From an uncultured Tateyamaria sp. (GTDB lineage: Bacteria; Pseudomonadota; Alphaproteobacteria; Rhodobacterales; Rhodobacteraceae): a DNA stretch of 64,000 nt. Made by a program: the position numbers and the translations under genes. Within the stretch, counting starts at the first letter, position 1. Each line of letters starts with the position of its first letter. The stretch spans positions 62,001-126,000 of the forward strand of contig NZ_CANNGP010000002.1 of the NCBI RefSeq assembly GCF_947504105.1, in the 5' to 3' direction. Shown one piece after another: positions 1 to 64,000 of this stretch. The notes beneath the pieces are model-generated. The model worked only from the letters and a program-made list of their open reading frames with translations, was not told the origin of the DNA and did not search any database.

Positions 1-93
1 AGTACCGTCGAGGTAGTCCAGATGGGCAGGCCGGTTTTCCATGCGGACATCCAGTGCACCGTCTTTGTCATGGGCCATCAAGGCAAAAAGCAT
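1..93 (-). CDS. YciI family protein (partial, cut by window edge)
   Basis: The minus strand reads MLFALMAHDKDG and continues 31 codons to the window edge. This is the typical N-terminus of small YciI-like proteins (about 95 residues, dimeric ferredoxin-like fold, possible enzymatic role unknown). The conserved His-Asp pair of the family is visible at residues 8-9. A strong ribosome binding site (GGAGGA) lies just before the ATG. It follows gpsA by one base, so it is probably the last gene of the tsaD-gpsA operon. The C-terminus lies outside the window. Confidence 0.82.
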   Translation of the reverse strand, partial: MLFALMAHDKDGALDVRMENRPAHLDYLDGT

Positions 94-94
94 A

Positions 95-1042
95 TCATTC
101 CTCCTTCAAAGGGCGGGTCATCAGACGCGCCATTGCACCGGCTACGTCTACTTTTTCGTCCACCAGATCCGCAACCGTGGCGCAAATGGGCAAATCCAAA
201 CCATGTTTGGCCGCGACACCGCGCAACGCTCGGGCCGTGCCAGCCCCTTCAACCGTGATGGCCGCATCAAATTCTCTTCCTGCCCCAAGGGCAAGACCCA
301 GACGGTAGTTGCGCGACTTGTCCGAGGTACATGTGAGGGTGAGATCGCCCAAGCCGCTGAGTCCCATCAAAGTTTCGGGCTGCGCACCCAGCGCCACGGC
401 GACACGCTGCATCTCGGCAAAGCCGCGTGTCAAAAGGGCGGCGCGCGCGCTGTCGCCCAAACCGGCCCCCATAACCGCTCCGCAGCCAATGGCGATGACG
501 TTTTTCAACGCGCCACCCAGCTCGGCTCCAACGACGTCCGATGTGCGGTAAAGGCGCAGCTTTGGTGTAGAGAGCTGGGTTTGCAGTGCTTCGGCTACCC
601 CGCCATCGGCACAGGCCAAGGTAAGTGCGGTCGGCAACCCACGCGCGATGTCGTCCGCAAAGCTGGGACCGGTGAGGGCCGCAACATGCCGCGCGCCTGA
701 TAGGATGGAGGTTGGTCCCACGCCGGTCGTCACCTCGATCCCCTTGCAACAGGCCACCGCCGAATGAGTGGACAAGTCCAGGCCGATCAGGAAGCGGCGC
801 AGCTGTTGTGTGGGCACCGTAAAGAGCAGCGTATCGCAGTCCAAAACAGTCTCTAACTCGGACGTAATCGTGATTGCCGCAGGTAGATCGACGTCCGGCA
901 AGCGGATGGTATTCTGCCGCGTCCGGCTCATCGTTTTCACCTGTTCGCTGTCGCGTGCCCACAACGTGACAGGCTGATGCGGTGCCAGCGCAATCGCCAA
1001 AGCCGTGCCAAAAGCCCCGGCGCCGATGATACCGACGCTCAC
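95..1042 (-). CDS. gpsA: NAD(P)H-dependent glycerol-3-phosphate dehydrogenase
   Basis: A 315-residue protein that reduces dihydroxyacetone phosphate to sn-glycerol 3-phosphate, the backbone of membrane phospholipids, in the cytosol. The Rossmann motif GAGAFG is at residues 7-12, the CCKG segment with a conserved Lys is near 100, and the GGALKN segment carrying the catalytic Lys is near 180. Length is normal for the family (about 320). It starts with GTG, and the first bases overlap the tsaD stop (GTGA), which implies translational coupling. Lies between tsaD and yciI on the same strand. Confidence 0.96.
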
Positions 1043-2133
1043 GCCTTGGCCCCTTTCTTGCCCGACCCGAGCATGGCGGCACTTTTGGTGTCGAGCGGCA
1101 TCCGGGGACGCGCTGACAGATCCATGCCATCAGGTTCCCGGTACGGCATCTGTTCGATCCCTGCGGCGGCAATCATCGCTGCATTGTCGGTGCATAGCGC
1201 CAGTGGTGGTGCGTCAAATGCAACGCCTACGTCAGCACAAACAGTCTCTAACGCGGTCCGAATGGTCATATTTGCAGCGACACCGCCCGCAACACAGAAG
1301 GTCGGTATGGCAGGCGCCAACTCAAGATAAAGCTCAAGCGCACGCTTGGCCTTGCCCGCCAGACTGTCCGTCACCGCAGCCTGAAACGAAGCCGCCAAAT
1401 CCGCCTGATCCCGTACCGTCAGACCGCCCTGTTCGGCCATAATATCATCGCGCGCACGCAACACCGCTGTCTTAAGACCGGAAAAGCTCAAATCGCAGCC
1501 GGGCTTGTTCGACAGGGGCCGAGGAAAGGCAAAGCGCTTGGCGTCCCCATCCTGCGCAATTTTTTCAATCGCGGGACCGCCGGGTTGGCCCAATCCAATC
1601 AATCGCGCGACCTTGTCGAACGCCTCTCCCGGGGCATCATCAATAGTGCCGCCCAGCCGTTTAAAGTCATCCGGCCCAAGCGCAATCAGGAACTGGCAAT
1701 GCCCGCCAGACACCAGCAGCATCAGGTAAGGAAAGGCGATACCTGAAGACAAGCGAGGCGTCAGTGCGTGCCCGGCAAGATGGTTAATGCCGTAAAGCGG
1801 TTTGCCCGTGGCCGCCGACAACCCCTTGGCCGTCATCACTCCTGCGACCACGCCACCGATCAGGCCCGGACCGCAGGTGGCTGCAATGGCATCTATGTCT
1901 GTCAGCTCGACACTCGCCTTTTCCAAGGCTCGCGCTACGCTCACATCCAGCCGCTCGGCATGGGCACGGGCAGCGATCTCGGGCACGACACCGCCGAAGT
2001 CGGAATGCAGGTCGGTCTGGCCAAAGACCACTGATGACAGCACCTCCATGTTCCCGGGCACACCGCGCACGACAGCGGCGGCGGTGTCGTCACAACTGCT
2101 TTCGATTCCCAGAACTGTCGCTATCTGCGTCAT
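1039..2133 (-). CDS. tsaD: tRNA N6-adenosine threonylcarbamoyltransferase
   Basis: A 364-residue ASKHA-fold metalloprotein that transfers the threonylcarbamoyl group to A37 of ANN-decoding tRNAs (t6A), working with TsaB and TsaE; tsaE is also in this window. Visible landmarks are [10 protein letters not shown] at residues 8-17, PEIAARAH near 51 and the metal-binding NHLAGH at 117-122. The track ORF begins 24 codons earlier, but the start at 2133 gives the usual [14 protein letters not shown]-terminus. First gene of a minus-strand operon with gpsA and yciI, divergent from hemD with only 47 bases between them. Confidence 0.96.
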
Positions 2134-2180
2134 GACCCATCCGTTGCACCAAAGGCGCGTGCGGGTTAACAGCATAAGCC

Positions 2181-2888
2181 GTGGCAAACAATGCATCTCA
2201 CTCACCGGTCACCTTGCTGATGACCAGACCGCACACGGCGGCGAAGCGGTTCGTGGCAGAGATGCCGGATGATCTGAAATCGCAGGTCAGACCGCTTTAC
2301 AGCCCGTTGCTGTCCATTGTGTCCATGGCTGATGGGGATACGATTGCGACCGAGGAAGCAGCGATTTTCACCTCGTCCAACGGCGTCGCCAATGCACCCG
2401 CCGGGGCAGATCGCGTCGCTTATTGTATCGGCGCGGCAACCACCGAGCGGGCAAAGGAACATGGCTGGGCCGCGCAACTGGTGGGGCAGACTGCGGATGA
2501 GCTCGTGGCGCATTTGGCCACGGTCCCGCTCAGTCAGGCCCTGGTCCACATCCGCGGCCGCCATACACGCGGAGATATTGTCAGCCGCTTGCAAGCTGCG
2601 GGTCAAGAGGCGCGAGACTGGGTTGTTTATGATCAGCGGCTGCATCCATTGTCGGAATCCGCGCACGATGCGCTTTTGCGGGAAGAATTGACCATCGTTC
2701 CCCTTTTCTCGCCCAGAACCGCCATGCAATTTGCCAGAGAGGCCCCGCGCACCACATCCATACGTGTGATCGCACTCAGTGATGCGGTTGCCGACGCTGT
2801 CCAACCTGTTCAAACGGACAGTGTTGCAGTGCAACCTGACGCAACGGCGATGTATGAAGCCATGCGGCAGATCATCCGTGCGGGTTGA
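2181..2888 (+). CDS. hemD: Uroporphyrinogen-III synthase
   Basis: A 235-residue protein of the HemD family, which cyclises and inverts ring D of hydroxymethylbilane in tetrapyrrole synthesis. The family is poorly conserved. The call rests on the N-terminal [13 protein letters not shown] pattern, the FTSSNGV segment near residue 57, and the position just before the mitofilin-like and HemY genes, which is the standard alphaproteobacterial order. The track start is GTG at 2181; an ATG at 2220 (MTRPHTA) is a possible shorter start. Divergent from tsaD. Confidence 0.88.
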
Positions 2889-2959
2889 GGGGCACGGGGG
2901 CGCAGGTTAGACTTTGACGCGGTGCAGCAACCGCACGGAAGAATCGGAAGGGGAATTCC

Positions 2960-4165
2960 TTGGCCAAACGCAAATTTCCGGAGAAGGGCCCCCAAGATGA
3001 CCCCAAGGCCGAAACGCCTGACGCCCCCGAAGTAGACACCACAACATCGGACGGGGCGGACACACCACATGGTACTGAAGCCGAAACTGACACGTTCGAT
3101 GCACTTGCACTGACAGAAGACGCTCGAGTTGAGGTGGAAGAGGTGGATCCGGAAACTTTTGACGAGCAGGAGCAGGAGCAGGAAAGTGCTGCACCGCCCC
3201 CGCCGCAACCGGAACCGGAACGACGTAGCATCGTTCCCATGATCTTTGCCGGGATCATTGCGGCACTGGCGGGTTTCATCGCAGCACGGTCCGACATCCT
3301 TGAACCCATCTTCCCCGGCCTCGCCAGCGAGGCAGGCGTGGACCCGGAACTGGTTGAACAGCTAAACGGGACGGTGGCGGGCCTGACAGAACGGCTGGAC
3401 CAATCCACCGAACAGATTGCAACCCTTACGACTCAGGTCGAAACCCTCTCGCAAGCCAACGCGCCAACGGACCTTGGCCCGCTGGAACAACAACTCGCGG
3501 CGTTGTCAGATCGCATCGACGGCCTTGGGTCGCAAGCGGGTACGGCGCCGGTTGTACCCAGCGAAGCAATTAATGCTGCCCTGTCCGACCTGCGTGCCAC
3601 TGCGGCAGAGCAACAGGATGAAATTGACAGGCTTCTGGCCGACGCGCGCCTTGCCCGCGAAAATGCCGAGGCATCCGCAAGTTCCACACTGGCCCGCGCC
3701 GCCGTGAACCGTGTGCTGGCCGCCGTCGACAATGGTGGCCCGTTTGCAGCAGCCCTTGGTGATCTTGAACAGGCCGGTGTCACGGACATCCCCGACGCCT
3801 TGCGCACAGCTGCAGCCGATGGGGTACAGCCCTTGTCGGAACTGCAAGCGTCTGCATCTGACGCCGCCCGTGACGCGCTGGCGGCTGCCCGAGCGGCCGA
3901 AGAAGGTGGCGGACTGGGCGCATTTTTTGAACGTCAGCTTGGCACCCGGTCAATCCTGCCCAAGGAAGGGTCAGACCCCGACGCCGTCCTGTCACGGATC
4001 GAAGCCGCAGCGCGCGAGGGTCGGTTGGGCGACGCATTGGCCGAGGCAGAGGCTCTGCCCGAGGCGGCACAAGCGGCACTCGCGCCGTGGTTGGAACAGG
4101 CGCAACAGCGTCACGAGGCGGTCACCGCCGCAAACGCATTGGCGCAAAGCCTGTCGGCACTCTGA
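2960..4165 (+). CDS. Mitofilin/Mic60-like inner membrane protein (COG4223)
   Basis: A 401-residue protein with an acidic, proline-rich cytoplasmic N-terminus (about 1-88), one transmembrane helix at about 91-108, a long predicted coiled coil (roughly 115-240, rich in Q, E, A and L) and a helical alanine-rich C-terminal domain. This is the layout of alphaproteobacterial Mic60/mitofilin homologues, which shape inner membranes and tether them to the outer membrane. It starts with TTG. It lies between hemD and hemY, where this family almost always sits in alphaproteobacteria. Function here is inferred from architecture and position. Confidence 0.82.
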   Translation: MAKRKFPEKGPQDDPKAETPDAPEVDTTTSDGADTPHGTEAETDTFDALALTEDARVEVEEVDPETFDEQEQEQESAAPPPPQPEPERRSIVPMIFAGIIAALAGFIAARSDILEPIFPGLASEAGVDPELVEQLNGTVAGLTERLDQSTEQIATLTTQVETLSQANAPTDLGPLEQQLAALSDRIDGLGSQAGTAPVVPSEAINAALSDLRATAAEQQDEIDRLLADARLARENAEASASSTLARAAVNRVLAAVDNGGPFAAALGDLEQAGVTDIPDALRTAAADGVQPLSELQASASDAARDALAAARAAEEGGGLGAFFERQLGTRSILPKEGSDPDAVLSRIEAAAREGRLGDALAEAEALPEAAQAALAPWLEQAQQRHEAVTAANALAQSLSAL

Positions 4166-4176
4166 AGGGGCCTTTC

Positions 4177-5646
4177 ATGATCTGGTCATTGGTAAGAATC
4201 GTTATTTTCGTCATCGCGGTTGCCGCGCTGGCCCTTGGGGCCGGATGGCTTCTGGAATCCGATGGCGGCATACAAATCGTTGTCGCGGGCAAGGAGTATA
4301 CGCTGGGGCCGCTGCAATCGGTCATCGCCCTCGTGGCGCTCGTCATCGCTGTCTGGATCGGGCTGAAGGTTCTTAGTCTTCTACATGTTTGCTGGAAAGT
4401 CCTTAATGGCGATGAAACCGCATGGACACGCTTTCGTGCCAGAAACAAGTCCGAGCGCGGGTACAACGCACTGGCCGAGGGCATGATGGCGCTGGCCTCG
4501 GGTGAAGCACGCACTGCGCTGGCCAAGGCGGAAAAGGCGGATCGTTACCTCGACCGTCCCGAACTCACCAGCCTGCTGACCGCACAAGCCGCCGAAATGG
4601 CTGGGGATCGGAAGAAAGCCGAAGAAACCTACCGCAAGCTGGTGGCAAATGACGCGACCCGCTTTGTCGGCGTGCGCGGGATCATGAAGCAGAAGCTGGC
4701 CGATGGGGACACCGAAACAGCGCTCAAGCTGGCGGAAAAGGCTTTCGCGATCAAACCCAAACATGAAGAAACGCAGGATATTCTGCTCAAGCTTCAGGCA
4801 GACAAGGAAGACTGGACAGGCGCGCGTCAAACCCTGAGCGCCAAACTGAAACACGGCGCGCTGCCACGCGATGTGCACAAGCGGCGCGACGCTGTGCTGG
4901 CCCTGAGCGAAGCCAAGAAAATCCTGGAAGCGGACGAGACGATCGAAGCGCGCGAAGCAGCAATCGAAGCCAACCGCCTGTCACCCGATCTGATCCCGGC
5001 GGCCGTGATGGCTGCCCGCGGATACATTGAGAAGGGCCAGAAACGCTATGCAACACGCGTTCTGAAAAAGGCGTGGGACGCCCAGCCACACCCCGATGTC
5101 GCCGCCGCCTTTGCAGAGATTGAGCCAAGCGAAGACGCTGCCGCGCGCCTCAAGCGGTTTGCAGGTTTGACCAAGTCCAAGTCCGATCACTCTGAAACGC
5201 GTATGCTGCTCAGCGAACTGAACATCGCCGCTGAGGATTTTCCCGCCGCCCGACGCGCGCTTGGCGATTTGGTGGAAAGCGATCCAACCACAAGGTCACT
5301 GACATTGATGGCGGCCATCGAACGGGGCGAAGGGGCCGGGGACGCTGTTGTGCAGGGTTGGCTTGCCCGTGCACTGACCGCGCCGCGCGGGCCGCAGTGG
5401 GTATGCGACAACTGTCACAACATTCACGGCGAATGGGCACCGACATGCGGCAACTGTGGTGCCTTCGATACGCTGACATGGAAACGCCCGCCGAATGCCG
5501 AACTCAGCTTGCCCGGCGGAACCGAAATGCTGCCGCTTTTGGTCGGTTCACCCGCTGAAAAAGCAGGCAACGCCGTCGCCGTTGTAGACGACGAAAACGT
5601 GATCGAGGCAGAGGATTTAGGCAATCCAACTGCTCAAAACACATGA
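4177..5646 (+). CDS. hemY: HemY-family TPR membrane protein with C-terminal zinc ribbon
   Basis: A 489-residue protein with two N-terminal transmembrane helices (about 5-26 and 45-68), then a long helical region of TPR type with alternating A, E and L, and a C-terminal ribbon with Cys pairs at 410/413 and 424/427. It belongs to the HemY N-terminal family found next to hemD and is not the eukaryote/Bacillus protoporphyrinogen oxidase of the same name. Its exact role in haem synthesis is unknown. The start at 4177 (MIWSLVRIVIF) puts the first membrane helix at the N-terminus; the track ORF adds 30 unlikely residues. It follows mic60 by 11 bases. The ribbon recalls LapB/YciM. Confidence 0.85.
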   Translation: MIWSLVRIVIFVIAVAALALGAGWLLESDGGIQIVVAGKEYTLGPLQSVIALVALVIAVWIGLKVLSLLHVCWKVLNGDETAWTRFRARNKSERGYNALAEGMMALASGEARTALAKAEKADRYLDRPELTSLLTAQAAEMAGDRKKAEETYRKLVANDATRFVGVRGIMKQKLADGDTETALKLAEKAFAIKPKHEETQDILLKLQADKEDWTGARQTLSAKLKHGALPRDVHKRRDAVLALSEAKKILEADETIEAREAAIEANRLSPDLIPAAVMAARGYIEKGQKRYATRVLKKAWDAQPHPDVAAAFAEIEPSEDAAARLKRFAGLTKSKSDHSETRMLLSELNIAAEDFPAARRALGDLVESDPTTRSLTLMAAIERGEGAGDAVVQGWLARALTAPRGPQWVCDNCHNIHGEWAPTCGNCGAFDTLTWKRPPNAELSLPGGTEMLPLLVGSPAEKAGNAVAVVDDENVIEAEDLGNPTAQNT

Positions 5647-5787
5647 TTTGGTGCACCTGTCCATTGTCATAGGGCAACGCTTTCGGCGATTGACCGCCCG
5701 TGGCTGAGATTTCTTTGTGTTCCGCCGATGTTTCCGGCTAAACGTGTCTGAAATACGCTGCCGTGGATCGGCTCAGGGGGACATATT

Positions 5788-6900
5788 GTGCAACGTCCAA
5801 TTCGCTTCTTAGCGTCTTTGTTGATTATTACGGTGGTGTCCGCCTGTGCTTTGCCCCGTGGCGCAGCCATTCAGGGCGAAGTGGTCCGCAACCAGAACAA
5901 CGAAGATGCGGCGTTTTCCGTGGTGCCAATCACGGGCGAGAATGTGTCCCAGCTTGCCACATGGCCTGCCACCGGGTGGGAGGGACATTATCACTGGTTC
6001 AGCCGCAACCCGGGCCCAAAATCCAACATCATTCGACCCGGCGATCAAATCGATCTGGTCATCTGGGACAACCAGGAAAACTCGCTGCTGACAGGGGTTG
6101 AGCAGCAAAACGTTGCGTTGGAAGGTATAACCGTGTCGCCCGACGGTTCGATTTTCGTGCCTTACATTGACGATGTTCATGTCAGCGGATCGACCCCGGA
6201 CGCGGCCCGGCGCCAGATCGAAGAAGAATTGAGCATGGTTGTTCCTGACCCGCAGGTGCAACTCGCCATCTCTTCGGGCCCTGACAACTCCGTCGATGCG
6301 GTTGGGGGGTTCAGTGCACCGGGCACATATCCGGTGCCCAACCGGAACTATTCCATCCTCAGCTTGATTTCGGCGGCCGGTGGGGTCTCTCCTTCACTTG
6401 AAAATCCTTTGGTTCGTGTGATCCGGGATGGCCAGTCCTATGGCATCCGTGCTGGTGATCTGTTCAAGCGTCCGTCGGCCAATGTGATCCTGCGCGGCGG
6501 CGATCAGATCATCGCCGAAGAGGATGACCGTTATTTCGTTGCCTTGGGTGCAACCGGATCCGAGACCATCGTGCCGTTTACCAAAGAGCGCATCAACGCA
6601 ATCGAAGCCCTGGCGCTGGTGGATGGAATCAACGACACGCGGGCCAATCCCAAGGGTGTTCTGATCCTGCGTGATTACAGTGCCGACGATCTACAGTCCG
6701 ATGGATCCGGACCCGCCAAGACCCAAGTGGTCTTTGCTATCGACCTGACATCGGCTGATGCGCTCTTTGCGGCGCGGAAGTTCAACATCAACCCGGGCGA
6801 TCTGGTACTTGCAACCGAAAGCACGGTCACATCCATCCGCACCGTGTTTGGCCTGATCGGATCGGTCGTCGGCGTCGGCAACGCGCTGGACAACAACTAA
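5788..6900 (+). CDS. Polysaccharide export (Wza-type) outer-membrane lipoprotein
   Basis: A 370-residue protein with a lipoprotein signal peptide (lipobox VSAC, Cys 20), a polysaccharide export (PES) domain at about 80-180 with the phrase RPGDQIDLVIWD, and SLBB-like beta-grasp repeats further on. Such proteins form the outer-membrane channel for capsule or exopolysaccharide. The start is GTG at 5788 with a GGGGA site upstream. It is alone: no chain-length kinase, polymerase or glycosyltransferase gene is next to it, so its export partner must be encoded elsewhere. It is followed by two strong hairpin terminators. Confidence 0.88.
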   Translation: MQRPIRFLASLLIITVVSACALPRGAAIQGEVVRNQNNEDAAFSVVPITGENVSQLATWPATGWEGHYHWFSRNPGPKSNIIRPGDQIDLVIWDNQENSLLTGVEQQNVALEGITVSPDGSIFVPYIDDVHVSGSTPDAARRQIEEELSMVVPDPQVQLAISSGPDNSVDAVGGFSAPGTYPVPNRNYSILSLISAAGGVSPSLENPLVRVIRDGQSYGIRAGDLFKRPSANVILRGGDQIIAEEDDRYFVALGATGSETIVPFTKERINAIEALALVDGINDTRANPKGVLILRDYSADDLQSDGSGPAKTQVVFAIDLTSADALFAARKFNINPGDLVLATESTVTSIRTVFGLIGSVVGVGNALDNN

Positions 6901-6928
6901 AAAGGGCCGCGCACAGCGCGACCCTTTT
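6899..6928. terminator. Bidirectional hairpin terminator between export gene and ahcY
   Basis: AAAAGGGCCGCGC pairs with GCGCGACCCTTTT across a 3-base loop with one G-U type mismatch. It has A-rich and T-rich flanks, so it can act on transcripts from either side. It starts at the stop codon of the export gene. Confidence 0.75.
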
Positions 6929-6938
6929 GAAAGCAATT

Positions 6939-6963
6939 GGGCGGGGCAATCCCCGCCCTTTTC
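6939..6963 (+). terminator. Rho-independent terminator
   Basis: GGGCGGGG, loop CAAT, CCCCGCCC, then TTTT. A perfect 8-bp GC stem with a T run, placed just before the converging ahcY stop. It is a second, back-up terminator for the polysaccharide export gene. Confidence 0.8.
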
Positions 6964-6964
6964 G

Positions 6965-8353
6965 TTAGTAGCGGTAGTGTTCCGGCTTGAACGGGCCCTC
7001 GGGTGCAACACCAATATAGGCCGCTTGTTCAGGGTCCATTTGTGTCAGCTTCACACCGATCCGGTCCAGGTGCAGACGGGCCACTTTCTCGTCCAGATGC
7101 TTGGGCAGGATATAGACCTCGTTCTTGTACTCGTCGCCCTTGGTCCACAGTTCGATCTGCGCCAGCACCTGGTTGGTGAAGGATGCCGACATGACAAAAG
7201 ACGGGTGGCCCGTCGCATTACCAAGGTTCAGCAGACGACCTTCGGACAGAAGGATGATGCGATGCCCGTTCGGCATCTCGATCATATCCACCTGTTCCTT
7301 GATATTGGTCCACTTGTGGTTCTTCAGGTTCGCCACCTGAATTTCATTGTCGAAGTGGCCGATGTTGCCGACGATGGCCATGTCCTTCATCTCGCGCATA
7401 TGCTCGATGCGGATCACATCCTTGTTGCCGGTGGTGGTGACAAAGATGTCGGCGTTCGCCACAACATCTTCCAGCGTGGTGACCTGGAAGCCGTCCATGG
7501 CCGCCTGCAGGGCGCAGATCGGGTCAACCTCGGTCACGATCACGCGGGCACCCGCACCAGCCAGTGACGCGGCTGACCCTTTGCCAACATCCCCATATCC
7601 CATCACGACGGCGGTCTTGCCGGCCATCATGGTGTCCGTGGCGCGGCGGATGCCGTCGACCAGCGATTCCTTGCAGCCATACTTGTTGTCGAATTTCGAC
7701 TTGGTGACGCTGTCATTCACGTTGATGGCGGGGAAGGGCAGCTGCCCATCACGCACCAGCTGGTAAAGACGGTTCACACCGGTTGTGGTCTCTTCCGAGA
7801 CACCCTTGATCTGGTCGCGCATCTTGGTGAACCAGCCGGGGCTTTGCGCCATCCGTTTGGCGATCTGCTTTTTGATCACTTCTTCCTCTTCTGAGGTCGG
7901 CACGGGAATGATGTCTTCGCCCGCTTCGGCACGTGCCCCCAGCAGGACATAAAGGGTCGCGTCGCCGCCATCGTCCAGAATCATGTTTGGGCCATCAGCG
8001 AACTGGAACGACTTGTCCAGGTAATCCCAGTGCTCTTCCAACGATTGCCCCTTGATCGCAAAGACCGGTGTGCCACCCGCCGCAATGGCCGCTGCCGCGT
8101 GGTCCTGAGTCGAAAAGATGTTGCAGGATGCCCAGCGCACATCGGCACCCAGTTCAACCAGTGTTTCGATCAGAACAGCGGTCTGGATCGTCATATGCAG
8201 CGATCCAACGATGCGGGCACCGGCCAGTGGCTTGCTTTCGCCATACTCAGCGCGGCATGCCATCAGGCCAGGCATTTCCGTTTCGGCAATGTCCAGTTCC
8301 TTGCGGCCAAACTCGGCCAGGGCAATGTCTTTAACAATGTAGTCCTGCGACAT
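6965..8353 (-). CDS. ahcY: Adenosylhomocysteinase
   Basis: A 462-residue enzyme that splits S-adenosylhomocysteine into adenosine and homocysteine, removing the product inhibitor of methyltransferases. The NAD-binding stretch MGYGDVGKG is near residue 235, and the C-terminus ends in the typical KPEHYRY. The N-terminal [15 protein letters not shown] is also characteristic. Length and both ends are normal. It is monocistronic and faces the export gene across two hairpins. The 176-base leader up to the divergent HD gene has a small CCCC/GGGG hairpin, but I do not recognise a SAH or SAM riboswitch in it. Confidence 0.97.
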
Positions 8354-8529
8354 GTGTCTTGTCCTTCACAAATAGGGTTGGACCGCAGATAGCACTCACC
8401 CCCGACAGGGGCAATCGCGCGTTCGAAGGTTGCGATATATGGCAATCGAACCGTGTCGAGCTTTCAAACCGACCAAAGCTTTCGTACGGCCTGTACCTGC
8501 GCTAGGACGGGACGACACCGGAGAAAGAT

Positions 8530-9126
8530 ATGCCCAAACAACCCCGTGCTTGGCAGCGCATGCTGTCGGGCCGCAGGCTGGACCTGCTGGACCCAACCCC
8601 CATGGATATCGAGATCGAGGATATCGCCCATGGCCTCGCCTTTGTCGCACGTTGGAATGGGCAAACGGCGGGGGACTATGCGTATTCCGTGGCCGAGCAC
8701 TCCCTTTTGGTAGAGACGCTTTTTGGTCGGATATCGCCCAATGCGCCTGCCAAGTGGCGCTTGGCCGCACTTTTGCATGATGCGCCCGAATACGTGATCG
8801 GCGACATGATCTCGCCCGTGAAAACCTCGGTTGGTCCGGGGTACAAAATGCTTGATGAACGGTTGGAAGCGGCGGTGCATATCCGGTTCGGTCTGCCCGC
8901 CAAGGTGCCGCAGACAATCAAACGGCAGATCAAGAAGGCCGACAGGATCAGCGCCTGGATGGAAGCCACCCAAATCGCCGGCTTTACACAGACTGAGGCC
9001 AGTAAATTCTTTGGAAAACCGGATCAAACACTGATTGATGGGCTACAAATTGTCCTGCGCCCGCCCGTTGAAACCCGCAACGCGTTCACCGAGCGCCACA
9101 CAGAATTGCTTGAAAGCTGCATATGA
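8530..9126 (+). CDS. HD-domain phosphohydrolase (YfbR/5'-nucleotidase-like)
   Basis: A 198-residue protein of the HD superfamily of metal-dependent phosphohydrolases. The metal ligands are visible: His 57 (VAEHS), His-Asp 83-84 (LLHDAPE) and Asp 138 (KKADR). The nearest described relatives are small nucleotidases such as YfbR, which hydrolyse deoxynucleoside monophosphates, but the substrate here is not shown. The stop overlaps the start of the following GNAT gene by 4 bases (ATGA), so the two are co-translated. Confidence 0.83.
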   Translation: MPKQPRAWQRMLSGRRLDLLDPTPMDIEIEDIAHGLAFVARWNGQTAGDYAYSVAEHSLLVETLFGRISPNAPAKWRLAALLHDAPEYVIGDMISPVKTSVGPGYKMLDERLEAAVHIRFGLPAKVPQTIKRQIKKADRISAWMEATQIAGFTQTEASKFFGKPDQTLIDGLQIVLRPPVETRNAFTERHTELLESCI

Positions 9127-9608
9127 TCCACGTTCGCCCTGCCATCGCACTCGACGCACCATCCATGGCTGCGCTGCTCGATGCCATTATCGAAGAGGGC
9201 GGAACGACGGCCCTGACAACCAAGGTGTCCGGGGACGATCTGGCAGACTGGATGTCGGCCAATGACGGGCGGGCGGCGTGGCATGTGGCCGTAAACGAAT
9301 CCGAACAGGTCGTGGGCTTCCAATGGATCGAAAGCGCCAACTACCTGCCACCCGAAGCTGCCGAAATCGCCACCTTTGTGCAGTTGGGTCAAACCGGCCT
9401 TGGTATCGGGTCAAAATTGTTTAACGCGACACGCAGGTCGGCCAAAGACATCGGCTATGTCTGGATCAACGCCAATATCCGCGCCGATAACGAAGGTGGG
9501 CTGATCTACTACCAGTCCCGCGGGTTCCAGGATTATGGTCGGATCGACGGGTACGAGATGGCAAACGGCCAGATCGTCGACAAGATTCTCAAGCGCTACG
9601 ACCTCTGA
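9123..9608 (+). CDS. GNAT family N-acetyltransferase
   Basis: A 161-residue GNAT-fold protein. The acetyl-CoA-binding segment is seen as QTGLGIGSKLF at about 100-110, the usual Q/R-x-x-G-x-G/A pattern, followed by the helix RSAKDIGYVWI and a closing YQSRGFQDYGRIDGY motif like that of the L-amino acid acetyltransferase (Pat/MnaT) group. The substrate is unknown. It is coupled to the upstream HD hydrolase by an ATGA overlap. A nested hairpin follows the stop. Confidence 0.85.
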   Translation: MIHVRPAIALDAPSMAALLDAIIEEGGTTALTTKVSGDDLADWMSANDGRAAWHVAVNESEQVVGFQWIESANYLPPEAAEIATFVQLGQTGLGIGSKLFNATRRSAKDIGYVWINANIRADNEGGLIYYQSRGFQDYGRIDGYEMANGQIVDKILKRYDL

Positions 9609-9612
9609 ATCT

Positions 9613-9662
9613 GTTAACCCCTAATTACCCCACCTCTACGGTGGGGGTGCACGGGGGGTAAC
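9613..9662 (+). terminator. Nested hairpin after GNAT gene (possible terminator)
   Basis: The core is CCCCACC, loop TCTAC, GGTGGGG at 9628-9646. It is enclosed by an outer imperfect pairing of GTTAACCCC with GGGGGGTAAC. There is no T run directly after it, so factor-independent termination is uncertain. It occupies part of the 183-base gap between the converging GNAT and regA genes. Confidence 0.45.
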
Positions 9663-9740
9663 AGGGTGGAATCTGGCCTCAGATTTCGAAAATCACAAGA
9701 AGGTGCCCAGCGCAAAACGCACCGTCCAATCCTTCCCTGT

Positions 9741-9784
9741 TTCAAAAAATCCTCCGGGGGTCTGGGGGTGGAAAACCCCCAGTC
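9741..9784 (-). terminator. CCCCCAG hairpin with T run downstream of regA; repeat-like element
   Basis: Read on the minus strand, CTGGGGG, a 7-base loop and CCCCCAG form a perfect 7-bp stem. It is followed by ACCCCCGGAGGATTTTTT, which has a T run eleven bases past the stem. It lies 10 bases after the regA stop. The ACCCCCGGAGGATTTTT string resembles a motif I associate with many Rhodobacterales intergenic regions, so it may be a dispersed repeat used as a terminator. Confidence 0.5.
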
Positions 9785-9791
9785 CAACACC

Positions 9792-10346
9792 TCAACGAGG
9801 CGAACGTTTTGCCAAGATGCGTTGCAACGTCCGCCGGTGCATGTTCAACCGCCGCGCCGTCTCTGACACGTTGCGATCACACAGTTCATAGACACGTTGG
9901 ATATGCTCCCAACGCACCCGGTCTGCGCTCATCGGGTTCTCCGGTGGGGGTGGCAGATCATCGCCCTTGGCCAATAGCGCGTTGGTGATATCCATGGCAT
10001 CCGCAGGCTTTGACAGATAGTCGGTCGCCCCGATCTTGACGGCCGCAACCGCAGTCGCAATCGCACCATAACCAGTCAGTACCACAACCCGAGCATCCGG
10101 CCGCTTGTCGCGCAGCACTTCGACCACGTCGAGCCCGTTGCCGTCCTCAAGCCGAAGATCGACCACGGCATAAGCAGGCGGACGGGCCGTTGCGATGGCC
10201 TTGCCCGCAGTCACACTGTCCGCCGTTTCAATCTCGAAACCGCGCTTTTCCATGGCCTTGGCCAGACGCCGCAGAAATGGTTCGTCGTCATCAACCAGTA
10301 AGAGCGATTTGTCTTCGCCCAACTCGGGCAGTGCTGCATCCGGCAT
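9792..10346 (-). CDS. regA: Redox response regulator RegA/PrrA/ActR
   Basis: A 184-residue response regulator, the exact length of Rhodobacter PrrA/RegA. It has a receiver domain at 13-130 with the acidic pocket VDDDE (18-22) and phospho-acceptor Asp 63, a proline linker (DDLPPPPENP) and a C-terminal Fis-type helix-turn-helix (about 142-180). It controls respiration, carbon and nitrogen fixation and, where present, photosynthesis genes in response to redox state. The start at 10346 (MPDAALPELG) is chosen over the longer track ORF to match the family. senC lies upstream on the same strand and the cognate kinase regB is divergent. Confidence 0.95.
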   Translation of the reverse strand: MPDAALPELGEDKSLLLVDDDEPFLRRLAKAMEKRGFEIETADSVTAGKAIATARPPAYAVVDLRLEDGNGLDVVEVLRDKRPDARVVVLTGYGAIATAVAAVKIGATDYLSKPADAMDITNALLAKGDDLPPPPENPMSADRVRWEHIQRVYELCDRNVSETARRLNMHRRTLQRILAKRSPR

Positions 10347-10429
10347 CGAATTCTCCAGTTCCCGCTTACTTTTCTGGCTGGAGTGGAATATGGCCCGTGC
10401 AACACACGGGGTCAAATTATTCCGAGAAA

Positions 10430-11050
10430 TCAGGCGTTTTCAACGAAGCATGCAACACGGTCTGCCATTGCGTCGGCGCCTATATCGCGACGGAAAAACT
10501 CAACGAAGCCATGCTCGGGCAGCACAAGATACGTAAACGTCGAGTGATCCACGAGGTAGAACTCATCCGATTTATCATGCGCTTTATAGTATGTTCGGTA
10601 GGTTTTGCTGGCCGCGTCGGTCTGTTCCAACGATCCTGTCAGGCCGATCATCTTCTCATGCAGGTTGTAGGCGAAATCGCCGACAATCTCAGGCGTATCC
10701 CGCTCGGGATCGACCGTGATAAACACCGGCGTGACGGACATGCCGCGTTCGGCCAAAGCATCGACTGCTTCGGCGTTGCGCGCTGTATCCAGCGGACAAA
10801 CATCCGGGCAGAACGTATAGCCGAAGTAGATTAGGCTCGGTTCCGTGATCACGTCGTGATCCGTGACGGTTTGCCCTTTGGCATTGACCAATTCAAACGG
10901 ACCCCCGATTCCGTTGCCGTCGCCCGCAACCTGGGTCGCATTGCACTGGGCAAATGCGGTATCTTCGCCGCTTGACTGGGTGATCCACCACAGGCCCCCG
11001 ATAAAAAGGGCAGCGACAATGGCGGCGACGGGTGCGATGATACGGGTCAT
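10430..11050 (-). CDS. senC: SCO1/SenC/PrrC copper chaperone
   Basis: A 206-residue membrane-anchored protein with one N-terminal transmembrane helix (about 5-24) and a periplasmic thioredoxin-like domain. The copper ligands are visible: Cys 81 and Cys 85 in FCPDVCP and His 169 in VDHST. SenC/PrrC delivers copper to cytochrome oxidases (CuA and cbb3 types) and in Rhodobacter modulates signalling to RegB. The regB/senC/regA arrangement is the classic one. It is divergent from regB with 75 bases between, so a shared regulatory region is likely. Confidence 0.94.
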   Translation of the reverse strand: MTRIIAPVAAIVAALFIGGLWWITQSSGEDTAFAQCNATQVAGDGNGIGGPFELVNAKGQTVTDHDVITEPSLIYFGYTFCPDVCPLDTARNAEAVDALAERGMSVTPVFITVDPERDTPEIVGDFAYNLHEKMIGLTGSLEQTDAASKTYRTYYKAHDKSDEFYLVDHSTFTYLVLPEHGFVEFFRRDIGADAMADRVACFVENA

Positions 11051-11125
11051 ATTCGGCCTCCGGGCTAGGGTTATACCTTAGCTATCAATCCCGGGCGCGA
11101 GTGCAATAAACGAAGAAGTGACACA

Positions 11126-12523
11126 ATGGCGCAACCCGACATTGGCCTGCTGACCGGCCAGCAACGATCAAACTGGATTCGTCTGCGGACGATGATCCTG
11201 CTGCGCTGGGTTGCGATTGTCGGGCAGCTTGTTGCCCTCACGGTCGCACAACGGCTGTACGGCCTCCAACTGGAACTTGGCCTTTGTTATCTGGCCGTAG
11301 GGGTGTCGGTGATCGGCAACCTGATCGCTATCTTCGTCTTTCCCGAAAACAAGCGCCTCAACGAGTTCGAAAACCTGCTCATGGTCCTCTTCGACGTGCT
11401 GCAGCTTGGGTTCCTGTTATTCTTGACGGGCGGGCTGAACAACCCGTTCGCCCTGTTGCTTCTGGGCCCTGTCACCATCTCGGCGGCAGTATTGACGACT
11501 CGGTCGACGCTGCTGGTCGGTGCCACTGCCATCGTTATCGTGACCATCCTGTCGGACTATCATCTACCCCTGCGCACCCAGAATGGGTTTATTTTGCGCA
11601 TTCCGGATCTGTTCGTATTCGGAAACTGGATCGCTCTTGTGATCGCAATCTGTTTCATCGGCTTATATTCCCGCCGTGTCACGTCGGAAATTCATTCAAT
11701 GTCGGACGCCTTGTCTGCCACACAGCTGGCGCTGTCGCGCGAACAGAAGCTGACGGATCTGGGTGGCGTGGTAGCTGCCGCAGCACATGAGCTTGGAACA
11801 CCACTTGCCACGATCAAACTGACCAGTTCCGAACTTATCGAAGAACTGGATGATCGCCCCGAGTTGAAAGAGGATGCTGCCCTGATCCGGCAGCAGGCCG
11901 ACCGCTGCCGCGACATCCTGCGTGACATGGGCCGCGCGGGCAAAGATGACCTGCATCTGCGCCAAGCGCCTTTGATGACCGTGGTCCAGGAAGCCGCCGA
12001 GCCGCACACACACCGTGGAAAGGTCGTGCAATACACCCATGATCCCGATGCTGGCGATGAAATCGACCAACCCGCGATCCTGCGCCAACCCGAGATCATT
12101 CATGGACTGCGCAATCTGGTGCAGAACGCCGTCGACTTTGCCCGGTCGACTGTCTGGATCGAAGCGCACTGGACCAACACACAGATCACCATCCGCATCA
12201 TGGACGATGGGCAGGGTTTCCCGCCGCAACTGCTGGGCCGCATTGGCGATCCGTTTGTACGTCGTCGCAAGTCATCAACGGAACGTGCCCAACGGCCAGA
12301 ATATGAGGGCATGGGCCTGGGCCTGTTCATTGCCAAAACGCTGCTGGAACGATCCGGAGCAGAACTGACCTTTGCCAATGGCGCAGATCCGTATGCCACC
12401 TGGGAGCAGAGGGACAACCATATTGGCGCCATCGTCGAAGTCGTTTGGCCAAGGCAAAAGGTGGATGCGCGGAGTGGCGAAAACGCTGTTTCACTTGGTC
12501 GGAACCAGCAAATCCGAGCCTGA
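11126..12523 (+). CDS. regB: Redox sensor histidine kinase RegB/PrrB/ActS
   Basis: A 465-residue kinase with six N-terminal transmembrane helices (about 25-185). The quinone-sensing heptapeptide GGLNNPF is at 102-108. The H-box AHELGTP has phospho-acceptor His 221, and the redox-active Cys 261 lies in ADRCRDIL. The C-terminal ATPase domain carries the N box (NLVQNAVDFA) and G boxes (DDGQGF, GMGLGLF). All the special RegB features are present, so redox control through the quinone pool and Cys is expected. Its partner regA is 0.8 kb away on the other strand. Confidence 0.96.
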   Translation: MAQPDIGLLTGQQRSNWIRLRTMILLRWVAIVGQLVALTVAQRLYGLQLELGLCYLAVGVSVIGNLIAIFVFPENKRLNEFENLLMVLFDVLQLGFLLFLTGGLNNPFALLLLGPVTISAAVLTTRSTLLVGATAIVIVTILSDYHLPLRTQNGFILRIPDLFVFGNWIALVIAICFIGLYSRRVTSEIHSMSDALSATQLALSREQKLTDLGGVVAAAAHELGTPLATIKLTSSELIEELDDRPELKEDAALIRQQADRCRDILRDMGRAGKDDLHLRQAPLMTVVQEAAEPHTHRGKVVQYTHDPDAGDEIDQPAILRQPEIIHGLRNLVQNAVDFARSTVWIEAHWTNTQITIRIMDDGQGFPPQLLGRIGDPFVRRRKSSTERAQRPEYEGMGLGLFIAKTLLERSGAELTFANGADPYATWEQRDNHIGAIVEVVWPRQKVDARSGENAVSLGRNQQIRA

Positions 12524-12596
12524 AAATTGCAGCGCGTTAATATCGCGTTAACCCTCCTTGCCAAATAGTTCAATGAACTTGGAGAAAGGTTGCGCG

Positions 12597-14117
12597 ATGG
12601 CACTCACTGAAGTGATTGTGGTGTTCGGTTCTGCCTTGTGCGCCGTGGCTGCAGGCATCTTGTATCTTGGCCGTACACCAGCCTCTGGAGTCCAGTCTAT
12701 TGCACCGTTGGTGCCACGGTTTTCCTTCTTGTTCGATGGTGTCGATCTGGAACACGCCTCGCCACACGCGGAAACAGCGATGCGGCGCGAACCGGGTGTG
12801 ACCGATTGGCATGCACTGAAGGCAGGGCTAAGTTCCAGGTTTCCCGGCCTGCCAGATGCCGAGGACATTCAATCTGTTGAAACACTGACACTGCAAGCGG
12901 CCCGCAGCGACGACAGCGCAGTTCTGCGCCTACATCGCGAGGCTGGCAAGACTCGTGTCGAGATTGAAGATCAAACAGTCGGCGATCCAAATACCAAACA
13001 CACCATCCAGTCCCTCGAATCCGAACTGGACAGCCTGCGCCTCGCGGCAAAGGCAGCGCCGTACCCGATCTGGTTGGTTGATGAGACAGACTCCATCACG
13101 TGGCGAAACGCAGCCTATGAAACACTGGAGAAGGCTGCAAAGGGTGTTAATACCGATGATACGTCTGCGATCTTTGAATTTGCTCCGGATGATTTGACCG
13201 GCAAATCGTCTGTCCGGGTACCCGTTAAAATGGACCTCAACGGGACGACTGAATGGTACAGTGTGACAGCGACACAGGCCGACGAGGCCACGGCGTTTCA
13301 CGCAGTGGACATAAACGCTGTCATCCAGGCCGAAGTGGCTCAACGTAACTTTGTCCAGACGCTGGCCAAAACCTTTGCGCAACTGTCCATCGGTCTGGCG
13401 ATCTTTGATCGCAACTGCCAACTGGCCCTTTTCAATCCAGCCCTTGTGGATCTGACATCTTTGCCGGCCGAATTTCTAAGTGGTCGGCCCGATATGCTAT
13501 CGTTCTTCGACCGGCTGCGGGACAACCGGGTAATGCCCGAGCCCAAGAACTATGGGTCATGGCGGCAGGAAATCTCGGCGATGATCAATGCCGCATCGCA
13601 TGGCAGCTATCACGAGACATGGACGCTAGACACCGGACATACATATCGCGTTAGCGGACGGCCCCACCCGGATGGTGCCATTGCGTTTCTGATCGAGGAC
13701 ATCACGGCTGAGATTTCCTTGACCCGCAACTTTCGTGCAGAGCTTGAGCTGGGCCAGTCCCTGATGGACACGTTCGAAGACGCGCTTGTCGTCTTTTCCT
13801 CGGCAGGGGTACTGACATTCTGCAACGCTGCCTATCGCGACATGTGGAAGCTGGATCCGGACAACAGTTTTGCGGATGTCACCATCGTGGATTGCCTGCA
13901 AGCCTGGCAGAAAGAGTGTGAACCGAACCCGGCTTGGGGCGACATGCGCGATTTCGTCATGAAGCTGGGAGAACGGGCCGCGTGGGAGGCCGAGGTGCAA
14001 CACATGGATCGCGGCGCGATCCGGGCACAGGTCTCTCCAATCGTATCCGGGGCAACGGTCATTCGCTTTTCCGAGTTGGTAGGCCAGTCCAAGACCGCGG
14101 TTCCCGCACTGTCCTAA
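12597..14117 (+). CDS. PAS-domain membrane protein, probable DivL-like regulator without kinase domain
   Basis: A 506-residue protein with one N-terminal membrane helix (about 5-24), a short coiled region, and three PAS-like segments at about 145-240, 260-390 and 395-490. The sequence then stops; no H-box or ATPase domain follows. A GGAGAAAGG site sits 7 bases before the ATG at 12597, which decides the start over the TTG in the track. The order PAS protein-tsaE-kinase-murU-addB-addA-trxA matches the divL locus of other alphaproteobacteria, where DivL feeds the CckA-ChpT-CtrA phosphorelay. In Rhodobacter capsulatus a PAS protein called DivL affects CtrA and gene transfer agent production. Assignment here is by context and architecture. 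Confidence 0.7.
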   Translation: MALTEVIVVFGSALCAVAAGILYLGRTPASGVQSIAPLVPRFSFLFDGVDLEHASPHAETAMRREPGVTDWHALKAGLSSRFPGLPDAEDIQSVETLTLQAARSDDSAVLRLHREAGKTRVEIEDQTVGDPNTKHTIQSLESELDSLRLAAKAAPYPIWLVDETDSITWRNAAYETLEKAAKGVNTDDTSAIFEFAPDDLTGKSSVRVPVKMDLNGTTEWYSVTATQADEATAFHAVDINAVIQAEVAQRNFVQTLAKTFAQLSIGLAIFDRNCQLALFNPALVDLTSLPAEFLSGRPDMLSFFDRLRDNRVMPEPKNYGSWRQEISAMINAASHGSYHETWTLDTGHTYRVSGRPHPDGAIAFLIEDITAEISLTRNFRAELELGQSLMDTFEDALVVFSSAGVLTFCNAAYRDMWKLDPDNSFADVTIVDCLQAWQKECEPNPAWGDMRDFVMKLGERAAWEAEVQHMDRGAIRAQVSPIVSGATVIRFSELVGQSKTAVPALS

Positions 14118-14161
14118 CCATTCAGACTTGCAGCGCACTGGGATGGCAGTAGGTTGGCGGG

Positions 14162-14635
14162 ATGACGTCTGCCCCCCTTACCTTACATTGGCCAACCCAA
14201 GATGATACTGCCCACGCTGCTGCAATCCTTGGCCCTGCTTTGCGCCCTGGCGATGTGGTGTTGCTTGAAGGGGATGTTGGTGCGGGCAAGACCCATTTCG
14301 CCCGCGCGCTGATTCAATCTGTGCTTATGGAACCCGAAGATGTACCGTCACCCACCTTCACACTGGTGCAAGTCTATGACACTCGGAACGGCACGCTGTG
14401 GCATACTGACCTGTACCGCGTGTCAGCAAATACCGAGGTGGATGAACTGGGCCTGATAGACGCTTTTGAAGATGCGATTTGCCTTGTCGAGTGGCCGGAT
14501 CGGCTTGGGCATTTGACACCAGATTCTGCCTTGACCATCGCCATCCAATCCAGCGGTGACGGTCGGATCGCGATGCTGCGCTGGACCGATCCACGTTGGT
14601 CAGACCGCCTGCAAGAGTTCATGTCAGATGCCTGA
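14162..14635 (+). CDS. tsaE: tRNA t6A biosynthesis ATPase TsaE
   Basis: A 157-residue P-loop ATPase (YjeE family) needed for multiple turnover of the TsaBD threonylcarbamoyl transferase complex. Walker A is EGDVGAGKTHFAR at about 36-48. The SPTFTLVQVY segment with the switch Thr and the C-terminal LVEWPDRLG Trp motif are also present. tsaD is at the left end of this window, but tsaB is not visible. The stop codon lies 8 bases inside the next gene, consistent with an operon. Confidence 0.95.
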   Translation: MTSAPLTLHWPTQDDTAHAAAILGPALRPGDVVLLEGDVGAGKTHFARALIQSVLMEPEDVPSPTFTLVQVYDTRNGTLWHTDLYRVSANTEVDELGLIDAFEDAICLVEWPDRLGHLTPDSALTIAIQSSGDGRIAMLRWTDPRWSDRLQEFMSDA

Positions 14636-15647
14636 CCGCGCAGCTTTTAGATCGAGTTTCCTCGAAAGTACTGGCTGGGCCAAGGCAACGTCCGAACTGG
14701 TTGCTGGGGACGCATCTAACCGACGGTATGACCGGCTTACACTTTCGGGCGATACACGCATCCTGATGGACGCCCCGCCGGACAAGGGCGAAGATGTTGG
14801 TCCCTTTGTGACCATCACAGCATATTTGCGCGGTGTGGGGCTGTCGGCACCGAAGATCTATGCCCAAGACGCGACACACGGTTTCCTGCTTATCGAAGAC
14901 TTGAGCGACGATCTGTTTGTTCGGGTGATCGAGTCAGACAATACGCGGGAAACACCACTGTATGAGGCAGCGGTTGACCTACTTCTGAACTTGCACCGCG
15001 CTACGCCACCTGATTTGCCACGATATGATGCACATGTGATGACCGATGCCGCCTGCCTTGCATTTGACTGGTATCAGCGTGGCGTACTTGGATCCGTAGA
15101 CGCAGACGCGCGCGCCGCGTTCGAAACGGCCATGCACGCAGCGCTTGAAACTCTTGATACGACGCAGCCGGTTTTGATCCAGCGTGACTACCACGCCGAA
15201 AATCTGATCTGGCTGCCGAAACGAACCGGATCGAAACGGGTCGGTTTGCTTGATTACCAGGACGCGATGCTGGGTCATCCAGCCTATGATCTGGTGTCTG
15301 TGCTGCAGGATGCGCGGCGCGATGTATCACCCGACCTTCAGCATCGAATGGTCGACCGGTATGTAGCTGGTTCCGGTTGTCCAGCAGCGCCATTCCACGA
15401 CGCCTATGCTTTGCTGGGCCTGCAACGCAACCTGCGTATTCTGGGCGTCTTTGCCCGGTTGTCTCTCGCATATGGCAAACCACATTACATCGATCTGATC
15501 CCCCGGGTATGGGGACATATCGAAACGGACCTCTCGCACCCGGTCGCTGCGGAAATCGCACCGTTGATCCGCACGGCACTGCCCGCGCCAACCCCTGACA
15601 TTTTGCAAAGCCTCAAAGACCAATGCCAAACGATCCCCCTGCCGTGA
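14628..15647 (+). CDS. amgK: Anomeric MurNAc/GlcNAc kinase, phosphotransferase-fold (AmgK)
   Basis: A 339-residue aminoglycoside-phosphotransferase-fold kinase. GDASNRRY (about 26-33) is the N-terminal nucleotide loop, RDYHAENL the catalytic (Brenner-type) loop and LLDYQDAMLGH the metal-binding segment. AmgK phosphorylates N-acetylmuramate and N-acetylglucosamine at C1 in the peptidoglycan recycling bypass described in Pseudomonas. The directly overlapping downstream gene is the cognate uridylyltransferase MurU, which supports this over antibiotic resistance. The start at 14628 (MPDRAAF) removes 24 residues that overlap tsaE too far. Confidence 0.88.
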   Translation: MPDRAAFRSSFLESTGWAKATSELVAGDASNRRYDRLTLSGDTRILMDAPPDKGEDVGPFVTITAYLRGVGLSAPKIYAQDATHGFLLIEDLSDDLFVRVIESDNTRETPLYEAAVDLLLNLHRATPPDLPRYDAHVMTDAACLAFDWYQRGVLGSVDADARAAFETAMHAALETLDTTQPVLIQRDYHAENLIWLPKRTGSKRVGLLDYQDAMLGHPAYDLVSVLQDARRDVSPDLQHRMVDRYVAGSGCPAAPFHDAYALLGLQRNLRILGVFARLSLAYGKPHYIDLIPRVWGHIETDLSHPVAAEIAPLIRTALPAPTPDILQSLKDQCQTIPLP

Positions 15648-16315
15648 TGATCTTTGCTGCGGGGTTCGGAACGCGCATGAAGCACCTGACCACGTCGCAA
15701 CCCAAACCGATGATCCCAGTGGCTGGAATGCCACTGATTGATCATGCGCTTGGGATAGTGGACGCAGTGAAACCGCCGCGCATTGTGGTGAACCTGCACT
15801 ATCTGCCCGACGCGCTTGAGGCGCATCTGGCCAAGCGCACCGTCACCACATTGCGGGAAGAACCTGATATTCTTGATACGGGTGGTGGACTGCGCAACGC
15901 GCTGCCTACTCTGGAAAGCAACCCGGTTCTGACCGTGAACCCGGACGCGATCTGGGCCGGGCCAAATCCATTACGTATGTTGCTTGAGGCATGGGACCCC
16001 ATACACATGGACGCCCTTCTGACTTGCGTGCCTCTTGCCCAGGTCCACGGTCGAAACGGAGAGGGTGACTTCCGGCTGGATGACGATGGGCGTCTGCACC
16101 GCGGCGGCACAATGGTCTATGGCGGCACGCAAATCATGAAAACAGACCTGTTGCATGATGTGCCTGAGCGCGCGTTCTCCCTGAATTTCCCTTGGAACAT
16201 GATGGCAGAGCAGGGGCGCCTCTACGGTTTGTCATATCCCGGTCACTGGTGCGACGTGGGTCACCCCGAGGGGATCGCAATCGCCGAAAACATGCTGCAG
16301 CGTCATGATGTTTGA
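15623..16315 (+). CDS. murU: N-acetylmuramate alpha-1-phosphate uridylyltransferase (MurU-type)
   Basis: A 230-residue sugar-1-phosphate nucleotidyltransferase. The nucleotide-binding signature FAAGFGTRM and KPMIPVAG are at 11-36, DTGGGLRNAL follows, and the C-terminal HWCDVGHPEGIA closes the substrate site. MurU makes UDP-MurNAc directly from MurNAc-1-phosphate, bypassing the fosfomycin-sensitive MurA step. It overlaps amgK by 25 bases and addB by 11 bases. A generic nucleotidyltransferase label is the fallback. Confidence 0.87.
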   Translation: MPNDPPAVMIFAAGFGTRMKHLTTSQPKPMIPVAGMPLIDHALGIVDAVKPPRIVVNLHYLPDALEAHLAKRTVTTLREEPDILDTGGGLRNALPTLESNPVLTVNPDAIWAGPNPLRMLLEAWDPIHMDALLTCVPLAQVHGRNGEGDFRLDDDGRLHRGGTMVYGGTQIMKTDLLHDVPERAFSLNFPWNMMAEQGRLYGLSYPGHWCDVGHPEGIAIAENMLQRHDV

Positions 16316-19259
16316 CCCGTCGGACAAATGCAGACTGTTCGGATGCGCCCCGGGTGTCGACTTTCCACTGGCCGTCGTGCGCGGGCTCGAGGATCGGCTA
16401 AAGGGCGCCCCACCCGAAGCCTGGGCGCACGTGACGCTGCTGGTCAACACCACCCGCATGGCCAGACGGCTGCGTGCACTGTTTGACGAAGGACCGGCGC
16501 GGTTACTGCCCCGCATCCGCATGATAACACAGCTGGGCGACCTGCTGCCAAGCGCGCCTCTGCCACCTGCCGCTCCACCGTTGCGGCGGCGGCTTGAATT
16601 GGCGACGCTGATCCAGAACCTTCTCGAGCGCCAACCCGACCTTGCGCCCGATGCAGGACCCTTTAATCTTGCGGACAGCCTTGCCACACTGATGGACGAG
16701 ATGCAGGGCGAAGGGGTGAGTGCGGCCGATATCGCGCGACTGGACGTCTCGGATCAATCCGGCCACTGGGCGCGCGCGCAACAGTTCATCGCGATCGCGC
16801 AGGACTACATCAACCAAAGCAGCAGCGCGCCGGACCCTGAGGCCCGGCAACGTGAAACTGTCCTGCAATTGGCCGATCATTGGACTCATGCGCCACCAAA
16901 GGATCCAATGATTGTCGTTGGCTCAACCGGATCGCGCGGGACAACCTTGTTGCTGATGCAGGCGGTGGCGGCCCTGCCACAGGGGGCTGTTTTGTTGCCT
17001 GGTTTCGATGATCACATGCCTGCCCAAGTCTGGGATGCGTTGGGACAGGATCAGACTGCAGAGGATCACCCGCAATTCCGTTTCCTGCGGTTGTGTCATG
17101 CGCTCGATCTACATCCATCGGATGTTCAGACATGGACGGCGCTGGCCCCTGTATCCGCCCCACGCAATGCGCTTGTTTCGCTTGCACTGCGTCCAGCGCC
17201 CGTTACCGATGCATGGCGAGAGGAGGGGCCAAAGTTGACCAACCTTGGCGCCGCGACAGATACGATCACACTTGTCGAGGCCGACACGCCACGTGCCGAA
17301 GCAATCGCCGTCGCAATGCGCTTGCGGCAAGCAGCCGAGGAGGGGCAAAAAGCGGCTCTCATAACGCCAGACCGGATGCTGACCCGGCAGGTCACGGCAG
17401 CACTGGATCGCTGGGACATCCTGCCTGACGACAGCGCGGGAACGCCGTTGCATCTGTCTCCGCCGGGGCGGTTCCTGCGCCACATCGCGGCGCTGTTTCA
17501 GACCCCTCTGGATGCCGAGGCGCTGCTGACCCTGCTCAAACACCCGTTGTCGCATTCCGGCGCGGATCGCAACCTGCACCAATTGAACACCCAACGGCTT
17601 GAACTGCGAATTCGCAGAGATGGCTTGCCATACCCCGAACCTGACAGCCTGATGCGCTGCGCCTTGAAGGCCACCAGGCAGGTGGACGAGATCGAAACAT
17701 GGGCCGCCTGGATTGGTGACCTTCTGTGTAACCGCGAAATTGCAGGAACACGGTCGCTGGATACGTGGGTGTCCCTGCACCGAACCCTTGCCGAAACGCT
17801 GGCACAAGGACCAAACGGCACCGATGCGGGTGAACTGTGGCAAAAGAAGGCTGGTCAGGCCGCGCGTAAAGTGATGGATGGGCTCGCTGAAAACGCAAGC
17901 TACGGCGGTGACATGTCCGCCCGTGACTATGCCGGCCTGGTCGCAACGGCCTTGCGCCAAGGCGACGATGTACGGGACCGCGACACGCCACATCCGAACA
18001 TCATGATCTGGGGCACCCTTGAAGCGCGCGTTCAGGGCGCAGACCTGGTGATCCTTGCTGGATTGAATGACGGCACATGGCCGGAACCGCCAGCCCCTGA
18101 TCCCTGGCTGAACCGCAAGATGCGTTTTGATGCAGGTCTGCTTTTGCCCGAACGACGGATCGGCCTGTCGGCGCATGACTTCCAGCAAGCCATCGCTGCC
18201 CCCGAGGTCTGGCTGACGCGATCTATCCGGTCAGACGATGCTGAAACGGTGCCATCCCGCTGGGTGAACAGGTTACGCAACCTGCTGCAAGGGTTGGCTG
18301 GACAAGGACAAACCGACCATTGGGGCGCAATGAAGTCGCGTGGTGCGTATTGGCTGACCCTGTCTCGGGAACTGGACCGAACTAAGGAAGAACCAAAGGC
18401 AAAGCGCCCCTCTCCTTGCCCACCCGTGTCTGCGCGTCCCCGTCGGTTCACGGTGACAGAAATCCAGACGCTCATCCGCGATCCTTATGCCATTTATGCA
18501 AAACACGTGCTGCGCCTACGGGCACTGCGGCCCTTGGTGCAGACACCTGATGCGCTTTTGCGCGGGATTCTATCGCACGACGTGATGGAACGATTCGTAC
18601 GCGACACGCTGGACAATAGCGCTTCATTGACCGTCGAGGCGCTCATGATGCACGCCCACACTGTGTTGAACCGGGACGTACCATGGCCCGCCGCACGTGC
18701 GTTATGGCTGGCCCGGTTCGGGCGGGCGGCCGAATGGATTGTCGAGACCGAAAGAGTACGTCAGTCCATCGCCACGCCCACGCTGTTCGAAGATGAGGCC
18801 ATCGGCAAACTCACCCTGCAAACGATCAAAACGGAACTGGAGGGGCGCGCAGATCGGGTGGATGTCGATGAGGCGGGGTCGGTCATTCTGTATGACTACA
18901 AAACCGGTTCGCCCCCGACCAAGGATCAGCAAAAGCACTTCGACAAGCAGCTTCTGATCGAAGCGGCGATGGTCGAGGAGGGCGGATTTTCTACCATAGG
19001 CCCACGCCCTGTCCGCGCCGCGCAATTCATCGGGATGGGCAGCAATCCCAAGACCGAAGATGCACCGCTGGATGTCGAGACACCGCGTCAGATCCTTGCC
19101 GAGCTCGTCGGGTTGTTGAGCGCTTATCTTGAAGGGGACAAAGGCTATACCTCGCGCCGCGCGCTTTACGAAGATCGCGAAGCACGGGACTATGATCAGC
19201 TTGCGCGCTTTGGCGAATGGGACGTGACCCAGGACCCGGCACCAGAGGTGCTGACATGA
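16305..19259 (+). CDS. addB: AddB subunit of the AddAB helicase-nuclease
   Basis: A 984-residue subunit of the alphaproteobacterial AddAB complex, which resects double-strand breaks and loads RecA. The N-terminal two thirds resemble inactive UvrD-like helicase modules (IVVGSTGSRGTT near 205). The C-terminal third carries the RecB-type nuclease core, seen as GRADRVDVDEAG, then ILYDYKTG with the D-x-K catalytic pattern near 860-870. Two ATG codons (16305, 16308) compete for the start. It ends in an ATGA overlap with addA. Length is normal for the family (about 1,000). Confidence 0.94.
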   Translation: MMFDPSDKCRLFGCAPGVDFPLAVVRGLEDRLKGAPPEAWAHVTLLVNTTRMARRLRALFDEGPARLLPRIRMITQLGDLLPSAPLPPAAPPLRRRLELATLIQNLLERQPDLAPDAGPFNLADSLATLMDEMQGEGVSAADIARLDVSDQSGHWARAQQFIAIAQDYINQSSSAPDPEARQRETVLQLADHWTHAPPKDPMIVVGSTGSRGTTLLLMQAVAALPQGAVLLPGFDDHMPAQVWDALGQDQTAEDHPQFRFLRLCHALDLHPSDVQTWTALAPVSAPRNALVSLALRPAPVTDAWREEGPKLTNLGAATDTITLVEADTPRAEAIAVAMRLRQAAEEGQKAALITPDRMLTRQVTAALDRWDILPDDSAGTPLHLSPPGRFLRHIAALFQTPLDAEALLTLLKHPLSHSGADRNLHQLNTQRLELRIRRDGLPYPEPDSLMRCALKATRQVDEIETWAAWIGDLLCNREIAGTRSLDTWVSLHRTLAETLAQGPNGTDAGELWQKKAGQAARKVMDGLAENASYGGDMSARDYAGLVATALRQGDDVRDRDTPHPNIMIWGTLEARVQGADLVILAGLNDGTWPEPPAPDPWLNRKMRFDAGLLLPERRIGLSAHDFQQAIAAPEVWLTRSIRSDDAETVPSRWVNRLRNLLQGLAGQGQTDHWGAMKSRGAYWLTLSRELDRTKEEPKAKRPSPCPPVSARPRRFTVTEIQTLIRDPYAIYAKHVLRLRALRPLVQTPDALLRGILSHDVMERFVRDTLDNSASLTVEALMMHAHTVLNRDVPWPAARALWLARFGRAAEWIVETERVRQSIATPTLFEDEAIGKLTLQTIKTELEGRADRVDVDEAGSVILYDYKTGSPPTKDQQKHFDKQLLIEAAMVEEGGFSTIGPRPVRAAQFIGMGSNPKTEDAPLDVETPRQILAELVGLLSAYLEGDKGYTSRRALYEDREARDYDQLARFGEWDVTQDPAPEVLT

Positions 19260-22200
19260 CGGAGATGGCAAATGAAGCCACCCGCCGTCAGCAAGAGGCG
19301 GCACAACCCATGCAGTCCACGTGGCTGTCGGCGAATGCCGGATCGGGCAAGACACGCGTTTTGACGGACCGCGTGGCACGCCTGTTGCTAGAAAATGTCG
19401 AACCGCAACACATCCTGTGCCTGACCTATACCAAGGCCGCCGCCTCAGAAATGCAGAACCGTCTGTTTCAGCGTCTGGGCGCTTGGGCGATGCTGGATGA
19501 TGATGCTTTGCGGGCGGAGCTGGCGGAACTGGGATTGGAGCATAAGCCCAATTCGCAGGAATTGCGCCACGCGCGCACCCTATTTGCCCGTGCAATCGAA
19601 ACACCTGGTGGGCTGAAGATTCAGACGATCCACTCGTTCTGTGCGTCTCTACTAAGGCGTTTTCCGCTTGAAGCAGGTGTGAGTCCACAATTCACCGAGA
19701 TCGAAGATCGGGCCGCTGATCTGTTGCGGGCCGAACTTGTCGACCAAATGGCGGACAGCGACGATGCCGATGTGCTCGTCCGTCTTGCCGCGCAATACAA
19801 AGGCGAGGATTTCCTTTCGCTTACCAAGGAAGTCGCAAGCAACGCCCTAAAATTCGGCGATCTGAGCACTGGTGACGCGCTTACTTTGCTTGGACAACCT
19901 GCTGATCTGACACGCGACAGTATTGTCGATGCCACCTTTGCGCCCGGCGATTGGGACATGTTGCAAGATCTGCTGCCGATACTTGCGATGCAGGGCGTAG
20001 CTGACCAGGCTGTCGGCGAAACGCTAAAGGACATCGTCGCGCTCGACACCGAAAGTCTGTCGATTGCAGAGGCTGCGTTTCTGACCCAAGCCGGAACCCG
20101 CAAGAAACGCTTTCCAACGAAATCCACACAACAGCAAGCGTCGCATCTTCTGCCGCAGCTTGAGTCTCTGATTGAAAGGGTTGAGGTGGCGCGTCAAGCA
20201 CGCCTCGCCCTTGATGCGGCTGAACACACCGTTACTCTGCACCAATTCGCCCGCAGGTTTGCCAGACGGTACGCCGAAGCAAAGCAACGCCGTGGTTGGC
20301 TGGATTTTGATGATCTGATCCAGAAGGCGCAGCAACTGCTCAGCGATGACCGCGTGGCAGCTTGGGTTCTTTACCGGCTTGACGGCGGTATCGATCACAT
20401 CCTCGTGGATGAGGCGCAGGATACCAGCCCGACACAATGGGACGTGATCCGACGATTGGCCGAGGAGTTTTCGAGCGGCGAGGGCGCACGGACCGATGTG
20501 ATCCGTACAATTTTTGTCGTGGGAGACAAAAAGCAATCGATCTATTCTTTTCAGGGCGCCGACCCGCGTGAGTTTGACAGGATGCAATCAGAATTCGGCT
20601 CTAAACTGGCTGAATCAGAGCAGAAGCTGTGGGGCCGCAGCCTCGACTTTTCGTTCCGTTCTTCGCCCGCGATCCTGAATCTGGTCGACAAGGTTTTCCA
20701 GACCGAAGCCGGTGCTGGTTTTGGCGAGGGAGAGCACATTGCCTTCAATACAGACCTTCCCGGTCGGGTTGATCTGTGGCCGCTGGTGCCCAAGCCGGAA
20801 AAAACGCCCGAGCGAGAATGGTTCGATCCGGTAGACCGGCGAAGCGCTGAACACCAGTTTCGGACGCTGGCCATGGCTGTGGCGGGGCAGATGAAGCAGA
20901 TGCTGGACGACGGCACATTGATACCTGACGCACAGGGTTCGAGGCCAGTGCAACCACGGGATTTCCTGATCCTGGTCCAGCGACGTGGTGGAATTTTTCC
21001 GGACATCATCCGGGCGTGCAAAGAACTTGAGCTGCCGATCGCTGGCGCGGACCGCCTCAAAGTCGGGGCCGAAACCGCTGTTCGTGACCTTGGCGCGCTT
21101 TTGTCTTTCCTTGCCACCCCCGAGGACAGCCTGTCGCTGGCCACCGCACTGCGATCACCCTTGTTCGGATGGTCCGAGCAGGATCTATACACTCTGGCGC
21201 ACCACCGGACCGAGGATGAATTGTGGCGCAGCTTGCGTACAAAAACTGGCGAATACTCCGAAACAGTCTCGATTCTTCGAGACTTACGCGACAATGTCGA
21301 CTTTCTGCGCCCCTATGATCTGATTGAACGGATGCTGACCCGACATCAGGGACGCCAACAGATGTTGGCGCGGCTTGGCAGCGAGGCGGAGGATGGGATC
21401 AACGCACTTTTGTCCCAGGCTTTGTCATATGAACGCAGCGAAGTACCCAGCCTGACCGGCTTTCTGACTTGGATGGAAACAGACGATCTTGAGGTCAAAC
21501 GCCAGATTGACAGTGCATCGAACCAGATCAGGGTAATGACAGTGCATGGATCAAAGGGGCTTGAAGCGCCCATCGTGATCCTGCCCGAATGCGGCAAACG
21601 GGATTTCCAAATCCGCGGCAACGTGATCGACATCGACGGCACCCCCGTTTGGAAGGTGCCCTCGACCCACTTGCCGGAACGAATGGCAACCCGATTGGAC
21701 GAATTGAAAGCAGCACAGCGACAAGAGTCGCTGCGGTTGCTTTATGTGGCTCTGACACGGGCTGAAAAGTGGTTGATTGTCGGAGCGGCCGGTGAACTCA
21801 ACAAGAATGGCGACGATTGGCACCAGCGCGTTCTGGCGGGTGTGGAAGCGGATTGCGCCACAGCACTGGATACCCCAGTGGGCCCCGGTTTGCGCTTGCA
21901 ACATGGCGATTGGGCGTTCGAAACGCCAAGCGCAGATCAGCAGGAAACCGAAAAGCGCGCTCTGCTGCCCATGATTTTTCAGAACACGGCTCCAAGCCCA
22001 GCGCCGCAGCAGGAAACGTTGTCACCATCAGATTTGGGTGGTGCCAAAGCGCGTCCCGGCGACGGGCTTGAGGAAGAGACCGCAAAAGCATTTGGAAACG
22101 TCGTACATGCTTTGTTGGAGGCCCCGGATATTGGTGCGCAAGCTATGCAGGAGGCAGACCTATCGGACGACCTGAAGGCGGAAGCACAAGCACAAGCGGA

Positions 22201-22576
22201 TAGCGTGCGCTCCGATCCAGATCTTTCGTGGCTTTTTGCCAGCAACGTACTGGCCGAAGTGCCCGTGACCGCGGCACTTGGTGCCAGCCGCATGCACGGC
22301 ACGATCGACCGGCTGCATGTGACCCCGGACGCTGTGCACGTGATCGATTTCAAGACGAACCGCATGGTACCGGAAAAACCCGAGCAGACGCCAGAAGGTG
22401 TTTTGCGGCAGATGGGCGCCTATGCTCATGCAATGGAGCAGATTTATCCGGATCGCGCCATCCAGTTGAGTATTCTATGGACCCACACCGGCACCTTGAT
22501 GTGCATTCCGCACGATATCGTGACGTCAGCGCTGTTACGCACGCCATATCTTGACGATACAGTGGGGGGTACCTAG
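19256..22576 (+). CDS. addA: AddA subunit of the AddAB helicase-nuclease
   Basis: A 1,106-residue UvrD-type helicase with a C-terminal nuclease. Walker A is [10 protein letters not shown] at about 24-33, Walker [15 protein letters not shown], the arginine/loop motif [15 protein letters not shown], and motif [12 protein letters not shown]. The RecB nuclease motif VIDFKTN with upstream HGTIDRL completes the active site. The start at 19256 gives [13 protein letters not shown] and a 4-base overlap with addB; the track start lies inside addB. Works with AddB in the cytosol in recombinational repair. Confidence 0.96.
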
Positions 22577-22614
22577 GTTGCCAGCCTACGCTTGAGCCTG
22601 GCAGGAGAACTCAC

Positions 22615-22935
22615 ATGGCAACCGTGGCCGTAACAGACGCAACTTTCGACGCCGAAGTCAAAAATTCCGATGTCCCCGTTGTGGTGGACTTTTGGGCCGA
22701 ATGGTGTGGCCCGTGCAAGCAGATTGGCCCGGCCCTCGAAGAGCTGTCGGCCGAAATGGCAGGCAAAATCAAGATCGCCAAGGTGAACGTGGACGAAAAC
22801 CCGAACTCACCCGCGCAAATGGGTGTCCGTGGCATTCCGGCCCTGTTTATTTTCAAGAACGGTGAAATCGTTTCGAACCGCGCAGGCGCCGCACCCAAAG
22901 CCGCGCTGCAAAGCTGGATCGAAGAAAGTATCTGA
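22615..22935 (+). CDS. trxA: Thioredoxin
   Basis: A 106-residue cytosolic thioredoxin with the redox motif WCGPC at residues 30-34 and the cis-Pro GIPALFIF segment. It is preceded by a good ribosome binding site (AGGAGAA) and a small GCCAG/CTGGC hairpin. trxA closes the tsaE-addBA cluster in many alphaproteobacteria, so the 38-base gap to addA does not argue against co-transcription, although its own promoter is possible. Confidence 0.97.
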
Positions 22936-22944
22936 GAATTTCTG

Positions 22945-22970
22945 GGGCATCCGCAAGGCGGGTGCCCTTA
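22945..22970 (+). terminator. Hairpin terminator after trxA
   Basis: GGGCATCCGC, loop AAG, GCGGGTGCCC forms a 10-bp stem with one G-U type mismatch, followed by TTA. The T run is short. It separates trxA from the converging KpsC/KpsS-like gene. Confidence 0.5.
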
Positions 22971-23879
22971 CCCCATTGGCCAGCCGGCGGCGGACAGTTT
23001 CGCAGCAATCTTGGCCTCGGCACTCTCATGGCCACCGTTGATTGCCATGTGTTGCCACGCCCACCATAGATACGCCGAGTAATCAGGCCTATGGGACTGG
23101 ATACGGTCAAACGCATTCGGGTCTTGCCCCTTCAGTGTCACGTGGTGAAAGTCAGTTTGCCCAAACACAATTGCGGGCTTTCCAAAAAACATCCCGTCAA
23201 ACGCCACGCTCGACGTCATTGTTACAATATATGAACAGCGAGGCAGCAGAGTATCCCGCCCGCCAGTCTGAATACTGAGATCGGGGTCACGCCTTTGCAT
23301 CTTGTCCAGTACTGTCATCTCATCCGGGCTGTAGGTTTCTTTTGGGTGTAAAGTCGCAATGATCCGTTTTCCGGGGCATGCGGCGCGCGTCCGGGAGAGC
23401 ATGTCGATCGGACTGCAGGATTGAAAGGAACGGTGATCCGTCAGACGGCCTTGCAGCGGTATATAGATGAAATCGTCATCACCGATATGATCAAGCAGCG
23501 GCCTGAAAATCCGCGCCTGCCAGTAGGAAAAGAACCGCTGCGCCTCGTTTCGAGGGCACGTCATCGGATCAAAACACGCCTGAGCCACATCCCATTTCCA
23601 GCGCTTGTCCGACGCCTGAATTTGCCAGAACGGATAGTGATAGACGCGGCGGAACGTCATTGCACGCTGGTTTGGCGGCGGCGTCATCTCGCACAGCGCA
23701 TAGCCACGTCGCGTGCCGGCCTTCAAGCGCTCTGCTAACGTGTTTGGGTGATACGACACCTCATATCCTGTCCGTTCCAATACGTGCGCAGCTTTGGCGA
23801 TGAAGTTATGTTCGCCATTCTTGACCCGGCGACGCGTGCCGTCATTAAGGTAAAATCGAACGCGTTTGGGGTGCGACAT
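22968..23879 (-). CDS. Orphan capsule-polysaccharide-type glycosyltransferase (KpsC/KpsS-like)
   Basis: A 303-residue protein resembling the KpsC/KpsS retaining beta-Kdo transferase superfamily. IPLQGRLTDHRSFQS (about 150-164), IIATLHPKETYS near 190 and the late VTMTSSVAFDGMFFGKPAIVFG segment match the pattern of an H-P-x-E loop and a closing S-S-V-x-x-x-x-x-x-G-K-P loop in that group. Kdo transferase activity is not shown. It is monocistronic and not in a polysaccharide cluster; the Wza-type gene at 5788 is the only other export gene here. Convergent with trxA and divergent from hslV. Confidence 0.62.
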   Translation of the reverse strand: MSHPKRVRFYLNDGTRRRVKNGEHNFIAKAAHVLERTGYEVSYHPNTLAERLKAGTRRGYALCEMTPPPNQRAMTFRRVYHYPFWQIQASDKRWKWDVAQACFDPMTCPRNEAQRFFSYWQARIFRPLLDHIGDDDFIYIPLQGRLTDHRSFQSCSPIDMLSRTRAACPGKRIIATLHPKETYSPDEMTVLDKMQRRDPDLSIQTGGRDTLLPRCSYIVTMTSSVAFDGMFFGKPAIVFGQTDFHHVTLKGQDPNAFDRIQSHRPDYSAYLWWAWQHMAINGGHESAEAKIAAKLSAAGWPMG

Positions 23880-23920
23880 AACCGGACCCTAGGGGCAGCG
23901 GGTCAAGCGAGCAACCGGCC

Positions 23921-23950
23921 CTTGCCCGTCCGCGGGTAGACCGCCATATA
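23921..23950 (+). promoter_or_regulatory. Possible heat-shock (RpoH-type) promoter of hslV
   Basis: CTTGCC at 23921-23926 and CCATATA at 23944-23950 are 17 bases apart, near the alphaproteobacterial RpoH pattern (CTTG...C-TAT-T). They lie 28 bases before the hslV start. A heat-shock promoter is expected for hslV, but two short boxes found by eye are weak proof. Confidence 0.35.
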
Positions 23951-23977
23951 TTCCCACAACTGTTGAAGGAGAGCCAA

Positions 23978-24535
23978 ATGGCCAGCTCAAACTTTCCCGG
24001 ATGGCACGGGACCACGATCATCGGTGTAAAAAAGGGCGGTGAGGTCGTTATTGCTGGAGATGGTCAAGTGTCGCTTGGACAGACGGTCATCAAGGGGACG
24101 GCGCGCAAGGTAAGGCGGCTCAACCCCGGAGGATATGATGTGGTGGCGGGTTTTGCGGGATCCACAGCAGATGCATTTACCTTGCTTGAGCGGCTGGAAA
24201 GCAAATTAGAAGCAACGCCAGGTCAGTTGGCCCGTGCGAGCGTCGAGTTGGCCAAGGACTGGCGCACAGACAAGTATCTTCAAAAGCTGGAGGCGATGCT
24301 GATCGTATCGGATGGCGCGGACATGTTCGTCATCACGGGTGCGGGCGACGTGCTGGAGCCAGAACATGATGTGACGGCGATCGGATCTGGTGGAAACTAC
24401 GCCCTTGCAGCGGCACGCGGCATGATGGACAGCGAACGGGACGCAGAAGCCGTCGCACGCGACGCAATGCGGATCGCAGCCGATATCTGCGTTTACACAA
24501 ACGGCAACCTTACGGTGGAGAAGATCAGCAAATGA
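23978..24535 (+). CDS. hslV: ATP-dependent protease peptidase subunit HslV (ClpQ)
   Basis: A 185-residue proteasome-like threonine peptidase. The N-terminal propeptide [11 protein letters not shown] is followed by the mature TTIIGV with catalytic Thr. [14 protein letters not shown] and the C-terminal [10 protein letters not shown] are typical. An AAGGAG site sits before the ATG at 23978; the track start (TTG) is the ribosome site itself. It forms the HslUV protease with the ATPase HslU, whose gene is 1.65 kb downstream, separated by two unrelated genes. The stop overlaps the next gene by 4 bases. Confidence 0.97.
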
Positions 24536-25569
24536 CCGACATGACATATACGCGTCTGGGAAGTAGTGGATTGATCGTGAGCCGCATGTGTTTTGGGACC
24601 ATGACCTTCAACCATGGGTCAGAGTGGATCCCGGGCGTTGCCAAGGTGGATCAGAAGGCTGCGACCGAAATGGTGGGCCGCGCATTGGACGCGGGTGTGA
24701 ACTTCTTTGATACCGCTGATGGGTACTCGAGCGGCGAGTCCGAAGATATTTTGGGCAAGGCGTTGGGTATGCGCAGGAACGAAGCGGTGATTTGCACAAA
24801 GCTGGGTTTTCGCCAGTCAGATCAGGTTGGCGATGCCGGTCTGAACCGCAGTCACGTGCTGAAACAGGTTGAGGGTAGTCTGGGTCGTATGGGCATCGAC
24901 CACATTGATCTGCTGGTGCTGCACAAAACTGATTTTACGACACCGATGGAAGAGACGTTAGCCGCTCTTCAAACTGCGGTTGAGGCAGGCAAAGTGCGGT
25001 ATGTAGGCGTATCGAACTGGCCAGCCTGGCAGATGGCGCGCGCCGCGCAGTACCAGCGCGACCACAGGCTAACGCCCTTTGTGGCCGGACAATATCTTTA
25101 TAACCTTGTCGCGCGAGACATCGAACAGGATGTCTTGCCGATGATGAGCCAGATGGGAGGCGGGCTGATGGCTTGGTCCCCGCTCGCAGGTGGGTTGCTG
25201 TCAGGCAAGTACGATCCCGACAAGCTGGAAGAGGGCGATGGGCGACTGAGCGAGGGGGGTGACTTCCTTGGGATCGACACCGCGACGGCCCGCAAGATGA
25301 TTGAAACGCTAGCTGAAATCGCAAAGGCGCACGATGCGCATCCTGCAACGGTGGCTTTGGCGTGGTTGCTGGCCCAGGATCGTAGCCACAGCGTGATTTT
25401 CGGTGCGTCGAAAGTGAGCCATATGGATGCCGCCCTGGCAGCGCCAGGATTGATGTTGGCAGAGGACGAGTTGGCAAAGCTGTCAGACATCGCGCCCCCG
25501 GCCAAGCGTTATCCGCACTGGTTCGACACAATGATGACAGATGAGCTGAATAGCAAAATTCTATCCTGA
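24532..25569 (+). CDS. Aldo/keto reductase
   Basis: A 345-residue NADPH-dependent aldo/keto reductase of the TIM-barrel superfamily. The catalytic tetrad is visible as Asp and Tyr in [14 protein letters not shown] (about 60-73), Lys in VICTKLG near 85 and His in LLVLHKTD near 127. The subfamily resembles YghZ/AKR11-12 proteins; substrate unknown. It is translationally coupled to hslV (ATGA) and followed by a strong terminator, so hslV and this gene form a closed two-gene operon that excludes hslU. Confidence 0.92.
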
Positions 25570-25575
25570 CACGAC

Positions 25576-25608
25576 AAAGGCCGCCGATTTCCACAGCGGC
25601 CTTTTTCT
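25576..25608 (+). terminator. Rho-independent terminator after the aldo/keto reductase
   Basis: AAAGGCCGC, an 11-base loop and GCGGCCTTT form a perfect 9-bp stem that runs into TTC. It ends the hslV-aldo/keto reductase transcript and may also serve the converging DM13 gene, since the A tract on the other side becomes a T tract. Confidence 0.85.
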
Positions 25609-25623
25609 TCGATCAAAGAAGGA

Positions 25624-26016
25624 TCAGTTCAGCTTGGCAACGCCAAGCGGCACGTTGAATTTCTCGCACCAGATCCAGACTTCGTTGTATGTAGCGGCAT
25701 CGATGCCATCCGGAACGTCAAACGTCTGCTTGCCTGCGTTAGCCTTGAGCAAGCCCATGAGCGTATCGCTGTCGTAGCCATCCCGGCCCAGCGCAACCTT
25801 GGGATCAGGGGCGCCGTCGAACCAGAAATCGTCCAGCAGGATCACCTGACTCTTCCCGTTCTTGGTCACGACTTCGGCGCGACCCTTTGTGATGTGATTG
25901 CTTTTGCCAGTGAATTCACCGATGCGGCCATGTCCACCGGCGAGCGCGAGTGTTGGCAGTGCAGTGGATGCCATCAGGGTGGCAGACCCGATAAGGAATG
26001 AGCGGCGGTTGGTCAT
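25624..26016 (-). CDS. Tat-exported DM13-domain protein
   Basis: A 130-residue protein with a twin-arginine signal (TNRRSFLIG, hydrophobic stretch to ALA at about 26) and a DM13 domain covering the mature part. Typical DM13 features are LLDDFWFDGAPDP near 60, the GLLKAN...TFDVPDG stretch and the WIWCEKFNVPLG segment with one conserved Cys. DM13 domains are suspected redox or electron-transfer modules, and the Tat signal would fit a folded cofactor protein in the periplasm. It lies on the opposite strand between hslV and hslU. Confidence 0.85.
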   Translation of the reverse strand: MTNRRSFLIGSATLMASTALPTLALAGGHGRIGEFTGKSNHITKGRAEVVTKNGKSQVILLDDFWFDGAPDPKVALGRDGYDSDTLMGLLKANAGKQTFDVPDGIDAATYNEVWIWCEKFNVPLGVAKLN

Positions 26017-26187
26017 GGGACAGTCTCCGAAGGTTCAATTCAATGGGGCCAAGTTACGCCTATACCGCGACAAAATAACCCAACCTCTCGCGCAAGTGAT
26101 GCTGTGTTGATGAAATGCGCGCCAATCGTTGCGTTTCCCCCATTTTCGCATAGGTAAGGCAGGAAACTTGTAACAAACGGGCCGCTT

Positions 26188-27495
26188 GTGACTGACCTGA
26201 CCCCTCGCGAAATCGTCTCTGAACTTGATCGATTCATTATTGGCCAGAAGGATGCCAAGCGCGCTGTTGCTGTCGCGCTACGGAATCGCTGGCGCAGAAA
26301 ACAGCTGGACGATGATCTGCGGGACGAGGTTTATCCCAAGAATATCCTGATGATCGGCCCCACCGGCGTTGGCAAGACCGAGATCAGCCGGCGTCTGGCC
26401 AAACTGGCACGCGCACCGTTCCTCAAGGTCGAGGCGACGAAGTTCACCGAGGTAGGCTATGTCGGGCGCGACGTAGAACAGATCATCCGTGATCTGGTGG
26501 ACGCTGCCATTGCCCAAACCCGCGAACACATGCGTGAGGATGTGAAAGCCAACGCACATCAAGCAGCCGAAGACCGCGTAATCGAGGCAATAGCCGGCAC
26601 AGACGCCCGCGATGCCACGCGCGATATGTTTCGCAAAAAGCTTAAATCAGGCGAACTGGACGATACCGTGATCGAGCTGGATGTCGCCGATACCAGCAAC
26701 CCATTCCCAACAATGGACATCCCGGGACAACCGGGTGGCGGCATGGGTATGATGAATCTCGGCGATATCTTTGGCAAAGCCATGGGCGGTCGCACGGTAC
26801 GCAAGAAGCTGACCGTGGCGCAAAGCTATGAAGTGTTGATCGGGGAAGAAGCCGATAAACTGCTGGACGATGAAGCCGTCACCAAAACGGCACTTGAGGC
26901 CGTTCAGGAAAACGGCATCGTATTTCTAGATGAGATTGACAAGGTCTGTGCCAAATCAGACGCACGGGGCGGCGACGTCAGCCGCGAAGGGGTACAACGT
27001 GATCTTCTACCCCTGATCGAGGGAACCACCGTCAGTACCAAGCATGGTCCGGTCAAAACCGACCACATCCTGTTTATTGCGTCCGGCGCCTTCCACATTG
27101 CCAAGCCATCCGATCTGTTGCCCGAATTGCAGGGTCGCCTACCAATCCGGGTCGAGCTGCGTGATCTGACGGAAGACGATTTCGTGCGGATCCTGGAAGA
27201 AACAGACAACGCACTAACGCTGCAATACACCGCACTGATGCAAACCGAAAAAGTAACAGTGACATTCGAACCCGAAGGCATCCGCGCCTTGGCTCGCATT
27301 GCGGCGGACGTGAACAAGAGCGTCGAGAACATCGGCGCACGTCGGCTTTACACCGTGATGGAACGGGTATTCGAAGAGCTTTCGTTCAACGCACCGGATC
27401 GCGCCGGAGATGCAATCACGGTCGATGCAGATTTCGTCGAAGCCCATCTGGGCGAACTTGCGCGATCTACGGACGTCAGTCGTTACGTGCTCTAG
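26188..27495 (+). CDS. hslU: ATP-dependent protease ATPase subunit HslU (ClpY)
   Basis: A 435-residue AAA+ unfoldase that feeds substrates to HslV. Walker A is GPTGVGKT at 57-64, preceded by [16 protein letters not shown], and Walker B is [10 protein letters not shown]. The variable I-domain includes the Gly/Met-rich [13 protein letters not shown], and the C-terminus ends SRYVL, which inserts into HslV. The start is GTG at 26188, preceded by a weak ribosome site. It is separated from hslV by an aldo/keto reductase and a reversed DM13 gene, so it needs its own promoter in the 171-base gap. Confidence 0.97.
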
Positions 27496-27548
27496 CTGTT
27501 TGCTCCCCGCTCGGTTACATCCAAAGAATTGTCGGGCAGGGGTTTTCG

Positions 27549-28649
27549 ATGCGCGCGATTCTATTTGTTTTGATCTTTCTTCTTGCTGCCTGCAGTGACA
27601 GAACGGACGCGCCCATTATACCAGGGGCCAAATTCATTGGTACAAACCGCGACGTTTTTATCGGCACCACGCGCAGTCTGAACGGGGCTGGCGAGTTCGG
27701 CATTGGCAGGTCTTCGACACTGAAGCTTTTGCAAGCCACCGTGTCGCTGCCACCCGGTCGCGCGCTGGGCAGCGTGTCAGATGGGCAGGATCGCCCTAAA
27801 CCAGAACGTGACTTTACCCTCGCTGCACTGGGAACCTACGACTCGAGTGACGCGTTTCGCGCAGCGCTGGCTGCTGATCTGGCATCTCGTCCCGAAGCGG
27901 AGCGCGAGGTGACGTTGTTCGTACATGGGTTCAACAACAGCTTCACCAACTCGGCCTTCCGGGTCGCGCAGTTGGCGGAGGATCTCGAGGTTCCTGGCAC
28001 CCATGTCACCTATTCATGGCCAAGTCGTGGCAATCCGCTGGGATATGAATACGATCAGGACAGTGCGCTTTTTGCACGCGACGGTTTGGCCGATCTGATG
28101 CGCCTGATCCGATCGGCAGGCCAGCCTGATATCATACTTGTTGCCCACTCGATGGGCAGCGCCCTGGTGATGGAGACCTTGCGCCAGCTCGATATTGCGG
28201 AACCGGGTTGGGTTGGTCGAAACGTGAGCGGCGTAATCCTGTTGTCCCCCGACATCAACGTTGATGTCTTTCGCAGCCAGTTTTCGCGGATACAAACAGC
28301 GCCGGATCCATTTGTCGTGATAGTCTCTCGCAAGGACGCAATCCTACGCGTTTCTTCCCGGCTGCGGGGCGAAAGGACCCAGCTGGGTAATATCCAGAAC
28401 ACAGATGCCGTGGCTGACCTTCCTATAACCATTGTCGACGTCACAGAATTCACTGATCGCAAGTCCGGCAATCATTTCGTCGCAGCGGGATCGCCCGCGC
28501 TGATCCAGTTGCTTCGCCGTTCGTCCGAACTGGATAGCGAATTCCTGCGTGGACGAGCCGGGTCCGTACTGACAATTCCCGGCGCCCGCCGCATTCAAGT
28601 ACCGCCACGGCGCTCCTCACCCGGAGCAATCCGCGGGGAGTCACGATAG
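27549..28649 (+). CDS. Alpha/beta-hydrolase lipoprotein (DUF900/esterase-like)
   Basis: A 366-residue protein with a lipoprotein signal (LLAAC, Cys 15) and an alpha/beta-hydrolase domain of the DUF900 type. The oxyanion region VTLFVHGFNNSF is near 120, and the nucleophile elbow ILVAHSMGS near 200 gives the catalytic Ser. The FIGTTR motif near residue 35 is common in this family. It probably acts as an esterase or lipase at the periplasmic face; the substrate is unknown. Its stop shares one base with the start of the following MFS gene. Confidence 0.82.
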   Translation: MRAILFVLIFLLAACSDRTDAPIIPGAKFIGTNRDVFIGTTRSLNGAGEFGIGRSSTLKLLQATVSLPPGRALGSVSDGQDRPKPERDFTLAALGTYDSSDAFRAALAADLASRPEAEREVTLFVHGFNNSFTNSAFRVAQLAEDLEVPGTHVTYSWPSRGNPLGYEYDQDSALFARDGLADLMRLIRSAGQPDIILVAHSMGSALVMETLRQLDIAEPGWVGRNVSGVILLSPDINVDVFRSQFSRIQTAPDPFVVIVSRKDAILRVSSRLRGERTQLGNIQNTDAVADLPITIVDVTEFTDRKSGNHFVAAGSPALIQLLRRSSELDSEFLRGRAGSVLTIPGARRIQVPPRRSSPGAIRGESR

Positions 28650-29893
28650 TGGCAACTATATCAGGGTCAGAGCCATTGGGCCGATTCCTGAGTACCAACA
28701 AACAATGGCTTGGAGCCGGCTCACTTCTGACGCTGCTGTCGTCCTTCGGACAAACGTTTTTCATATCGATCTTTGCAGCGCAAATTCAGACTGACTTTTC
28801 CCTGAGCCACGGCAGTTGGGGTGCAATCTATGGTCTGGGAACCGCGGCGTCCGCGGTGGTCATGATCTGGGCCGGGGGCCTGACGGATCGGTTCCGCGCC
28901 CGGACGCTTGGCATGCTTGCGCTGACTTTGCTTGCCGCCTCGTGCCTATTGATGGCTCTCAATCCCTATGCCGCGCTTTTGCCGATTGTAATCTTTGCGC
29001 TTCGGTTGACCGGGCAGGGCATGACAAGCCACATCGCTATTGTGGCAATGGCCCGGTGGTTTGTTTCTACACGCGGCCGAGCCTTGGCCATGGCCACTTT
29101 GGGCTTTTCACTAGGTGAAGCGGTGTTGCCGCTACTTTTTGTGGCACTTATGGCCTTTCTTGATTGGCGCATATTGTGGGTGCTTGCCGGCACGGTGACG
29201 CTATTGGGTGTGCCGACCCTGTGGCGCCTCTTGGGGGAAGAACGAACACCGCAATCCATGGCAGCGGAAAACCAAAGTGCGGGCATGAGAGCCAGACACT
29301 GGACCCGCACGGATACGCTGGGCCACCCTTTATTCTGGTTCATGGTACCAGCGTTATTGGGACCCGCCGCGTTCAATACAGCGTTCTTCTTCCAACAAGT
29401 CTACTTTGCTCAGATCAAGGGGTGGTCACATTTGTCACTTGTGGCGCTGTTCCCCGTTTACACGGTCGTTGGGATCGGGGCGATGATCCTATCCGGCGTC
29501 GCACTGGATCGGTTCGGTACCGCACGGTTGATCCCTTTCTTCCAGCTGCCGGTCGTGGCTGCTTTTGTGATTTTCGCATTTGCAGAGTCGCTGGCCGCTG
29601 CCGGGATCGGCCTCGTCTTTCTCGCGCTGACAACAGGGGCGAATTCAACGTTGCCCAATGCGTTCTGGGCGGAATTCTACGGCACCCGTCATATCGGCGC
29701 GATCAAGGCGATGGCCGCAGCCGTCATGGTGCTGGGGTCAGCGATCGGACCTGGTCTGACCGGAGGGCTGATCGATATGGGTATCGACCTGAACCTGCAA
29801 TACGTGGGCGTCGCGGCCTATTTCCTGTTGGCAACGGTCTGTATGTGGATCGGCATCCAGCGGGCGCGCAATGATTTACCGCTGCCGACGTAG
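28649..29893 (+). CDS. MFS transporter
   Basis: A 414-residue major facilitator protein with about twelve hydrophobic helices from residue 25 to 405. The signature loop between helices 2 and 3 reads AGGLTDRFRAR, and the second half repeats it as LSGVALDRFGTARL. The substrate cannot be read from the sequence. It starts with GTG, one base overlapping the stop of the hydrolase lipoprotein, so the pair is co-expressed. Its end overlaps the converging smr gene by 18 bases. Confidence 0.88.
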   Translation: MATISGSEPLGRFLSTNKQWLGAGSLLTLLSSFGQTFFISIFAAQIQTDFSLSHGSWGAIYGLGTAASAVVMIWAGGLTDRFRARTLGMLALTLLAASCLLMALNPYAALLPIVIFALRLTGQGMTSHIAIVAMARWFVSTRGRALAMATLGFSLGEAVLPLLFVALMAFLDWRILWVLAGTVTLLGVPTLWRLLGEERTPQSMAAENQSAGMRARHWTRTDTLGHPLFWFMVPALLGPAAFNTAFFFQQVYFAQIKGWSHLSLVALFPVYTVVGIGAMILSGVALDRFGTARLIPFFQLPVVAAFVIFAFAESLAAAGIGLVFLALTTGANSTLPNAFWAEFYGTRHIGAIKAMAAAVMVLGSAIGPGLTGGLIDMGIDLNLQYVGVAAYFLLATVCMWIGIQRARNDLPLPT

Positions 29894-30466
29894 ATAGACA
29901 TAGTAGGCTCCTCCGCCCCCATGCCGCACATTGGCTTGACTGACTTGCAACACAGCCGAAGACAGGGGCGGCATCGACAGCCATTGCGGCACCTGATGGC
30001 GCAACACGCCAAAACGTACTGGTATGGGCCCGTCATCATCCCGGTTTTTGCCCTTGCCCGTCACCACCAGAACCAGCCGTTTGCCTTGGGACTGTGCCGA
30101 CAGAATGAACCGGATAAGAGATGGATGCGCACGGTCAAGCGTCATCCCATGGAGGTCCAGTTTACCTTCTGGCTTCAGCTTGCCGCGTTTCATCTGCGTG
30201 AACGCCTTGCGATCCATCTGAACTGGCTGGCCTGCAATCTGATCGACGATCGAAGGAGTCAGGTTGATCGAGGTGGATGGTTTAGACGCAGATGGCTTGC
30301 TTAGCGTTGGTGTAACTTCAAACATGGCTTTCAAACGGGGTTTCGGCGCGGACGTGGTGACAAAGTCATCGGGATGAAATGGCTTTTCCGGGTGCAAGCG
30401 CTCGGTCTTGTCCGTCACCTTCCGCCACAGTTCTTCCTCGTCCGGGCGCAACTTGCGGCGGGTCAT
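29876..30466 (-). CDS. Smr-domain protein (MutS2-type nuclease domain)
   Basis: A 196-residue protein with a charged N-terminal extension (to about 100) and a C-terminal Smr domain. The Smr signatures are LDLHGMTLDRA near 105, VLVVTGKGK and the closing HGGGGAYYVYLRR. Smr domains have nicking or RNA endonuclease activity in some proteins; the role of this stand-alone form is uncertain. It follows mltA by a 4-base overlap on the minus strand and overlaps the MFS gene at its end. Confidence 0.9.
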   Translation of the reverse strand: MTRRKLRPDEEELWRKVTDKTERLHPEKPFHPDDFVTTSAPKPRLKAMFEVTPTLSKPSASKPSTSINLTPSIVDQIAGQPVQMDRKAFTQMKRGKLKPEGKLDLHGMTLDRAHPSLIRFILSAQSQGKRLVLVVTGKGKNRDDDGPIPVRFGVLRHQVPQWLSMPPLSSAVLQVSQANVRHGGGGAYYVYLRRQR

Positions 30467-31521
30467 ATCGCACTCTCCGGCAGCAGGGCATAAGCGCGCT
30501 GGATGGGCATCAACACCATCATCCTGCCCGGATCCCGTAAACGCCCGGCTTCGCGACCTGCTTTATCGCCGGTCCCAAAGAACACGTCTGCACGCTGCGC
30601 GCCCTTGATGGCCGAACCCGTGTCCTGTGCGATCATAAGCCGTCGCAGCGGGCCGTTTCCGTCCTTTTCAATCCATACCGGCGCACCCAAGGGAACAAAT
30701 GCGGGGTCCACTGCAATCGACCGCATTGTCGTGATCGATCGGTTCATCGCGCCCAGGGGTCCTCGATCAGCTGGTACTTCGCTGACTTCACGGAAGAACA
30801 CGTAGGATGGATTGTGATACAACAATTCCTCACCCACGATGGGGTTGTTTCGGACGTAGTTTCGAATGACCTGCGCGCTGACCTGATGTGCTGCATAAGT
30901 GCCGCGCCGTACCAGTTCCGCCCCGATAGAACGATATTTGTGCCCATTGGCGCCGCTATATCCGACACGGATCATTTGGCCATTGGGCATGCGGATACGC
31001 CCGGAACCCTGAATTTGCAGAAAGAACAGCTCGACCGGGTCATCGACCCATGCGATCTCGAGCCCGCGGCCCTGCATCACGGTCCCTTCCAGGATTTGGC
31101 GACGGGTCAGCCAAGGGCGGATGTGCCGCGCTTCGGGCGGCATGGCGTAGACAGGAAAACGATAGCGTGCGCTGCGGCGGCGTGAGCCATCCAGCTCTGG
31201 CTCAAAGTATCCTGTGAACAGCGCGGGTGCGCCGTCTTCGATCAGTACAGGACGGAAGAAAAGCTCAAAAAAGGCGCGTGCATCCGGGACGTCGCGGGCC
31301 AAGGTACACAGAGACCGCCAATCGGGATCATCCATGTCCCGGCACGTGTTGCGGAACGTTGTCAACGCTGCTGCATGATCATCCTGCGCCCAACCGTCCA
31401 ATGCAGCAAAGTCCAGCACCGTATACTTCGCATCAGAGGCAGCGGCGGTCATGGTCCAGAAAATCGTGCAGAATGCTGAGACGCAGAAACGTATTACGCG
31501 TCTGTAGACACCAGTAGCCAA
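30463..31521 (-). CDS. mltA: Membrane-bound lytic murein transglycosylase A
   Basis: About 352 residues with an N-terminal signal sequence (basic RR, then a hydrophobic run ending TAAAS) and the MltA barrel domain, including FTGYFEPELDGS near 105, LFFLQIQGSGRI and the late IAQDTGSAIKGAQRADVFFG with the catalytic Asp region. It cleaves murein glycan strands to 1,6-anhydro-MurNAc. Start choice is unsure: ATG at 31560 overlaps the upstream gene by 67 bases, ATG at 31452 loses the signal peptide, and TTG at 31521 keeps it with a 28-base overlap, so I prefer TTG. Confidence 0.9.
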   Translation of the reverse strand: MATGVYRRVIRFCVSAFCTIFWTMTAAASDAKYTVLDFAALDGWAQDDHAAALTTFRNTCRDMDDPDWRSLCTLARDVPDARAFFELFFRPVLIEDGAPALFTGYFEPELDGSRRRSARYRFPVYAMPPEARHIRPWLTRRQILEGTVMQGRGLEIAWVDDPVELFFLQIQGSGRIRMPNGQMIRVGYSGANGHKYRSIGAELVRRGTYAAHQVSAQVIRNYVRNNPIVGEELLYHNPSYVFFREVSEVPADRGPLGAMNRSITTMRSIAVDPAFVPLGAPVWIEKDGNGPLRRLMIAQDTGSAIKGAQRADVFFGTGDKAGREAGRLRDPGRMMVLMPIQRAYALLPESAI

Positions 31522-32153
31522 TTCGGGTCGTCTGCCCCCATGGTTCTGGCGAAGGCCCATGTGTCCTTCTGCCGCTTCACCTCAGTCAGGCTACCTTCTA
31601 CGATATCTCCGCCTTGATCGCGAACAGCGGATTTCAGTTCAGCGACATACCGGATTGTCAGTTCGCCTTCGCCCGTTTCCGGATCAAAGGTGGCATCCAT
31701 CAACTTCAGCTCGCGCACACCGAAAAACTCGGCTTCGATGGTCAGGCCCTGATCTTCGCGGGCTGCCACGCCATCGACAAAAGATTCATAAATCTCTTCG
31801 GACAGGAAAGGTTGGATATCAGCAAGATCGCCACGCTCATACCCCATCACGATCATCTCGTATGCACCACGCGCACCTTGCAAAAAGTCGGAAACCTGGA
31901 ATGACGGTTCTGCCCGCTTCATTTCGGTCAACGCCTTGGCGGCATTGCTATCCTCTTCCACATGATCCGTGATATCCAGATCTGGACCACCCTCGATCAC
32001 TTCGAAATCATGCTTGCTGGACCGCTCGGATACCTGTTTGGGAACCGGCGGTTGTTCGAATCCTTCGCGTGTTCCCAGCACGTTTTTCAGGCGCAAGATC
32101 AGGAAAACGGCGATGCCAGCAAGGACCAGCAACTGGATAAGCGGAGAATTCAT
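31494..32153 (-). CDS. Tim44/TimA-family membrane protein
   Basis: A 219-residue protein with one N-terminal transmembrane helix (about 5-20), a short charged linker and a C-terminal Tim44-like domain (about 75-215; SDFLQGARGAYEMIV, then the closing WAFARTMGADDPNWLL). Alphaproteobacterial Tim44-like proteins (TimA) are candidate relatives of the mitochondrial import motor. The start at 32153 (MNSPLIQLLVL) puts the helix at the N-terminus. It is divergent from fxsA-secB, in the usual origin-left-arm order, and overlaps mltA. Confidence 0.9.
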   Translation of the reverse strand: MNSPLIQLLVLAGIAVFLILRLKNVLGTREGFEQPPVPKQVSERSSKHDFEVIEGGPDLDITDHVEEDSNAAKALTEMKRAEPSFQVSDFLQGARGAYEMIVMGYERGDLADIQPFLSEEIYESFVDGVAAREDQGLTIEAEFFGVRELKLMDATFDPETGEGELTIRYVAELKSAVRDQGGDIVEGSLTEVKRQKDTWAFARTMGADDPNWLLVSTDA

Positions 32154-32267
32154 TAATGCCTCGTCATTCGGGGTCGGGTGGCGATAGCGCCGTCGGACCC
32201 TTATGTAGGTGCATGGGGGGCGCAAGTCCACTGTACGGCCCCTTGTGGAAACGAAAGGATAACACGA

Positions 32268-32735
32268 ATGTGGCTGTTTCTGGCCTTTCTTTTAGTCCCA
32301 TTGATCGAGATTGCCCTGTTTATTCAGGTGGGCGGCGCAATCGGGCTAGGTTGGACCCTGCTGATTGTGGTGGTCACGGCGGTTCTGGGCACGATGTTGG
32401 TACGCGCCCAGGGGATGCAGGCGCTGGGGCAAGTAAAATCGTCTTTCAACCAGATGCGTGATCCCAGTGAAGCATTGGCACATGGGGGCATGATCCTGTT
32501 TTCCGGCGCATTGTTGCTGACCCCTGGTTTTTTCACTGATGCTGTTGGATTCGCGCTGCTTGTTCCGGGCGTTCGGCTTGCTGTTTTTCGCTGGGCACGC
32601 AGCCGGATAAAGGTCACCACATTCTCGAGCCACGGGCAGACACCACAACGCCCCGATGTCGTTGAAGGTGAGTTTACCGAAGTTGATCCCGATCAACGCG
32701 AAGTCCGGGGCCCCTCAGGCTGGACCAAGCATTGA
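32268..32735 (+). CDS. fxsA: FxsA family membrane protein
   Basis: A 155-residue membrane protein with about three helices. The N-terminal MWLFLAFLLVPLIEIALFI and the LLTPGFFTDAVGFALLVPGVR segment are diagnostic. FxsA in E. coli affects phage F exclusion; its cellular role is not known. The start at 32268 is chosen because the 30 extra residues of the track ORF are hydrophilic and unlike the family. It is followed by secB after 61 bases. Confidence 0.92.
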   Translation: MWLFLAFLLVPLIEIALFIQVGGAIGLGWTLLIVVVTAVLGTMLVRAQGMQALGQVKSSFNQMRDPSEALAHGGMILFSGALLLTPGFFTDAVGFALLVPGVRLAVFRWARSRIKVTTFSSHGQTPQRPDVVEGEFTEVDPDQREVRGPSGWTKH

Positions 32736-32796
32736 GGCCAGCGGCCCAAGCTGATACGAAGCGCGGGATTTATCGTTTCCCTCGGAGAAAGAGCTG

Positions 32797-33282
32797 ATGG
32801 CCGAAGAACAAGCCGCACAACCTGCCGCGCCACAGATGCGCGTACTGGGCCAATACATTCGTGACATGTCATTTGAGAATATCGTGTCACAAAAAGGCGC
32901 CGCGCCGGATGTACAACCCGATGTTCAGGTACAGGTAAACCTGGATGCGAAGAAGCGCGGACAGGACAACCAGTACGAAAGCGCGATCAAGCTGAACGTC
33001 ACATCGAAGGCGAAGGAAGGGGACACCGTCCTTTTCGTTCTCGAGATCGACTATGTCGGCATGTTCCACATCGAAAACGTGCCCGAAGATCAGCTGCATC
33101 CGTTCCTTCTGATCGAATGCCCGCGCATGATCTTCCCGTTCCTACGCCGTGTGGTCAGCGATATCACCCGCGACGGTGGCTTCCCGCCTTTGAACCTCGA
33201 AAATATCGATTTCGTATCTCTCTACCGGAACGAAATCGCGCGGCGTCAGAAAGAAGCAGCGCCGTCCGAGCCCATCAACTGA
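32797..33282 (+). CDS. secB: Protein-export chaperone SecB
   Basis: A 161-residue cytosolic tetrameric chaperone that keeps preproteins unfolded and passes them to SecA. The GQYIRDMSFENI segment is near residue 17, and the core LLIECPRMIFPFLRRVVSDITRDGGFPPL near 108-136 is typical. Length is normal. A GGAGAAAGAG site precedes the ATG, and a strong terminator follows. Sits in the conserved fxsA-secB-dnaQ neighbourhood. Confidence 0.97.
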   Translation: MAEEQAAQPAAPQMRVLGQYIRDMSFENIVSQKGAAPDVQPDVQVQVNLDAKKRGQDNQYESAIKLNVTSKAKEGDTVLFVLEIDYVGMFHIENVPEDQLHPFLLIECPRMIFPFLRRVVSDITRDGGFPPLNLENIDFVSLYRNEIARRQKEAAPSEPIN

Positions 33283-33302
33283 TGCACTTGAGTATGTAAA
33301 GG

Positions 33303-33330
33303 GGCCCGGTCATCGCACCGGGCCTTTTTT
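33303..33330 (+). terminator. Rho-independent terminator after secB
   Basis: GGCCCGG, an 8-base loop, CCGGGCC and then six T form a canonical terminator. The T run reaches the stop codon of the converging dnaQ gene. Confidence 0.9.
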
Positions 33331-34015
33331 ACTTCGGCCAAAGGGCGTCATCACCCAGCTTGGCTACAAACCCTGTATGTGCTTCCCGCTCCTGCGCAGT
33401 AATCCGGCTTGGCAAAACAGTAGGGCGAGGCGGTGGGGTCCAGCTTTCTACTTCGGTCGCACTGGCCCCTGAACCACGTGCCGTCGACAGCGCAAAGTCC
33501 GGCTGACGTCCACCAATCAGTTCCAGATAAACCTCTGCGAGGATTTCACTGTCGAGCAACGCGCCGTGCAATGTCCGGGCCGAGTTGTCGATGCCAAACC
33601 GACGGCACAACGCGTCGAGCGACGCGGGCGAGCCAGGGAAACGGCGGCGTGCGATATCGAGGGTGTCAATGGCTTGATCGAATGGGAGTTGCGGCAGACC
33701 CATCCATTTCAGTTCAGCATTGAGAAACTTCATGTCGAAGGCTGCGTTGTGGATCACCAGTTTGGCATCACCCACAAAATCGAGAAACTTTCGTCCGAGC
33801 TGTGCGAATTTCGGTTTTCCACGCAGGAAATCGTCACCCAGCCCATGCACTTCGAACGCTTCCTGAGGCATCGAACGCTCCGGATCGATATATTCGTGGA
33901 ACACGTTGTCGGTCGGTACATGGCCAATCAACTCAATCGCCCCGATCTCGACAATCCGGTCGCCGCTTTCTGGGTCAAAGCCCGTCGTTTCGGTATCAAG
34001 GACTATTTCACGCAT
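33329..34015 (-). CDS. dnaQ: DNA polymerase III epsilon subunit (3'-5' exonuclease)
   Basis: A 228-residue DEDDh exonuclease, the proofreading subunit of the replicative polymerase. Exo I is LDTETTG (Asp 7, Glu 9), exo II VIHNAAFD near 95, and exo III HGALLDSE carries the catalytic His and Asp near 150. The start at 34015 gives MREIVLDTETTGFD, and its first 8 bases overlap the coaE end. The C-terminus (after about 180) would bind the alpha subunit. Origin-proximal placement is conserved. Confidence 0.96.
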   Translation of the reverse strand: MREIVLDTETTGFDPESGDRIVEIGAIELIGHVPTDNVFHEYIDPERSMPQEAFEVHGLGDDFLRGKPKFAQLGRKFLDFVGDAKLVIHNAAFDMKFLNAELKWMGLPQLPFDQAIDTLDIARRRFPGSPASLDALCRRFGIDNSARTLHGALLDSEILAEVYLELIGGRQPDFALSTARGSGASATEVESWTPPPRPTVLPSRITAQEREAHTGFVAKLGDDALWPK

Positions 34016-34601
34016 GACAGGACCTGCTCTTGATCTGCTGAACCACAGAATGAACCTGCGCGCGGGCATGTTCAACCGTGTCCGTTTCGATCAGAAAATC
34101 GGCACGTTTGCATTTTTCAGCGCTGGGCATCTGTTTTTTCAGCATTGCATGAAATTGGTCCTCGCTCATCGTCCCGCGTGCAAGAACACGCGCCTTTTGA
34201 ATTTCCGCATCCACATGGACAACGGCAACAGCATCCATCGCGGTATCACCGCCCGTTTCAAACAGCAGTGGAATATCAAAGACGATGATGTGTGCATCAG
34301 ACGTTGCAACAAAATGCGCACGGTCATCAGCAACAAGCGGATGCACAATCGCCTCGATACGAGCCAAAGCGGTCGCGTCTTGAGAAATGACAGATCGGAG
34401 CGCATCGCGGGATACAGCCCCATCTTTCACAGCATTTGGAAACAACTTCCCAACTGGCGCCACACCTGCACCACCTTTGCCATAAAGGCGGTGAACCGCA
34501 GCGTCAGCATCCCAAACCGCGCATCCTTCGTCTTCGAACATATGAGCAGTTGTTGACTTGCCCATTCCAATCGAGCCGGTCAGTCCCAGTTTGAATGTCA
34601 T
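34008..34601 (-). CDS. coaE: Dephospho-CoA kinase
   Basis: A 197-residue P-loop kinase for the last step of coenzyme A synthesis. The P-loop GSIGMGKST is at 9-17, the DADAAVHRLY segment near 33-42 binds the substrate, and VFDIPLLFETGGD near 107 is the family signature. It overlaps aroE by 4 bases (ATGA) upstream and dnaQ by 8 bases downstream, in one minus-strand operon. Confidence 0.96.
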   Translation of the reverse strand: MTFKLGLTGSIGMGKSTTAHMFEDEGCAVWDADAAVHRLYGKGGAGVAPVGKLFPNAVKDGAVSRDALRSVISQDATALARIEAIVHPLVADDRAHFVATSDAHIIVFDIPLLFETGGDTAMDAVAVVHVDAEIQKARVLARGTMSEDQFHAMLKKQMPSAEKCKRADFLIETDTVEHARAQVHSVVQQIKSRSCHA

Positions 34602-35428
34602 CGCAAGGCCGCCGCGCGCGCCGCACTATCTACCGCAGGCCTATGACCAAACCAGCGCTCGAAAGCGGGCACCGCCTGATGCAATAACATACCAAGCCCA
34701 TCGACTGTCACACAGCCAGCTGCTTCAGCCGCCGCCAGCAAATCCGTCTTCAGCGGGGTATAAACAAGGTCAGTGACAACCGTTTGTTGCCGCAAGCCAT
34801 CCAGGGGTATGCGCATTGCAGGTTTTCCGATCATGCCCAGCGATGTCGTGTTCACGACGAGAGCCGAATCCTCAAGGATGTTCCCCGCCTGAACCCAATC
34901 CACAACCGAGACCTTCTTTCCAAAATCGTCAGCCAGTTTTTCGGCACGCACCCGGGTGCGGTTCGTCAACATTATCTCGGGAATGCCTGCGTCCAGAAGG
35001 GACGCGATAACAGCGCGCGCGGCACCGCCTGAACCCAATACAGTCGCCGGTCCTGCGTTCGATTGCCAAGCCGATGCACCAGCCTTCAGGTTTTCAATGA
35101 AACCATACCCATCCGTGTTGTCTGCATGGATTTGACCATCCTTGCGAAAGATCAACGTGTTCGCAGCGCCGATCAGAGTCGCACGATCGGTGACAAGATC
35201 GGCAATCTCCAGCGCGGCTTCCTTGTGGGGAATGGTGATGTTCACACCAACAAATCCGGCTTTCGGCAGGGCACGCAGCACAGTCTCAAGATCCTGCGAA
35301 GACACGTCCATCGGAATATAGTCACCACGCAAGCCCAGCGTCTTAAGCCAATGCCGATGCAACTGCGGAGACTTCGAGTGTGCCACAGGGGATCCAATGA
35401 CCCCCGCCAAAGGAATTTTATCGCTCAT
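34598..35428 (-). CDS. aroE: Shikimate dehydrogenase
   Basis: A 276-residue NADPH-dependent enzyme that reduces 3-dehydroshikimate in aromatic amino acid synthesis. The substrate site GSPVAHSKSP is at 11-20, NITIPHKEAAL carries the catalytic Lys near 67, and the nucleotide site VLGSGGAARAV is near 132. The start at 35428 (MSDKIPLAGVIG) is preferred over the track start nine codons upstream. It lies 16 bases downstream of maf. Confidence 0.95.
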   Translation of the reverse strand: MSDKIPLAGVIGSPVAHSKSPQLHRHWLKTLGLRGDYIPMDVSSQDLETVLRALPKAGFVGVNITIPHKEAALEIADLVTDRATLIGAANTLIFRKDGQIHADNTDGYGFIENLKAGASAWQSNAGPATVLGSGGAARAVIASLLDAGIPEIMLTNRTRVRAEKLADDFGKKVSVVDWVQAGNILEDSALVVNTTSLGMIGKPAMRIPLDGLRQQTVVTDLVYTPLKTDLLAAAEAAGCVTVDGLGMLLHQAVPAFERWFGHRPAVDSAARAAALR

Positions 35429-35444
35429 CCCTGCATGCCTTCGA

Positions 35445-36044
35445 TTAACCGTCAATCACTCCGCGCAGCGTCAGGAACGCCAAAAGCTCCAACAACGGCA
35501 TCCCAAGGACATTGAAATAGTCCCCTTCAATGCTGTGGAACAGGCGTACCCCCTCGGCCTCTAGCTGATATGCGCCAACTGAGTGGCGAATGTCATCCCA
35601 ATTCCGGTCGATGTACCCATCAAGATACTCATCCGACACATCTCGCATGCGCAACCGAACCTGTCCAACATGGCGCCAGATCGGTTTTCCCTCGTGGTAG
35701 ATGACCGCAGCAGACAATAGCACGTGACGCTGACCCCGCATGGCACGCAACTGCTCAGCGGCATCCATCTGGTTCACCGGTTTTGACAGAAGCCGGTTGT
35801 TGAAAGACAGAACCTGATCGCATCCGATAACCATGGAGTCCGGCTGCTTGTCCGCCACCTTGCGCGATTTCATCTCAGCCAAAGCATCGGCGATGTCGCG
35901 GGGGGATGCATCTTCTGCGAGTAAGGAAGCTTTCATATTTTCTTCATCAACACGGGGCACGATAACGTCAAATTCTATGCCCGCGTTCCGCAGCAATTGG
36001 GACCGGATGGCTGAACCCGAGGCAAGAACGATGGGGATGGTCAT
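35445..36044 (-). CDS. maf: Maf-family nucleotide pyrophosphatase
   Basis: A 199-residue Maf/HAM1-fold pyrophosphatase that hydrolyses (modified) nucleoside triphosphates. LASGSAIRSQLL (about 6-17) is the N-terminal signature, PRVDEEN near 33 holds catalytic residues, and VIGCDQVLSF near 75 the acidic pair. AAGGA lies 8 bases before the ATG at 36044, which decides the start. It is the first gene to the left of the proposed replication origin and is transcribed away from it. Confidence 0.94.
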   Translation of the reverse strand: MTIPIVLASGSAIRSQLLRNAGIEFDVIVPRVDEENMKASLLAEDASPRDIADALAEMKSRKVADKQPDSMVIGCDQVLSFNNRLLSKPVNQMDAAEQLRAMRGQRHVLLSAAVIYHEGKPIWRHVGQVRLRMRDVSDEYLDGYIDRNWDDIRHSVGAYQLEAEGVRLFHSIEGDYFNVLGMPLLELLAFLTLRGVIDG

Positions 36045-36052
36045 GTGGATAT
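36044..36052 (-). promoter_or_regulatory. DnaA-box-like site
   Basis: ATATCCACA on the minus strand, one mismatch from TTATCCACA. It touches the first base of the maf start codon, so DnaA binding could also affect maf. Confidence 0.45.
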
Positions 36053-36146
36053 CCTTGTGTGTCACACATGGTGAAGTGAGGGATCAAACAGGTGAAAACA
36101 AGCCACATGTCAGCACCGCACAAAATACCCGCGATCTTCGGCAATG

Positions 36147-36155
36147 TTCACCACA
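36147..36155 (+). promoter_or_regulatory. Weak DnaA-box-like site
   Basis: TTCACCACA, two mismatches from the consensus TTATCCACA. Confidence 0.3.
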
Positions 36156-36214
36156 AACTGTCCCGGGTGTGAAAGAATAAATGACACACTGAGGGAAACT
36201 GGTCTTATCCGAAG

Positions 36215-36223
36215 TTACCCACA
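36215..36223 (+). promoter_or_regulatory. DnaA-box-like site
   Basis: TTACCCACA, one mismatch from the consensus, about 20 bases before the AT-rich block. It is the best placed DnaA site for opening that block. Confidence 0.5.
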
Positions 36224-36240
36224 GGTTTATCAGCTTTAGC

Positions 36241-36296
36241 AATCAACCATTTTAGTTATTAAGGTATTGTTTTATATTGTATTTTTAAGTTTTCAA
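36241..36296. other. AT-rich block, candidate DNA unwinding element
   Basis: A run of mostly A and T with only scattered single G and C, unlike the rest of this GC-rich window. It lies between the DnaA-like sites at 36215 and 36358, as expected for a duplex unwinding element. Confidence 0.5.
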
Positions 36297-36357
36297 GCGG
36301 TGGAGCGCATACGTGGAAAAACATATCACACTGTGCGTAACCCCTTGGGCAAACGGT

Positions 36358-36366
36358 TAATCCACA
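36358..36366 (+). promoter_or_regulatory. DnaA-box-like site overlapping TTAACC half-site and inverted repeat
   Basis: TAATCCACA, one mismatch from the consensus. The preceding GGTTAA reads TTAACC on the other strand, like a CtrA half-site, and the inverted repeat ACAGAAATTCTGT begins inside the box. Confidence 0.42.
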
Positions 36367-36453
36367 GAAATTCTGTTCCCTACAAAATCATCATCTCTTT
36401 TCTTTCTTTTATTTATTTATAAGGGTGGCCCAGAACAAAGGGGACCAAAAAAT

Positions 36454-36900
36454 ATGGATTTCTTGATAGCCTCATATCCTTGGATCAAGGCATTCCATAT
36501 CATGTCGGTCATCGCATGGATGGCGGCCTTGTTCTATCTGCCAAGGCTATATGTCTACCACTCAGAAAGCGTTGGACTTGAGGGTGAGACACACGCGCTG
36601 TTCCAGACCATGGAGTACAAGCTTCTCAAGATCATCATGAATCCGGCTATGATCGCAACCTGGATCTTCGGGCTCCTTCTGGCCTTGATCCCTGGTGTGA
36701 TCGACTGGGGAGCTTTGTGGCCCTGGACCAAGTTGATCGGCATTCTTGCTATGTCCGGCTTCCATGGTTGGCTGTCCGCACAGCGCAAGGCATTTGCTGC
36801 CGGGGGTCCGATCAAAACAGGGCGGCAGTACAGAATGATGAATGAGGTACCCACGCTTCTGATGGTGCTGATTATCCTCTCTGTTGTGGTGAAATTCTGA
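36454..36900 (+). CDS. hemJ: Protoporphyrinogen IX oxidase HemJ
   Basis: A 148-residue membrane protein with about four helices, oxidising protoporphyrinogen IX to protoporphyrin IX. The conserved His in KAFHIMSVIAWMAALFYLPRLYVYH (about 12-36) and the late QRKAF/GGRQYRMMNE segments match HemJ. AAGGGGA precedes the ATG. It is the first gene right of the proposed origin and is transcribed away from it. Confidence 0.93.
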   Translation: MDFLIASYPWIKAFHIMSVIAWMAALFYLPRLYVYHSESVGLEGETHALFQTMEYKLLKIIMNPAMIATWIFGLLLALIPGVIDWGALWPWTKLIGILAMSGFHGWLSAQRKAFAAGGPIKTGRQYRMMNEVPTLLMVLIILSVVVKF

Positions 36901-36905
36901 AACCG

Positions 36906-36934
36906 TTGACTTAAAGCGCGACAGCCCCTATCAG
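36906..36934 (+). promoter_or_regulatory. Putative sigma-70-type promoter of rho
   Basis: TTGACT, a 17-base spacer and TATCAG lie just after the hemJ stop. The predicted start would give rho a leader of about 80 bases, which includes the small hairpin CCCC-GTTC-GGGG. rho is commonly autoregulated, so a leader is plausible. Confidence 0.45.
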
Positions 36935-37023
36935 CATTGTCGCACCCCGTTCGGGGACTGCAGACAGCTTTTACATTTGACTGGACGCGCACCGCTTGAA
37001 CAAGGCGGGCCAAGAGTATTCCC

Positions 37024-38295
37024 ATGACCGCAGAACGCCTCGCCCTTGCTGAACTCAAGGCGCAAAGCCCCAAAGACCTCCTTGCAACGGCAGAGGAGCT
37101 GGAAATTGAAAACGCCTCGACCATGCGGAAGGGCGAGATGATGTTCCAGATTCTGCGCGAACGCGCAGATGAAGGGTGGGAGATTTCAGGTGATGGTGTG
37201 CTGGAAGTCCTGCAGGACGGCTTTGGCTTCCTGCGTTCGCCTGAGGCAAACTATCTGCCGGGCCCGGATGACATCTATGTCTCGCCCGAGATGATCCGCC
37301 AATACTCGCTGCGTACTGGGGATACGATCGAAGGGGTGATCAAAGCTCCTGATGATAGCGAACGTTACTTCGCGTTGACCAATGCGACAAAGATCAACTT
37401 TGAAGAGCCGGAAAAAGCGAAGCACAAGATTGCCTTTGATAACTTGACGCCGCTTTATCCAGACGAGCGTTTGACGATGGAAACAGATGATCCCGCGACC
37501 AAGGACCGGTCGGCCCGGATCATCGACCTTGTATCGCCTATCGGTAAAGGTCAGCGATCCCTGATCGTGGCTCCGCCGCGGACAGGTAAGACAGTTCTTC
37601 TACAGAACATTGCGTCCAGCATCGAAAAGAACCATCCAGAGTGCTACTTGATTGTTCTGCTGATCGATGAACGGCCCGAAGAGGTCACGGACATGCAGCG
37701 GTCGGTCAAAGGAGAGGTCGTCAGCTCAACATTCGATGAACCAGCAACACGCCACGTTGCCGTGTCTGAAATGGTGATCGAGAAGGCAAAGCGTTTGGTT
37801 GAGCACAAACGAGATGTTGTTATTCTTTTGGACTCGATCACAAGACTTGGTAGGGCATTCAACACTGTGGTGCCATCCTCGGGTAAGGTTTTGACCGGTG
37901 GTGTGGATGCAAATGCCTTGCAACGCCCCAAACGTTTCTTCGGTGCGGCCCGGAATATCGAGGAAGGTGGATCGTTGACCATCGTCGCAACTGCCTTGAT
38001 TGACACGGGTAGCCGGATGGACGAGGTCATCTTTGAAGAATTCAAGGGCACCGGTAACTCGGAAATCGTCTTGGATCGCAAGATCGCCGACAAACGCGTG
38101 TTCCCTGCTATCGATATCCTCAAATCCGGCACTCGGAAAGAGGATCTGCTGGTCGACAAGAACGATCTGGCCAAGACCTTTGTTCTGCGGCGCATCCTGA
38201 ACCCAATGGGTACAACAGATGCGATCGAGTTCCTGATCTCCAAACTCAAGCAGACCAAGACAAACGGCGAATTCTTCGATTCCATGAACACCTGA
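37024..38295 (+). CDS. rho: Transcription termination factor Rho
   Basis: A 423-residue hexameric RNA-DNA helicase. The N-terminal Rho domain is at 1-45, the primary RNA-binding cold-shock-like fold (DGFGFLRSP near 66) follows, and the ATPase has Walker [12 protein letters not shown] near 180 and Walker [15 protein letters not shown] with the Q-loop/R-loop residues after it. Length is normal. It is preceded by a promoter-like sequence and followed by mnmE after 22 bases. Confidence 0.98.
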
Positions 38296-38317
38296 TCTAT
38301 CGACCGGAGGTAAGGGG

Positions 38318-39601
38318 ATGGATACAATCTTTGCCCTTGCCACGGCCCAGGGCCGGGCTGGTGTCGCCGTCATACGGATCTCTGGACCTGCAGCCAAGTC
38401 CTGCGCTTTGCAGATGTGCGGGTTCTTACCGCATGCCCGGCATGCCAGCACGCGCATCCTGCATGATGAAAATGGCGAAACCCTTGACCACGCTCTGGTG
38501 CTTGTTTTTGACGCGCCCGCAAGCTTTACGGGCGAAGATGTGGTCGAATTTCACCTGCATGGAAGCATAGCTGTCATTTCTGCTGTCCTCCGTGAGCTTG
38601 GAAAGCACGATGCGCGGATGGCCGAACCAGGCGAGTTCACTCGCCGTGCGCTAGAAAACAACAAGATGGACCTCGCTCAGGTTGAGGGACTCGGTGATCT
38701 GATCGAAGCCGAAACAGAGGCACAACGACAGCAGGCATTACGCTCAGTTTCAGGTGAGTTGGGCCAACGGATCGAGACATGGCGCAGCCAGTTGATCCGT
38801 GCCGCAGCACTTGTGGAAGTGACAATAGACTTTGCTGATGAAGAGGTACCCGTAGATGTTACCCCTGAAGTTCAAAGCCTGTTGTCGGGGGTGATGGAAG
38901 ACATCGTAAACCAACTGGATGGCTTCAAGGCATCAGAGAGAATTCGTACAGGGTTTGAAGTGGCTATCGTCGGTGCACCCAATGCAGGTAAATCCACGTT
39001 GCTGAATGCGCTTGCGCGTCGTGACGCTGCAATAACTTCTGAAACTGCTGGGACAACCCGTGACGTTATAGAAGTCCGTATGGATCTTGGCGGATTGCCG
39101 GTAACATTGCTGGATACGGCCGGCCTTCGGGACTCCGGCGATGAGATCGAGGCTGAAGGAATCGCTCGGGCTATTTCACGGGCCAATGCTGCTCAGCTAC
39201 GTATTTTTCTGACTGAACCTCAGGAACATCTGAGTGTTCCAATCGTCGATGGGGACATTGTTCGGGCCCCCAAGGCAGATCAGCGGAATGATGATATACC
39301 AGCTATATCTGGGCTGACTGGCCAGGGCGTCGACGATCTCGTATCCGACGTTACCGCAGTTTTGGGTGAAAGAACACAGAACGCCGGATTACTCACGCAT
39401 GAGAGGCATCGTGTTGCGATGATCAGGGCGTTGTCGATGTTGGATTCGGCGATGACGTTGGTTGGTGCGGGGCCTGAACACTATGATATTGCGGCAGAGG
39501 AAATGCGGATTGCGATTCGATCTCTTGAGGCTGTTGTTGGGCGCGTGGACGTCGAAAACCTTCTGGACGAGATATTCTCGAGCTTTTGCTTAGGTAAATG
39601 A
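38318..39601 (+). CDS. mnmE: tRNA uridine-5-carboxymethylaminomethyl modification GTPase MnmE
   Basis: A 427-residue protein with an N-terminal folate-binding domain (1-115), a helical domain, and an inserted G domain: G1 GAPNAGKST near 222, G3 DTAGLRD near 266. The essential C-terminal FCLGK motif is at the very end. It forms the cmnm5U34 tRNA modification complex with MnmG, encoded 4 bases downstream. The G4 motif (N-K-x-D) is degenerate here; the sequence around residue 315 reads KADQRN. Also called trmE. Confidence 0.97.
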
Positions 39602-39605
39602 TGGA

Positions 39606-41474
39606 GTGTTTCACGTGAAACATTTTGATGTTGTGGTTATCGGTGGTGGAAACGCTGGGACCGAAGCGGCGCATGCTGCGGCGCGGATGGGCGCGTCAAC
39701 TGTATTGGTGACGATGAAGATTTCTGGGATCGGCGTTATGTCCTGCAATCCGGCCATTGGCGGCTTGGGAAAGGGGCATCTCGTACGTGAAATCGATGCA
39801 ATGGATGGAATCATGGGCCGCGTTGCCGATGCGTCTGGTATTCAATTTCGTTTATTGAACCGGCGCAAAGGTCCTGCTGTTCAAGGGCCACGTACGCAAT
39901 CGGATCGCGCTGTATATCAGAAAACCATGCTGCACATCATGCAGAACACGGAGAACCTTACAGTTGTTGAAGGCGAAGTGATCGATTTCCGCATGGATGG
40001 CGATAGAGTAGTAGGCGTATGTCTGGCTGACGATTCAGAGATTTTGGCAGATGCGGTTATTTTGACCACAGGTACATTCCTGCGCGGCACCATCCATATC
40101 GGCGATAAATCTTACCCGGGCGGGCGCATGGGGGATGAGGCGTCAGTTCCACTTGCCGATCGAATAGACGGCTTTGCCCTTCCCACGGGGCGTTTGAAAA
40201 CCGGCACGCCACCGCGATTGGATGCACGGACAATCAACTGGGGTGGATTGGATCAGCAAGAGGCGGACAGCGATCCTTCTCTCTTCTCCTTTATGTCCAC
40301 TACGGCACCTCTAAGACAGATCGCCTGCGGTATCACACATACAAATTCCAAAACTCATGACATCATTCGTGATAACCTTAACCGATCCGCCATGTATGGC
40401 GGCCATATCGAGGGCGTCGGCCCCAGGTACTGCCCGTCCATCGAGGATAAGATTGTGCGATTTGCTGATAAGGACTCGCACCAAATATTTCTTGAGCCTG
40501 AGGGGCTGAATGATCACACGATTTATCCGAACGGTATTTCTACATCTTTGCCTGAGGGCGTGCAGTTGGACTATATTCAGTCGATTGTGGGCTTGGAACA
40601 GGCCAAGATCCTGCAACCGGGCTATGCAATTGAGTACGACTATGTGGATCCGCGCGTTTTAAGCGCGGACCTGTCTCTCCGAAATGTTCCCGGACTGTTC
40701 CTTGCGGGGCAGATCAACGGCACAACCGGTTATGAGGAAGCGGCTGCGCAGGGTTTAGTGGCCGGATTGAACGCCGCACAGTGGGTACAGGGTAGGGATC
40801 CAGTGCATTTCCGTCGTGATCAAAGCTACATCGGTGTGATGATCGACGATCTGACCACCCGCGGCGTTACGGAGCCTTATCGTATGTTTACCTCACGCGC
40901 TGAGTTCCGCCTGTCGCTGCGCGCGGACAATGCGGATCAGCGGTTGACCCAGCTTGGTCGGGACTTGGGCTGCGTATCCGATGTGCGCATGTCAGTGTTT
41001 GCGGCAAAAAATGATCAACTCGCGGCGATGAGGGGCTGCCTGGGCGAAACCGAGTTCACTCCAAAGCAAATCGCGGCCCAGGGAATCCGGATCAACCAGG
41101 ACGGAATAAAGCGTACGCCGTTTCAGGTGCTGGCTTTTCCGGATGTGACGTTCGAGCAGGTCGCTGGCCTTGTGCCGGACGTGTTGCAGTTTCCAAAGGA
41201 AATCCAAGCGCAGGTCGCGCGGGACGCACTTTACGCCAATTATATCGCGCGACAGCAAAAAGACGTGGAAAAGCTGCGGAAAGACGAGCAACTTAAAATC
41301 CCCAAGGGCGTTGACTACTCCGTAATTTCTGGATTGTCCGCAGAACTTCAGAGTAAGTTGTCGCGTGTTCAGCCCGCTGACCTGGCGCAAGCTGCGCGGA
41401 TCGACGGAATGACACCCGCGGCGCTCGCGCTTATTCTTGGCCGCATTCGACTTTTGGAAAAGAAGTCAGCATGA
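39606..41474 (+). CDS. mnmG: tRNA uridine-5-carboxymethylaminomethyl modification enzyme MnmG
   Basis: A 622-residue FAD protein, partner of MnmE. The FAD-binding [17 protein letters not shown] is near 13-29, followed by the family signature [20 protein letters not shown] and later [11 protein letters not shown]. The start is unusual: GTG at 39606 and the alternative GTG at 39615 both lie in a perfect parS site, which encodes FHVKH. The second start has GGAG 8 bases upstream and gives [12 protein letters not shown], so it may be the true one. Also called gidA. Overlaps rsmG by 4 bases. Confidence 0.97.
39607..39622. promoter_or_regulatory. parS: parS site 1 (ParB-binding centromere), over the mnmG start
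   Basis: TGTTTCACGTGAAACA, a perfect 16-bp palindrome identical to the canonical chromosomal parS. It lies over the mnmG translation start and 2.5 kb from parA. ParB bound here would load the segregation complex close to the origin. Confidence 0.97.
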
Positions 41475-42082
41475 TGCAGGTACCAGGGTGGTGGGACCAG
41501 AATGTTTCACGTGAAACACTGGACAAGCTGCAGGGCTATGCGGCGCTGATCCGCAAATGGACACCAAAGATCAACCTTGTTGCCAAGTCGACCATAGACG
41601 ACATCGAGGCACGGCATATTTGGGACAGTGCTCAAATACACACGTCTCGACAGGGCGTTTGGGCTGATTTAGGCAGTGGAGGCGGGCTACCCGGAGTAGT
41701 TGTCGCGATCTTTGCACAGGCGGATGGGCTAGATGCGGCGGTCACTCTGGTTGAAAGTGATCAACGTAAAGCAACCTTTCTAAGGACATGCGCGCGCGAG
41801 CTGGATCTGCCAATGAAAGTTGTAGCGCAACGTGTTGAAGACGTGCAGGGACTTCAGGCTCAGACAATCTCGGCACGCGCACTGGCGCCTCTGGACTCTT
41901 TGCTGTCTCTGGCGAAACCGCATGTTGCGAAGTGCGGGTTGTGCCTGTTTCAAAAGGGAGCGCATTGGCAGGAAGAAGTTGAAGCCGCGCAGCAAAACTG
42001 GCGGTTTTCATATGATGCGATGCCAAGTAAAACAAATGCAGAAGCAGTAGTCCTCAAAATCAAGGATGTCACGCGTGTCTGA
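41471..42082 (+). CDS. rsmG: 16S rRNA (guanine527-N7)-methyltransferase RsmG
   Basis: A 203-residue SAM-dependent methyltransferase (GidB). The SAM-binding loop [11 protein letters not shown] is near 66-76, [26 protein letters not shown] is the family N-terminus and [12 protein letters not shown] lies near 135. The VSRET stretch is encoded by a second parS site. Start and stop overlap mnmG (4 bases) and parA (17 bases). Confidence 0.97.
41504..41519. promoter_or_regulatory. parS: parS site 2 (ParB-binding centromere), inside rsmG
   Basis: A second perfect TGTTTCACGTGAAACA, 1.9 kb from the first. It lies near the start of rsmG and encodes the N-x-VSRET part of the protein. parS sites in this gene are known in other bacteria. 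Confidence 0.97.
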
Positions 42083-42884
42083 TCCGACGCGCCCACCCGG
42101 GCCCAAGATTATCTCCGTTGCAAATCAAAAGGGAGGTGTGGGTAAGACCACGACCACCATCAACTTGGCAGCCGCCCTTGTGGAAATTGGAAGCCGAGTG
42201 CTTGTGGTGGATCTGGATCCACAGGGGAACGCGTCCACGGGCCTTGGGGTCGAGATGGAAGATCGGGAGCTTACTACATATGATCTTCTGTTGGACGATG
42301 TTCCGTTGAACGATGTCATCTTGGCGACCGACATCGATGATCTGGCAATTGTTCCTGCAACAGTTGATCTGAGTTCGGCGGACATTGAGTTGATTTCGAA
42401 CGAGAAGCGCAGCTTCCTGTTACATGACGCATTGCGGCAGACAGATATGGATGCCTATGGTTTTGACTTCATTCTAATTGACTGTCCGCCATCGCTGAAT
42501 TTGCTAACGGTAAATGCAATGATCGCGTCGGATTCAGTACTTGTGCCGCTCCAAAGCGAGTTCTTTGCATTGGAAGGGTTGTCGCAGTTGATGCTGACGG
42601 TCCGGGAGGTGCGGCAGACCGGCAATCCGAACCTCCGGATTGAGGGTGTGGTGTTGACGATGCACGATGCGCGAAACAATCTCTCCCAACAGGTCGAGCA
42701 AGACGCACGCGATAACCTGGGAGATATCGTTTTCAAAACGCGAATTCCGCGCAACGTAAGGGTCAGTGAGGCACCGTCCTATGCGATGCCGGTGTTGTCA
42801 TATGACAGCACCTCAAAAGGCGCGGTGGCTTATCGGGATCTGGCTAAGGAATTGGTCGCCAATAATGCAGCAGTGGGAGCCTGA
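42066..42884 (+). CDS. parA: Chromosome partitioning ATPase ParA
   Basis: A 272-residue deviant Walker ATPase that forms the nucleoid gradient pulling ParB-parS complexes apart. The deviant P-loop KGGVGKTTTT is near 21-30, VVDLDPQGN near 50 and LIDCPPSL near 140. The ATG at 42066 overlaps rsmG by 17 bases; a GTG at 42075 is an alternative. parB follows after one base. Confidence 0.96.
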   Translation: MSRVSDPTRPPGPKIISVANQKGGVGKTTTTINLAAALVEIGSRVLVVDLDPQGNASTGLGVEMEDRELTTYDLLLDDVPLNDVILATDIDDLAIVPATVDLSSADIELISNEKRSFLLHDALRQTDMDAYGFDFILIDCPPSLNLLTVNAMIASDSVLVPLQSEFFALEGLSQLMLTVREVRQTGNPNLRIEGVVLTMHDARNNLSQQVEQDARDNLGDIVFKTRIPRNVRVSEAPSYAMPVLSYDSTSKGAVAYRDLAKELVANNAAVGA

Positions 42885-42885
42885 C

Positions 42886-43779
42886 ATGGCAAGCAATGAA
42901 AAGAAACGAGGTTTGGGGCGTGGGCTCTCTGCATTGATGGCAGATGTTGCGGAGCCAGCTTCGCCAACCACCACATCGGGTGAGGGTGGAGAGCAAAATG
43001 TACCGATTGAAAAGATCAAGCCCAACCCGAACCAGCCACGTCGTCACTTCGACGCTGGCCCGCTCGAGGACCTTGTGGCATCTATCAAAGAGAAGGGTGT
43101 ACTGCAGCCATTGATCGTTCGACCCAGCGGGGGTGAGTACGAAATTGTTGCGGGCGAACGCCGCTGGCGTGCAGCTCAACAGGCACAGCTTCACGAGCTT
43201 CCAGTTCTGGTGCGTGATTTCTCGGACACAGAGGTGCTGGAAGTTGCGATCATCGAAAACATTCAGCGCGCTGACCTGAATCCCATCGAGGAAGCCGCAG
43301 GCTACAAACAGCTGATGGATCGTTTCGGTCACACGCAAGAAAAGATGGCCGAGGCGCTGGGCAAGTCCCGTAGTCACATTGCAAACCTTTTGCGGTTGCT
43401 GCAGCTTCCCGATGATATTCAGACCTTTGTGGTCGATGGTTCGCTGAGTGCGGGGCATGCCAGAGCGCTGATTACCGCTGACGATCCTGTTGCACTGGCA
43501 AAGAAGGTAATCGCCGACGGGCTGTCAGTTCGCGCGACCGAAGCTCTGGTTAAGAAAGTGTCGGAAGATGTAGGTGACAATATCTTCGTGGGTTCGCCAA
43601 AGCCGAAAGCTCAAAGCAAGGATGCTGACACCCGCGCACTCGAGGATGATCTGTCGGCGGCAACAGGCGTTAAGGTGTCATTGATGCACAAACCAGATGG
43701 CGAATCTGGTACCCTGACGCTGCAATACGACACCTTGGATCAGCTGGATGACTTGTGCCGACGTCTGAGTGCTAGCTAG
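42886..43779 (+). CDS. parB: Chromosome partitioning protein ParB
   Basis: A 297-residue CTP-dependent DNA clamp. The N-terminal KRGLGRGLSALMADV box contacts ParA, the CTP-binding core shows IKPNPNQPRRHFD and AGERRWRAAQ, and the helix-turn-helix GKSRSHIANLLRLLQLP near 165-181 recognises parS. The start at 42886 (MASNEKKRGLGRG) is one base after parA; the track ORF starts inside parA. Its stop shares a CTAG palindrome with the converging hemW stop. Confidence 0.97.
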   Translation: MASNEKKRGLGRGLSALMADVAEPASPTTTSGEGGEQNVPIEKIKPNPNQPRRHFDAGPLEDLVASIKEKGVLQPLIVRPSGGEYEIVAGERRWRAAQQAQLHELPVLVRDFSDTEVLEVAIIENIQRADLNPIEEAAGYKQLMDRFGHTQEKMAEALGKSRSHIANLLRLLQLPDDIQTFVVDGSLSAGHARALITADDPVALAKKVIADGLSVRATEALVKKVSEDVGDNIFVGSPKPKAQSKDADTRALEDDLSAATGVKVSLMHKPDGESGTLTLQYDTLDQLDDLCRRLSAS

Positions 43780-44921
43780 CCGTCCAAAAGGGATCGTAAA
43801 ACGCCATTTAACAAGCTAAACCCTTGATTCGTAACGTTTATTACACTTCCTTGCTGTCCGATAAGACCCATCTCAGTTAGCTCGGTCAACCGACTCTCAT
43901 CTAGCGGTCTGTTGGCCAGTTGTGCATACCGGTTCAAATCGATGCCTTCAGCCAAACGAAGGCCCATCATCAGGAATTCAACGGCCTGATCCGTGCCCGA
44001 CAGCGCTTGGTGGTGTTCTCTGTCGCTCCCCGAAAGCCAAGCTCCGGGCATCCGGTGTTGTTCAGTTGCGCGGCGACTTCCTTGCACCGTCAGGCGACCA
44101 TGTGCTCCCGGTCCGATCCCGGCATAGTCGCCATAGCGCCAATAAATCAGATTGTGCCGGGATTCTGCGCCGTCCTTTGCGTGGTTCGATACCTCGTATC
44201 GCGGCATCCCAAAGTCGGAACATACATCCTGTGTCATTGCATACATGTCGGCTGATAAGTCATCATCTGGTAAGCCGCCCAGCTTCCCACGCTTATATCG
44301 GTCACCAAAGGCAGTGCCTGGTTCAATGGTGAGTTGATACAAGGACACGTGATCCAGTCCGAGGGCAAGAGCTGCCCGCAGCTCAGATTCCCACTGTGTT
44401 AGAGACTGTTTTTGCCGCCCGTACATGAGATCGAAGCTAACGCGATCAAAGACGGACCGGGCGATGTCAAAGGCAGCCAAGCCTTCGGCAGCGGTGTGCA
44501 AACGACCCAGTGCTTGAAGATCTGGATCATTCAAGGCCTGAATGCCCATGGATACGCGGTTAACACCCGCACTACGAAAAGCGGTGAACTTGCCAGCTTC
44601 AACAGATGTTGGGTTGGCCTCAAGCGTTACCTCAAGATCGTTGGCCAGAGGCCATGTCTTGGCCGCCATGTCCAGGATTGCGCCGGTCGTCCCGGGATCC
44701 ATTAGACTGGGGGTGCCGCCGCCAAAGAAAACAGACCGTAGAACACGGCCCCGGGTTAATGAACCAACGCGTTTGACCTCGGATACCAGCGCTTCGCGCC
44801 ATGCGTCGTGATCAACAGTTTTGGTAACGTGGCTGTTAAAGTCACAGTACGGGCATTTTGCTGCGCAAAATGGCCAGTGGACATACAGGCCGAAGCCACC
44901 CGCTTCCCAATCCTCAGCCAA
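43776..44921 (-). CDS. hemW: Radical SAM haem chaperone HemW
   Basis: A 381-residue radical SAM protein of the coproporphyrinogen III oxidase-like group. The 4Fe-4S motif is CAAKCPYC near 18-25, preceded by YVHWPF. The shorter radical SAM loop and the lack of the extended N-terminus of HemN suggest HemW, a haem-binding protein for respiratory enzymes, and not the oxidase. It overlaps rdgB by 8 bases and converges on parB. Confidence 0.93.
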   Translation of the reverse strand: MAEDWEAGGFGLYVHWPFCAAKCPYCDFNSHVTKTVDHDAWREALVSEVKRVGSLTRGRVLRSVFFGGGTPSLMDPGTTGAILDMAAKTWPLANDLEVTLEANPTSVEAGKFTAFRSAGVNRVSMGIQALNDPDLQALGRLHTAAEGLAAFDIARSVFDRVSFDLMYGRQKQSLTQWESELRAALALGLDHVSLYQLTIEPGTAFGDRYKRGKLGGLPDDDLSADMYAMTQDVCSDFGMPRYEVSNHAKDGAESRHNLIYWRYGDYAGIGPGAHGRLTVQGSRRATEQHRMPGAWLSGSDREHHQALSGTDQAVEFLMMGLRLAEGIDLNRYAQLANRPLDESRLTELTEMGLIGQQGSVINVTNQGFSLLNGVLRSLLDG

Positions 44922-45525
44922 AACAGCCTGCGATCAACTTCTTGAAGCTGTCGGCCCGGTGACTGATCCTGTTTTTTTCGTCGGCCGACATTTCGGCAAA
45001 GGTGCGGTCATGACCGACAGGTTGGAACATTGGGTCATAACCGTGGCCCAACTGTCCGCGTACTGGCCAAACCAAGGTTCCTTCAACCGTACCAACAAAC
45101 ACTTCTTCATGTCCGCCAGGCCATGCCAGAACAAGGGTCGAGCAGAATCGAGCCGTCCACGGAGCCGCGGCCTGACGCTTTATGAGCTCCGAATGCGTGC
45201 GCGTCATGGCCAGCATGAAGTCACGCCCGTTTGGTGTTTCTGCCCAATCAGCGGTGTAGACACCGGGTTCGCCATCCAAGCCGTCAACTTCGATCCCGGA
45301 ATCATCAGCAAGGGCTGGCAGGCCCGTCGCCTCAACTGCCGCCAGCGCCTTGATCCTTGCGTTTCCGACAAACGTGGATTCCGTTTCCTTGGGTTCCGGC
45401 AGCTTCATCTCGGCTGCCCCGACGACGGTAACGCCGAAAGGTTGGAACAGTTGTTCCATTTCCTCCAGTTTGCCGGCGTTGTGCGTGGCAACCAGAATTC
45501 GGGTCTCGTCGAACCGTCGAGTCAT
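44914..45525 (-). CDS. rdgB: dITP/XTP pyrophosphatase (RdgB/HAM1)
   Basis: A 203-residue house-cleaning pyrophosphatase that removes dITP and XTP from the nucleotide pool. [12 protein letters not shown] near 10-21 is the nucleotide-binding loop, and [19 protein letters not shown] near 75-93 the catalytic acidic segment. GYDPMFQP and the late SHRADSF segment, normally SHR, are also present. Overlaps rph by 4 bases (ATGA), a very common gene pair. Confidence 0.96.
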
Positions 45526-46235
45526 ACGGTTACGCTTTGTTGAATGGTAACCAGTTCGCTTACGCCTTTTTCGGCAAGGTCCATCAATGCGTTCATCTGA
45601 TCCCGGCTGAAGGCGGCCCCCTCGGCGCTCATCTGGACTTCGATCAGCTGCTTGTCGCCCGTCATTATAAAGTTGCCATCGACGCCCGCATCGCTGTCTT
45701 CGGGGTAATCAAGGTCAAGCACAGGCTGACCAGCATAGATTCCGCAGCTGATGGCTGCGACAGGTGATACCAGTGGATCGGTCACCACATCTCCCGCTTT
45801 CATCAACTTGTTCACAGCTAAACGTAGGGCCACCCAACCGCCAGTAATAGAGGCGCAGCGCGTGCCGCCATCGGCTTGAAGTACGTCACAGTCGACAGTG
45901 ATCTGACGTTCACCCAGCGCAACGCGGTCAACGCCCGCTCGCAGTGAACGGCCGATCAGCCGTTGGATTTCCACGGTGCGGCCGCCTTGCTTGCCGGACG
46001 CAGCTTCGCGCCGCATCCTTGTGTTGGTCGCCCGTGGCAGCATTCCGTACTCGGCCGTGACCCAACCCAAGCCAGATCCTTTGATGAATGGCGGTACACG
46101 ATCCTCGATTGTCGCAGTGCACAACACATGCGTGTCACCCATCTTGATCAGGGCGGACCCTTCGGCGTGTTTGGTAAAGCCTGTTTCGATGGAAACGGAC
46201 CGCATTTCGCTCAGTTCTCGACCAGAGGGGCGCAT
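45522..46235 (-). CDS. rph: Ribonuclease PH
   Basis: A 237-residue phosphorolytic 3'-5' exoribonuclease that trims tRNA 3' ends. [12 protein letters not shown] is the usual N-terminus, RRAASG-type segment [26 protein letters not shown] lies near 72-97, and the phosphate-binding [11 protein letters not shown] near 124. The start at 46235 is chosen because the 32 extra residues in the track ORF are not family-like. Divergent from hrcA with 99 bases between them. Confidence 0.96.
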
Positions 46236-46298
46236 GTGACTTCCTTTTTCGTGTATGAAACGGGGATAGCCCCGGGCCGTGCCCACTGGCAACCCCGA

Positions 46299-46328
46299 TT
46301 GACCTTTGTTTTCCGAGCCCTTTAATAC
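46299..46328 (+). promoter_or_regulatory. Possible promoter of hrcA, close to the start codon
   Basis: TTGACC and TAATAC are 18 bases apart. The second box ends only 6 bases before the hrcA ATG, and no ribosome binding site is visible, so the transcript could be leaderless. I see no CIRCE repeat in this gap. Confidence 0.35.
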
Positions 46329-46334
46329 CAATCG

Positions 46335-47408
46335 ATGACCGACACACAGAAACTGCTGGACGAGATGAACGATCGCTCACGCGAGGTGTTCCGCCGCGTG
46401 GTCGAAGGCTACCTGAATTCTGGGGATCCGGTTGGATCTCGTACCTTGACCCGCGACTTCAGTGAAAATGTCAGCGCCGCCACAATCAGAAACGTGATGC
46501 AGGACCTTGAATTCATGGGCCTGCTTAACAGCCCACATGTCAGCGCTGGCCGCATCCCAACACAATTGGGTCTGCGCATGTTTGTTGATGGGTTGTTGGA
46601 AGTCGGGGTGCCGGACGATTCCGACAAGGAAAAGATCGACGCCACGCTTGGACAGAATGAACGTGATGTAGGTGGAATACTCGACCGGGTGGGCTCCGCG
46701 TTATCTGGTGTGACACAGGGCGCGTCGCTTGTGTTGACCCCAAAACACGAGGCTGAGATCAAGCATTTGGATTTCGTCCCGCTCGGACCTGAGCAGGCGC
46801 TTGTCGTCTTGGTCTTTGCGGATGGGCATGTTGAGAACCGCCTGTTCCAACCTCCGCCCGGTCAAACACCGTCCTCGATGCGTGAGGCAGCAAATTTCCT
46901 GAATGCAATGATCGAAGGCCGTACCCTGAGTGAGGTAAAGACGATCGTCCAGCGAGAGATTGTCGATCGCCGGCAAGAGATCGACGCGCTATCGCGCGCT
47001 CTGGTCGAAAGTGGTCTGGCCACATGGGAGGGCGAGGGGGGAGACACACCGGAACGTCTGATCGTCCGGGGTCGGTCCAACCTGCTCGACGAATCGACGC
47101 AAGCCGAAGATCTGGAACGCATTCGCTCCCTCTTTGACGACCTTGAACGCAAACGAGACATCGCTGAATTTCTGGACCTGACCCAAGAGGGCGACGGTGT
47201 GCGCATTTTTATTGGCTCAGAGAACAAACTTTTCTCACTTTCGGGTTCCTCTTTGGTGGTTTCCCCATATATGAACGCGGATCGAAAGATTATCGGAGCG
47301 GTTGGGGTCATCGGACCCACGCGGCTGAACTATGGCCGGATCGTTCCGATTGTGGATTACACAGCCCAGCTGGTCGGGCGCATGCTGACCGACCGCAATG
47401 AAAGGTGA
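46335..47408 (+). CDS. hrcA: Heat-inducible transcription repressor HrcA
   Basis: A 357-residue repressor that binds CIRCE operators of groESL and needs GroEL for activity. The N-terminal winged helix includes [13 protein letters not shown] and [13 protein letters not shown] near 30-60, then [20 protein letters not shown]. The C-terminal [24 protein letters not shown] is the family signature. grpE follows after 3 bases, a standard heat-shock pair. Confidence 0.96.
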
Positions 47409-47411
47409 AAC

Positions 47412-47975
47412 ATGGCTGAGCCCAAGAACGACGATTTTCTTGACGACATCGATATCGCCGCCGAAGAAGAATATGCCGAGGACATGGCCGAGATTGATGA
47501 CGAAGCGATTGAGCTTGATCAATTACGTGCCGAGCGTGATGAACTGAAAGACAGGTTCATGCGTGCATTGGCGGATGCTGAAAACGCCCGCAAGCGGTCC
47601 GAAAAGGATCGGCGCGAGGCAGAGAACTATGGCGGGTCGAAACTGGCGCGCGATATGCTGCCCGTCTACGACAATATGAAGCGCGCGCTTGAGTCCGCGA
47701 CCGACGAACAGCGCGAAGTCTCTGCTGCGTTGCTCGAAGGTGTCGAGCTGACAATGCGCGAGTTGCTGAACGTGTTCAAGAAACACGGGATTGAGCGTAT
47801 TTCACCCGAGGTGGGGGATACTTTTGATCCACAGCATCATCAGGCGATGTTCGAAGCACCCGTACCGGGCACCAAAGCAGGCGAGATCATTCAAGTCTCT
47901 GCCGAAGGGTTTATGCTACACGATCGTCTGCTGCGCCCCGCGCAGGTCGGCGTGTCGTCCATGCCTGCCAGCTGA
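47412..47975 (+). CDS. grpE: Nucleotide exchange factor GrpE
   Basis: A 187-residue cochaperone that releases ADP from DnaK. It has an acidic N-terminus, a long coiled coil (about 30-95; LRAERDELKDRFMRALADAENARKRSEKDR) and a C-terminal beta domain with FDPQHHQAMFE and GYMLHDRLLRPAQV-like GFMLHDRLLRPAQVGVS. dnaK and dnaJ are not in the window. A terminator follows. Confidence 0.96.
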   Translation: MAEPKNDDFLDDIDIAAEEEYAEDMAEIDDEAIELDQLRAERDELKDRFMRALADAENARKRSEKDRREAENYGGSKLARDMLPVYDNMKRALESATDEQREVSAALLEGVELTMRELLNVFKKHGIERISPEVGDTFDPQHHQAMFEAPVPGTKAGEIIQVSAEGFMLHDRLLRPAQVGVSSMPAS

Positions 47976-47996
47976 ACGGCTCAAAGTACCTGAAAA

Positions 47997-48030
47997 ACAA
48001 AGACGCGGTCAGGACTTGGCCGCGTCTTTC
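47997..48030. terminator. Bidirectional terminator between grpE and mutS
   Basis: AAAGACGCGG, an 11-base loop and CCGCGTCTTT form a perfect 10-bp stem with A and T flanks usable from both sides. It spans the mutS stop codon. Confidence 0.85.
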
Positions 48031-50639
48031 AGTTTGTAGATCATGTCGAGCGCTTCCCGCGGTGTCAGCTGGTCGGGATGGACGTCCTCAAGCATCTCCA
48101 AAGCGGGCGAATTTACTGTTTTCACGGGTTGAGGCGTTGGTGTGGCCGAGAACAGCGGTAGATCATCGATCAGGGTTTTCTGCGTCGCACCTCCTTCGCG
48201 TTCCCCACTCTCCAATGCATCCAGAACGACGCGCGCGCGAGCAATCACGGCCGGGGGAAGCCCGGCCAATTGTGCGACCTGCACGCCGTAGGATCTGTCT
48301 GCCGCCCCGCGCTTCACCTCATGCAGGAAAATGACCTCGCCATCCCATTCCTTGACCGAAACCGTTGCATTCTCGACCCCGTCCAGCTTGCCAGCCAGTG
48401 CCGTCATTTCGTGATAATGCGTTGCGAACAACGCGCGTGACTTGTTCACGTCGTGCAGATGCTCCAGCGTCGCCCATGCAATCGATAACCCGTCATAGGT
48501 GGCTGTTCCGCGTCCGATCTCGTCCAGAATGACCAATGCACGATCATCTGCCTGGTTCAGGATCGCAGCTGTTTCCACCATCTCGACCATGAAAGTGGAC
48601 CGTCCGCGTGCCAAGTCATCAGATGCGCCCACACGGCTGAAAATTTGGCTGACCAGACCGATATGCGCGGATCGCGCCGGAACGAAACTGCCCATCTGTG
48701 CGAGGATCGCGATCAAGGCGTTTTGCCGCAGGAAGGTCGACTTACCAGACATGTTTGGTCCGGTCAGAAGCCATACAGCTGCTGCATCATCGGCATTCAA
48801 CTCGCAATCGTTGGCGATAAAGGGTGTTCCGCCTTGTCGTGACAGCGCATGTTCGACAACCGGATGGCGTCCACCGTCGATTTCGAATGCACGCGAGGTG
48901 TCGAGATCGGGTTTGCACCAGTTCTGTGACACAGCGAGATTGGCAAGCGCTGTCGCCAGATCAAACTCGGCCAGCGCGCGTGCTGTTTGGCTGATATGGG
49001 CCGCCTGATCCAAGATCAGTGATTTCAGCCCTTCGTAGAGACGTTTTTCAATTTCAAGCGCTCTGCCACCAGCGTTCAGAATTCGGGTTTCTAGGTCGGA
49101 CAGCTCGACCGTTGTAAAGCGCACCTGATTTGCAGTTGTCTGACGATGGATGAAAGTTTCGTTCAGCGGTGCCGACATCATCTTGTCCGCATGGGTGGCT
49201 GTCACTTCGATGAAGTAGCCAAGCACATTGTTATGCTTGATCTTGAGCGACTGCACGCCCGACTGTGCGGCGTAGTCCTTTTGCATCTTGGCGATGACAG
49301 ATCGACCTTCGTCCCGCAATTGGCGCGCTTCGTCCAAGTCCTGATCACAACCTGTCGCGATGAATCCACCATCGCGGGCCAACAAGGGTGGATCTGCCAC
49401 CAGGTCGTTCTCAAGGCGATCAATCAGGTCTGCGTGACCTGCCAGATCCTTGAACGCACTTTTCAAAAGTGATGGGAGTTCATTTGGTTGGGTATCGAAC
49501 AATGCCTGCGCCTGACCCAGACCGTTGCGTAGGGCGGCAAGGTCGCGCGGCCCACCTCGATCCAGAGATAGCCGGGACAGGGCACGGTCCATATCGGGCA
49601 CACGCTTCAATGAATCCCGTGTGGTTTGGGTGAAACTTGTCCCTTCGGCACAATATGCAACTGCATCCAGACGATCCGAAATCGTCTCCAGGATGCGTGA
49701 AGGCGAGGCAAGGCGCCGTTCAAGCAATCGCGCGCCTGCCGCCGTCACCGTTTGGTCGATGACAGAAAGCAACGATCCGCTTCGGCCGCCGGACAATGCG
49801 GATGTCAGCTCGAGATTGCGGCGAGTCGCGGCGTCGATCTGCACCGTTCGGGTCTGTACCTCCTGCCGCGGCGGGCGAAGCAGGGGCAATTTGCCTTTCT
49901 GCGTGATTTCAAGATACTCGACCAGCGCCCCCATTGCACCGACTTCGGCCCGCGCAAAGGTCCCAAACGCATCAAGGGTCTGGACGTTGAACAGCGCGCC
50001 CAGCCGATCCGCGCCAGCCGAGCTGTCAAAAGCGGCGCCCCCGAGTGTCGTGATCGCAATGCCAAACTCCTCGACCAAGGGGCGCAACCCTGCCTCTTTT
50101 GCATCGGTGACGATCAGCTCGGAGGGTGCGAGACGAGCCAATTCAGGCCCTAACAAGGCCAAATCAAGCGACATAACTGAAAACGCACCGGTCGAAATAT
50201 CCACCCAAGCCAGCGCACCTTGACCCCTTACATCGGCGAATGCCGCGAGGAAATTGTGTCGCCGCGCTTCAAGCAGCGTATCTTCGGTCAGGGTGCCAGG
50301 CGTCACCAATCGCACCACGTCGCGCTTCACGACGGATTTCGAACCGCGCTTTTTTGCCTCTGCCGGGCTTTCCATCTGTTCGCACACGGCGACGCGAAAC
50401 CCTTTGCGGATGAGGGTGAGCAGATATCCTTCGGCGGAATGAACAGGAACACCACACATCGGGATGTCCGCGCCGTCATGCTTGCTGCGTTTGGTCAGTG
50501 CGATGTCCAACGCTTCGGCCGCCGCGACCGCGTCGTCAAAGAACATCTCGTAAAAATCGCCCATCCGATAAAACAAGAGCGCACCGGGATGCGCCGCCTT
50601 GATCTCAAGATATTGCGCCATCATCGGCGTGACTGACAT
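48009..50639 (-). CDS. mutS: DNA mismatch repair protein MutS
   Basis: An 876-residue mismatch sensor. The N-terminal GDFYEMFFDDA with the mismatch-wedging Phe is near residue 26-36, the core and clamp follow, and the ATPase has Walker A LTGPNMSGKSTFLRQ near 630 and LVILDEIGRGTATYDG near 705, ending with the dimer/MutL part. The start at 50639 (MSVTPMMAQYLEIK) fits the family; the track ORF adds 62 unlikely residues. A second possible start is at 50666. Divergent from maeB. Confidence 0.96.
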   Translation of the reverse strand: MSVTPMMAQYLEIKAAHPGALLFYRMGDFYEMFFDDAVAAAEALDIALTKRSKHDGADIPMCGVPVHSAEGYLLTLIRKGFRVAVCEQMESPAEAKKRGSKSVVKRDVVRLVTPGTLTEDTLLEARRHNFLAAFADVRGQGALAWVDISTGAFSVMSLDLALLGPELARLAPSELIVTDAKEAGLRPLVEEFGIAITTLGGAAFDSSAGADRLGALFNVQTLDAFGTFARAEVGAMGALVEYLEITQKGKLPLLRPPRQEVQTRTVQIDAATRRNLELTSALSGGRSGSLLSVIDQTVTAAGARLLERRLASPSRILETISDRLDAVAYCAEGTSFTQTTRDSLKRVPDMDRALSRLSLDRGGPRDLAALRNGLGQAQALFDTQPNELPSLLKSAFKDLAGHADLIDRLENDLVADPPLLARDGGFIATGCDQDLDEARQLRDEGRSVIAKMQKDYAAQSGVQSLKIKHNNVLGYFIEVTATHADKMMSAPLNETFIHRQTTANQVRFTTVELSDLETRILNAGGRALEIEKRLYEGLKSLILDQAAHISQTARALAEFDLATALANLAVSQNWCKPDLDTSRAFEIDGGRHPVVEHALSRQGGTPFIANDCELNADDAAAVWLLTGPNMSGKSTFLRQNALIAILAQMGSFVPARSAHIGLVSQIFSRVGASDDLARGRSTFMVEMVETAAILNQADDRALVILDEIGRGTATYDGLSIAWATLEHLHDVNKSRALFATHYHEMTALAGKLDGVENATVSVKEWDGEVIFLHEVKRGAADRSYGVQVAQLAGLPPAVIARARVVLDALESGEREGGATQKTLIDDLPLFSATPTPQPVKTVNSPALEMLEDVHPDQLTPREALDMIYKLKDAAKS

Positions 50640-50760
50640 GACATCCCCCTGTTCGTCGCGCGACATTACAAACGGTGTGACCCGAGGAAAAGCCAAAGTC
50701 GATTGAGGCGCGGCATCCGGCAGGTTAAGACGCCATGGTGTCACGGGAGGACAGCCGCAC

Positions 50761-53016
50761 ATGAGCAAGACAAAGGTCACGCCGGAAGACGCATTGGCAT
50801 TCCACATGGAACCCACGCCCGGCAAATTCGAGATTCAGGCCACTGTGCCCATGACCACACAACGCGATCTGAGCCTTGCTTACAGCCCGGGCGTTGCCGT
50901 GCCATGTGAGGCGATCGCCGAAAACCCCGAGACGGCTTACGACTACACCAATAAGGGCAACCTTGTTGCCGTGATCTCAAACGGGACCGCTGTACTGGGT
51001 TTGGGCAATCTGGGGGCGCTGGGGTCCAAGCCGGTGATGGAAGGGAAGGCGGTTCTGTTCAAGCGCTTCGCCGACGTGAATTCCATCGATATTGAACTGG
51101 ATACCGAAGACCCGGATGCGTTCTGTCAGGCGGTCAAGCTGATGGGGCCGACCTTTGGCGGCATCAACCTCGAAGACATCAAGGCGCCTGAATGTTTCAT
51201 CATCGAACAGCGCCTGAAGGAAGAGATGGATATTCCTGTCTTCCACGACGATCAGCATGGTACCGCAGTGATCTGTGCGGCGGGATTGATCAACGCGCTG
51301 CACATCTCGGGCAAGAAGATCGAGGATGTGAAGATCGTTCTGAACGGGGCAGGGGCTGCAGGGATCGCGTGTATCGAGCTGTTGAAATCCATGGGCGCAC
51401 GGCACGAAAACTGCATTGTTTGCGATACTAAGGGCGTCATCTACCAAGGTCGGACCGAGGGGATGAACCAGTGGAAGTCAGCCCACGCGGTCAAAACTGA
51501 ACTGCGCACGCTCGAAAGCGCCATGAAGGGCGCAGACGTGTTTCTGGGCGTGTCTGTCAAAGGGGCGGTGACGCCTGCAATGGTCGAAAGCATGGGCGAC
51601 AATCCGGTCATCTTTGCAATGGCAAATCCTGATCCCGAGATTACACCCGAAGAGGCGCATGAGGTGCGGATGGATGCCATCGTTGCCACCGGGCGCAGCG
51701 ACTATCCGAACCAGGTCAACAACGTGCTTGGGTTCCCCTACCTGTTCCGCGGCGCGCTCGACATCAATGCGCGCGCTATCAATGACGAGATGAAGATTGC
51801 CTGTGCCCACGCTCTTGCTGCTTTGGCGCGCGAAGATGTGCCGGACGAAGTTGCGCTGGCCTATGGTAAATCCCTATCCTTTGGACGGGATTACATCATT
51901 CCCACGCCCTTTGACCCCCGCCTGATCCACCGCATTCCGCCTGCCGTAGCCAAGGCGGGGATGGATACCGGGGCTGCCCGCCGTCCGATCATCGACATGG
52001 AAGCGTATGAACTTAGCCTTAAGTCGCGCATGGATCCGACGGCCAGCATCCTGACCGGGATTAACGCTCGTGCCCGTGCTGCCCAAGCGCGCATGATTTT
52101 TGCCGAAGGCGATGACCCACGCGTGTTGCGTGCCGCCGTGATGTATCAGCGCAATGGATTTGGCAAGGCGCTGGTTGTAGGTCGGCAGGATGACGTTAAA
52201 GCCAAGTTGGAAGCGGCCGGTTTGGGTGACGCAGTGCGTGAGTTGGATGTGGTCAATGCTGCAAACACCACGCATCTCGATTCCTACAAGTCGCATCTGT
52301 ATGACCGTCTGAACCGCGGCGGGTTCGACCGGCAGGATATCCACCGGCTTGCCGCGCGAGACCGTCACGTGTTTGCGGCTCTCATGCTGGCACACGGACA
52401 TGGCGACGGGATTGTGACGGGTGCGACGCGCAAGTCCGCGCATATTCTGGATCGCATCGGGCACGTTTTTGATGTGGGCGAGAAAAGCAAAGCCGCGGGT
52501 GTCACCGCGCTTATTCACAAGGGGCGCATTGTCTTCATCACGGATACGCTTGTGCACGAGTGGCCGGATGAAGAGGACCTTGCTGACATCGCCGAACAAG
52601 CTGCCGTGGTGGCCCGAAACATGGGGCTTGAACCGCGCGTCGCCTTCGTCAGTTTTTCGACCTTTGGCTACCCTGTGTCTGAACGGGCGGAGAAGATGCA
52701 CAAGGCGCCAGTCGTGTTGGATCAGCGCGGTGCGGATTTTGAATACGAAGGCGAGATGACCGTCGATGTTGCTCTGAATGCTCAGGCGCAGGCGGCCTAT
52801 CCCTTCTCGCGCCTGACAGGACCGGCCAACATTCTGGTTGTGCCTGCGCGTCACTCGGCCAGCATTTCGGTCAAGTTGATGCAGGAAATGGGCGGGGCTA
52901 CGGTGATTGGCCCGATCCTTGCGGGGGTTGGCGGATCGATCCAGATCTGTTCGTCTGTTTCGACCGCAAATGATATCCTCAACATGGCCGTTCTGGCCGC
53001 GTGCAAGGTGGGCTGA
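50761..53016 (+). CDS. maeB: NADP-dependent malic enzyme, MaeB type with phosphotransacetylase-like domain
   Basis: A 751-residue fusion. Residues 1 to about 425 are malic enzyme (YSPGVAVPC near 41, HDDQHGTA near 162, and the nucleotide-binding NGAGAAGIA near 195), which makes pyruvate, CO2 and NADPH from malate. Residues from about 430 onward resemble phosphate acetyltransferase (PTA) but serve as a regulatory, acetyl-CoA-responsive domain in characterised MaeB proteins. GGGAGGA precedes the ATG. It shares one base with the next gene (TGATG). Confidence 0.95.
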
Positions 53017-53891
53017 TGGCGGTCTGGAACCTCGGATCAATCAACATCGACAACGTGTATCGCGTGCCCCATTTGCCCGCGCCAGGAGAGACGTTGGCCG
53101 CCAATGAGTTCAGCCAGGGGTTGGGTGGCAAAGGGGCGAATATGTCTGTCGCCATCGCCCGGGCCGCCGCGCGCGTGGCGCATATCGGTGCTGTTGGGGT
53201 GGATGGTAAATGGACCGTCGAACGGCTTATGGAATACGGAGTCGACACACGCCGGATCAAGGTGTTGCAAGATCAATCCACGGGGCACGCAAACATAGCG
53301 GTTGCAGATGATGGTGAGAACCAGATCGTTCTGTTTTCAGGCTCTAATAGGGCAATTACAGACGATATGGTGGGTGCTGCATTGGCCGAAGCATCGCTTG
53401 GTGACACGTTTCTGACCCAGAATGAAACCAACCGGCAACGCACTGCCGCAGAGATGGCTAATAGGTTGGGACTAAAGGTTGTCTATGCTGCCGCGCCATT
53501 TGATTCTGGTGCGGTGCAAGATGTTCTGCCCTTCGTTGACTTACTTGTGCTGAACGAAATTGAGGCGCAGCAGCTCGAAGCAAGCCTGGGCAAGCCACTG
53601 ACGGCGCTGGGTGTGGAAGACATCGTGGTTACTTTGGGCGCTGATGGGTGCCATTGGTTGAACGCGGCGGGGGATCAAATCCATATCCCCGCCATTCCGG
53701 TAACGCCAGTGGACACAACAGGCGCTGGCGATACCTTTACTGGATATCTGGTTGCTGGTCTGGATCGCGGGATGCCCATGCGGCAAGCCCTTGGGCTTGC
53801 GACACAAGCGGGGGCGTTGATGGTCACACGTCTTGGCACTGCAGATGTGATCCCCGATCTGAAAGAGATCGAAGACGCGAAGCTGGCTTAA
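53016..53891 (+). CDS. PfkB/ribokinase-family sugar kinase
   Basis: A 291-residue carbohydrate kinase of the ribokinase family. The N-terminal signature [15 protein letters not shown] is near 34-48, and the C-terminal anion hole [12 protein letters not shown] near 233-244 carries the catalytic Asp. Ribokinase is the nearest match, but the sugar cannot be read from the sequence, and no ribose transporter is next to it. Start ATG at 53016 overlaps the maeB stop by one base; the track start lies inside maeB. Confidence 0.9.
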
Positions 53892-54547
53892 CTGCCAGCA
53901 AACGCCGCTGCGTCACCCCAAAGCTGCGTCACCCGGGCATCCCGACCACAGGCCTCGCGATAGGCCTTGTAGGCATTGGCTTTGGATTTCGGTCCAAACC
54001 GGGTCAGGATCAGGCCCGATTGCTTGTAGTAATCCTGATGATATCCGTCCGCCGGGTAGAATTCCGCCGCACCTAATACTGGCGTCACGATTGTCTGACC
54101 CAGTGCGGATTGTGCTTCAGCCTTGGCGGCTTCGGCAGCTGCTTTTTGGCCGGGCGTTGCAAAGATTGCCGTTCTATAACTGTCGCCCCGATCGCAAAAT
54201 TGGCCACCTGCATCCGTCGGATCGACTGAACGAAAGAACAGATCGTACAGCGTTTCTGCAGATACTTTTGCGGGGTCATAGGTGATTTGAACGGCCTCGT
54301 AATGGCCGGTACCGCCTTTGACGACCTGCTTGTATGTCGGGTTTGCGACTTTGCCGCCGGCGAACCCCGATACGGCCTCGGTCACACCATTCACCTTCTC
54401 GAAATCGGCCTCAACACACCAGAAACAGCCGCCTGCGACGGTGATTGTCTCCAATTGTTGGGCGTGTCCAACCTTGGATTGGGCGAATAGCCCAATGGCG
54501 ATCATCAGGCTCAGGGATACAGTTTTGAACGTGCGAAGCGATGTCAT
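53888..54547 (-). CDS. msrA: Exported peptide-methionine (S)-S-oxide reductase
   Basis: A 219-residue MsrA with an N-terminal signal peptide (about 1-29, ending GHAQ), so it should repair oxidised methionines in the periplasm. The catalytic GGCFWC is at 39-44, and EAVQITYDP and DGYHQDYY further on are typical. The start at 54547 places the signal peptide; the track ORF adds 17 residues. It shares a TTAA with the stop of the converging PfkB gene. Confidence 0.94.
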
Positions 54548-54669
54548 GCCATGTCTCCTCTTTGCCAACAGACTGACTTGACCGTCACACACTCTCAACT
54601 CACAGGACAGAGAGGTCGCGCAAGCGTGAGGTTGTTTACCAAACGGTCAAACCCACCTAGCGTCGCAAT

Positions 54670-55374
54670 ATGACGATACGAATTGCCATGTGGTCAGGGC
54701 CCCGCAACCTGTCAACCGCCATGATGTACAGCTTTGCCGCGCGCGGCGATTGCCGGGTGGTGGATGAACCATTTTATGCGGCCTATCTGGATCAGACCGG
54801 TGCTTGTCACCCAATGCGTGATGCGGTTTTGAGGTCGCAGGACCGAGACCCCGAACGGGTCGCTGAAACGCTTATTTCCCCTGTGTTAGAGCCTGTTTTC
54901 TATCAAAAACACATGGCCCATCACATGTTGCCCGGTTGGAACGATGCGTGGATGGCAGCCGTCCAACATGTTTTTCTGATCCGTCATCCGGCGCGTGTGG
55001 TAGCCAGCGATGCGCGCAAGCGCGAAGCGCCCGTGCTTGACGATCTGGGGTTCGTTCAGCAGACGCAGATTTTTGATCAGGTCGGGGGCGGGGTGGTTGT
55101 GGATTCAAGCGATATCCGCGCCGATCCAAGCGACATGTTGCCGAAGCTTTGTAACAAGATTGGCGTGCCCTGGACTGAAAACATGCTGTCCTGGTCTGCC
55201 GGGGGTCACTCTGGGGACGGCATTTGGGCCGCGCATTGGTACAACGCCGTGCACGCCTCAACCGGGTTTGATGGTGCTGAAGGGATCTTGCCGGTGTTGG
55301 AAGGTGCCTATGCTGATCTGGTGGATGCGGCGATGCCCCATTACGAGGCGCTCGCCGCACACAAGATCACTTGA
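54670..55374 (+). CDS. Sulfotransferase-like family protein
   Basis: A 234-residue protein with a P-loop-like start [11 protein letters not shown] (about 9-19), resembling the PAPS 5'-phosphosulfate loop, and [14 protein letters not shown] near 100, resembling the 3'-phosphate site of sulfotransferases. The family is often attached to or found beside aminotransferase genes; the substrate is unknown. It overlaps the end of argG by 8 bases on the opposite strand. Confidence 0.72.
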
Positions 55375-56584
55375 GCCTACGGTCGCGTGCGGCCAGCAGT
55401 TTCAGACGCAGGGCGTTCAGCTGAATGAAGCCTGCCGCATCTTTTTGATCGTATGCACCCGCATCATCTTCGAAGGTCACGTGCGCCTCAGAATAGAGCG
55501 AATGATCTGACCACCGGCCAACCGTGCGCGCCAGACCTTTGTAAAGCTTCAGGCGGACAGTGCCGGTCACATGTTCCTGGCTTTTGTCGATCAACGCTTG
55601 CAGCATCTCGCGCTCGGGCGAGAACCAGAAGCCGTTGTAGATCAGCTCGGCGTAGCGCGGCATCAACTCGTCCTTGAGGTGTGCGGCGCCCCGGTCGAGT
55701 GTGATCTGTTCGATCCCGCGATGTGCCTCCAGCAGGATGGTCCCACCCGGTGTTTCGTAGATGCCGCGGGACTTCATACCCACGAACCGGCCTTCGACCA
55801 GGTCAAGGCGACCAATGCCGTGCTTGCCGCCCAGCTCGTTCAGCTTGGTCAGAACAGTGGCCGGAGACATCGTTTCGCCGTTGATAGAGACTGCATCACC
55901 CTTTTCGAACCCAACTTCGATATACTCGGGCGTGTCGGGTGCATCCTCGGGGTTCACGGTGCGCTGATAGACGTAGTCCGGTGCGTTTTCCGACGGGTCT
56001 TCGAGCACTTTGCCTTCGGACGAGGTGTGCAGCAGGTTTGCATCCACGCTGAATGGTGCTTCGCCCCGTTTGTCTTTCGCAATCGGGATCTGGTTCTTTT
56101 CGGCAAAGTCGATCAGCTTCGTTCGGCTGGATAGATCCCATTCGCGCCACGGCGCGATTACTTTGATGTCGGGGTTCAGGGCATAAGCCGCCAGTTCGAA
56201 CCGCACCTGGTCGTTGCCTTTACCGGTGGCCCCGTGGGCAACGGCGTCGGCACCCTCAGCCGCAGCAATTTCGACCAGACGCTTTGAGATCAGCGGACGG
56301 GCGATGGAGGTACCCAGCAGGTACAGTCCCTCATACAGAGCGTTTGCACGGAACATTGGGAAGACGAAATCGCGCACGAACTCTTCACGCACATCCTCAA
56401 TGTAGATAGAGGACGCGCCCATCATCTCGGCCTTTGCACGAGCGGGTTCAAGTTCTTCGCCCTGACCGAGATCGGCGGTAAAGGTGACAACCTCACAGCC
56501 ATATTCCGTCTGCAGCCATTTCAGAATGATCGAGGTATCAAGGCCGCCGGAATAGGCCAGCACGACTTTCTTGGGTGCGCTCAT
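55367..56584 (-). CDS. argG: Argininosuccinate synthase
   Basis: A 405-residue enzyme that joins citrulline and aspartate with ATP in arginine synthesis. The PP-loop AYSGGLDTS is at 10-18, and the citrulline/aspartate site [15 protein letters not shown] near 115 is typical. Length is normal. It is monocistronic, divergent from ilvA and convergent with the sulfotransferase-like gene. Confidence 0.98.
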
Positions 56585-56701
56585 CGTTCTTTGTCCCTTG
56601 CAAGAGTTGCGTGCCGATAGCTGTTTTGCGGCACAGGGGCAAGATTGACCCGTGCTGTCCGCGCCGCTACGTCAATGGGATTGTCGCAAAGGGGTCAAAA
56701 C

Positions 56702-57928
56702 ATGAGCTTTCAGGATAATGCGCGCGCCGGTGCTGTGGCCATGCGAGCCGTTTTCCCGCCCACTCCCTTGTTGCGGAATGAGGTGCTTTCGGATCGGTAC
56801 AATGCCGATATCTGGCTGAAGCGCGAGGATCTGAGTCCGGTACGTTCGTACAAACTGCGTGGCGCATTCAATGCCATGCGGAAGGTGATGCAAGACGGTG
56901 CAGTCTTTGTTTGTGCCAGTGCCGGCAATCACGCCCAAGGCGTCGCGTTCATGTGCAAGTATTTCGGGGTGCGCGGCGTGGTTTTCATGCCAGTTACCAC
57001 GCCGCAGCAGAAGATCATGAAAACTCGGCTGTTCGGCGGTGATCATGTTGAGGTGCGTCTGACCGGCGACTATTTCGACGACACGCTTGCGTCGGCCCAG
57101 GCATTTTGTGCCGAGGCAGGCGCGCATTTTCTATCCCCCTTCGACGATGACGATGTGATAGAAGGGCAGGCATCCGTTGCGGTCGAGATAGAAGAGCAAT
57201 TGGGTCGCGCTCCGGATCATATCATCTTGCCTGTTGGGGGCGGTGGACTGTCGGCGGGCACGCGCAGTTTTTTCAAGGATCGCGTCGCGTACACCTTTGT
57301 TGAGCCATCCGGTGCGCCGTCACTGGCCAAGGCAATCGCCGCTGGCAGTCCGGTGGATGTATCTCCGATCAACAACTTTGTCGATGGCGCTGCTGTCGCG
57401 ACGATTGGTGCGCGCACCTTTGCATGTTTGAAGTCCGCTGACCCTGCCGATGTCATCGATATTCCCGAAGATCGCATTTGCACTACCATAATCGACATGT
57501 TGAATGTTGAGGGCATTGTTCTGGAACCTGCGGGCGCATTGGCCATTGAGGCGCTGGGCGATGTAGCGGACAGGCTTCAAGGGAAAACCGTGGTGTGCGT
57601 GACATCCGGCGGCAATTTCGATTTTGAACGTTTGCCGGAGGTAAAGGAACGTGCGCAGCGTTACTCCGGGGTCAAAAAATACTTCATATTGCGCATGCCG
57701 CAACGCCCAGGCGCCCTGAAAGATTTTCTAAATATTCTTGGTCCTGAAGACGATATTGCGCGCTTTGAGTACCTAAAGAAGTCAGCCCGCAACTTTGGCT
57801 CTGTCCTAATTGGGATTGAAACACTTAGGCCTGAGAACTTTGACCGCTTTCTGGCCGAACTTGATGCTGGCGGCTTTACCTACACCGACATAACCAATGA
57901 CGAGACGTTGGCCCAGTTCGTGATCTAG
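56702..57928 (+). CDS. ilvA: Threonine dehydratase (biosynthetic)
   Basis: A 408-residue PLP enzyme that deaminates threonine to 2-oxobutanoate for isoleucine synthesis. The PLP Lys lies in SYKLRGAFNAM near 50, the phosphate loop VGGGGLSAG near 180, and the shorter ACT-like C-terminal regulatory domain from about 330. The start at 56702 (MSFQDNARAGA) is better than the track start 19 codons upstream. Its stop shares CTAG with the converging Hpt gene. Confidence 0.94.
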   Translation: MSFQDNARAGAVAMRAVFPPTPLLRNEVLSDRYNADIWLKREDLSPVRSYKLRGAFNAMRKVMQDGAVFVCASAGNHAQGVAFMCKYFGVRGVVFMPVTTPQQKIMKTRLFGGDHVEVRLTGDYFDDTLASAQAFCAEAGAHFLSPFDDDDVIEGQASVAVEIEEQLGRAPDHIILPVGGGGLSAGTRSFFKDRVAYTFVEPSGAPSLAKAIAAGSPVDVSPINNFVDGAAVATIGARTFACLKSADPADVIDIPEDRICTTIIDMLNVEGIVLEPAGALAIEALGDVADRLQGKTVVCVTSGGNFDFERLPEVKERAQRYSGVKKYFILRMPQRPGALKDFLNILGPEDDIARFEYLKKSARNFGSVLIGIETLRPENFDRFLAELDAGGFTYTDITNDETLAQFVI

Positions 57929-58257
57929 GCGGCCTGGCCCGATGACAACCCATCAGTGAACGCGGTTTTCGACGCATCGAAGCTGTTTAGGATCGCAGGT
58001 ACGTCGACCTCTGCAGCTTTCCCCTTTGCCGACATCGCCTCGCCCTTGTGGCAGAGAATGGAAAAATCGGTGAAGCCGAGGTTTAGGGCACTGCCTTTGA
58101 GTGCGTGCAAGTCATCTTCGAGCCGGGACAGATCGGGCCCATCCCGTAGACCGTCGATAATGCCCGTCACCTCCTCGATAAAAAGCGGCACAACTTCTTC
58201 GAAGTCCTCCTCGCCTATTTCTGCACGTAAGGTGCTGACTCGTTCCCAATCAATCAT
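57925..58257 (-). CDS. Stand-alone Hpt (histidine phosphotransfer) protein
   Basis: A 110-residue four-helix Hpt domain protein with the phosphorylated His 51 in LHALKGSALNLGF. GGAGG just upstream decides the ATG at 58257 over the TTG in the track. It is divergent from a REC-PP2C phosphatase gene 149 bases away, which suggests a phosphorelay to that receiver, like HptB with HsbR in Pseudomonas aeruginosa. The upstream kinase is not visible in the window. Confidence 0.87.
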   Translation of the reverse strand: MIDWERVSTLRAEIGEEDFEEVVPLFIEEVTGIIDGLRDGPDLSRLEDDLHALKGSALNLGFTDFSILCHKGEAMSAKGKAAEVDVPAILNSFDASKTAFTDGLSSGQAA

Positions 58258-58406
58258 GGTCGCCTCCAACAAATACGCCAGTCTTTGAACACAGGGAACC
58301 TTAAGGAATGGTGACCGTTAAAGGTTTAGGCAATCAACAACAGCGCTTCACCGGGTGTTAAGCGGCTTTGACTATCAAGCGTCCGAGCAGTTGGAATACA
58401 CGGCAA

Positions 58407-59690
58407 ATGAACGTTGAGTTGATCCAGCAGGAGGTGCCTCCTGCACCTGATGATACCGATGCGCCGCAGCGGGTGCTGATCGTTGATGACAGCCGTTTGC
58501 AACGCAAGATTCTGTCGAGTTCGGTCAAGCGTTGGGGGTTCGAAGTTCACGAGGCCGGATCAGCGGAAGAAGCGCTTGAGATATGCAAGGATACGCTGCC
58601 GGATCTGGTGCTGAGCGATTGGATGATGCCCGGCATGAACGGGCTGGAATTCTGTGACGCTTTCCGCAAGCTCAGTCAGGACCAGTACGGCTACTTCATC
58701 CTTTTAACGTCCAAGAGCGAAAAGGCCGAGATCGCCATGGGGCTTGAGGCTGGTGCCGATGACTTCGTCACGAAACCGGTTGATGCCAACGAATTGCGGG
58801 CGCGGATCGCTGCAGGCGAGCGTATCCTGCATATGCAGCGCGAGCTGACGGAAAAGAACCGGCTGATCACCGACACATTGGATGAATTGCAGCGCTTGTA
58901 CGATTCGCTCGACAGTGACTTGCAGGAGGCAAAGAAGCTACAACAGTCGCTTGTTCGCGAACGCCACAGATCCTTTGACACCGGCGATTTGAGCCTGATG
59001 TTGCGGTCCAGCGGTCACGTCGGTGGTGATCTGGTCGGCTTCTTCCCGGCGCAAGCGGGGCATTTGGGCCTATTCTCGATCGATGTGTCAGGACATGGGA
59101 TCAGTTCCGCCCTGATGACCGCGCGGCTTGCCGGCTACCTATCGGCGGCGGCGCCTGATCAGAATGTTGCTTTGCGGCGGCAAGACGATGGAACATATGC
59201 ATTTCTACCTCCTGAACAGGTCATTGAAACGCTTAACGACCTTGTTCTTGATGAGATGGAGACAGAGCATTACTTCACCCTGCTTTTGGCCGATGTTGAC
59301 TTGAACACTGGCCATGTTCGGATGGCGCAGGCAGGTCATCCGCACCCCGCAATTCAACGGCGGGATGGGGCGATTGAACAGGATGGGCCGGGCGGTTTCC
59401 CGGTTGGACTAATGTCAGGTATTTCATTCACGCAGTTCGAGGCCCAATTGCAGCCCGGTGATCGTATTCTCTTGTTGTCTGATGGCGTGACCGAATGCCC
59501 CAGCCTGAACGGCGATATGCTGCAAGAGTCCGGGCTGGAAGGTATGATGCGGGATCTCTCGGATGTGGCTGGGCCTGCATTCTTTGAAGCACTGCTTTGG
59601 CGGCTCAGCGATTTTGCAGGTGAAAACACGTTCCCGGATGATGTTTCAGGTATATTGTTTGAATATCGTGGTCCGGATCAGGTGAAGTAA
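58407..59690 (+). CDS. Response regulator with PP2C/RsbU-type phosphatase output
   Basis: A 427-residue protein with a receiver domain (about 22-135; VDDS 26-29, phospho-acceptor Asp 71 in LSDWMMP, Lys in TKPVD), a coiled linker (about 140-185) and an SpoIIE/RsbU PP2C domain (about 195-420) with metal-binding GGDLVGFF, IDVSGHG and LLLSDGVTE. It should dephosphorylate an anti-sigma-factor antagonist when its receiver is phosphorylated. RbaY of Rhodobacter capsulatus has the same layout. Start 58407 (MNVELIQQ) is likely, with TTG 58368 as an alternative. Confidence 0.88.
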   Translation: MNVELIQQEVPPAPDDTDAPQRVLIVDDSRLQRKILSSSVKRWGFEVHEAGSAEEALEICKDTLPDLVLSDWMMPGMNGLEFCDAFRKLSQDQYGYFILLTSKSEKAEIAMGLEAGADDFVTKPVDANELRARIAAGERILHMQRELTEKNRLITDTLDELQRLYDSLDSDLQEAKKLQQSLVRERHRSFDTGDLSLMLRSSGHVGGDLVGFFPAQAGHLGLFSIDVSGHGISSALMTARLAGYLSAAAPDQNVALRRQDDGTYAFLPPEQVIETLNDLVLDEMETEHYFTLLLADVDLNTGHVRMAQAGHPHPAIQRRDGAIEQDGPGGFPVGLMSGISFTQFEAQLQPGDRILLLSDGVTECPSLNGDMLQESGLEGMMRDLSDVAGPAFFEALLWRLSDFAGENTFPDDVSGILFEYRGPDQVK

Positions 59691-60115
59691 CGCCTTAAAA
59701 ACATCCTGTCGCCGTCGTTGTATACTGCATCCATTGCGATATCTGGCGCCATCCAAGCAACTGTATGATCGGGCTCAATGGGATCGCCGAGGCGCATGAC
59801 TGGTCGCGCGACGAAGATGTGGCAGACTTTTTCAGCCCAGAGGTCGTATTCGGGCATGAAGGTGAACCGCCGAAACGCGCCCAGCCTCCGGGGCGATCCA
59901 ATCAGCTACCCCGTTTCCTCATAAACTTCGCGATGCAGGGCCTGCACGGCGCTTTCGCCAGGATCGATACCGCCGCCGGGCAACTGAAACTCGCGCGCAG
60001 GCGCATTTTGCAAGGTCAACAAAAGCGATGCACCTCGCGGCAGGATCGCATAGGCGCTGGGTCGGATTGTATACTTGCGTCCGGGGTCGGGCTGCTGACC
60101 AAATCGCCGGATCAT
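59678..60115 (-). pseudogene. NUDIX hydrolase interrupted by one in-frame amber codon
   Basis: Residues 1-69 (MIRRFGQQPDP...) run up to the Nudix box GGGIDPGESAVQALHREVYEETG at about 47-69, where TAG follows directly (59906-59908). The same frame then continues without a break for 75 codons, starting LIGSPRRLGAFRRFTFMPEY, and ends in TGA at 59678. The second half is a typical NUDIX C-terminus. So only one base seems wrong; Trp (TGG) would fit at this place. The last 13 bases overlap the PP2C gene. A dead gene, sequencing error or readthrough are all possible. Confidence 0.85.
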
Positions 60116-60191
60116 GTGCCCCCCTTTCAGTTTCTGCTCGCTGCCTTATATACTCGCGATATGCCAATCACCGGCGCCAAAGGAAACCCCA

Positions 60192-61178
60192 ATGACACTC
60201 GGTTCGCAACTCGCGTGGGACGATACTGTCCTGCCATTCCAACTTGATGCTTCCGACATTCGCGGGCGCGTTGCGCGTCTGGACGGAGTGTTGGATGGCA
60301 TCCTGAAACAACATGACTACCCTGAACAGGTCGAAGCGCTTGTCGCGGAAATGGCCCTCCTGACCGCGCTGATTGGCCAAACAATCAAGCTGCGTTGGAA
60401 GTTGTCGCTGCAGGTTCAATCCAAGGGACCGGTGCGCATGATCGCGACTGACTACTACGGGCCTGAGAACGATGGCGATATTGCCCGCATCCGAGCCTAT
60501 GCCAGCTTTGATCGAGACCGGCTGACTGAAGGTGCCCCATTCGATCAGGTGGGTGAGGGGTACTTTGCCATCATGATTGATCAGGGCACTGACATGACCC
60601 CGTATCAGGGGATTACGCCACTCGATGGTGGATCGCTTGCGGCCTGCGCCCAGACGTATTTCGCCCAGTCCGAACAGTTGCCAACCCGCTTTCAACTGAG
60701 TTTTGGCAAATCGACCGAACCTGGCGCGCGCGAACATTGGCGCGCGGGCGGTGTGATGCTGCAACACATGCCCAAGGCGTCGCCCTTTGCTGCCACCTCC
60801 GAAGGGACAGGCGAAGTGCTGCGCTCTGACGATTTGCTTGATGGCGAAGAGTCCGAGAATTGGGGCCGCGTGAACATCCTGTTGGACACGGTTGAAGAGT
60901 TGGAATTGATCGGCCCAACGCTGGCACCGAACGATTTGCTTCTGCGTTTGTTCCATGAGGAAACGCCGCGTGTCTTTGACACGCAGCCTGTGCGTTTCGG
61001 TTGCACCTGCTCTGAAGATCGCGTGCGTCAAAGCCTGTCCATCTATTCGGCGCGGGATATTGAGAAGATGACCACCGATGACGGGCGGGTCACGGCAGAC
61101 TGCCAATTCTGCGGCGCGCATTACGATCTGGACCCGGCCAGCGTGGGATTCGAGGCGGAAACCCAAGACGGTGCCTGA
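60192..61178 (+). CDS. hslO: Redox-regulated chaperone Hsp33
   Basis: A 328-residue holdase activated by oxidation. The N-terminal domain includes QTIKLRWKLSLQVQSKGPVR near 64-83, and the C-terminal zinc switch shows GCTCSED and, 30 residues on, CQFCGAHYDLDP (C-x-C and C-x-x-C). The start at 60192 (MTLGSQLAWDD) follows the family; the track ORF extends 26 residues without support. Its stop overlaps the next NUDIX gene by 8 bases. Confidence 0.95.
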   Translation: MTLGSQLAWDDTVLPFQLDASDIRGRVARLDGVLDGILKQHDYPEQVEALVAEMALLTALIGQTIKLRWKLSLQVQSKGPVRMIATDYYGPENDGDIARIRAYASFDRDRLTEGAPFDQVGEGYFAIMIDQGTDMTPYQGITPLDGGSLAACAQTYFAQSEQLPTRFQLSFGKSTEPGAREHWRAGGVMLQHMPKASPFAATSEGTGEVLRSDDLLDGEESENWGRVNILLDTVEELELIGPTLAPNDLLLRLFHEETPRVFDTQPVRFGCTCSEDRVRQSLSIYSARDIEKMTTDDGRVTADCQFCGAHYDLDPASVGFEAETQDGA

Positions 61179-61770
61179 TCTTCTTGACCAAACACGTGCG
61201 GCGCTTGAGCGATCAGGCGCCGCATCCTCGGATTTTGATCTGAACAGCGGGATCACCTTGCCTGCTGGTCGCAAGCTGCGCCCCGCAGCCGTGCTTGCGC
61301 CCATCATTGAAGGGCGAAACGGCTACGAGCTGATCCTAACGAAACGGTCTTCTGCGCTTAAACATCACCCGGGGCAGATCGCCTTTCCCGGTGGTAAGCG
61401 CGATGACGATGATGTCGATCTTGTTGCCACCGCTTTACGTGAAGCGCGCGAGGAAATTGGCCTGCACGATCACAATGTCGATGTGCTAGGTACATTTGCG
61501 CCGCATGAAACTGTCACGTCCTTTACTGTGACGCCTGTCGTCGCGCTCGTGAAGAACGAGTTTGGGGTTAATCCGGAAGCGGGCGAAGTGTCAGAGGTTT
61601 TTCGCGTGCCCCTGTCACATGTCCTGACGCCTGACAACTACGTGATCGAAGCACGCAGGTGGCGCGGGCAAAAGCGGATGTACTACACGGTTCCCTACGG
61701 CCCCTATTACATCTGGGGCGCAACCGCGCGTATATTGCGTGCATGGACCGACTTACTGCCACCCTCCTAG
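61171..61770 (+). CDS. NUDIX hydrolase, CoA pyrophosphatase type
   Basis: A 199-residue NUDIX protein. The motif LTKRSSALKHHPGQIAFPGGK near 70-90 is the NuCoA signature upstream of the Nudix box, which reads GGKRDDDDVDLVATALREAREEIGL. It probably hydrolyses CoA or oxidised CoA to phosphopantetheine and 3',5'-ADP. The start is GTG at 61171, overlapping hslO; upstream codons in the track lie inside hslO. It overlaps the following gene by 28 bases. Confidence 0.88.
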   Translation: MPDLLDQTRAALERSGAASSDFDLNSGITLPAGRKLRPAAVLAPIIEGRNGYELILTKRSSALKHHPGQIAFPGGKRDDDDVDLVATALREAREEIGLHDHNVDVLGTFAPHETVTSFTVTPVVALVKNEFGVNPEAGEVSEVFRVPLSHVLTPDNYVIEARRWRGQKRMYYTVPYGPYYIWGATARILRAWTDLLPPS

Positions 61771-62915
61771 ACCCGGATACGGATTTCCTGACGAATCCTG
61801 CCGCGCAAAGCCTGTGTTTGGCTTTGGAGGCATCAGGTCATTGCGCCTACTTTGTAGGAGGCTGTGTCCGCAACGCAGTGATGGGCGTGCCAATCTCGGA
61901 CATTGATATCGCGACCGATGCGGTACCTGATGATGTCATCAATCTGTCGGAACACGCCGGGTTTCGCGCTATCCCTACAGGTATCGATCACGGCACCATC
62001 ACCATCGTGGTTGATGATCAGCCGTTCGAGGTGACAACCTTTCGTCGGGATGTTGCGACTGATGGCCGACGTGCCGTCATCGCGTTTTCAACGGATTTGA
62101 CACAGGATGCGTGCCGCCGCGACTTTACCATGAATGCACTCTACGCGGACCGGCATGGGCGTATCACCGACCCGATGCAGGGGCTTGAGGATGCGTGTGT
62201 GGGACGGGTTCGGTTCATCGACGACGCAGGTCAACGCATCCGCGAAGACTATCTGCGCACCCTTCGCTTTTTTCGGTTCAGCGCGCAATATGCTCCGATT
62301 GATGCAGAATGGAATGCCGACGCGCTGGCGGGGATCGCCGAAAATCTGGACGGGCTGGAAAGCCTGTCGGCCGAACGGGTCGGATCAGAGATGCTGAAAC
62401 TGCTGGGGGCGACCGATCCCACACCTGCCCTGTCGATCATGCAACAGACTGGTGTATTGGCGCGTGTCTTGCCGGGGGCAGACCCTACATGTGTCGGTCC
62501 GCTTGTACATCTCGAGCAGAGTGTCGGTGCTCCAAATGATCCCATTGTGCGCCTCGCCGCGCTGGGCGGGCACGATGTCAAAGATCGGCTGCGGTTGTCC
62601 CGGCGGGATCAGCGTCACCTCGATTCGATCCATAGTCTATCGACGGCAACAGGCGGTCCGAAGGTCCTTGGCCAGATGGGCGGTATTGCGGCGGGAGGCG
62701 GCGCGTTTTTGCTGCGATCCGCCTATGCGAACACACCGGTGACGGCCATGGAATTTAACGGTATCATAATAGGTGCGAATGCCATTTTTCCCGTTACTGC
62801 CAGTGATTTGCCATATCTCGATGGCCCGGCGTTGGGCGCGGAGCTCAAAGTGTTAAAGCAGGCTTGGCTTGAGTCCGACCTGACAAAAACAAAACAAGAC
62901 TTGCTGCACCCGTGA
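61743..62915 (+). CDS. CCA tRNA nucleotidyltransferase / poly(A) polymerase family protein
   Basis: A 390-residue class II nucleotidyltransferase. FVGGCVRNAVMG with DIDIATDA near 37-58 is the catalytic head, with the two metal-binding Asp residues, then TFRRDVATDGRRA and the RRDFTMNAL motif near 125. It should add or repair the 3' CCA end of tRNAs; the short alphaproteobacterial type is hard to tell from poly(A) polymerase by eye. The ATG at 61743 lies inside the upstream NUDIX gene. Confidence 0.92.
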   Translation: MDRLTATLLDPDTDFLTNPAAQSLCLALEASGHCAYFVGGCVRNAVMGVPISDIDIATDAVPDDVINLSEHAGFRAIPTGIDHGTITIVVDDQPFEVTTFRRDVATDGRRAVIAFSTDLTQDACRRDFTMNALYADRHGRITDPMQGLEDACVGRVRFIDDAGQRIREDYLRTLRFFRFSAQYAPIDAEWNADALAGIAENLDGLESLSAERVGSEMLKLLGATDPTPALSIMQQTGVLARVLPGADPTCVGPLVHLEQSVGAPNDPIVRLAALGGHDVKDRLRLSRRDQRHLDSIHSLSTATGGPKVLGQMGGIAAGGGAFLLRSAYANTPVTAMEFNGIIIGANAIFPVTASDLPYLDGPALGAELKVLKQAWLESDLTKTKQDLLHP

Positions 62916-62966
62916 CAATTTGCAGTCCTGACGCTATGTCATGGAAGAACCTGATTGGAGAGCAAC

Positions 62967-62996
62967 ATGGTGAGCTGGATCTGGAACGACGCCTAA
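62967..62996 (+). CDS. Tiny leader ORF with two Trp codons (putative)
   Basis: ATG GTG AGC TGG ATC TGG AAC GAC GCC TAA encodes MVSWIWNDA. A GGAGAG site lies 6 bases upstream. Too short for the ORF track. It lies 83 bases before the ABC exporter start, and its end is within a CGACG/CGTCG hairpin. Whether it is translated is unknown. Confidence 0.4.
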   Translation: MVSWIWNDA

Positions 62997-63043
62997 TCGT
63001 CGCTGACTGTCCTTTTTGACGCGTTAGGCGGAACGCCTGCGTC
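62987..63043 (+). promoter_or_regulatory. Two hairpins between the tiny ORF and the ABC exporter
   Basis: First stem CGACG/CGTCG with loop CCTAAT (62987-63002), then CCTTTTT, then a second stem GACGC-AGGCG/CGCCT-GCGTC with a 3-base bulge and GAA loop (63018-63043). This looks like a leader or attenuator layout, but alternative pairing is not demonstrated. It could simply be a terminator of the CCA-type gene. Confidence 0.4.
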
Positions 63044-63079
63044 ACGCCTCTGTTGCATTGAAATTCTACGGAACCCATC

Positions 63080-64000
63080 ATGTTCAAGTTCTTTGAATCG
63101 CTTGTCGATCCTTATCTTCCCTACGCTGAAACTGACACGCCGCCGACCAAACTGTGGCCGTTTCTGCGCGAGTATCTGAGGCCGTTCCGGGCGATTATCG
63201 CCATCACCTTTGCCTTCAGCACTGTGGTGGCATTCGGAGAAATTCTGCTGATCTGGTATGTGGCCCGCATCGTGGACCTCCTCGCACAGGGCGAGCCGGA
63301 GATGATCATTCCGGAATATGGCCTTGAGTTCACACTTGTCGCGCTGTGGGTTCTGGTGCTGCGCACTGCAATGGGATTTGTCGACGTAGCGTTGTTGCAC
63401 AACACCCTTTTGCCCAACCTTGGCACGCTTATCCGATGGCGGTCACACCGGCACGTGCTGCGCCAGTCGGTCGGCTGGTTCGAGGATGATTTTGCCGGGC
63501 GCATCGCCAACCGGATTATGCAAACGCCACCCGCCACAGGCGAGGCCATGTTCCATGTGCTTGATGCTGGGTCATTCTTTGCGGTGTCGGTCATTGGTGC
63601 CGTCATCTTGTTGATGAGCTTCGATCTGTGGCTGGCGCTGCCGTTGATCTTCTGGATTGTGGGGTATTTGCTTTTGTTGCGCTGGGTCATCCGTCGTGCG
63701 GGCCCTGCGGCCAAGGCCAGTTCGGATGCGCGCAGCGCGATCACCGGCCGGGTTGTTGACAGTTATTCCAACATCCACTCCGTCAAGATGTTTGCGCACC
63801 ACGATCGCGAGATCGACTATGCCAAGGACGCCATCGAGAACGCGCGTCAAACATTCATGAAAGAGATGCGCATTGTCGTGAAGATGGATGTGTGCCTGAC
63901 GGTCCTGAACGCCATGATGATCGTATCGATGGGCGCGCTTGCGATCTGGCTGTGGGTTGGCGGGTTCACGACTGAAGGTATGGTGGCTGCAGCCCTGACC
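63080..64000 (+). CDS. ABC exporter, N-terminal transmembrane part (cut by window edge)
   Basis: An open frame of 307 codons from ATG at 63080 to the window end, without a stop; the ORF track omits it because it runs off. It begins MFKFFESLVDPYLPY, and several long hydrophobic helices follow (about 38-63, 80-100, 155-205 and 275-300), with the QSVGWFEDDFAGRIANRI segment typical of MsbA/LmrA-type exporters and their second cytoplasmic loop. The ATPase domain must follow outside the window. The substrate is unknown. Confidence 0.88.
   Translation, partial: MFKFFESLVDPYLPYAETDTPPTKLWPFLREYLRPFRAIIAITFAFSTVVAFGEILLIWYVARIVDLLAQGEPEMIIPEYGLEFTLVALWVLVLRTAMGFVDVALLHNTLLPNLGTLIRWRSHRHVLRQSVGWFEDDFAGRIANRIMQTPPATGEAMFHVLDAGSFFAVSVIGAVILLMSFDLWLALPLIFWIVGYLLLLRWVIRRAGPAAKASSDARSAITGRVVDSYSNIHSVKMFAHHDREIDYAKDAIENARQTFMKEMRIVVKMDVCLTVLNAMMIVSMGALAIWLWVGGFTTEGMVAAALT

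Follow-up and report, generated by a model that had tools for sequence, protein, structure and literature searches.

A probable chromosomal replication origin with a conserved core element in the maf-hemJ gap of a Tateyamaria genome

The 409-bp non-coding region between maf and hemJ (36045–36453; hereinafter the gap) of an uncultured Tateyamaria sp. is very probably the single chromosomal origin (oriC). The gap lies in the window, the 64,000-nt stretch analysed here (C2:62001–126000), on the ~220-kb contig C2 of a 214-contig, 4.76-Mb draft genome, whose closest named HemJ relatives belong to Tateyamaria species (80–94% identity), followed by Roseobacter and Sulfitobacter. An initial sequence-only reading had placed a probable origin here, a proposal strengthened by a keto-skew minimum inside the gap, a unique cluster of DnaA boxes, conserved length and core, and a skew switch in relatives. 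Judged by these computational features, the gap is well supported as a known kind of site, an oriC, whose family core is well defined and whose flanking genes have a clear history. For Tateyamaria this narrows the origin to ~400 bp, of which ~65 bp are the likely melting site.

The gap, its neighbours and replication-strand skew

The genes maf (Maf-like nucleotide pyrophosphatase; 35448–36044, minus strand, start codon at 36042–36044) and hemJ (protoporphyrinogen oxidase; 36454–36900, plus strand, starting at 36454) diverge from the gap, with rho (37024–38295) and parA (42066–42884) further to the right, both on the plus strand. NCBIfam confirmed HemJ, Maf, AroE, CoaE, DnaQ, SecB, Rho, MnmE, MnmG and ParA, and RsmG and ParB are named from their open reading frames only. 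Two perfect parS sites (TGTTTCACGTGAAACA) lie 3–5 kb from the gap on its right side, one inside the start of mnmG (39607–39622, MFHVKH codons) and the other inside the start of rsmG (41503–41518, NVSRET codons). The coordinates, divergent flanks and AT-richness of the gap are as originally described, and the claim that it is the largest non-coding stretch holds at this level of care: larger candidates from a crude gene picker proved to be missed genes, namely mutS (48009–50825), a NUDIX gene (61078–61770), tsaE (14162–14635) and dnaQ.

The cumulative keto skew of the 220-kb contig reaches its minimum at C2:98249 (window position 36249), inside the gap, whereas the cumulative curve for GC skew alone is lowest at C2:44402, ~54 kb from the gap and 7 kb from dnaA. 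The trough is broad, spanning about C2:45–115 kb, and skew therefore gives the region rather than pinpointing the gap. With this modest resolution, the gap lies at the replication-strand skew minimum, one of the features by which an oriC is recognized.

Relatives with longer contiguous sequence show the same polarity. On the 3.86-Mb contig of a same-genus genome (G062), the keto skew has the expected sign in 16 of 20 spaced 20-kb samples, being mostly positive right of the locus and mostly negative left of it, with a sharp switch ~1.8 Mb away, near the antipode, and a local minimum ~1.2 kb from the gap. In a closed genome of the family (G050), 14 of 17 skew samples agree with an origin at the locus, and the 60-kb local minima lie 22–32 kb off the gap.

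In many bacteria, the origin is found at the dnaA-dnaN-recF locus. Here this cluster (C2:51451–55754) sits on the same contig, 47 kb from the gap, and the GC-only skew minimum is nearer to dnaA than to the gap. The true origin could accordingly lie at C2:51.4–55.8 kb and the gap be merely origin-proximal, which we consider highly improbable: every one-mismatch DnaA box on the contig is more than 4 kb away from dnaA, neither a box cluster nor a very weak duplex lies upstream of it, the keto-skew minimum of the contig and the local minimum of G062 fall in or close to the gap, and the core element described below is found in the gap alone in this genome.

DnaA boxes and the hemJ-proximal core

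Three DnaA boxes, each with one mismatch to TTATCCACA, fall within 450 bp: ATATCCACA (36044–36052, minus strand), which overlaps the maf start codon, TTACCCACA (36215–36223, plus strand) and the core box TAATCCACA (36358–36366, plus strand). This is the sole such interval on the 220-kb contig, where ~0.015 are expected and every other 450-bp interval holds at most one one-mismatch box; a better cluster elsewhere, named by the sequence-only reading as one of the findings that would speak against an origin here, does not occur on this contig. The same reading had listed a fourth 9-mer, TTCACCACA (36147–36155, plus strand), which differs at two positions, lacks conservation and drops out. Two mismatches are also present in the weak DnaA-like sites TTACGCACA (36332–36340, minus strand), whose G.G...A pattern is partly conserved, and TTTTCCACG (36312–36320, minus strand) and TTATCCGAA (36205–36213, plus strand), which are not conserved. 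Relatives carry TTATCCACA itself 220–239 bp before hemJ, corresponding to the box at 36215. Several congeners have TTATCCACA at the maf start codon, and DnaA may therefore also influence maf expression.

In a set of 93 orthologous gaps, which are not independent of one another (Sulfitobacter and Roseobacter are well represented; other Tateyamaria from the genus search were removed), TAATCCACA is the most enriched 9-mer in a count that assumes no motif (49 observed versus 0.25 expected), and 45 of its 49 occurrences lie 90–99 bp before hemJ. In the same set, TTATCCACA is observed 35 times (0.3 expected) and ATCATCATC 41 times (0.6 expected), the latter 60–69 bp before hemJ in nearly all occurrences. 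The boxes had been regarded as imperfect and weak, and none is indeed a perfect TTATCCACA, but the box at 36358 is not a degraded one, because it is the top-enriched 9-mer of these gaps and occupies a fixed place; imperfect against the E. coli sequence, TAATCCACA is, by these counts, the Rhodobacteraceae's own conserved consensus box.

Perfect TTATCCACA was rejected as an origin marker, with none in the gap and pairs elsewhere in the genome. One locus (C8:96745–96765, minus strand) holds perfect head-to-tail boxes (96745/96757) in the arrangement TTATCCACA-GGA-TAATCCACA, between nusG and an OmpA-like gene and away from the origin; it may serve in DnaA regulation or titration. At another, 77 bp separate two perfect TTATCCACA boxes (C1:123683 and C1:123760) that lie upstream of an exonuclease III-like gene.

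Both ends of the gap are conserved among aligned Rhodobacteraceae, and the most conserved part is the stretch 30–95 bp before hemJ. In its core, a spacer separates TTAATCCACAG from CCCTAC, and ATCATCATC comes three bases later, followed by a T-rich run and TTTATTTATTTAT. Within it lie the conserved CCCTAC-AAA-ATCATCATC element (36378–36395, plus strand), a trinucleotide repeat resembling DnaA-trios, and the T-rich/TTTATTTATTTAT tract that we propose as the DNA unwinding element (36384–36423). A strict form of the core, ATCCACAG-N8-16-CTAC-N3-ATCATCATC, occurs once in the Tateyamaria genome, in the gap. Of 199 family genomes, 11 match it, each a single time; a reversed control of this pattern matched neither the Tateyamaria genome nor the 199 family genomes. 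Relaxed forms are commoner than the strict one.

When the contig is ranked by 40-bp duplex stability, the weakest duplex is a mid-gap AT block (36249–36288, –39.0 kcal/mol) and the second weakest is the proposed unwinding element (–40.7 kcal/mol), both within the gap, so that the DnaA-box cluster stands beside an AT-rich, easily melted tract, as is typical of an oriC. The mid-gap block had been singled out by the sequence-only reading, but the strongest conservation adjoins hemJ instead (36358–36423). In the family AT profile, the mid-gap peak (0.77 AT) is accompanied by a hemJ-proximal peak of 0.88 AT. The former coincides with an IHF-like site, AAACAATACCTTA (36260–36272, minus strand), which has one mismatch to WATCAANNNNTTR. 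Matches with at most one mismatch are present in 62 of the 93 gaps versus 38 ± 4 in shuffles, and 41 matches lie on the strand of the window's site, 180–209 bp before hemJ. Since the mid-gap peak coincides with this enriched site and an ihfA-type gene is present in the genome, we read the mid-gap block mainly as a predicted IHF bend: it is probably in large part an IHF site with its flank, and may aid melting.

An origin in which melting begins in the mid-gap block, with the hemJ-proximal element secondary, would agree with the slightly weaker duplex there. We regard this variant as unlikely; the block is poorly conserved except for its IHF-like core, and the hemJ-proximal tract, which is the family AT peak, follows the most conserved box and the trinucleotide element. 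The hemJ-end core, TTAATCCACAG...ATCATCATC-T-rich, is thus read as the candidate DnaA loading and melting site. That the hemJ-proximal tract is the unwinding element is something we infer, since the mid-gap block is marginally the weaker duplex.

Flanking genes and conservation among relatives

The order maf-gap-hemJ-rho-mnmE is highly conserved in Rhodobacteraceae, and the orthologous gap measures 400–415 bp at most loci. The flanks had been described as Caulobacter-like with hemE missing. While hemE is indeed absent from the locus and lies on contig C23, COG1806 (PPPase, PF03618) has gone as well, with no match in the 214-contig draft, leaving maf and hemJ as the flanking genes. Relatives display intermediate arrangements: maf-COG1806-gap-hemE at a locus of another alphaproteobacterial family (L225), maf-COG1806-gap-hemJ (L088) and maf-gap-hemE-hemJ-rho (L080, L147 and L152). 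In 11 family genomes, the gap lies between maf and rho without hemJ; the strict core is still present in G008 and G047, and 10 of the 11 have a distant HemJ-like protein elsewhere, none being found in the other (G022). That the flanking-gene change was loss and not gain is suggested by how much more widely the hemE arrangement occurs, rather than by a tree. The gap is therefore conserved across relatives independently of its flanking genes, another hallmark of an oriC. An origin can stay in place after losing both of its textbook boundary genes, and boundary-gene rules for alphaproteobacterial origins are thus unreliable here.

The same comparison bears on whether the gap is instead the divergent maf/hemJ promoter region, with regulatory DnaA boxes and an AT tract that serves as promoter or leader. 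Such a role would fit the DnaA box on the maf start codon and the position of the element ~95 bp upstream of hemJ, yet the element is kept upstream of rho in G008 and G047, and this survival of the core through flank changes counts against a hemJ promoter. The conserved length of the gap also argues against this explanation, which moreover leaves the skew switch unaccounted for, and no sigma-70-like promoter is seen near the gap, although alphaproteobacterial promoters may differ. We consider a pure promoter role extremely unlikely. A search for a terminator near the gap found none.

At a few inspected loci of other alphaproteobacterial families, similar box-plus-repeat stretches precede hemE. 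When one tandem-box version was searched for across the class, 3 of 289 genomes matched, the query being too specific, and the case for a core conserved outside the family therefore rests on those few loci. Within the family, the gap, read as an origin, carries a short sequence for starting and melting that is traceable through much of the Rhodobacteraceae even where the neighbouring genes changed. A Roseobacter-like maf-hemJ locus (69% HemJ identity) was also seen on a contig labelled as a Nitrospira MAG (JAAUPT010000331.1), which is probably mis-binned.

Proposed opening mechanism and comparison with known origins

The location and conserved anatomy of the origin come from sequence analysis, and its working can be pictured from them as follows. 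DnaA would bind three boxes, one at the maf start, one at 36215 and, at 36358, the core box TAATCCACA, and IHF would bend the middle of the gap at 36260–36272, joining the left boxes and the intervening weak sites to the core box. From there, a DnaA filament would grow to the right, passing over CCCTAC-AAA-ATCATCATC and onto a single strand, and melt the T-rich/TTATT tract (36384–36423), where the helicase would be loaded. Initiation would then send forks both ways, with ParB binding the two parS sites 3–5 kb to the right.

Ori-Finder predictions for 101 Rhodobacteraceae place oriC near parAB in low-GC sequence with motifs including TTATCCACA and TGTGGATAT, and leave eight strains without an assigned origin (PMC6699656). 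The passages of that survey consulted here describe neither a core element nor a flanking-gene series such as those found here. The core provides a motif that can be searched for in this family, where predicting the origin is not always successful. A non-exhaustive literature search surfaced no work on DnaA-trios in Rhodobacterales or on a Tateyamaria origin.

In Caulobacter crescentus, the origin (Cori) is bounded by hemE and COG1806 (PMC1914354). The Tateyamaria gap shares with it the neighbourhood, an intergenic region of ~400 bp, an AT-rich tract and nearby parAB, and its candidate IHF site, which has one mismatch and is positionally enriched in the family gaps, may correspond to the one IHF site of Cori (PMC1914354, PMC4285127). 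The DnaA box varies at position 2, the Caulobacter G-box being TGATCCACA (PMC4285127) and the box of the gap TAATCCACA. Unlike Cori, the Tateyamaria locus has lost both boundary genes and is flanked by maf and hemJ, and no TTAA-N7-TTAA site is found in the gap, compared with five CtrA sites in Cori; the gap also contains no GANTC site, and CtrA control of this origin was discarded as unsupported. The hemE/COG1806 flanks and CtrA sites that mark a Cori-type origin are thus both absent. The E. coli oriC (PMC4285127 and general knowledge) resembles the gap in having boxes of differing strength, one IHF site (predicted in the gap) and an AT-rich DUE beside a strong box, and differs in sequence, gene context and order, with no 13-mers demonstrated in the gap.

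The hemJ-proximal core invites comparison with the basal unwinding system (BUS), in which three or more 3'-NAN-5' trios, with the consensus 3'-GAT-5', come after a DnaA box at a distance of no more than 16 nt (PMC8287927). Common to both are a DnaA box (tandem in some relatives), a spacer, a trinucleotide repeat and an AT-rich tract in one orientation and at fixed spacing. In contrast to the BUS, the repeat of the gap reads 3'-TAG-5', and the core box is 20 nt from it, above the 16-nt limit (PMC8287927), the window's second box, before the repeat, being degenerate; on this reading the core would work like a BUS, of which it is a candidate member. A box lies within 16 nt of the repeat in 25 of the 73 relatives' gaps that have the repeat, and a second box stands 5–6 nt from it at L021, L023, L042, L154 and L159. 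At L023, the head-to-tail boxes, TAATCCACA-TTCTCCACA-GACCC-AACAACAACAACATC, resemble the Bacillus BUS (PMC8287927). We tentatively suggest, as a possibility that falls somewhat short of an even chance, that origin opening in Rhodobacteraceae, and perhaps in further Alphaproteobacteria, uses a box-plus-trinucleotide version of their own. In it, TAATCCACA, alone or as the first of two head-to-tail boxes, would be joined by a short GC-rich spacer to a CTAC/(A)AC/ATC repeat, with phase and spacing unlike Bacillus trios, in a core that stayed as the adjoining COG1806, hemE and then hemJ were lost. The Tateyamaria gap offers a concrete test case for whether such opening operates in Alphaproteobacteria.
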